From NCBI GenBank assembly GCA_945871875.1, contig CAMBYC010000015.1, positions 1 through 36,385 of the forward strand: a stretch of DNA of 36,385 nt. The letters run 5' to 3'. The notes under the pieces are model-generated. The model made no database searches, was not told where the DNA came from, and was given only the letters and a program-made list of their open reading frames with translations. Shown in pieces: positions 1 through 36,385 of this stretch. Within the stretch, counting starts at the first letter, position 1; each line of letters begins with the position of its first letter. A program made the position numbers and the translations under genes. The stretch comes from Sphingobacterium thalpophilum. Its GTDB lineage: Bacteria > Bacteroidota > Bacteroidia > Chitinophagales > Chitinophagaceae.

Positions 1-36
1 ACTAATCGAATTATAAAGCAAATGGCTTTTTAGGTC

Positions 37-246
37 AATCTTACCCATAATTGCCTTAATCTTACCCTTATTACCCCAACATTGAGGCATATTACTACAA
101 TATTGAAGCCTATAACCTTAACATTGATGCTTATACCCCTAACATTAGGGCCTATAAACATAACATTAAAGCTTAAAACCCAGACATTAATGCTTATACC
201 CCCAACTTTAGGGTTAATCAGCTTAAATTTGATGGTAAATCACTTA
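37..246 (+). repeat. Degenerate 21-bp tandem repeat array, about 10 units
   Basis: Units read in 21-nt steps: 79 ACATTGAGGCATATTACTACA, 100 ATATTGAAGCCTATAACCTTA, 121 ACATTGATGCTTATACCCCTA, 142 ACATTAGGGCCTATAAACATA, 163 ACATTAAAGCTTAAAACCCAG, 184 ACATTAATGCTTATACCCCCA, 205 ACTTTAGGGTTAATCAGCTTA; weaker units at 37, 58 and 226. Confidence 0.8.
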
Positions 247-309
247 AAATGATAGCTTACCAAGGCTTATAAATGAGGTGAAAAGCTCAGGAATTGATGA
301 AATAAAGTC

Positions 310-414
310 TAACCTATCCCTAATAATGTTCAATATTGGGTTTAGAAGAGTTAAGTTAAGGGTAACTAGGGGTAATGTTAGGGTGATAAGGCTTAATCTG
401 AGTTAATTCCAATG
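310..414 (-). repeat. Inverted-orientation copies of the same 21-bp repeat (about 4-5 units)
   Basis: Reverse complement reads AGCCTTATCACCCTAACATTA (393-373), CCCCTAGTTACCCTTAACTTA (372-352), ACTCTTCTAAACCCAATATTG (351-331), again in 21-nt phase. The first resembles forward ATGCTTATACCCCTAACATTA. Confidence 0.6.
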
Positions 415-517
415 AGTATATTAGACTAAACTATATGAAAAAGGGATAGATTACATGCATTATTTTCAAGAAATTTTGCAGTCAAAAAATATTTTTACAA
501 AATAAATAGGAAATATT

Positions 518-548
518 TTTGTAGTTACATAAAACTCCCTTACTTTTG
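518..548 (+). promoter_or_regulatory. Predicted Bacteroidetes-type promoter for the S10 operon
   Basis: TTTG at 518-521, 19-nt spacer, TACTTTTG at 541-548. Matches the Bacteroidetes -33 TTTG / -7 TAnnTTTG pattern, with rpsJ ATG at 580. Confidence 0.65.
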
Positions 549-579
549 CCCTCCCGTTGAAAAGTGGGAAATAAATAGT

Positions 580-885
580 ATGTCTCAGCGAATCAGAATA
601 AAATTACAAAGTTACGATCACAGTCTAGTAGATAAGTCTGCAGAAAAGATCGTTAAAACAGTTAGAAGTACAGGAGCAGTAGTAACGGGTCCAATTCCTT
701 TACCAACGAGGAAGAAGATTTTCACGGTATTGCGTTCTCCACACGTAAACAAGAAAGCACGTGAGCAATTCGAATTGTGCACGCACAAGCGACTTTTAGA
801 CATTTACACTTCATCTTCACGAACTGTTGATGCATTAAGTAAATTAGATCTTCCTAGTGGAGTGGAAGTTGAGATTAAAGCCTGA
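580..885 (+). CDS. rpsJ: 30S ribosomal protein S10
   Basis: [25 protein letters not shown]...[29 protein letters not shown]; canonical S10. Confidence 0.98.
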
Positions 886-1141
886 TAAATTTAGGCAAAT
901 CAAATGAATTCATCTCCCAATTTTTCGTCGGAGGCGAGAGAAAAAGGAGCGCTGATAATGTTTTAAAAAAGCTGTTAACGCAGCAGGAAATATGAACAAG
1001 CCCTTCGAGGTTTGTTTACTGCCGGTACTTCCGAGGTTGATATTCAACTACAAAGGAAAAGGTCGTCAGCAAACTAGAATTGAAGTATGCGGTGTTACCG
1101 TACTGTTCTCGTAACCGAGGAGGGGCAAAACAAAATATACG
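886..1141 (+). promoter_or_regulatory. Candidate structured mRNA leader between rpsJ and rplC
   Basis: 256-nt gap with hairpins: GCTG/CAGC (971-984), AACAAGCC-CTTCGA-GGTTTGTT (995-1016), GTTGA-TAT-TCAAC (1036-1048), and CGGTGTTAC/GTAACCG with two bulges (1090-1117). Confidence 0.4.
992..1114 (+). CDS. Candidate 40-aa leader/short ORF upstream of rplC
   Basis: ATG at 992, TAA at 1112-1114: MNKPFEVCLLPVLPRLIFNYKGKGRQQTRIEVCGVTVLFS; GCAGGAAAT just upstream. No homology available. Confidence 0.25.
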   Translation: MNKPFEVCLLPVLPRLIFNYKGKGRQQTRIEVCGVTVLFS

Positions 1142-1759
1142 ATGAGAGGAATTATCGGTAAGAAAATCGGGATGACCAGCATCTTCAATGCTGATGGTAA
1201 ACACGTCCCATGTACAATTATTGAAGCGGGTCCATGTACCGTTACACAAGTTAAGACCCAAGATACAGACGGGTACAATGCATTGCAGTTGGCATTTGGT
1301 GAGAAGAAGGAAAAGCATACAACGCAAGCACAGCAAGGTCACTTTGACAAATCAGGATCTACTCCAAAAAAAATCATTAAAGAATTTCGCGATTATTCCC
1401 TAGTAAAGAATGCTGGAGAAGTTATTACACTAGAAATTTTCACTGAAGGTGAAAAGGTTGATGTTGTAGGAACTACAAAAGGTAAAGGTTTTCAGGGTGT
1501 TGTAAAACGTCACGGTTTTAGTGGTGTTGGTCAACAATCACACGGTCAGCATGATAGACAACGTGCACCAGGATCTATTGGTAATTCATCAGATGCATCA
1601 CGCGTATTTAAAGGTATGCGTATGGCAGGAAGAATGGGTTGCGATCAGGTGAAAGTTAAAGGACTTAAAGTGTTGAAAATTTTCCCTGAAAAGAATTATA
1701 TACTGTTGAGCGGTTGCGTTCCAGGATTTAATGGTTCTATTGTTTATGTTCAGAAATAA
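1142..1759 (+). CDS. rplC: 50S ribosomal protein L3
   Basis: [32 protein letters not shown]...; L3 signature [13 protein letters not shown]. Confidence 0.98.
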
Positions 1760-1773
1760 TAAAAAGAATTAGG

Positions 1774-2412
1774 ATGCAAGCTGAAGTATTAACTATAAAA
1801 GGAGAGAAAACGGGAAGAACGGTTGAGTTACCCGAAGATATTTTTGGTATTGAACCGAATGAGCATGTTGTTTACCTTGCTGTTAAACAATATCTTGCTG
1901 CACAACGCCAAGGTACGCACAAAGTAAAGACTCGTGCTGAAGTTCAAGGTGCTAGTCGCAAATTGCACAAGCAAAAAGGAACTGGTGGTGCTCGTAAAGG
2001 TAATATTCGTAACCCATTGTATAAAGGTGGTGGTACAGTTTTCGGTCCTAAACCTCACTCATATGATTTCAAATTAAACCGTAAGGTTAAAGATTTGGCA
2101 AAAATTAGTGTTTTGAGTTCAAAAGCACAGGAGAATAATATCATTGTAGTGGAAGATGTAGTTATGACTACACCCAAAACAAAAGAATTTGCTTCGATAT
2201 TGAGTAATCTGCATGTGGATGATAAAAAGATTCTTTTCATTATTCCAGATTATGATGATGTAGTTTACATTAGTTCTAGAAATATACCATCAGTTCTGAC
2301 TTTGTTGTTGTCTGATTTGAATACGTATGACATGATGAATGCTGATAAGTTAGTGTTCACAGAAAGTGCGGCTAAGATGTTTCTTGAAGAAGAAGAAGTA
2401 GAAACCGTATAA
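1774..2412 (+). CDS. rplD: 50S ribosomal protein L4
   Basis: QYLAAQRQGTHKVKTRAEVQGASRKLHKQKGTGGARKGNIRNPLYKGGGTVFGPKPHSY. Confidence 0.98.
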   Translation: MQAEVLTIKGEKTGRTVELPEDIFGIEPNEHVVYLAVKQYLAAQRQGTHKVKTRAEVQGASRKLHKQKGTGGARKGNIRNPLYKGGGTVFGPKPHSYDFKLNRKVKDLAKISVLSSKAQENNIIVVEDVVMTTPKTKEFASILSNLHVDDKKILFIIPDYDDVVYISSRNIPSVLTLLLSDLNTYDMMNADKLVFTESAAKMFLEEEEVETV

Positions 2413-2438
2413 TTATAAATAATTAAAAGGATTGAACC

Positions 2439-2738
2439 ATGAGGTCTAACGAAATACTTATCAAACCAATCTTGTCTGAAAAGGCAAATGCACTACAAGA
2501 AAAGTCTAGAACTTATGCTTTTCGAGTAGCAAAAGGTGCGAATAAAATCGAAATTAAGAAAGCTGTTGAAGCCTTCTACAGTGTAAGTGTAGAGGACGTA
2601 AGAACGATAGTTGTTCCTGGAAAGAATAAAAGCAAGTTCACTAAAAAGGGATTTGTAAAAGGAATGAAATCTTCTTACAAGAAAGCTTATGTAACAGTTC
2701 CTGTAGGAGAAACAATTGACTTGTACACAACCATTTAA
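2439..2738 (+). CDS. rplW: 50S ribosomal protein L23
   Basis: ILIKPILSEKANAL...YAFRVAKGANKIEIKKAVEAFYSVSVEDVRTI. Confidence 0.97.
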   Translation: MRSNEILIKPILSEKANALQEKSRTYAFRVAKGANKIEIKKAVEAFYSVSVEDVRTIVVPGKNKSKFTKKGFVKGMKSSYKKAYVTVPVGETIDLYTTI

Positions 2739-2778
2739 TTGATGTAAGGCTGCAAAGTCTCAAATATTATAGTAAAGT

Positions 2779-3618
2779 ATGGCACTAAAAAAATACAAAC
2801 CGATTACAGCGGGAACCAGATGGAGAATAGGCAACGCTTATGCAGAAATCACCGCGGATAAGCCAGAGAAAACTTTGTTAGAGAAGAAATCAGGTACTGG
2901 TGGAAGAAACCAACAAGGTAGACGTGCTATGCGCTACATTGGTGGAGGAAATAAAATGATGTATCGCATCATTGATTTTAAAAGAGATAAAAGAGATGTG
3001 CCTGCAACAGTTGCATCAATTGAATACGATCCAAATCGTACAGCGTTTATCGCTTTGCTTCATTATGTAGACGGTGAAAAACGATATATCATTGCTCCAC
3101 AAGGATTAACAGTAGGAATGACCGTTTTAAGTGGTGATTCAGTTGTTCCTGAAGTAGGAAATGCATTAATGTTAAAGTTTATGCCTTTAGGTACAAACGT
3201 TCATAATATTGAAATGCAGCCAGGTCAAGGTGGTAAATTATCTCGCAGTGCTGGTTCATCTGCACAGCTTACCAACAAAGAAGAGCGTTATGCAGTTATA
3301 AAAATGCCTTCTGGAGAATTGAGAAAGATTCTTATCAATTGTTATGCTACAGTTGGAGTTGTATCCAACTCAGATCATAACCTTGAGAGCATGGGTAAAG
3401 CTGGTAGAAACAGATGGAAAGGTATTCGTCCACGCACAAGAGGTGTTGCGATGAACCCAGTAGATCACCCGATGGGTGGTGGTGAAGGTCGCTCATCTGG
3501 AGGACATCCTAGAAGTCGTAATGGTAAATACGCAAAAGGAGAAAAAACCAGAACAAGAGGAAAAGGAAGTGATAAACTTATTTTACAGCGTAAAGACGGT
3601 AAAAAGTTGTCTAAATAA
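2779..3618 (+). CDS. rplB: 50S ribosomal protein L2
   Basis: [30 protein letters not shown]...[23 protein letters not shown]. Confidence 0.98.
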
Positions 3619-3654
3619 AACCATATATTTTACAATAACATTATCAAATAAGAT

Positions 3655-3924
3655 ATGGCTCGTTCAATCAAAAAAGGTCCCTACGTTAGTGTAAAGCTTG
3701 AGAAAAAGATTCTTACAATGAATGAAGGTCAGGCTAAACGTTCGGTAGTAAAGACTTGGAGCAGAAGAAGTACAATTATACCAGATTTTGTAGGACATAC
3801 ATTTGCGGTACATAATGGAAACAAGTTTATCCCGGTGTATGTAACAGAATTTATGGTTGGTCATAAATTAGGTGAATTTTCTCCAACAAGAAATTTTAGA
3901 GGACATTCCAATAAAAAAGGTTAG
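3655..3924 (+). CDS. rpsS: 30S ribosomal protein S19
   Basis: [15 protein letters not shown]...[25 protein letters not shown]...[14 protein letters not shown]. Confidence 0.98.
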
Positions 3925-3978
3925 TAGGATTATAATATTCTAATAAAGTAGAATTATCCTGCAAAAAAGAAAAAAACA

Positions 3979-4317
3979 ATGGAAGCAGTAGCAAAACTTA
4001 GAAATTATCCTACATCGCCACGCAAAATGCGGTTATTGGCAGATGAAATCCGTGGAATGGCTGTTGAAAAGGCAGTTTCATTATTAGAACATCAACCACA
4101 ACATAGTGCAATTCCATTGCGTAAGCTGTTGTTATCAGCAGTAAGCAATTGGAAGCAAAAAAATGAGGGTGCAGATGTTACTGGTTTAGTGGTAAAGATA
4201 ATATATGTTGATGGAGCAAAATCAATCAAACGTATGTTACCAGCCCCACAAGGGCGTGCATATAGAATGCGCAAACGCAGCAATCACGTAACTATAATTG
4301 TAGATATCAAACATTAA
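3979..4317 (+). CDS. rplV: 50S ribosomal protein L22
   Basis: AKLRNYPTSPRKMRLLADEIRGM...KRMLPAPQGRAYRMRKRSNHVTIIV. Confidence 0.97.
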   Translation: MEAVAKLRNYPTSPRKMRLLADEIRGMAVEKAVSLLEHQPQHSAIPLRKLLLSAVSNWKQKNEGADVTGLVVKIIYVDGAKSIKRMLPAPQGRAYRMRKRSNHVTIIVDIKH

Positions 4318-4335
4318 AATTTTCAAAATCTTTAC

Positions 4336-5121
4336 ATGGGCCAAAAAACAAATCCGATTGGTAATAGGTTAGGAATCATCAGAGGTTGGGAAAGTAACTG
4401 GTATGGTAGCCGCAAAGATTATTCCGTAAAACTTATAGAAGATCATAAAATACGTACTTATCTTACTGCTCGTATCAATAAAGGTGGTATTGCTAAAATT
4501 GTAATTGAGCGTACTTTAAATAAGTTGATTGTTACTATTCATACATCAAAGCCTGGTATTATTATAGGAAAAGGTGGAAATGAGGTAGATCGTATCAAAG
4601 AAGAGTTGAAAAAACTTACTGGTAAAGAAGATGTTCAAATAAACATATTTGAAATCCGTAGACCAGAATTAGATGCGAACATTGTTGGTGATACAATCGC
4701 AAAACAAATTGAGAACAGAATTAATTTCAAACGTGCTATTAAAATGGCAATTGCTTCTACATTACGAATGGGAGCAGAAGGAATTAAGGTAAAAGTAAGT
4801 GGTCGTTTAGGCGGTGCTGAAATTGCTCGTTCAGAAGAAATCAAATCAGGAAGGGTTCCTTTACATACATTTCGTATGGATATCGATTACGCTTCTGTTT
4901 TTGCTTTAACAGTTTATGGTAAAATCGGTATTAAGGTTTGGATTTGTAAAGGTGAAGTTTTAACTAAGCGTGATTTAAATCCAAATTTCGTTACTGGAAA
5001 ACCTGAAGGTACTGAAAGAAGGGAAAGAAATGATAGACCAGACCGTGGAGATAGAGATAGAGATAGAGGCGGAGATAGAAAGCAAGGTGGAGGCGGTGGC
5101 CGTAGAGATATGCGGAAATAA
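4336..5121 (+). CDS. rpsC: 30S ribosomal protein S3 with Arg/Asp/Gly-rich C-terminal tail
   Basis: [24 protein letters not shown]...[20 protein letters not shown]; tail [34 protein letters not shown]. Confidence 0.98.
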
Positions 5122-5176
5122 ACAAGTTCCGTATAATAAAATATTTTTGAACGAATCAAGATCATAATTTAAAATT

Positions 5177-5593
5177 ATGTTACAACCGAAAAGGACAAAA
5201 CACAGGAAGGCTCAAAAAGGCAGAATCAGAGAGGTTGCCAAACGTGGTACTTCCATTTCATTTGGATCTTATGCTTTAAAAGCTTTAGAACCAATATGGC
5301 TTACCAACCGTCAAATTGAAGCTGCTCGTCAAGCAATGACAAGAGCTATGAAGCGTGAAGGTAATGTATGGATAAGAATATTTCCTGACAAACCGATTAC
5401 ACGCAAGCCAGCCGAAGTAAGGATGGGTAAGGGTAAAGGAAATCCAGAATATTGGGCTGCAGTAGTTGAACCAGGTCGTATTCTATTTGAAGCTGATGGC
5501 GTAACACCAGAAGTTGCAAAGGAAGCTATGAAGTTGGCAGCTGATAAGTTACCAATTTTAACAAAATTTATTACTCGTCGTGATTTGGCGTAA
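5177..5593 (+). CDS. rplP: 50S ribosomal protein L16
   Basis: [16 protein letters not shown]...[34 protein letters not shown]. Confidence 0.98.
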
Positions 5594-5613
5594 TCAATTA
5601 AAAGATACACAAA

Positions 5614-5835
5614 ATGTCTAATTCAGAATTTTATAAAGGTATATCTTCAATGAATGTAGAAGATTTACAGGCAAGGATAAAAGATGATGAGCAAAGGTTA
5701 TCAAAATTAAAGTTTGCTCACAGTGTTACTCCTTTAGAAAACCCTGTAACAATTCGTTTACTTAGAAGAGATGTAGCAAGATTAAAAACAGCATTACAAG
5801 TAAGGAAAGAAGCAACTAAAAATGTGGTTTCCTAA
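5614..5835 (+). CDS. rpmC: 50S ribosomal protein L29
   Basis: Position between L16 and S17; LSKLKFAHSVTPLENPVTIRLLRRDVARLKTAL. Confidence 0.95.
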   Translation: MSNSEFYKGISSMNVEDLQARIKDDEQRLSKLKFAHSVTPLENPVTIRLLRRDVARLKTALQVRKEATKNVVS

Positions 5836-5880
5836 ATTATAAATGGTTGTAAAAGCCATAATACGTTAAAAGAGTACAAA

Positions 5881-6138
5881 ATGATAGAAAGAAAGATACG
5901 TAAAACAAAAACCGGAACAGTTACTAGTAACAAAATGACTAAAACCATTACTGTTAAAGTAGAGAGAAAAGTAAAGCATCCTATCTATGGAAAATTTGTA
6001 AAGAAATCTACAAAGTTCCATGCACATGATGAGGAGAACCAAGCTACTCCGGGTGACGTAGTTAAAATCATGGAAACCCGTCCATTAAGCAAAACAAAGC
6101 GTTGGAGATTGGTTGAAATAATTGAGAAAGCTAAATAA
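5881..6138 (+). CDS. rpsQ: 30S ribosomal protein S17
   Basis: [69 protein letters not shown]. Confidence 0.98.
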
Positions 6139-6212
6139 TTTCCTTAGGGAATTGTAGATAAACAAAATGGTTTTAATTGTTCTGTTATTTACAGAATACA
6201 AAACAAAGTAAT

Positions 6213-6581
6213 ATGATTCAGCAGGAAAGTAGGCTAAATGTAGCTGACAATAGTGGAGCAAAAGAAGTACTCTGTATCCGTGTTCTCGGAAATAGTGGTC
6301 AGGACTATGCGAGAATTGGTGATAAAATAGTTGTTACTGTTAAAGATGCAATACCAGCAGGTGGTATTAAAAAAGGTACAGTATGCAAAGCAGTAATTGT
6401 TAGAACGAAGAATAAATTACGTCGTAAAGATGGTAGTTACATTCGTTTTGATGACAATGCAGTGGTTTTATTGAACCAATCAGATGATCCACGTGGTACA
6501 CGTATTTTTGGTCCAGTAGCTAGAGAACTTCGTGACAAAGGTTATATGAAAATTATTTCACTAGCACCTGAAGTACTTTAA
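6213..6581 (+). CDS. rplN: 50S ribosomal protein L14
   Basis: [26 protein letters not shown]...; canonical L14 begins MIQ, so start set at 6213 rather than the ORF-track start 6177. Confidence 0.96.
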
Positions 6582-6618
6582 TAATCAATAGAATTTTAAA
6601 CGCGTTAATAGTTTAACA

Positions 6619-6957
6619 ATGAGTAATAGATTTAAACCCAAATTCAATATCAAAAAAGGCGATACAGTAGTAGTTATTTCCGGTGATGATAAAGATTTGA
6701 AAAAACCTCGCAAAGTTTTAGAGGTATTTCTAGAATCTGCAAGGGTTTTAGTAGAAAGCGTAAACATAGTTACAAGGCATACAAAACCATCTGCACAAAA
6801 TACCAAGGGAGGTTTAGTTAAGAAAGAAGCTTCTGTTCACATTAGTAATGTAATGTTATGGGATGCTAAGATGAGTGTACCTACTAAAGTTAACCGTGTA
6901 CGTGAAAATGGTAAATTAGTAAGAATTTCTAAAAAATCAGGGGAGGCAATAATCTAA
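6619..6957 (+). CDS. rplX: 50S ribosomal protein L24
   Basis: [30 protein letters not shown]...[36 protein letters not shown]. Confidence 0.97.
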
Positions 6958-7532
6958 TGAGTACAGCAACTTATACTCCAAGATTGCATAAGAAGTATCA
7001 TGATGAAGTGATACCTGCATTGCAAAAAAAGTTTAATTACAACAGTTCTATGCAAACGCCAAAAATCACTAAGATTTGTGTAAATCGTGGTGTAAATGGT
7101 GCAGTAACTGATAAAAAGTTAATTGATATTGCATTAGAAGAATTAACAACAATAACAGGACAAAAAGCTGTTCCTACAATTTCGAAGAAAGATATTTCTA
7201 ACTTCAAATTACGTAAAGGAATGCCGATTGGTGCACGTGTAACGTTACGTGGTGTAAAAATGTTTGAATTTTTAGATAGATTAATTTCTGCAACCTTACC
7301 TCGTGTACGTGATTTCAAAGGAATCAATGAAAAAGCATTTGATGGTAGAGGAAATTATACTCTAGGAATCACTGAACAAATCATTTTCCCTGAAATTGAT
7401 ATCGATAAAGTAAATAGAATTACAGGTATGGATATCACCTTTGTAACTACAGCTAAGAATAATGAAGAAGCTTATGAGTTACTAAAGGAAATGGGTATGC
7501 CTTTCAGAGACATGAGAAAAGAAAAAGTTTAA
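6957..7532 (+). CDS. rplE: 50S ribosomal protein L5
   Basis: [21 protein letters not shown]...[10 protein letters not shown]-type core and [25 protein letters not shown] overlap with rplX. Confidence 0.98.
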
Positions 7533-7550
7533 AAATATAAATAAATAAAA

Positions 7551-7820
7551 ATGGCTAAGACTTCAGTGAAGGCCAGAGAGCTTAAAAGACAAAGATTAGT
7601 AGCAAAATTTGCTGAAAAGCGTGCTACATTAAAAGCTGCAGAAGATTGGGCAGGGTTAGATGCTTTGCCAAAAAATTCTTCTAAAGTACGTTTACACAAT
7701 AGATGTCAAATATCTGGTAGACCAAAAGGTTATATAAGATATTTTGGTATTTCAAGGGTAACATTTAGAGATATGGCATTAATGGGAAAAATTCCCGGAG
7801 TAAAAAAGGCAAGCTGGTAA
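7551..7820 (+). CDS. rpsN: 30S ribosomal protein S14 (zinc-independent form)
   Basis: [24 protein letters not shown]...[39 protein letters not shown]; no CxxC pair. Confidence 0.97.
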
Positions 7821-7868
7821 ATTCAGCCCCAAAGATTATTAATTGATAACGATAATTGTAAAATTTAT

Positions 7869-8267
7869 ATGATTACAGATCCCATAGCAGATTACCTTAC
7901 AAGAATCCGTAATGGACAAATGGCGGGTCATCGTATTGTTGAGATTCCAGCATCGAATCTTAAAAAGCGCATCACTGAAATATTATACGCTCAAGGTTAT
8001 ATTTTAAAATATAAATTTGAAGATGATAGTAAACAAGGTGTTATTAAAATAGCTTTAAAATATGATGGTATTACTAAAGAACCAGCTATTAAAACATTAG
8101 ATAGAGTGAGTAGACCAGGTTTAAGACAGTATGCAAGTCCAGATGAATTCAAGCGTGTAAAAAATGGTCTTGGTATTGCAATTATTTCAACTTCAAAAGG
8201 TGTAATGACCGATAAAGAAGCTAAATTGCAGAACGTTGGCGGTGAAGTGTTGTGTAACATTTACTAA
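7869..8267 (+). CDS. rpsH: 30S ribosomal protein S8
   Basis: [35 protein letters not shown]...[19 protein letters not shown]. Confidence 0.98.
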
Positions 8268-8319
8268 TAATGTTTCTCAAGAGTTTAAAATAAAGTTTTT
8301 TATAATTTCTGATACATTA

Positions 8320-8349
8320 AGTGCTGCCTATACAGCACTGACCGGTCAG
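8320..8349 (+). promoter_or_regulatory. Hairpin plus overlapping 12-bp palindrome in the rpsH-rplF spacer
   Basis: AGTGCTG (8320-8326) CCTATA CAGCACT (8333-8339) perfect 7-bp stem; CTGACCGGTCAG palindrome 8338-8349; no U-tract downstream. Confidence 0.5.
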
Positions 8350-8366
8350 AACTAAATTAAATAAAT

Positions 8367-8921
8367 ATGTCTCGTATAGGTAAGTCGCCTATTACTTTGC
8401 CTCAAGGGGTTACAGTAACAGTAAGTGCAACAAATGTAGTAGCAATTAAAGGTCCTAAAGGACAATTAACTGAAAATGTTGATAGAGATATCAAAGTTGA
8501 AGTTGAAGAAGGTAAAATAGTTTTCTCCAGACCAACAGATCAAATTCGCCATAGAGCAATGCATGGTTTGTACCGTTCATTGGTTAGTAACATGGTAAAA
8601 GGTGTTACAGAAGGATTTAAGAAAGAATTGGAGCTTGTGGGGGTAGGTTATAAAGCAGCAAATCAAGGTAATATTCTAGATTTGGCTTTAGGATTTTCAC
8701 ATAATATTATATTTGAAATTCCAAATGAGTTAAAAGTTGTTACTTCGCAAGAAAAGGGTGATAATCCAAGGATTGTTTTGGAAGGAATTGACAAACAATT
8801 ATTGGGTCAAGTTGCTGCAAAGATTCGTGGTTTGAGAAAACCTGAACCATACAAAGGTAAAGGTGTTAAGTATAAAGGTGAATTTATCAGAAGAAAAGCA
8901 GGTAAATCAGCAGGTAAATAA
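8367..8921 (+). CDS. rplF: 50S ribosomal protein L6
   Basis: MSRIGKSPITLPQGVTV...KKELELVGVGYKA...RKPEPYKGKGVKYKGEFIRRKAGKSAGK. Confidence 0.98.
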   Translation: MSRIGKSPITLPQGVTVTVSATNVVAIKGPKGQLTENVDRDIKVEVEEGKIVFSRPTDQIRHRAMHGLYRSLVSNMVKGVTEGFKKELELVGVGYKAANQGNILDLALGFSHNIIFEIPNELKVVTSQEKGDNPRIVLEGIDKQLLGQVAAKIRGLRKPEPYKGKGVKYKGEFIRRKAGKSAGK

Positions 8922-9025
8922 TAGTATAGATATATTGTTATTTTACATCTTGTTTTTTAGAATGAAAATAAATATTTGATAAATAATTTTCCTGGCAGTA
9001 TCAGGGAATAGTAAATGTAAGAATT

Positions 9026-9379
9026 ATGAACAGTAAAGGGTTAAGAAGGCAGAAGATAAAATATAGGGTAAGAAATAAAATATCTGGAGTTTCAGCTCGT
9101 CCTAGATTGAGTGTTTTCAGAAGCAATACTGATATATATTTACAACTTATAGATGATGTTAGTGGTGTTACTTTAGCATCAGCTTCTAGCAAAGAGGCTG
9201 ATATAGTAGCTCAAAAAGTTACTAAAGTTGAAAAGAGTAAGCTTGCAGGACAATCTTTGGCACAAAAAGCATTAGCAATAGGTTTAACTACTTGTACTTT
9301 TGATCGTGGCGGTTATTTATACCACGGAAGAGTAAAAGCAGTTGCTGAAGGAGCTAGAGAAGGTGGTCTTAAATTCTAA
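9026..9379 (+). CDS. rplR: 50S ribosomal protein L18
   Basis: [31 protein letters not shown]...[26 protein letters not shown]. Confidence 0.98.
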
Positions 9380-9416
9380 TTTTAATTAATACACTGAACA
9401 GTTAATTGACGAAATA

Positions 9417-9935
9417 ATGTCTAAAATAATATTAAACAAAGTAAAAGCTGGCGATCTTGAGTTAAAAGAAAAAGTTGTTGCCATCAATCGTGTGGTAAAA
9501 ACTACTAAAGGTGGTCGTGCTTTCAGTTTCTCTGCACTAGTTGTGGTTGGAAATGAGAATGGAATAGTAGGACACGGTTTAGGTAAAGCTAAAGAAGTGC
9601 AAGAAGCTATCACCAAAGGAATAGAAGATGCAAAAAAGAATCTTATAAAGGTTCCAATTATGAAAGGTACTATTCCTCATGATCAATTGTCTAAGGAAGG
9701 TGCTGCAAAGGTTTTAGTAAAGCCTGCAGCCCAAGGTACTGGTGTAATTGCTGGAGGTAGTATGCGAGCAGTTTTGGAAATTGCTGGTGTACACAACGTA
9801 TTAGCAAAATCACTTGGTTCCGCAAATCCTCACAACGTGGTTAAAGCAACAGTTAAGGCTTTAGCTATGTTAAGAGAACCTATATCAGTTTCTAGGACTA
9901 GAAACTTATCTTTGAAAAAAGTTTTCAACGGATAG
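9417..9935 (+). CDS. rpsE: 30S ribosomal protein S5
   Basis: [47 protein letters not shown]... Confidence 0.98.
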
Positions 9936-10034
9936 TTCTACTATTGGTTAAGGGTTTGTAATCAATGAAATTTGTAAGGTTATAGCTTATTTTTTAGGTT
10001 ATTACAATACTTTTTGAAAATATTTAAATGATCA

Positions 10035-10220
10035 ATGAAAATGGCAAAGATTAAAATAACACAGCTTAAAAGTGTAATCGACAGATCAGAGCGCCAAAAA
10101 CAAACAATGGTTGCTTTAGGTTTACGTAAAATAAACAAGTTTGTAGAAGTAGAAGCTACTCCTCAAATTCTTGGGATGGTTCGTAAAGTAAACCATTTGG
10201 TGAAAGTAGAAGAAATTTAA
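10035..10220 (+). CDS. rpmD: 50S ribosomal protein L30 (start may be 10041)
   Basis: MAKIKITQLKSVIDRSERQKQTMVALGLRKINKFVEVEATPQILGMVRKVNHLVKVEE. Confidence 0.96.
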   Translation: MKMAKIKITQLKSVIDRSERQKQTMVALGLRKINKFVEVEATPQILGMVRKVNHLVKVEEI

Positions 10221-10296
10221 TGTTTTAACCTCATCCCTGGAGGAATATTTATAAAGGCGAGCAGAACAGGGAACTGCGTTTAGTAAAAATTTATTT

Positions 10297-10746
10297 ATGA
10301 AACTTCATTTGTTAAAGCCTGCAGAAGGTGCTACAAAAAAGCAAAAAAGAATTGGTCGTGGTGAAGCATCTGGTAAAGGTGGAACTTCTACAAAAGGTAA
10401 TAAAGGAGCTCAGGCTCGAACTGGTTATCAACGCAAATTAGGTCACGAAGGTGGTCAGATGCCAATTCAAAGAAGAATCCCAAAACGTGGATTCAAAAAC
10501 AACAATAAAATTGAGTACAAAGTTTTCAATTTATCTCAAATTGAAGAACTAATGGAAAAATATGAATTCCCTGAATTTAATCCTGATTATTTATATATTA
10601 ATGGTTTGACTTCTAAAACTGATAAAGTAAAAGTTTTAGGTAATGGTGAAATCAAAACTGCCGTAGTTTTCAAAGTTAGTGCTGTTAGTGAAAAAGCTAA
10701 AGCAGCTATTGAAGCAGCAGGTGGAACTATTGAAATCGTAAAATAA
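10297..10746 (+). CDS. rplO: 50S ribosomal protein L15
   Basis: MKLHLLKPAEGATKKQKRIGRGEASGKGGTSTKGNKGAQARTGYQRKLGHEGGQMPIQRRIPKRGF. Confidence 0.98.
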   Translation: MKLHLLKPAEGATKKQKRIGRGEASGKGGTSTKGNKGAQARTGYQRKLGHEGGQMPIQRRIPKRGFKNNNKIEYKVFNLSQIEELMEKYEFPEFNPDYLYINGLTSKTDKVKVLGNGEIKTAVVFKVSAVSEKAKAAIEAAGGTIEIVK

Positions 10747-10819
10747 TTCTTTTCAGTCAGCTAGAATAAAATTATAATTTGTTATATCCTAGCTAACAGT
10801 ATCTTTAAAATAAATAGCT

Positions 10820-12154
10820 GTGAAGAAATTCATACAAACCATTAACAATATCTGGAGCATTGAAGAATTAAGGAATAAGATTCTCTTAACTTTGCTTTTC
10901 GTTCTGGTATATAGATTCGGTTCTCACGTAGTTTTGCCTGGTATTGATCCTAATAAGCTTAATCTTTCTGGTGCGAAAGAGGGTTTACTAGGTTTGTTTG
11001 ATACATTTGCAGGTGGTTCATTTTCAAACGCTTCTATATTTGCATTAGGTATCATGCCATACATCTCTGCATCAATCTTCATGCAGTTGATGACAATTTT
11101 AGTGCCACAGATGCAAAAATTAAATAAAGAAGGTGAAAGTGGAAGAAAGAAAATTAACCAACTTACTCGCTATCTAACTGCAGCAGTTACTTTATTACAA
11201 GGTGCTGCTTATGTATCTTACCTAAAAAATGTAAATAGAGACGCTTTAATAGAATCTTATGCAGATTATTTTTGGTTGTCTACTGTTATGATTTTAGTTG
11301 CAGGCACTCTTTTTGTTATGTGGTTGGGTGAAAAAATTCAAGACAAAGGTTTGGGTAACGGTACATCAATCATTATTATGGTTGGTATCTTAGGTAGATT
11401 GCCTCAATCTTTCTTAGGTGAACTTGCTGCAAAACAAACCAGAGGTGGTGGTGGCTTGTTAATATTTTTAGTTGAAATCGCTTTTTTAATTGCTACAATT
11501 CTTGGTCTAATCATTTTAGTACAAGGTGTTCGAAAGATACCTGTTAATTATGCAAAACAAATTGTAGGAAGTAAACAAGTAATTGGTTCTAGACAATTTT
11601 TACCTCTAAAGGTAAATGCGTCTGGAGTTATGCCAATTATATTTGCACAAGCTATTATGTTTTTGCCTACTTTATTCTCTTTTACAAATATTGAACAGGG
11701 AAAAGGTATTGCTAGAATATTCAACGACCACAGTAACCCTTGGTATATGTTGATTTATGCAGTATTGGTAATTGGATTTACTTTCTTATATACTGCATTG
11801 ATTTTCAATCCACGCCAGATGAGTGATAGTTTAAAACAAAGCAATGGTTTTGTTCCTGGTGTAAAGCCTGGGCAAGATACTGCTGATTTTATAGGTCAAG
11901 TTATGGATAGAATTACTTTACCAGGTGCTATTTTTCTTGCAGTTGCAGGTATCTTACCTGGTATTGCCCAGAAACTTGGAGTAACTCAATCTTTCTCTAC
12001 ATTCTTTGGAGGAACTTCATTGCTTATTATGGTAGGTGTTATCCTTGATACTTTACAACAAATTGAAACCCATTTGTTAATGCGTCAATACGATGGATTA
12101 ATGAAAGGTGGAAGAATACAAGGAAGACAATCTACTGCCAGCTCTACATTATAA
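10820..12154 (+). CDS. secY: Preprotein translocase subunit SecY (GTG start)
   Basis: VYRFGSHVVLPGID...FALGIMPYISASIFMQLMTILVPQMQKL...GVMPIIFAQAIMFLP; multiple TM segments; codon at 10820 is GTG. Confidence 0.97.
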   Translation: MKKFIQTINNIWSIEELRNKILLTLLFVLVYRFGSHVVLPGIDPNKLNLSGAKEGLLGLFDTFAGGSFSNASIFALGIMPYISASIFMQLMTILVPQMQKLNKEGESGRKKINQLTRYLTAAVTLLQGAAYVSYLKNVNRDALIESYADYFWLSTVMILVAGTLFVMWLGEKIQDKGLGNGTSIIIMVGILGRLPQSFLGELAAKQTRGGGGLLIFLVEIAFLIATILGLIILVQGVRKIPVNYAKQIVGSKQVIGSRQFLPLKVNASGVMPIIFAQAIMFLPTLFSFTNIEQGKGIARIFNDHSNPWYMLIYAVLVIGFTFLYTALIFNPRQMSDSLKQSNGFVPGVKPGQDTADFIGQVMDRITLPGAIFLAVAGILPGIAQKLGVTQSFSTFFGGTSLLIMVGVILDTLQQIETHLLMRQYDGLMKGGRIQGRQSTASSTL

Positions 12155-12954
12155 TGATTTATATAAAGTCTAACGCTGAAATAGAAATTATTCGCGAAAG
12201 TTGTTTATTAGTGAGTGCCACCTTATCTGAGGTGGCTACTTTTTTACGCCCAGGCCTAACTACTTTAGAAGTAGATAAATTGGCTGAAGATTTTATACGA
12301 TCTCATGGGGCAACCCCTTCTTTTAAAAATTATAAGGGTTATCCTTTTGCTACTTGTATATCAGTAAATGATGCAGTAGTTCATGGCTTCCCAGGTTCTC
12401 ATGTACTAAAATCTGGAGATATCATTTCTGTTGATGTTGGTGCTTATAAAAATGGCTATCATGGCGATAGTGCATATACATTTGCAATTGGAGATATTTC
12501 AACTGAAATTGCTAATCTCCTAACTCGAACTCGAGCTTCTTTATATCGAGGTATTGAAATGGCTATAGTCAATAATCGTGTTGGTGATATTTCATTTGCT
12601 ATTCAAGAGGCTACTGAAAAAAGATGGAAGTATGGTGTTGTGAGAGAATTGGTTGGTCATGGCATTGGTAAGCACCTTCACGAAGAACCTCAAGTTCCAA
12701 ATTATGGTAAAAAAGGAATGGGATCTAAATTGAAAGAAAATATGGTTATTGCCATTGAACCAATGGTGAATCTTGGGGTAAAAGAAGTTTCAACGGATGA
12801 AGACGGTTGGACAATTAGGACTAAAGATGGAATGCCTTCCGCTCATTATGAACACACTATATGTATTAAGAAAAAACAAGCTGATATTCTTTCTTCTTTT
12901 GACCAAACTATTATAAATGAAAAGGCTAACATCAACCTTTTCAGTGATTATTAA
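12154..12954 (+). CDS. map: Type I methionine aminopeptidase
   Basis: CISVNDAVVHGFPG...GDIISVDVGAYKNGYHGDSAYTF...LVGHGIGKHLHEEPQVPNYG...MVIAIEPMVNLG; TAATG overlap with secY. Confidence 0.97.
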   Translation: MIYIKSNAEIEIIRESCLLVSATLSEVATFLRPGLTTLEVDKLAEDFIRSHGATPSFKNYKGYPFATCISVNDAVVHGFPGSHVLKSGDIISVDVGAYKNGYHGDSAYTFAIGDISTEIANLLTRTRASLYRGIEMAIVNNRVGDISFAIQEATEKRWKYGVVRELVGHGIGKHLHEEPQVPNYGKKGMGSKLKENMVIAIEPMVNLGVKEVSTDEDGWTIRTKDGMPSAHYEHTICIKKKQADILSSFDQTIINEKANINLFSDY

Positions 12955-13014
12955 TTTGTAAAATTGATTTATTAACCTTTTGTTTGTAAAAACTCTTTAA
13001 GGTTCATTTTTATT

Positions 13015-13671
13015 ATGTTGAATTCTCCTTCTGCAGTAATTTTTGATATGGATGGTACCTTGGTAGCTTCTACAGAGTTAGATTTTCTAGCATGGCAAAA
13101 ATTATTTAAAGAATACGGCGTAAATATTTCTTTTAAACATTATTATCCATTAATAGGAATGAAAAGTGCTGACATGGTTTTTCACTTTTTAAAATTGGAA
13201 GGTATTAAAGCCAATTACGCACTTACAAAGAAAATGGAATACTTTGATGAGCTTCTCAATCTAAACGGGATTAAAGTATATCCAAATGCTGAAAACTTAC
13301 TTAATTATTTCAGAGAAAAAAGTATACCACTTGCATTAGCCACCAGTTCAAGAAAACGAAAAATGAGAAGGGTAATGCACGAAACTGGTTTTGAACAATA
13401 TTTCAAAGTGTTTATTACGGGCGAAGATGTAGAAAATGGTAAGCCAAAACCTGATATGTTTTTGTTAGCGGCTCAACGTCTTTCTGTACTTCCAGCAAAA
13501 TGTTTGGTTTTTGAAGATGCCATAAGTGGAGTACATGCAGCCAAAGCAGCTGGAATGAAATGTGTTGCTATCACCAATACACACCCCGAAAATGATTTGT
13601 CTATGGCTGATCTAATTATTAATGATTTTGGACAAATTTCGGAAACTGTTATTTCTAACTTATTTTCCTGA
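13015..13671 (+). CDS. HAD family phosphatase (beta-phosphoglucomutase-like)
   Basis: FDMDGTLVASTELD (motif I), GKPKPDMFLLAA, FEDAISGVHAAKAAGM. Confidence 0.9.
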   Translation: MLNSPSAVIFDMDGTLVASTELDFLAWQKLFKEYGVNISFKHYYPLIGMKSADMVFHFLKLEGIKANYALTKKMEYFDELLNLNGIKVYPNAENLLNYFREKSIPLALATSSRKRKMRRVMHETGFEQYFKVFITGEDVENGKPKPDMFLLAAQRLSVLPAKCLVFEDAISGVHAAKAAGMKCVAITNTHPENDLSMADLIINDFGQISETVISNLFS

Positions 13672-13722
13672 TCTTTTAATAGTTTTATTGTTTCTTGTTA
13701 ACTTAGACAGATAACTCTTTTT

Positions 13723-15255
13723 ATGCGAATTTTGTTTTTTTCTATACTATTTTTTTCATCTACTCTTTTTGCCCAAACTCCCGAAATTATTACCATCCGA
13801 AAGTATAGACAAGTTAACGAACATCGGATAATGAAAGATTATTTCAATTTTTTATCTATTCCCAATGTTGCTTCTGATACTACTTCTCTTCTCAAAAATG
13901 CATATTTCATTTCTGACAAATTGAAAACTATTGGCGTTAAGCAAGTTCAATTGCTTTATCCAAATACAAAAGGAATTCCGCCAGCAGTGTATGGTGAAAT
14001 CAATGTTCCTAATGCAACACAAACCGTAATCTTTTATGCACATTACGATGGCCAGCCAGTAGATTCATCCAAATGGTTTCCAGGATTACATCCTTTTAAA
14101 CCAATTTTAATGGATGGAATTGTTACAAATGGTGCAAAAGCTGTTGCTTTCCCCGATAAATCCCAAGCTTTTAATCCTGAATGGCGCATTTATGGTAGAG
14201 GTGCTTCTGATGATAAAGCCGGTGTAATGTCTATCGTCACTGCTTATGAAGCAATAATTGCTTCTGGTTTATTTCCAAAAGTAAACGTTAAATTCTTTTT
14301 TGAAGGTGAAGAAGAAGCGGGTTCTGACCATTTATTCGAAATTCTTGAGCAAAACAAGTCTCTACTTCAATCTGATTTATGGGTGATTTGTGATGGTCCT
14401 GTTCATCAAACGGGAAAAAAACTTGTGGTTTTTGGTGTTCGTGGCGATACACATTTGGAGTTAACTACTTTTGGTCCGCTTCGTCCTTTACACAGTGGAC
14501 ATTATGGAAACTGGGCTCCTAACCCAGCTATGGAACTTGCTCAATTGCTTTCAACTATGAAAGATAAAAATGGTAAAGTAACCATAAAAGGTTTTTATGA
14601 TGATGTTCTTCCGTTGAGTGCAATGGAAAAAGCCGCAATCAAAGCAATCCCTCCTGTTGAAACTCAATTGAAAAATGAACTTGGTTTTTTAAATGAAGAA
14701 TCCCTAAGTCGTGGATTGACAGAATCAATAAATCTACCATCTTTAAATATTAATGGTTTACAAAGTGCCAATGTTGGTAAATTGTCCGCTAATGTTATCC
14801 CTACCAAAGCCATTGCTTCTATTGATCTTCGGTTGGTTGCGGGTAACGATTGGCAAAGACAACAGCAGAAAGTCATCAACCACATCAAATCTTTGGGCTA
14901 TTTTGTTACCGATAAAGAACCTTCTCTTGAAGAAAGAAAATCTCATTCTAAAATAATCCAAATTGTTGCTTCTAGTGGATATAATGCTCAAAAAACACCA
15001 ATGGATTTGCCCATAGCCAAAATGATTATTGCTGCATTGCAGGCAACTACAAACGAACAAGTTATTTTAACTCCTACAAGCGGTGGTAGTTTGCCTTTAT
15101 TTGTTTTTGAAAAATACTTGAAGGCAAAAACCATTTCTATTCCGGTAGCAAATCACGACAATAACCAGCACGCTGAAAATGAAAACATCCGCTTAAAAAA
15201 CTTATTTGAAGGTATAGAAACAATGGCTGCAATTATGCTTCAATCTAACAAATAA
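13723..15255 (+). CDS. M20 family metallopeptidase/dipeptidase, secreted
   Basis: N-terminal signal peptide MRILFFSILFFSSTLFAQ; HYDGQPVDSSKW, GRGASDDKAGV, FEGEEEAGSD metal-binding motifs. Confidence 0.9.
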   Translation: MRILFFSILFFSSTLFAQTPEIITIRKYRQVNEHRIMKDYFNFLSIPNVASDTTSLLKNAYFISDKLKTIGVKQVQLLYPNTKGIPPAVYGEINVPNATQTVIFYAHYDGQPVDSSKWFPGLHPFKPILMDGIVTNGAKAVAFPDKSQAFNPEWRIYGRGASDDKAGVMSIVTAYEAIIASGLFPKVNVKFFFEGEEEAGSDHLFEILEQNKSLLQSDLWVICDGPVHQTGKKLVVFGVRGDTHLELTTFGPLRPLHSGHYGNWAPNPAMELAQLLSTMKDKNGKVTIKGFYDDVLPLSAMEKAAIKAIPPVETQLKNELGFLNEESLSRGLTESINLPSLNINGLQSANVGKLSANVIPTKAIASIDLRLVAGNDWQRQQQKVINHIKSLGYFVTDKEPSLEERKSHSKIIQIVASSGYNAQKTPMDLPIAKMIIAALQATTNEQVILTPTSGGSLPLFVFEKYLKAKTISIPVANHDNNQHAENENIRLKNLFEGIETMAAIMLQSNK

Positions 15256-15288
15256 TTTAATTCAAACACTCCCATTTTCGGTATCAAA

Positions 15289-16539
15289 ATGAACAAGAAA
15301 AAACTTATAGTTATAGGTGCTGGTGCATCTGGATTCTTTTGTGCTGTAAATGCTGCAAGATTATGTCCCGAACTGCAGGTAGTTATCCTTGAAAAAAGCT
15401 CAAAATTATTGTCTAAAGTTCGAATAAGCGGCGGCGGTCGTTGTAATGTTACGCACGATTGTGATGATATTGTTACCATGAGCAACTGTTATCCTCGAGG
15501 TAAAAATTTTGTAAAGAAAACTTTTCATCAATTTTTCACCCATGACACGGAAAATTGGTTTACAGAAAGGGGGGTTGAATTAAAAACTGAGGAAGATGGA
15601 AGAAGATTTCCGGTTTCCAATTCTTCTGAAACAATCATCCATTGTTTGTTGAAAGAAGCCAACACTTATGGAGTTGAAATAATGGTCAATATGTCTGTTG
15701 AAAAGATTGAACGTATTGATGGACAGTTTAAACTTTCTACATTACGCCATGGAAAGGATTCTACAATTTTGCAAGCCGATTATATTTGTATTGCAACTGG
15801 TGGCTTTCCTAAAATAGATCAGTATCATTGGATTACGGCTCTTGGTCATTCGGTTTCACCTCCAATACCATCTCTTTTTACCTTCAATTTGCCCAAACAT
15901 CCCATCAATGCTTTAATGGGAATTGCTGTTGAAAGTGCTGAAGTTAGAATTCCAGCAATTAAAGCAAAAGATAATGGTCCATTAATGATTACCCATTGGG
16001 GGTTGAGTGGACCAGCAGTTTTAAAACTTTCTGCTTGGAGTGCAAGAACACTTGCCGATTTGAATTATTCTTTTAAAATAGTAATCAATTGGATTCCAGA
16101 ATATTCTGAAAACAGTTTACGCGATTATTTCATATCTTATCGAATGCAAATGGCTTCTAGCAAATTGCAACAAAAGATGTTTGGATTGCCTCAGAGGCTT
16201 TGGGATTTTTTAATTCAACAATCAGGAATATTAGGAACGATTCGTTGGAGTGATCTTCCTACCGTTTTACAAAACAAATTGATAAAATCGCTTACACTTT
16301 ATGAAGCTGAAGTAAGCGGTAAAACTACTTTTAAAGAAGAGTTCGTTACCGCTGGAGGCGTAACGCTTTCCGAAATTGAACCTTCTACTATGGAAAGTAG
16401 AAAAATTCCAGGGTTGTATTTTTCTGGCGAGATTTTAGACGTTGATGGAATTACTGGTGGATATAATTTTCAACACGCTTGGACAAGTGGTTATATTGCG
16501 GCTACTTCAATTGCATCAAATTGTTTAGCAAATAAATAA
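15289..16539 (+). CDS. NAD(P)/FAD-dependent oxidoreductase, BaiN/HI0933 family
   Basis: IVIGAGASGFFCAVNAAR Rossmann motif; RISGGGRCNVTH; GEILDVDGITGGYNFQHAWTSGYIAA. Confidence 0.92.
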   Translation: MNKKKLIVIGAGASGFFCAVNAARLCPELQVVILEKSSKLLSKVRISGGGRCNVTHDCDDIVTMSNCYPRGKNFVKKTFHQFFTHDTENWFTERGVELKTEEDGRRFPVSNSSETIIHCLLKEANTYGVEIMVNMSVEKIERIDGQFKLSTLRHGKDSTILQADYICIATGGFPKIDQYHWITALGHSVSPPIPSLFTFNLPKHPINALMGIAVESAEVRIPAIKAKDNGPLMITHWGLSGPAVLKLSAWSARTLADLNYSFKIVINWIPEYSENSLRDYFISYRMQMASSKLQQKMFGLPQRLWDFLIQQSGILGTIRWSDLPTVLQNKLIKSLTLYEAEVSGKTTFKEEFVTAGGVTLSEIEPSTMESRKIPGLYFSGEILDVDGITGGYNFQHAWTSGYIAATSIASNCLANK

Positions 16540-16637
16540 ACTACTTTTTGACTTTGCCCTTTTCTTAAAAATACTTAACTTGAAATAACCAACTTTCAAC
16601 ATTAATTTAAGATTAGAATTTTTACAAGCTACAAATT

Positions 16638-17894
16638 ATGGTAAGAAGAAATTTCTTAGGCACAAGTTTATCCTTTTTGGTAGCTATCAATCCTGCATTT
16701 GCAAAGCAAGCAGAAGACTATAGAACCAAAGCAGAACGTTATGGTGCTTCTAATATGGATGACGAAGATTTTTGGGGTTGGATTCGCGAGTCATTTACGG
16801 TTAGTCCAAATATTATCAATCTAAACAACGGTGGCGTTGCTCCACAACCGAAGGTAGTGCAAGATGCCCATATCCGATTTTATCAATATTGCAATGAAGC
16901 CCCCAGTTATTATATGTGGCAGATTCTCGACCAAGGTAGAGAACCCGTTCGCCAAAAGTTAGCAGATTTATCAGGATGTTCACCCGATGAAATTGCTATC
17001 AACAGAAATGCAACAGAAGGTTTGAATACCGTAATTTTCGGATTAAATTTAAAGGCTGGTGATGAAATTGTGCTTACCAAACAAGATTATCCTAATATGA
17101 TCAACGCTTGGAAGCAACGTGAAAAGCGAGATGGCGTAAAACTCGTTTGGCTAGATTTGCCTTTTACTTCTAATGACGATGAAATTGTCAAAACATATAC
17201 TTCTGCTTTCACTTCTAAAACAAGAATTGTACACGTTACACATCTTATCAATTGGAGCGGACAAATTATGCCGATAAAGCGCATCGCACAAGCCGCTCAT
17301 CAACAAGGCATTGAGGTAATAGGAGATGGGGCTCATACATTTGCACATTTTGATTTTAAAATTCCAGATTTAGAATGCGATTATTTTGCAACATCTTTGC
17401 ACAAATGGATGAGTGCACCATTCGGTAGTGGTATGTTGTATATAAAGAAGGAAAGCATCAAAAATGTTTGGGCTTTATTGTCGAACAACGAACCCGACGG
17501 TGGCGATATCCGCAAATTTGAATCATTAGGAACAAGATCTTTTGCATCAGAAATGGCAATTGGAACGGCTGTAGATTTTCACAATGTAATTGGTTCGGCA
17601 AGAAAAGAGGAAAGATTGCGTTACCTCAAAAATTATTGGGTTAAGCAAGTTAAAAATCTTCCGGGAGTAAGTTTTAACCAACCAGATACCAATCATCAAT
17701 CCTGTGCAATTGCGAGCATAAGTATAAAAGGTAAAAAAACAGGAGAAATTTCTAGCGAGTTGTTTACAAAATATAAGATTCACACAGTAGCTATAGATTG
17801 GGAAAATATTCACGGCGTAAGGGTAACCCCAAATGTTTATACATCAAAGAAAGACCTAGATAAGTTGGTAATGGCGATTAAAGGGATGGTGTAA
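16638..17894 (+). CDS. PLP-dependent aminotransferase class V-fold protein, exported (Tat-like RRNFLG leader)
   Basis: MVRRNFLGTSLSFLVAINPAFA; NRNATEGLNTVIFGL; VIGDGAHTFAHFDF; TSLHKWMSAPFGSGMLY (PLP Lys). Confidence 0.88.
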   Translation: MVRRNFLGTSLSFLVAINPAFAKQAEDYRTKAERYGASNMDDEDFWGWIRESFTVSPNIINLNNGGVAPQPKVVQDAHIRFYQYCNEAPSYYMWQILDQGREPVRQKLADLSGCSPDEIAINRNATEGLNTVIFGLNLKAGDEIVLTKQDYPNMINAWKQREKRDGVKLVWLDLPFTSNDDEIVKTYTSAFTSKTRIVHVTHLINWSGQIMPIKRIAQAAHQQGIEVIGDGAHTFAHFDFKIPDLECDYFATSLHKWMSAPFGSGMLYIKKESIKNVWALLSNNEPDGGDIRKFESLGTRSFASEMAIGTAVDFHNVIGSARKEERLRYLKNYWVKQVKNLPGVSFNQPDTNHQSCAIASISIKGKKTGEISSELFTKYKIHTVAIDWENIHGVRVTPNVYTSKKDLDKLVMAIKGMV

Positions 17895-17918
17895 AATACC
17901 GCATTGCTTTGTTGGATA

Positions 17919-18161
17919 CTAAATTAATAAATAAGCAATTTCTTTATCTGCAATCGATTTTCCCGCTTTAAACAAATTAAAATTTGCTTCTTTTGTAATG
18001 TTGGTTGTAGTGTTTGCTTTCTCTTTTGGTGTTGCTGATGCTTTTGTGAAAGATTTTGTGGCTGCTTGGTTTTAGGTGATGACTCTAGATTGTTCGATTT
18101 GGCATAATGGGAGCATAGAAAACTAGAAGTTACGCTAAGCAATAAAGCTCAGTTTATGCAT
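17919..18161 (-). pseudogene. Decayed small secreted-protein gene with two apparent frameshifts
   Basis: Minus frames splice as MHKLSF / LLSVTSSFLCSHYAKSNNLESSPKTK / NQAATKSFTKASATPKEKANTTTNITKEANFNLFKAGKSIADKEIAYLLI*; each segment ends or begins at an in-frame stop. Confidence 0.4.
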
Positions 18162-18227
18162 CTATTAGTGAGATGAAATACATAAGGGTAATTTTTTTGG
18201 GGTATATGGGGTTGTTTTTGTTTTAGG

Positions 18228-18259
18228 TTAGCAGAGAATAAGATATTCTCTGCTAATTT
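18228..18259 (+). terminator. Putative intrinsic terminator / perfect 13-bp inverted repeat
   Basis: TTAGCAGAGAATA (18228-18240) AGA TATTCTCTGCTAA (18244-18256), followed by TTTTC. Lies between the + strand block and the - strand block. Confidence 0.5.
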
Positions 18260-18293
18260 TCAAATCATTTCAATTTAACCCAAATTACAATTT

Positions 18294-18461
18294 ATGGCGT
18301 TGTCTGTAGCATTTGTTTTGCTAACTTCAACATTAACGAGCAAAAAGAAAAGCCTAAAAAACAATGGAAAAAAATGGTTACCAAGTTTTTATAATTTAGT
18401 TAAATGGAATTACGCATTAGAAGTAAAAGTAAATTATTTGGCTAAAGTCATTTCAAAATAA
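18294..18461 (+). CDS. Small ORF, 55 aa, hydrophobic N-terminus, unknown
   Basis: MALSVAFVLLTSTLTSKKKSLKNNGKKWLPSFYNLVKWNYALEVKVNYLAKVISK*; not in ORF track because under 60 aa. Confidence 0.2.
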   Translation: MALSVAFVLLTSTLTSKKKSLKNNGKKWLPSFYNLVKWNYALEVKVNYLAKVISK

Positions 18462-18623
18462 CCTTATACTGGGGCAAAAGCTAGGGCCTTTTAAAGAATG
18501 CCTTCAATTGTTTCTAATATGCAATTGGGGTTTAATCAATCTACAAGACCTAATTTTATTTTTATCTTTCGGGACTTTATTTTTGCACTAATAACCTGAA
18601 TGTAGATACATTTTATATTTGAT

Positions 18624-19787
18624 TTACTGTTTGATATAATCAAACCTTCTATATTTTTTTTCTATATCATCGGTAATGAGTTCAAAAAGGTTGCTATTAT
18701 TTTTCCTTAAAAAAAATAATCGTTCTTTTTGTTCTTCTACTAATATTTTTACAGAATCATTTTGGATGATGTAATTAAACGGTTTCACTCCATTGCTATT
18801 TTTTTGTTCTCCTTTGCCATTAGGGTTAAAAATTAAATCTTCATTATTAAATTTCCATGAACCAATAATTTTATTTTCGGTGATATTGTTTGACTGGTAC
18901 TGATTTTCTAATTGTTTATCTAATATTTTTTGAATAGTTTCAATATTTTTATTTTTAATCTTAAATTCACTAATAAATAAATTGGCAATTTCTATTACAC
19001 TCTTTTTGAAAACCTCTGGATAAGAAGCACTTAAGCAGGTATGATTAATTTTATCATAGACCACAACCTTAGCTTTACCACCGGACGCTTTAATCTTTTC
19101 GGCAAATTGTATACTTTGCGTGTAGTGACACAATCTGTCTTCTTTTCCGTGCAATAAAAGTGATGTAGGTGGATTTTCTTTTAAAGTATAAAATGCAGAT
19201 GCCATTTTACTTTTTTCTTCGGTATCTAAACCATAAATTTTTCTTGCTTCACTATTGGGAAATGGAGATTTTTTTTCATCATGGTCTAATAAGTTATACA
19301 TTCCCTCTGCACCTACATAAACTTTACAATGTAGATATTTTTGAGCCACTACGGCAGATAAGGTAGATCCTGCTGAAGCACCACCAAAACCAATTCGAGT
19401 GGTGTCTGCATTAAATCGATCTGCGTTGTCTAAAAACCACTTAACGCTAGATTCCAAATCATTTATTGCATCAGCAAAAGTGGCATTATTCCCTTTACAG
19501 CGATAGGCTAATCCAACATAAATAATACCCAGTTCATTAGCTAAGAAGTTTACATCTCCAGAGAGCGTTGCTGGAGGTACCTCATCTTGTGTACCACCAT
19601 TCCAGCCTCCGCCATGAACAAAAAAGTAAATAGGGTTTTTTTCTAAACTTTTTTGGGGTAATGCAATTTTTATTGGTATTTCATAACTACCCGCTTTTGT
19701 AGCTATAGTATCTATTGTTTTTTGAGCCATGCAGTGTAAAAAAAAACAGCAAGCTATCATTACAAGTATTGGCTTTATTGGTTTCAT
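18624..19787 (-). CDS. Secreted alpha/beta hydrolase (esterase/lipase) with C-terminal lipocalin-like extension
   Basis: FFVHGGGWNGG oxyanion motif, GGASAGSTLSA nucleophile elbow, HGKEDRLCHY, INHTCL; C-term IIGSWKFNNEDLIFNPNGKGEQKN. Confidence 0.85.
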   Translation of the reverse strand: MKPIKPILVMIACCFFLHCMAQKTIDTIATKAGSYEIPIKIALPQKSLEKNPIYFFVHGGGWNGGTQDEVPPATLSGDVNFLANELGIIYVGLAYRCKGNNATFADAINDLESSVKWFLDNADRFNADTTRIGFGGASAGSTLSAVVAQKYLHCKVYVGAEGMYNLLDHDEKKSPFPNSEARKIYGLDTEEKSKMASAFYTLKENPPTSLLLHGKEDRLCHYTQSIQFAEKIKASGGKAKVVVYDKINHTCLSASYPEVFKKSVIEIANLFISEFKIKNKNIETIQKILDKQLENQYQSNNITENKIIGSWKFNNEDLIFNPNGKGEQKNSNGVKPFNYIIQNDSVKILVEEQKERLFFLRKNNSNLFELITDDIEKKYRRFDYIKQ

Positions 19788-19928
19788 AATCTTAATTTAT
19801 AAAATCACTATAAGGTCTTTTCGGAAAGGATTTCTAAAATTTAAATTAAAGTTTTTTATTTCCTTCGATATTACTTTTTTTACCCCAAAAACATTTTTTG
19901 ATAAGATTTAATAAGAACGTTAAATTAT

Positions 19929-20870
19929 TTACATTTCCTTTATCAGGTTTTTAATTTTCTGCCAATAGCAGGGCTCAAACAATCTTGCCCCTCCAATAAT
20001 TGAAGCTGTTTCCCCTAATCCTGACACATCAATTGATACGGATGATAAACATTCAATAGCCATTGCAGTTTTCATAGAAGGCAAAAAAAAGTCAGCAGCC
20101 AATGATATATTGCCGCCAATTACTATTTTCTCAACACCAAATTTTTCAACCCAAGGTTTCAGAAAATTATATAAGTCGTTTCCAAATTCTTTAAAAACTG
20201 CTTTAGCCATCTCATCACTATGTGCTGCAATGGCAATGTCTTTGACACTTAAAATTGATTGACCTGTTTTTTTATAATACCTAGTTACCAAGCCCCTTGA
20301 TGAGAAATAATCATCTGCTATCCCAATATCAAAAGGCAAATGCCAAAGACATCCTTTCTGCGGAACATTGTTGCTAGATGTAACGGGTAAACTGTTTTCT
20401 ATAAAAGCAGAACCTAAGCCAGTTCCTAAAGTGATAGCTAATGATTTTTTTGTGCCCATTGTTTTGCCAATCCATTCTTCACCAACTGCAAAAGCCGTTG
20501 CATCATTCATAAAACGAATAGGAAAGTTTTTTGGAAGTGTAAGTAATTTTCTTAAAACATCACCTACATTTATTCCATATAGCTTTTCATACTTATTATT
20601 CTCACCAGTAAATAAAGTGATGCCAGCTTCATACGCAAAAGGACCGGGCATTGCAAAACCTAGTCCTACAATATTTTCTTTTCCCACCTGCTCTATAGTT
20701 TGTTGAATTGTTTTTTCCCAAATTGAAATAATGATATTTGCTTCATCATGATTATCTAATTTACTCTCCGCAAAAGATTGCTGATGTACCTTTTTTTCAA
20801 ATAAATAAAAAGCTGCGCAACTAACATGGCTTCCGCCAATATCTATTCCAATTGCAAATTTATTGTTCAT
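19929..20870 (-). CDS. ROK family protein (sugar kinase-like)
   Basis: GIDIGGSHVSCAAF, GLGFAMPGPF, MNDATAFAVGEEWIG, ITLGTGLGSAFI, VIGGNISLA. Confidence 0.85.
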   Translation of the reverse strand: MNNKFAIGIDIGGSHVSCAAFYLFEKKVHQQSFAESKLDNHDEANIIISIWEKTIQQTIEQVGKENIVGLGFAMPGPFAYEAGITLFTGENNKYEKLYGINVGDVLRKLLTLPKNFPIRFMNDATAFAVGEEWIGKTMGTKKSLAITLGTGLGSAFIENSLPVTSSNNVPQKGCLWHLPFDIGIADDYFSSRGLVTRYYKKTGQSILSVKDIAIAAHSDEMAKAVFKEFGNDLYNFLKPWVEKFGVEKIVIGGNISLAADFFLPSMKTAMAIECLSSVSIDVSGLGETASIIGGARLFEPCYWQKIKNLIKEM

Positions 20871-22522
20871 TTATTTTTAAACTTTGTATTCTTAATGATC
20901 TCCTGTTTCCCTATATCTGGCACCTTATTCATAAAATCCTGATAATAAGTTTGAAGTCTACCAATATCAGTTGCATACGCTTTGTTATTAATTTGATTAT
21001 CAATTTCAAGTGAATCTGATTTTCGAACAAAAAATTGGTTGCCAAAAAACCTGAAATCATATTTCCTATATGCATCTGTAGGATCAAGCATGATTGCCAG
21101 TTTATAATCTTTTGAAATGATTGCTGCCTGTGACCAACTTTCAGATACAAAGTAGGATCGGTTCATCGGCTCGCCTTTTGTTAATGTGTTAGCAAAAGAT
21201 TGCCCTTGGATGGGATACTTCATTTTTGGCATTTTGAGCCCCAGTAATTCAACTAAAGTAGGGTAAACATCCACTAAACTTACCAATTCTGCTGTCCTTT
21301 TACCATTTTGCTTATTTCCTGGATAACGAATGATTAATGGCACATTTAAAATATCCTCATATACATTTTGCCCAAGCGCTGATTTCTCCACCATCCCATG
21401 ATTGCCTACAAAATCTCCATGATCAGAAGTATAAATAACGATGGTTTCTTCTGATTTACCAGCTTCATCCAATGCCTTCAAAATTTCTCCAACACAATGA
21501 TCCACTTCTGTTACTAGTGCATAATATGCGCCAATATAATTTCGCCAAAGCTGTTCATTGGCATTTGCCTTATCTACGTTCCAAACTTTATTGCCCCCCT
21601 CGCGGATGGATTGCATCAGGGGGGGTAGGTTTTCCTTGATTTCGTATAGACTTCTCGGTTTTTTTATAGTACTGCCTTTATTCCTACCCTCTCCCCACTG
21701 AGATACATTGTACAAATCCATGTATTTTTTCAATGGCGTATAGGGTTGATGGGGTCTATAAAATGTTGCCCAGCAAAAAAAGGGATCTTCACTTTTTTCT
21801 TGTTCTTTTATCATTTGAATTGTTAGCATTGTAGTAAATGCTTCCATAGTCATATTTTCAGGCAGTTCGGTGATGCGTGTACCCAAATCACCAATAGCTA
21901 TTTTCTCTTTTGCCTGCAAAGAACAATCGGTTCCTCTGCCAAATTCAGCGGCCCAATCTTTTGCAAATGCTTTTCCATATCCGTTTTTTTCTACCCATTC
22001 TGTGTAGCTATTTCCGGGTGTTTCATTGCATAAATGGCTTTGCTGCACATCCCAACCTGCATCTACAGCCCCACTTGTATGGCGTTTCCCAAAAGCAAAG
22101 GTTTTATAACTATTTTGTTGAAATAGTGACGCCAAAGAAACAACGTCCTTAATAACACTTGTTTGCTCAGTGTTAGAAAGAAGTCCCATTGTTCTTGGAT
22201 AAAGCCCTGTCATAAGAGCAGACCTAGAAGGAACACATATACCTGTTGCACAATAAGCACTATTGAACACTACTGATTGTTGAGCCAACTTATCAAGATT
22301 AGGTGTGATAACATCCGGGTGACCTTCAAATCCCATCACCTTTTTGTTGTGTTGATCAGCAAAAAGGATTAGTATATTTGGTTTTTTCTTCGTGGTTCTG
22401 ACAATTTTTCCAGTTGGGTGATTTTTCACCTTTGCAGTTTCTGTACCAGACTGTGCATTCACTTTGTAGGTACTGAAAATTAATATTAGTATGATCGTTT
22501 TAAAAGGATTGTATTGTTTCAT
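20867..22522 (-). CDS. Sulfatase 1 (family S1 formylglycine-dependent), secreted
   Basis: ILILFADQHNKKVMGFEGHPDVITPNLDKLA; catalytic CVPSRSALMTG; IVIYTSDHGDFVGNHGMVEKS; 4-nt ATGA overlap with ROK gene. Confidence 0.93.
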   Translation of the reverse strand: MKQYNPFKTIILILIFSTYKVNAQSGTETAKVKNHPTGKIVRTTKKKPNILILFADQHNKKVMGFEGHPDVITPNLDKLAQQSVVFNSAYCATGICVPSRSALMTGLYPRTMGLLSNTEQTSVIKDVVSLASLFQQNSYKTFAFGKRHTSGAVDAGWDVQQSHLCNETPGNSYTEWVEKNGYGKAFAKDWAAEFGRGTDCSLQAKEKIAIGDLGTRITELPENMTMEAFTTMLTIQMIKEQEKSEDPFFCWATFYRPHQPYTPLKKYMDLYNVSQWGEGRNKGSTIKKPRSLYEIKENLPPLMQSIREGGNKVWNVDKANANEQLWRNYIGAYYALVTEVDHCVGEILKALDEAGKSEETIVIYTSDHGDFVGNHGMVEKSALGQNVYEDILNVPLIIRYPGNKQNGKRTAELVSLVDVYPTLVELLGLKMPKMKYPIQGQSFANTLTKGEPMNRSYFVSESWSQAAIISKDYKLAIMLDPTDAYRKYDFRFFGNQFFVRKSDSLEIDNQINNKAYATDIGRLQTYYQDFMNKVPDIGKQEIIKNTKFKNK

Positions 22523-22597
22523 TTTTTGTTATCCTATAATAAATTGGGGTATCAGGTTCATTTTAATGAATAAGCCTTTGTCAGTAAGACGTTAAAC

Positions 22598-24214
22598 TCA
22601 ATTCACTCCAATCATGTCACGATTCTTCACCCCATCATAATGAATGGATTTGTGCAGTTTTAACCATGCTAATAAATCATCCCGCAATTCGTTTGCTTTT
22701 GCCGCATATTTTTTCTTGTCTGGATTCCGCCCTAAAAGGTTATTCATTTCATAGGGATCATCTTTCAAATTGTATAGAACGTTGACCACAGTTGATTCAG
22801 CTGAATAGGGTATAAACATTTTCCAATTATCTTTTAATATCATGTAGGCAGGTTGTTTGTCCTCATTATACAACCATTCGGTTACCACATATTGACCATG
22901 CATTTTATCGGTTCCTTCTATAAGTCCACGTAAACTTTTTCCATCTGAAGGATGTTCGGGTATATGCAAATAATCATTGATGGTGGCAAACAAATCTACT
23001 GTGGATACATACCCATCTATAGTCGTTTTGGATTTAATTTTTTTTGGAAATCGAATTATTAATGGAATATGTGCAGACTCTTCATAAAACACATTCTTTT
23101 CACGCATTCCATGTGCGCCAAGCATGTCTCCGTGGTCGCTGGTAAAAATTACGAGCGTATTTTCAGCTAATCCTAGTTCATCAAGTTTTCCTACTATTTT
23201 ACCAACCCAATCGTCAATTTCTTTTACAAGGCCATAATAATCTGCAATCATGTATTTTATCTTTTCAGGATTTGCATATTCTGTATGGGTTAATCGACCA
23301 TTTTGACTTCGGTAAGGTGAGTTCAACATTGGGTCTGTAATACTAGCTGGAACTGGCATGTTTTTAAAGGCATACATTCCTGAATAGGGTTTAACCGGTA
23401 GCATTGGAGCGTGTGGAAAATGAAAGGAACAAGTAATGCTAAAAGCGTTTCTTTTATTCCGCTCAAGCGCATCAATTGTTTGCCTAGCCTGAAATGCTGT
23501 GAATGAATTTTCCTGTGGAGTTTGTAGTTCTCCATGAAGATCAGGCTGACTATATTTTGTATTCAACAGTTTAACTTGTTGTTCTGTCATTCCATATCTT
23601 TTATCTAATGGGTTCATCAAGTAGGGCTGCTCAGTAAAACTGTCATACAATTCACCAGGCTGTAATTTTGCGGTTTGAAAAATTGGTTTTAAATAGTCCA
23701 TATATAAAGCGGTAAGCTGCCCTGGGGCAAAGACAGACTTTCCGTTAGATGATTTTAATTGAGGGTTTTGGTACACTTCTGAATGAAACTGAGGACTATG
23801 CCATTTTCCGTAATACTCGCAGCGGTATCCATTTTGGCTTAACAATTCATCAAATGTTGGCATTGGCATTCTGCCAGTTTCCTTTGTGGAATTAGCAATT
23901 TCATTGGTAATTATCTGGTGATTTTCCACTGTGGCCCCTGTTAAAATGGATGCCCTAGTAGGCGCACATACGGCACATTGGGTATATGCATTTTTAAACC
24001 AAACGCCCTGTTTTGCAAGGCTGTCTAAATTGGGTGTCTTTAATATCGTATTTCCTGCTATACTTAGTGCATCAAACCTTTGTTGGTCTGTGATAATAAA
24101 AAGTAAGTTGGGTTTCGTAGGTACCTGTGCTGTAAGGTTTGAAAAGATTAAGAAAACAGGTGCGAGTGAAATTATGGCACAATACCATTTACTTGTATTA
24201 CTATTTTTTTTCAT
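22598..24214 (-). CDS. Sulfatase 2 (family S1), secreted
   Basis: NLLFIITDQQRFDALS; catalytic CAPTRASILTG; LVIFTSDHGDMLGAHGMREKNVFYEESAHIPLIIRFP. Confidence 0.93.
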   Translation of the reverse strand: MKKNSNTSKWYCAIISLAPVFLIFSNLTAQVPTKPNLLFIITDQQRFDALSIAGNTILKTPNLDSLAKQGVWFKNAYTQCAVCAPTRASILTGATVENHQIITNEIANSTKETGRMPMPTFDELLSQNGYRCEYYGKWHSPQFHSEVYQNPQLKSSNGKSVFAPGQLTALYMDYLKPIFQTAKLQPGELYDSFTEQPYLMNPLDKRYGMTEQQVKLLNTKYSQPDLHGELQTPQENSFTAFQARQTIDALERNKRNAFSITCSFHFPHAPMLPVKPYSGMYAFKNMPVPASITDPMLNSPYRSQNGRLTHTEYANPEKIKYMIADYYGLVKEIDDWVGKIVGKLDELGLAENTLVIFTSDHGDMLGAHGMREKNVFYEESAHIPLIIRFPKKIKSKTTIDGYVSTVDLFATINDYLHIPEHPSDGKSLRGLIEGTDKMHGQYVVTEWLYNEDKQPAYMILKDNWKMFIPYSAESTVVNVLYNLKDDPYEMNNLLGRNPDKKKYAAKANELRDDLLAWLKLHKSIHYDGVKNRDMIGVN

Positions 24215-24330
24215 TAGCTAAATGTATTTAAAGAAAGTATTATTTGTATTGCTGCTTCATCTCATTCTGGGAAACCTCCCTAAAGGGATGAAACTTCTGT
24301 ATTTTACTTTTCATCTCAACTTTGATGGCA

Positions 24331-26445
24331 CTATAAATTTTTTTTCGATAGTTCAATGAGTTTCGAATCCTGCATTTTTTCACGATAGAAAGTAACAGAT
24401 TGAATCAACCCTTTATAAGAATGAACTGAAACTCCATTCGGATCAATCATATCTCCTGCATCCTGTCCTAAATAAATATCTCCATCATTGGAATGAATGG
24501 ATTGTATAGGGAGCAACATTTTTCGCTGTCCAATTAATTTCCCATCGGCAAAAAACTTAATAACGTTATTATAGTTTTCAATTACTGCTACAAGATGCGA
24601 CCATTTATTAATGATTTCTATTGCTCCGTCAACAAATTGAAGATGCTGATTATGTGCTACCACAAAACCAGGTACTCCGTTTTCTAAAAAGATCGCCCAA
24701 CCATCATTTTTTGATCCGCAAGAAGCAATAATTCCATCAGGCGATGCTGGTTTAACCAAACATTCGATAACAAAAGTGCCTCTTGAAGGGTCTAACTCCG
24801 GCTTAGTTATTATAACTCTGGTGGTACCGTCATTGAAATTCCCACTAACCCTTCTTTGATCTTTTTTCAAAACTACCCCCTGAAATAGGATATCATTTTC
24901 TGGTTGTGAATTTATGGTAGTATTTCCAAAATCAATCGAAAGGAGTTTACCTATTTTTACATTATCCATAAGTTCGGCATCTGGTCTAGGAACTTCAGCT
25001 TTATATCCAGTTTCTTTTTTAAGTTGCTCGAGTTCTAGTTTTAAATGATTCTCAATTGCCAAAAATGCTGGTTTCTTTGCAAGATTGTATAATTCAGCTG
25101 GGTCATTTACAACATCATACAACTCATCAATGTCATCAATATCGGGGGTAGTTGAATAAAGGTATTTTTCTGTTCGAATGGCTGTTATTCGGGGAATAAA
25201 ATAATTAAGATCTGACCAGTAAGTAAAGAGAAACGACTTTCTCCAATTCTTATTCTTTCCATGTAATAATGGGACTATACTTTTGCCCTGGATTTGTGCA
25301 GGAATTGATACACCAGCCATTTCAAGAAAAGTAGGAGCAATATCGGCATTGAGTATCATTTCTGAAATCGTCAGATTCGCGTTTGCTAATTTTGGATAGC
25401 GCATGATCAATGGAATTCGCATGGATTCGTTATATGCTAGGCGTTTATCTCCTAAACCATGTTCTCCATGAAAATATCCATTGTCGCCGGCAAATACGAT
25501 TATCGTATTGTCTAAAATTCCTTTTTTTTTCAACAATTCATACATTTCTCCTAGTCCATTATCAACTGCATTGATGCATCGCAGGTAATCTTTTTGTTTA
25601 CCTCTTCCTGTTTTTGCAGGCCATGGGGCAGGCTGACGCTTTTTTTGAGGAATTATTGTAGAGAGGTCTTTATCCCTAATACGATGTCGTTGCTCTACAT
25701 TTACCACCGTTCTTTGCCAGGCTGGTTTGTTTTCCATATTATCGAGCCAACTTGCAGGTGTAGGAACAGAATCATTGATGAATAAATTTTTGTCACGATC
25801 AGGGGGTGTAAATGGCTCATGTACAGCTTTGTGGGACAAATAAACACAAAATGGTTTATCCGCATTTTTGTCGATAAAATTCAAAGCATATTTATTCAGT
25901 TCGTCTGTGATATATCCTTCATTCCGAATATTTTTTCCATTAATATTCAGATTATTGCCAAAATATTGACCTTGCCCCGGGAAGCTGCACCAGTAATCCC
26001 ATCCTTTTCTGGGTTCATTACTTTCTGCCATGTGCCATTTGCCAATAAAAGCTGTTGCATAGCCTTCGCCCTGTAGTATTTGCCCAAATGAAAGCGTTTT
26101 GTCAGGATTTAATTCGCGGCCTTCCTGATTGGTGTTAACGCCGTTAGTTTGAGGAAACATTCCAGTTAAAAAAGTTGCCCGTGAAGGAGCACAGAGAGAA
26201 TGCGTGCAGAAGGCATTTTTGAAATGTACCCCTTCATTGCGAAGTTGATCAATATGTGGGGTTTTCAGAAATGGATATCGTCCAGTAAATCCCATAGCAT
26301 CCCACCTTAAATCATCAACAAGAACAAAAATTATATTAGGCCTTTCAACCAAATGTTTTTTTTGGGGCTGTGCTGCACATAACGAAGGCATCCAAAAAAA
26401 CAACCAAAAAAAGATGATAGAATAAAAATGTTTATAAAAATTCAT
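24331..26445 (-). CDS. Sulfatase 3 (family S1) with C-terminal LamG/concanavalin-like domain
   Basis: NIIFVLVDDLRWDAMGFTG; catalytic CAPSRATFLTG; IVFAGDNGYFHGEHGLGDKRLAYNESMRIPL; C-terminal about 200 aa jelly-roll-like (FVIECLVKPASPDGIIASCGSKNDGWAIFLENGVPGFVV). Confidence 0.92.
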   Translation of the reverse strand: MNFYKHFYSIIFFWLFFWMPSLCAAQPQKKHLVERPNIIFVLVDDLRWDAMGFTGRYPFLKTPHIDQLRNEGVHFKNAFCTHSLCAPSRATFLTGMFPQTNGVNTNQEGRELNPDKTLSFGQILQGEGYATAFIGKWHMAESNEPRKGWDYWCSFPGQGQYFGNNLNINGKNIRNEGYITDELNKYALNFIDKNADKPFCVYLSHKAVHEPFTPPDRDKNLFINDSVPTPASWLDNMENKPAWQRTVVNVEQRHRIRDKDLSTIIPQKKRQPAPWPAKTGRGKQKDYLRCINAVDNGLGEMYELLKKKGILDNTIIVFAGDNGYFHGEHGLGDKRLAYNESMRIPLIMRYPKLANANLTISEMILNADIAPTFLEMAGVSIPAQIQGKSIVPLLHGKNKNWRKSFLFTYWSDLNYFIPRITAIRTEKYLYSTTPDIDDIDELYDVVNDPAELYNLAKKPAFLAIENHLKLELEQLKKETGYKAEVPRPDAELMDNVKIGKLLSIDFGNTTINSQPENDILFQGVVLKKDQRRVSGNFNDGTTRVIITKPELDPSRGTFVIECLVKPASPDGIIASCGSKNDGWAIFLENGVPGFVVAHNQHLQFVDGAIEIINKWSHLVAVIENYNNVIKFFADGKLIGQRKMLLPIQSIHSNDGDIYLGQDAGDMIDPNGVSVHSYKGLIQSVTFYREKMQDSKLIELSKKNL

Positions 26446-26654
26446 TATTAGTTTTTTATCTCTATTTAAATAATATACAATTGAAATTTAGCACTTTGAG
26501 ATTGTCAAACTCAAGGGCTTTTTCTTTCCTCAAAATTTTTGCGGCTTCGCCAGTGAGCCTAAATAATAATCACTTATTTTTTAAAATATTTTGCATTTTT
26601 TCATTTTGTGATTTAAATTAATTTCAGATAAGTTTTTCAAATTCAATGATCATA

Positions 26655-27974
26655 TTAACGAATAGGCTTAACATTTGAATATCCAGTTTCTCCACGAAAC
26701 CAATTGCCAGCTTTGCCTGTAAGCCATAAATAATAATCTGAATCTAAGTTGTTTTCAATACCTACGAATTTGTTTTTGCCATTCAACGGTAACTCATGCT
26801 CTCGAAGGCATTTGAAAATTGAAGTGCCTTCATCAATTTCATCAAACATCGCCACGTACAAAGATTGTGCTCCTGCATGTTTTGCACCCACAACTTGTTT
26901 CCATAAAAAATCACCTTCATTTCTTGGAATGGCGTTGTAAATAGCAGTATTATTTTTTAAATTGCCCCAGCTAAATCCGGGAAAAACAAGAGGTACATAA
27001 TCAACGTTATTGTCCTTACACCATTGAATATCTTTTGGCAATGATTTCAGTGCTACTTTGTCATAGTTGTTTTGATTATATCTTCCAACAGCCCAAGGCA
27101 TTATTATATCACATTTTTTAATAACCGCATGTAAACTGGGATCGTTTTCGGTATCTTTCGATAAAGTTCTCCAATAGTATGGAACGCCCAACATAACTGA
27201 AACTTTTTTAGTGGGTCCCTTAATTTTATCAACTAAATTATCTACATCAGCAATGGTATATTTTCTGCCATCTTTAAAACCAACACCCCAAAATACCACT
27301 AATGGTTTTTTATTATGTCTTAAATAATTGGGATTAATTTTGTTGTTAAAAAGTGAAAATAAGCACTGTAATTCTTCCCAGTCTGTTTGTATATAAGCCA
27401 AATCTGCGCTAGTACATCCGCTTAAATCGTACATAACGCAAATTGCCTTATTGTATTTATTGGCTGCTTTTAAAGCATTTTGCAATACTTTATTAAAATG
27501 TGCCTTTCCTTTAGGGTTAGATTCCTTTATTTCATTTACAAATCGTTGCATAAAAACACCATTAATTCCATATTCTTTCATCCATTTAAAATGGAGATCA
27601 ACTGTTTCTTCATCTATAGGGCTAAATAGTTTTGCATTATCTCCATTGGCAAAAGAAAAAGGAGTAGTATATTGTTTTGTATATTCCCTCATGTCAGGCC
27701 AAAAATCTACAGAGGTACAACCAGGCGCAAAACCACCACAACTTTTTTTTTGATAGTGTCGCCAGCCTCTTTCTGCTCCATCTCCTTCTGCTGTAAACCA
27801 ACCTTGGTAACCAGCCATTACTAGGTTTTTATAGGATGTATAATTACAGCCTTTTTCGTTGTATATAACTTCTTTTACAACTGGAGTTTCAAAGCCACTA
27901 ACATGCTTGTTTTTATAATAAGCATGAGCAACTATAAATATTGTAAGCATAGCAGTTATTGGTAAGCTTTTCAT
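26655..27974 (-). CDS. Glycoside hydrolase family 71/99-like protein (endo-alpha-mannosidase-like)
   Basis: KNLVMAGYQGWFTAEGDG, FKWMKEYGINGVFMQRF, KPLVVFWGVGF, YVAMFDEIDEGTSIF (E-x-x-E pair resembling NEWHEGTQIE of GH99). Confidence 0.78.
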   Translation of the reverse strand: MKSLPITAMLTIFIVAHAYYKNKHVSGFETPVVKEVIYNEKGCNYTSYKNLVMAGYQGWFTAEGDGAERGWRHYQKKSCGGFAPGCTSVDFWPDMREYTKQYTTPFSFANGDNAKLFSPIDEETVDLHFKWMKEYGINGVFMQRFVNEIKESNPKGKAHFNKVLQNALKAANKYNKAICVMYDLSGCTSADLAYIQTDWEELQCLFSLFNNKINPNYLRHNKKPLVVFWGVGFKDGRKYTIADVDNLVDKIKGPTKKVSVMLGVPYYWRTLSKDTENDPSLHAVIKKCDIIMPWAVGRYNQNNYDKVALKSLPKDIQWCKDNNVDYVPLVFPGFSWGNLKNNTAIYNAIPRNEGDFLWKQVVGAKHAGAQSLYVAMFDEIDEGTSIFKCLREHELPLNGKNKFVGIENNLDSDYYLWLTGKAGNWFRGETGYSNVKPIR

Positions 27975-28036
27975 GTTTTCATAGACTTAAAAAAGATTAC
28001 GCGTTTTGAATTGATAAAAAGACCTAATTCATTATG

Positions 28037-29149
28037 TTAAGGCTTCTTAAACTGTTGCTTGGTAATATTTAAATATAAGTCACCGTAAGAAACTGAAGAC
28101 TCTAGTTGCATATCTTCATCCCATTTGTTCCAAGAATCTATAAGGATCAAGCGAGTGGTAGCACTAGCATTCATTTTTGCTACATTACATAGTTGTTTAT
28201 ACATTTTTCCATCATCCGTTCTTGGATAGTTTGGTGTAATAGCAGTTGGTTGCAAAATTTTCCAATCATATGCAGGCGTTATATTAGGAACATAATCGAT
28301 TCCTCCCATATTTTTAGCAAAGTACTCTTTAGAATATTTCCAATTCTGATCCATTGTTTGAGGAAGTAACCACCATCTGTCCCAATCGTTTAATTGAGAA
28401 CTATAACTTTGATGATAAATAGCATCTACACAACCTTGGAACCTAAAAGGGTATCTAGCTGGTGGAGACCATCTCTCTTGCATTCCTACGATATACATTT
28501 CAAAGCCCAATGTTTTTAACCTGGTTCTTAATGTAGTATAAATATTGACATTATTATTTGAAAAAAGTAAGTGTGCATTCATCAAATACAACAGTCTTTT
28601 ACCGTTTACTTTAACATAATTTTCATTATTCATTTGTGCCGCCATTTTAATGATGTCTTGAAAAAATTGTTCCAATTTTACTGCATCATTTTCAAGTGGA
28701 GCCGTATTTGAAATAGCAAAAGTGGTGTTTGAAAAATTATAGGCTAAAGCAAATTTTAAGTTATCTGTATTTGCATCTAGGAAAGATTTAACAGTAGAGG
28801 AATCAGCCCTAAAATTTATCAAGTCTCTGCTTACCGACCTAAAAGGGAAAAGAAAATAATCAACCCCACCTCGTTTAGCTTGTTGAATATGATTGGTCAT
28901 GATATTGGGCAACACAACACCATTTGTCATAGAATATTTTCCTACCGAAGGAACTTGGGTAATGGAAGTATTAAAAGCGGTGAAATTATAATAAAATGCA
29001 CCTACAATATAATCTGTGGTAACAGTTATTTCTTTAATAGTATAGTTTAATATATTATCTGTTACCGAAGGGGCATTGCTCTTTTTTGTACAAGAAGAAA
29101 AAATACTAAGTGCAGATATTATAAGTAGTGAAAATTTTATTTTTTTCAT
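28037..29149 (-). CDS. GH99/WbsX-like lipoprotein
   Basis: Lipobox-like LSIFSSC; YIVGAFYYNF start, HIQQAKRGGVDYFLFPF, ...LILIDSWNKWDEDMQLESS at the C-terminus (WbsX/GH99-like position). Confidence 0.65.
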   Translation of the reverse strand: MKKIKFSLLIISALSIFSSCTKKSNAPSVTDNILNYTIKEITVTTDYIVGAFYYNFTAFNTSITQVPSVGKYSMTNGVVLPNIMTNHIQQAKRGGVDYFLFPFRSVSRDLINFRADSSTVKSFLDANTDNLKFALAYNFSNTTFAISNTAPLENDAVKLEQFFQDIIKMAAQMNNENYVKVNGKRLLYLMNAHLLFSNNNVNIYTTLRTRLKTLGFEMYIVGMQERWSPPARYPFRFQGCVDAIYHQSYSSQLNDWDRWWLLPQTMDQNWKYSKEYFAKNMGGIDYVPNITPAYDWKILQPTAITPNYPRTDDGKMYKQLCNVAKMNASATTRLILIDSWNKWDEDMQLESSVSYGDLYLNITKQQFKKP

Positions 29150-29151
29150 AA

Positions 29152-30960
29152 TTATGGTTTATAAGTTTTTATAACGGTTACAGTAAATCCTGAAGCCAAT
29201 CCTGCTGCCCGGACTGATTGTATTGTAGTTCCATACCATTTATTCATTCCAGATAAATCATAATAAACGCGCATGGCATTAAAATCAGGCACGGTGTAAG
29301 GCATAGCAAACTTTAAATTATTATAAGGATTGGTAGTTTCTTCAGTAAAGTTTGGAATACCTAAGTGTTTAAGCGCACTTTCATATCCAACTGGGTTTTG
29401 AGAACTAACTGCAGAAGGATAAAATCCCCTACCAGGAATATCTTGAAACAACAATGAAGCATAGGACGGATTGGTATGGGGTGATAAATTTAGCACCCTT
29501 GTTTGGCGTTGTAAGCACCAACCATCAAAAGGTTGATCGGGAAAATAATTTAGCCATAACTGATGATATATCTTATTGATATCTCCTGAAGGTATATCAG
29601 CATTTACTAAATGAAGATAATTCCACAGACCAATACCTGTTGTGCCAAATTTTATTCCATTTCCGGCTTTATATAAATCCCTTAATGTTGAAGGGATACC
29701 CCAAAAAGCAAAATTAGCATCAATACCTGAGGTGTAATAACTTTCTGCAGTTTTGCTTCCTCCAAGATTCAAGATATTGGCTTGTGCCTTTAAAAACTGT
29801 GCTTCGGCAAAGCTTAGTACAGTAAGCGGTCTTGTAGGATTGTTAAGAATATTTAATGAAAACATTGAATATGCACTAACCCCATTTATACCCCCATTAT
29901 TTGCCTGATTTTGAGGATCTATTCCTCCTGAAAGCTGAGGGGTCCAACCGGGTAAAAGTATTTTTGATTTTGGAATCCCATAATGTGGGATTGGATAAGT
30001 GATGACGTATAAAGAATCATTAAGGGTGCTTGAAACGGTATCGGTAACTCTATACCTACTGGTAAGCTTCACTGAATCAAAATAATAGTTTATTCTAGGA
30101 TCTTTATAAGATCTTAAATACATAAACATAATATCAGACATTCTTGGAAAAAAGCTAGCGAAATTGGCTCTAATATACGTTTTATAATATGGGTTTTCAT
30201 TACCTATTACATTTTCATAAGCCACTTTTGCTGTTTCAGTTTCTGCCCCTATTAATGTGGCTTCATTGGCCATAACATCTTTCACTTCTGAATCAGCTAA
30301 GGATCCTAAGTTTCTTCTGCATCTCAATGCAATTTTTAATCGAAGTGTATTGGCAAATTTTACCCAATTTAGCAATTGTGTGCCTGATGTTCCATATAGA
30401 ACATCATAAGCCAACCTGTCTTTTGTGCTATTTACATTGATAGTAGTACTTGCAGTTTTTAGCATCCTCAATATTTTGACGTAAGCCGAATCTTCTGACT
30501 CAAATTTGATTTCAGTAAGATAATCGGAATTGTTACCTTCTGCCATTGGTATTGATCCAAAATATCCTGTAAGAATTGAATACACATAGGCTTTCCAAAT
30601 TTTTGCAATTTGAACCCTGTTATTATAAAGAGAATCTTTGCCAAATTGTGTTTCAATTTGAGTTAAATTTTGTAAGATATTTACATAAAAATTTTGCCAT
30701 ACGCCTTGGTCACCATTGGCATATCTTCCAATTGCCGTTCCATAATTGGCAATTTCCCACATATTTACATTTATGCCATTATTAATTCCTGTTGACCCTA
30801 CCCAATCCCCAGTTCTTTTAACAGAAACTGCTAGTAAAGCTTCAGGTGTAGCATTAACAAATTGTGTGGGGTCAGTATTTAATTCTTCAAATTTCTTTGT
30901 GCAAGATGACAAACTAATTGTAACAAGCAACACAAATAACAAATAAATTATTCTGTTCAT
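29152..30960 (-). CDS. SusD/RagB family nutrient-binding outer membrane lipoprotein
   Basis: LVTISLSSCTKKFEELNTDPTQF lipobox and SusD N-terminal signature; adjacent to SusC. Confidence 0.93.
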   Translation of the reverse strand: MNRIIYLLFVLLVTISLSSCTKKFEELNTDPTQFVNATPEALLAVSVKRTGDWVGSTGINNGINVNMWEIANYGTAIGRYANGDQGVWQNFYVNILQNLTQIETQFGKDSLYNNRVQIAKIWKAYVYSILTGYFGSIPMAEGNNSDYLTEIKFESEDSAYVKILRMLKTASTTINVNSTKDRLAYDVLYGTSGTQLLNWVKFANTLRLKIALRCRRNLGSLADSEVKDVMANEATLIGAETETAKVAYENVIGNENPYYKTYIRANFASFFPRMSDIMFMYLRSYKDPRINYYFDSVKLTSRYRVTDTVSSTLNDSLYVITYPIPHYGIPKSKILLPGWTPQLSGGIDPQNQANNGGINGVSAYSMFSLNILNNPTRPLTVLSFAEAQFLKAQANILNLGGSKTAESYYTSGIDANFAFWGIPSTLRDLYKAGNGIKFGTTGIGLWNYLHLVNADIPSGDINKIYHQLWLNYFPDQPFDGWCLQRQTRVLNLSPHTNPSYASLLFQDIPGRGFYPSAVSSQNPVGYESALKHLGIPNFTEETTNPYNNLKFAMPYTVPDFNAMRVYYDLSGMNKWYGTTIQSVRAAGLASGFTVTVIKTYKP

Positions 30961-30984
30961 TTTTATCCTTTTTTTAATGATTTA

Positions 30985-33900
30985 TTAGAAACTTAATTTA
31001 ATTGAACCACCAAATGTTGCATATGGAAAGGATCCGCCAGATTCAACTCCCATAGTAGCATTTCCTGCACCTACTGCAGATTCGGGGTCAATACCGTATG
31101 GAGTTGCTTGGTAAATTTGCCATATATTTCTACCCGTTAATGCAACATAAGAACCTTTTATAAAACTCTTTTTGCCAAAAAAGTTTTTATTAAAGGTATA
31201 ACCCAATATTATTTCACTAATCCTAACAGAAGTAGCATCAAAAGTAATTGCTGGCACATTGCTTATAACTTTATCACTAGCGAATATGGTTGGATTTATC
31301 CAGCCCAGAAATTTATCACCAACTATTAGATTTCCCTTGCTATCAGTTAAAAGAACACCACCTAAGCCAGTTTTGGGTATATATGCATTTGGATATACAG
31401 CTCCTTTAATACGATTTGAATCTGCATAACGAATTACAGTAGTCCCAACAGTCTGACCTATATTTCTTCTTTCATTATCATTTTCTCCTAAGATAAAATT
31501 GCTCAAGAAAAACGCATCTCTTCCCTCAAGAGATGTTAATGTGTTTCCTTGAAATACTGCTCTTGCATAAGATTCAGAAAATATTACACCCCCCATTTTA
31601 ACGGTAGCTGTAACCTGAATATTGAAACCCTTGTATGAAACTGAATTTGAAATTCCTCCAAACCATTTTGGACGAGGATTACCAGTTATTTGATTGAGGT
31701 TAATGATGTCTCTACCAGTTGCAGAAGCAACAAGTGTAGTGTCCCCTATCATAAATGGTACACTTCCAAGATGAATACCAAATGGTTGACCCACCATGGC
31801 ATTAACTGAATGTGATTGAGATAACCTACTACCTAATTGAATTCTACTTACATTAGGCAATATAGAAATTACCTCGTTTACGTTTTTAGAAAAATTCAAT
31901 CCAGTTTTCCAAGAAATATTTTTCTTTTGTATGATTTTTGCATTTGCATTTAGCTCAAATCCTTTATTTTGAATTTCTCCTGCATTGATTATTCTATTGT
32001 TAAAACCGGTTTCCCAAGGCGTTGTTATATTAACAATTTGATTGATTGTGCTATTGCTATAAATTGTTGCATTAAAGTCAATCTTATTATTAAATAAAGC
32101 CATCTCTAAGCCGATTTCTCTTGAAATTTGTTGCTCAGGTTTTAAATCAGGATTTTTCAATTGATTTGTATAAGATAATAGTGGACTTCCTAAAAACAAA
32201 CCTAATGTATTGTACGTATTTATTAATTGGTATGGATTGGTGCTGTTGCCAACTTTCGCATAGTTAGCCCTTAATTTTCCGAATGAAATAATCTTCTTAT
32301 TATTAATAAAATGCGAAAAGTTTATGTTAGCACCTATCCCCGGATAAAAGAAAGTGTTGTTCCTTAAAGGCAAGGTAGATGACCATTCTTGTCTTCCAGA
32401 AACATCTAGATATAAAAAATCTTTATATCCTAAAGTTGCTTTTGTATAAGCAGACTGTTGCCTTGATCTTGTTAAAGATTCTGATGCAGTAGGCACAGAA
32501 TTAGCATTACCAATACTTGGCATATTCTGAACTAGTAAAGCGCTTATTGATGCTGACCTTGACAAAATATTTATATCGTTTACACTAAATCCTGCTAAGG
32601 CATCTAAACTAAAGTTGTTGCCAATTTTTTTTGAATACAATGCTAATGCTTCATAAAACATATTGTTTTGTCGAGATAATAAATTTGAATAGCTGCCTAA
32701 TGGAACTAATCTACCACCAAGCTCTCTATGCACATAATTATCTACCGTTGACATGTCGGTCACTATCTGGCCCCTCAATTTTAAACCTGAAGTAATATTT
32801 GCAGTTGCTACAATAGCCCCATTAATTGCACTGCGGGTATCTTCGTTTGAATTGGCGTAAATAGACCAATATGGATTTTCTGTATTATTTACTTGATTGG
32901 TTACAGGAGAATTACCAAATTCGTCTCTATATGGAAGAAAAGCATCTAATCTTGTGCTTCTTGCCATATACACATAAGCTGCTAAGGGGTTACCTGGATC
33001 CAAATTTTTAACCATTCTGTTTTTTGTATTCCAATTGGTATAATTAACCCTTGATTCAACCTTCAAAAATTTACCTACATTCCTAGTAGCAGAAATGGAA
33101 AGATTATGTTTCTTTATAAGGTTAACATTTGGAACAACATCATTTCCATTTGTATACCCATAAGATAACCTAAATGCCGAGTTAGCATCAGATTTACTTA
33201 TAGATAAATTTGATGAAGTTGTAATTCCCGTTTGATAAAGATCACTCACATTGGTAGATTGCGGAACATATCCTTGAGGTATAGGTACTCCACTGAAGGA
33301 ATTATAGGGTTGTCCCAACATTGGCGCACCCCAACTTTGGTTAAAACTACCCATGTTGACACCATTATTATTCTTGTTAATGGTATTACCATTATTCTGT
33401 GCTAATCGCATACCAGTTCCTTCTCCATACACATTTTGGTAATCTGGGAAAGCTGTTACCTTATACGCTTGAACACTTTGGTTAAAATCAATACCGAGTG
33501 TTCCATCTCCACCAGGTTTTCCTTTTTTTAAAGTAATCAATATAGCCCCATTTGCAGCTTTTGCACCGTATAACGCAGCACCATTAGGTCCTTTTAACAC
33601 TGTAATGGATTCTATATCGTCTGGATTGATATTAGAAATTGGGTTGCCATAATCAAGATTACCTGTAGTTCCAATCGGGTTTTCAACTGGTACACCATCA
33701 ATTACCATTAAAGGCTGATTATTACCTGAAAATGAATTGTCGCCACGTAAAGTAAGCCTTACGCTAGAACCAGGTTGTCCAGTTCCTGTTACTTGCAATC
33801 CTGCAACTTTACCTGTTAATCCATTTAAGAAATTCAAATCTCTAGCTTCAGTAAGCGTTGTTGGGTCTACTGTTTGAGATGCATAAGTTACTGATTTTTG

Positions 33901-34278
33901 TTTGCGAGTAACGCCTAAGGCAGCAACAACTACCACATCCGCTAATTTTTCTTGACTAGGACTTAAATTTACGTTTATTTCTGAGCGTTTATCTACTATA
34001 ATTTCCTGTGTTATAAATCCTACAAAAGAAAAAACAAGGATGCCCTTTTCAAAATCGACTACGTTAATTTGATAAACACCATTTGCATTTGATACAACTT
34101 TATTGTTGGGATTAGACTTTACAGATATACTTGCCCCAACCAATGGAGCTCCATCTACATCTAGTATTGTTCCTTTTATTGGTTTCGCTTGTGCATAGAT
34201 CAGTGCTGATGTGAACAACATCAGCACAAGCATTATTAATTTACTCATAAAGCTAGTTTTTCGTTTTTTATAATACAA
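30985..34278 (-). CDS. SusC/RagA family TonB-linked outer membrane protein (start possibly 34248)
   Basis: Carboxypeptidase-regulatory-like domain KGTILDVDGAPLVGASISVKS; plug GLTGKVAGLQVTGTGQPGSSVRLTLRGDNSFSGNNQPLMVIDGVPV; C-terminal beta-barrel ending in F. Confidence 0.96.
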   Translation of the reverse strand: MYYKKRKTSFMSKLIMLVLMLFTSALIYAQAKPIKGTILDVDGAPLVGASISVKSNPNNKVVSNANGVYQINVVDFEKGILVFSFVGFITQEIIVDKRSEINVNLSPSQEKLADVVVVAALGVTRKQKSVTYASQTVDPTTLTEARDLNFLNGLTGKVAGLQVTGTGQPGSSVRLTLRGDNSFSGNNQPLMVIDGVPVENPIGTTGNLDYGNPISNINPDDIESITVLKGPNGAALYGAKAANGAILITLKKGKPGGDGTLGIDFNQSVQAYKVTAFPDYQNVYGEGTGMRLAQNNGNTINKNNNGVNMGSFNQSWGAPMLGQPYNSFSGVPIPQGYVPQSTNVSDLYQTGITTSSNLSISKSDANSAFRLSYGYTNGNDVVPNVNLIKKHNLSISATRNVGKFLKVESRVNYTNWNTKNRMVKNLDPGNPLAAYVYMARSTRLDAFLPYRDEFGNSPVTNQVNNTENPYWSIYANSNEDTRSAINGAIVATANITSGLKLRGQIVTDMSTVDNYVHRELGGRLVPLGSYSNLLSRQNNMFYEALALYSKKIGNNFSLDALAGFSVNDINILSRSASISALLVQNMPSIGNANSVPTASESLTRSRQQSAYTKATLGYKDFLYLDVSGRQEWSSTLPLRNNTFFYPGIGANINFSHFINNKKIISFGKLRANYAKVGNSTNPYQLINTYNTLGLFLGSPLLSYTNQLKNPDLKPEQQISREIGLEMALFNNKIDFNATIYSNSTINQIVNITTPWETGFNNRIINAGEIQNKGFELNANAKIIQKKNISWKTGLNFSKNVNEVISILPNVSRIQLGSRLSQSHSVNAMVGQPFGIHLGSVPFMIGDTTLVASATGRDIINLNQITGNPRPKWFGGISNSVSYKGFNIQVTATVKMGGVIFSESYARAVFQGNTLTSLEGRDAFFLSNFILGENDNERRNIGQTVGTTVIRYADSNRIKGAVYPNAYIPKTGLGGVLLTDSKGNLIVGDKFLGWINPTIFASDKVISNVPAITFDATSVRISEIILGYTFNKNFFGKKSFIKGSYVALTGRNIWQIYQATPYGIDPESAVGAGNATMGVESGGSFPYATFGGSIKLSF

Positions 34279-34330
34279 GTTTACGATTACTACATTAATA
34301 AATTAATTAACAAATCAACTAATAAGTAAA

Positions 34331-36385
34331 TTAATCGAAGATATCTTCTGTAATGCCCCATTTTTTATTGGGCATTGGCCCCATTTCTAATGCAAGATGT
34401 CCACCGGATATTAATTGCTCATGGGTAAACCAAGGAGTATTTAACAGCTTCCCGTTCAATGTTGCACTTTGTATATATTTATTTATAACCGAGCATTTGT
34501 TAGCGGTAAGCCGAAATTGCTTTTTATTGGGTAAGTCGATGGTAACCTCACTAAACAGCGGGCTACCAATTGTATATACTGGTAAACCTGGCGTTACGGG
34601 ATAAAAACCCATAGAAGAAAATACCACAAATGCAGACATTCCTCCTCCATCCTCATCACCAGGTATCCCATAAATATTATCCTTAAACCATGCATCCAAT
34701 AGAAGCCTGATCCGCTTTTGGGTTTTCCAAGGTGATTTTGTGAAATTATACAGGTAGGGAATGTGAAAACTAGGTTCATTACCCATAGAATATTGACCCA
34801 CCAATCCGGTGGCATCAGGAAATTTACTCCAAAACTCATACTTTGATCTTCCAAGTGACTCACGGAATAATTGATCAAGCCTTGCTTCAAAAGCATCATT
34901 GCCGCCCATTAACTTTTTCAATCCGGGAATATCTTGTTGTACTTGCCACAAAAAGGTATAACCATTATTTTCGTCATAAAAATCTCTACCCCCCATACCT
35001 CCATCAAATTTAGGATCTATATCTATCCAGTTGCCTTTATCATCTTTGGGGAGAAAAAAATGTTTTTCGCTATTCCAAAGATTTTTATAATTATAACCCC
35101 TTGATTGAAAGATACTGGCATCTTTTTTACCTAGGTCTTTACCCAATTGCCCCAATGCCCAATCATCATAGCTATTACCCAATGTAACGGCTACCGCTTG
35201 TCTTTTTTCAAAACTGTGTACTTCCAAAACCGGTTCTTTGGCTCCGGATGCTATAGCCGGAAAATATCCGTTTTGATGATAGAAGTCATCTAGAACTGTT
35301 TTCCCACCATTTCGCCAAGGCAGCATAGTTGCTTCAGTGGCATTTTTTCGCATTCCATCATAAGCCTTTTCGATATCGAATTTTCTTAACCCCTTCCTGT
35401 AAGCATCTAAAAAAGAGATGGAAGAATGAAAAGCATTCATACAAGCATGGTCTCCATATAACAATGGAAAAGTAGGCATCCACCCGCTTTGCTCATACAT
35501 ACGCACATAAGAATGGAGCATATCTTCTTCCATTGACGGATTTAAAATAGTGCGCAATGGATGTAGTGCCAAGTAAGTATCCCATACCCAATCGTCTACG
35601 TAAAAAGTACGACTGTCTTTATGAATTTTTTTATCAAACCCACTATAATAGGATGAGTCTTCGGAAATATCAACCATCCGCTCATAACAACGGTATAAGG
35701 CTGTATAAAAAGAACGTTTCTGTCCTTCTGTACCCCCCTTTACCTTTATTTGCGACATTACTGCACTCCAAGCCATTTTACCTGCATCCAATATTGATTG
35801 AAAATTGCTTTTGCTAAGTTCTTTATCGTAGTTTCTTTTTGCTTGTTCTGGACTTATATAGCTGATCGCGTATTTAAATTCAACTTCTCTAGTAGATTCA
35901 GGAAAACTGATATAAGCTTTAACATTTTCCCCTTCAACGCTTTTTTCATGTAACAACTTGTCTTTTCCAGCTACTCCGGGTGTTCCGGCAACACTAAAAA
36001 CACCATACATATATACCTTAATATCGCCACGATAAGTTTCCATGCCTGATATCTCAGTGGCCGACAAAAAATTAAAGGATGCTTTACCACCATTATACAC
36101 ACCAAACAATATTGCTTTGCTTTTTACATTGGGAAATGAAAACCGGAATATCCCAGTTTTTTTACCCGCCGTGAAATCTACTTTAACCTCATCGTCCACT
36201 AAATAGGTGGAATAAAACCAGGACCTGTTTATTTCAAGATCATGGTCGTATGTCATTTTAGCTACCCAGCTTTTATCTGTAATCTCTCCAATTGCAGGTT
36301 TTAAAGAAAAAACTTGCCCCTGTCGATGAGAAACTATCGTTAATGGGAAAGTAGAAATCTGGTCATCCAAGAAATCCAATCTTTG
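34331..36385 (-). CDS. Glycoside hydrolase family 92 (alpha-mannosidase), 5' end outside window
   Basis: SMGNEPSFHIPYLYNFTKSPWKTQKRIR and GIPGDEDGGGMSAFVVFSSMGFYPVTPG; DDWVWDTYLALHPL; reading frame open to the window edge (QRLDFLDDQ). Confidence 0.93.
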   Translation of the reverse strand, partial: QRLDFLDDQISTFPLTIVSHRQGQVFSLKPAIGEITDKSWVAKMTYDHDLEINRSWFYSTYLVDDEVKVDFTAGKKTGIFRFSFPNVKSKAILFGVYNGGKASFNFLSATEISGMETYRGDIKVYMYGVFSVAGTPGVAGKDKLLHEKSVEGENVKAYISFPESTREVEFKYAISYISPEQAKRNYDKELSKSNFQSILDAGKMAWSAVMSQIKVKGGTEGQKRSFYTALYRCYERMVDISEDSSYYSGFDKKIHKDSRTFYVDDWVWDTYLALHPLRTILNPSMEEDMLHSYVRMYEQSGWMPTFPLLYGDHACMNAFHSSISFLDAYRKGLRKFDIEKAYDGMRKNATEATMLPWRNGGKTVLDDFYHQNGYFPAIASGAKEPVLEVHSFEKRQAVAVTLGNSYDDWALGQLGKDLGKKDASIFQSRGYNYKNLWNSEKHFFLPKDDKGNWIDIDPKFDGGMGGRDFYDENNGYTFLWQVQQDIPGLKKLMGGNDAFEARLDQLFRESLGRSKYEFWSKFPDATGLVGQYSMGNEPSFHIPYLYNFTKSPWKTQKRIRLLLDAWFKDNIYGIPGDEDGGGMSAFVVFSSMGFYPVTPGLPVYTIGSPLFSEVTIDLPNKKQFRLTANKCSVINKYIQSATLNGKLLNTPWFTHEQLISGGHLALEMGPMPNKKWGITEDIFD

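Follow-up and report, generated by a model that had tools for sequence, protein, structure and literature searches.

A probable fold-back minisatellite in decay upstream of the S10 operon of a Chitinophagaceae-like Bacteroidota

Results

The sequence analysed here (the window, 36,385 bp) is the whole of one contig (G000:C15) of a draft genome of 216 contigs and 3.24 Mb. The contig starts only 33 bp upstream of an array of 21-bp repeats, and the left boundary of the array, with any terminal repeat or target-site duplication there, lies outside the sequence. Downstream of the array are the predicted promoter of the S10 operon and rpsJ. The features are listed below, each with its evidence in brackets.

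34..243, forward strand: forward arm of ten 21-bp units, consensus CTAACATTAAGGCTTATAACC (TRF, autocorrelation, unit profile, model R1)
82..252, forward strand: chance open frame with a TTG start, 56 aa, judged non-coding (codon-difference test, column entropy, no Pfam family)
222..285, forward strand: 3' tail of the forward arm, ending in GAGGTGAAAAG (gapless alignment to C147:884-947)
271..318, no strand: loop between the arms, approximate limits (inferred from the arm limits)
319..402, reverse strand: inverted arm of about four 21-bp units in exact 21-bp phase (in-phase profile score)
518..549, forward strand: likely S10 operon promoter of the Bacteroidota type, TTTTTG ... TTACTTTTG, predicted, downstream of the array (location of a block conserved among genus relatives)
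580..885, forward strand: rpsJ, ribosomal protein S10, the first gene downstream of the array (PF00338, E 4e-36)

The sequence-only reading of this DNA had described a 21-bp array upstream of the S10 operon. That array is real, and Tandem Repeats Finder (TRF), autocorrelation and a unit profile agree on it. TRF found a period of 21 at 67-210 (6.9 copies, 70% matches, 0% indels, score 92) and a second period of 42 bp at 108-189 (score 108). Over 37-246, identity at lag 21 was 0.65, compared with 0.285 +/- 0.032 in 1000 dinucleotide shuffles, whose maximum across all lags was 0.46. According to the unit profile, the units at 34 and 55 are weak and those in 76-243 are strong; these eight units scored 12.8-25.0 bits with their own profile, the background maximum being 13.5 bits among 71,530 positions. 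The 3' tail is shared with a second locus of the genome on contig C147: BLAST aligned window 242-285 with C147:904-947 (78%, E 1.6 alone), and the rest of the alignment of 222-285 was read by eye from the sequences.

The forward units had been described correctly, but an inverted half at 319-402 had been overlooked. Minus-strand units are located at 382-402, 361-381, 340-360 and 319-339 in a single 21-bp register, and a scan with the single-unit profile picks out those at 382-402, 361-381 and 319-339. With a profile trained solely on forward units, the four-in-phase score of the inverted arm was 32.7 bits, whereas the background maximum was 15.5 bits (0 of 855,198 positions as high). The forward array at 34-243 and the in-phase inverted units at 319-402 therefore make up one structure, in which a tail and loop separate the two. 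Folding of the window copy compared with shuffles gave z -1.3 as RNA and z -2.3 as DNA. No Rfam covariance model matched the window at its gathering score.

A model built from the sequence only (R1) found the 21-bp unit, in both orientations, at two more intergenic loci of the same genome, on contigs C147 and C92, which bears out the idea of an old repeat family. A second model that included C92 revealed no further convincing locus in this genome beyond the window, C147 and C92. The proposed search for the unit yielded two loci in its own genome; across 40 other genomes of the genus, no match was convincing (best E 0.005). At C92, forward and inverted units lie inside about 260 bp; the arms are collinear across 105 bp with 71 Watson-Crick pairs and fold into a near-intact hairpin (-116 kcal/mol, z -9.9). 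At C147, the forward units form two 85-bp blocks, the inverted units are weak and the fold has z -2.8. The flanking genes are in tandem at the window, convergent at C147 (aminotransferase and ABC-F genes) and divergent at C92, and the three loci are strongly diverged from one another. The fold z score is graded from C92 through C147 to the window, indicating that the family displays stages of decay. The window copy is an eroded member, in which the hairpin is largely lost and is weaker than at C92.

The fusA gene runs to the end of a separate contig, C46, so the gap between fusA and rpsJ is unclosed here, with a minimum length of about 580 bp. In relatives, where the gap was counted from the last fusA residue that could be aligned, it measures 150-322 bp in the genus (n=17) and 27 bp in an outgroup (n=1), and it mostly contains an intrinsic terminator and a Bacteroidota-type promoter. 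The 21-bp array was absent from the gap in all 18 relatives. DNA similarity between the window and genus relatives starts near 517 (510 at the earliest), so the array precedes the S10 promoter. Because the array lies between fusA and this predicted promoter, it is probably outside the S10 mRNA leader. The intergenic DNA of genus relatives is too diverged for an empty-site comparison with the window element. In a search with ribosomal protein L3, the nearest named relatives were mostly Chitinophagaceae (top match 79%), and no such array was seen near rpsJ in named relatives identified in this way. In one of the 18 relatives, G015 (L113), two AATGTGAT-like arrays in inverted orientation follow right after the fusA terminator, and their sequence is unrelated to that of the window array; the site therefore tolerates such arrays.

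Tandem arrays were counted in a 360-kb sample of the same genome (L131-L148). Periods that are multiples of 7 bp were found in 22 of 30 intergenic arrays versus 3 of 12 in coding DNA, and the preferred intergenic periods in the genome were 7, 14 and 21 bp. Genus relatives had four intergenic arrays in a 348-kb sample, far sparser than here. A fold-back partner within 400 bp accompanied 4 of the 30 intergenic arrays and none in the reversed control. When the second model (R2) was run on 119 other genomes of the family, nine had a match at E <= 0.01, about 1.2 being expected by chance, and G174 gave seven R2 matches. Most of the R2-matched loci examined are AACCTTA-type heptamer arrays in other genera of the family, several of them clear inverted pairs; the matches are weak.

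In the window itself, identity at lag 7 was 0.31 (p 0.21), and AACCTTA ranks first among 16,384 heptamers both in the forward arm and in C147. Heptamer substructure in the 21-bp unit gave column-shuffle p values of 0.09-0.15 in the forward arrays and nothing in the inverted arm of the window. The link between the unit and AACCTTA is partly circular, because the loci supplying the heptamer were chosen by the same profile. These patterns suggest, without proving, that the 21-bp unit may have descended from three AACCTTA-type heptamers; with a column-shuffle p of about 0.1 and a profile-selected heptamer, this origin is retained only as something that we infer.

Discussion

With a probability of about 0.7, we take the block for a copy of a non-coding fold-back minisatellite that occurs at few loci in a Chitinophagaceae-like Bacteroidota and is now drifting. 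The 21-bp unit would have been multiplied in tandem by replication slippage. Template switching at a hairpin may have placed an inverted copy of part of the array some 50 bp downstream, and the two resulting arms would be able to form a long, imperfect hairpin. The element in the fusA-rpsJ gap would then have drifted, with many substitutions and few indels, until the pairing was mostly lost. Slippage and an inverted template-switch copy would together explain the two arms, the lack of right-hand terminal repeats, the occurrence of differing units in the same architecture, and the decay. Such an element presumably has no present function. In the stretch before the S10 operon nothing points to a protein, nor to a site dedicated to regulation. 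The operon thereby loses a candidate regulator or peptide, and a decaying fold-back repeat takes its place.

The array had been thought a possible relic of a heptapeptide-repeat protein gene, and one frame is indeed open across 72 codons (34-252) without an obvious start; there is no early ATG and the first usable start is the TTG at 82. A repeated 7-codon unit that has no stop keeps its frame open, so no gene is needed for this. Single-base codon differences between adjacent units were 8 synonymous versus 21 non-synonymous (28%; expected 25%), which gives no sign of purifying selection on codons. Column entropy was lowest at first codon positions and third positions were not the highest, and a Pfam search of the open frame found nothing above the cut-off. 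On the codon-difference test and the Pfam result the coding relic was rejected. The frame is interrupted by a 1-bp shift and stops at C147 and by stops at C92, no intact orthologous repeat gene occupies the site in 18 relatives, and the existence of an inverted arm is a further argument against this origin, which we regard as hardly credible. Another idea was that selection on spacing keeps the array in helical phase, each unit spanning two turns, as an element that binds a protein or bends the DNA ahead of the S10 promoter. In its favour are the unit length of two helical turns and, in the window, a 10.5-bp signal of AA/TT (p 0.018) together with a strong one of GC dinucleotides. But the AA/TT signal is missing at both C147 (p 0.97) and C92 (p 0.53), the array has a single A/T run of at least 4 (one AAAA in 210 bp), and A-tracts every 10-11 or 21 bp were not found in the window array (AAA/TTT power at 10.5 bp, p 0.33). 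Bent or phased DNA was rejected for the unit family, since the AA/TT signal is in the window only. The sibling arrays have steps of 85 bp (4x21+1) and 22 bp and thus break strict phase, leaving selection on spacing unsupported; the lack of indels in 210 bp is unremarkable where indels are much rarer than substitutions. The relatives also have no array upstream of rpsJ, and we think a phased element very improbable.

The inverted arm raises other possibilities. The arms may form an RNA hairpin that acts as a terminator or 3'-end protector of the fusA mRNA, or as an insulator before the S10 operon. This would fit the better folding of C92 and C147 than of shuffles, and the intrinsic terminator in the relatives' gap when a simple terminator search of window 1-1200 found none. 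On the other side, the window copy is barely above shuffles in folding, a terminator would be needless at C92, which lies between divergent genes, and the natural fusA terminator may sit in the stretch beyond the contig end. Mismatches in the C92 stem were G-U in 10 cases and A-C in 6, a bias that is not significant (p 0.45) in these small numbers; the outer 50-bp part of C92 appears G-U-rich, in a region chosen post hoc. RNA-level selection on the hairpin found no support in this G-U count, and a role as an RNA hairpin seems quite improbable. The best rival is a transposable origin, because two of the three loci adjoin half-copies of a hairpin-doublet repeat and the left end is missing. The array would then be the minisatellite core of a non-autonomous miniature inverted-repeat transposable element (MITE) comparable to BrickBuilt; a transposase acting in trans would move it, and its terminal repeat would lie beyond the contig end. 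The half-copies (GACCACGAAGTGGTC and CGACTCCGAAGGAGTCG) lie about 70-120 bp from the arrays at C147 and C92; the genome has about 43 copies of the doublet, often paired in inverted orientation at distances of 170-345 bp, and four Y1 transposase genes. Against this, no hairpin-doublet was found in the 177 bp to the right of the inverted arm of the window, and several kinds of repeat may simply accumulate in long intergenic regions. The array as core of the doublet element was rejected, as no 21-bp unit was visible in the doublet copies examined. Since there are only three loci and these are strongly diverged, nothing suggests recent movement, and we find a transposable origin unlikely.

As a fold-back minisatellite, the array belongs by analogy to an already known kind of intergenic repeat, to which BrickBuilt and heptamer arrays come closest. 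REPs are palindromes of 20-40 bp, and REP/BIME elements are associated with Y1 (RAYT) transposases. The array is like REP/BIME in being intergenic, with inverted pairs and hairpins, in a genome that has Y1 transposases and a hairpin-doublet family; it differs in that its 21-bp unit is tandem and is itself not a palindrome. BrickBuilt of Porphyromonas gingivalis is a minisatellite-MITE with a 23-nt tandem unit in a direct array, present in 19 copies (Klein et al. 2015, PMC4596501). It has a leader and a tail with small terminal inverted repeats and predicted long stem-loops, and was not found outside the species (PMC4596501). Both have a Bacteroidota host, an intergenic position, a unit close to two helical turns in length, predicted stem-loops and, within one species, several copies that have diverged; a tandem intergenic unit of about 20 bp is likewise found at several loci here (three loci, 21-bp unit). 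In contrast to the 19 copies and 23-nt unit of BrickBuilt, the present family has three loci, a 21-nt unit and an inverted second arm. Terminal inverted repeats were not seen, the left end being beyond the contig, and a shared 3' tail joins the window with C147 only, the left end again being out of reach. The comparison of the two units covered their period (23 versus 21).

Intergenic direct-repeat arrays of heptamers (TAACTGA and related) have been described in Beggiatoaceae, cyanobacteria and some Bacteroidetes (PMC4679880). In the Bacteroidetes cases, close relatives are without the repeats and contigs end inside arrays (PMC4679880). The window array resembles these in its intergenic position, its absence at the same site in relatives and the nearby contig end, and this genome has many arrays of 7, 14 and 21 bp. 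It differs from them in the 21-bp unit and in a lag-7 identity that is not significant; heptamer arrays lie next to the start codon, whereas the window array lies before the promoter.

In this one small genome, intergenic arrays strikingly favour multiples of 7 bp and tend toward inverted pairs. A comparable pattern is known for heptamers in other bacteria, where the mechanism is not explained. A rather improbable but broader idea is that the 7/21-bp fold-back arrays of Chitinophagaceae form a class of DNA that propagates itself, its single-stranded hairpins being copied and dispersed by host or transposase activity (e.g. a Y1 enzyme); this activity, rather than slippage, would set the 7-bp step. 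If this is true, differing unit sequences would share the architecture and the kind of site.

Several other repeats were observed. Intergenic AACCTTA and ACCTTAAGCCTTAT heptamer arrays are located at L271, L274 and L275 (G174) and at L276 (G068); several arrays of G174 and G068 are near-perfect inverted pairs flanking a short loop, and in G068 a 139-bp block of heptamer arrays is itself repeated 3.3 times. In the genome of the window, L143:18013-18406 (G000:C6) holds a second, unrelated intergenic 21-bp array with a higher order of 84 bp (4x21). Its A-tracts are strongly phased at 10.5 and 21 bp, so that bent DNA is more plausible there than in the window array. The intergenic array at L144:19220-19800 (G000:C7) has periods of 21, 43 and 64 bp, internal palindromes ACAATTTAATTGTA and a fold z of -6.5. 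The hairpin-doublet repeat consists of GACCACGAAGTGGTC, about 33 bp and CGACTCCGAAGGAGTCG; it is MITE- or BIME-like, a control pattern occurs once against its roughly 43 copies, and examples are found at L192:528-886, L194:556-739 and L195:511-701.
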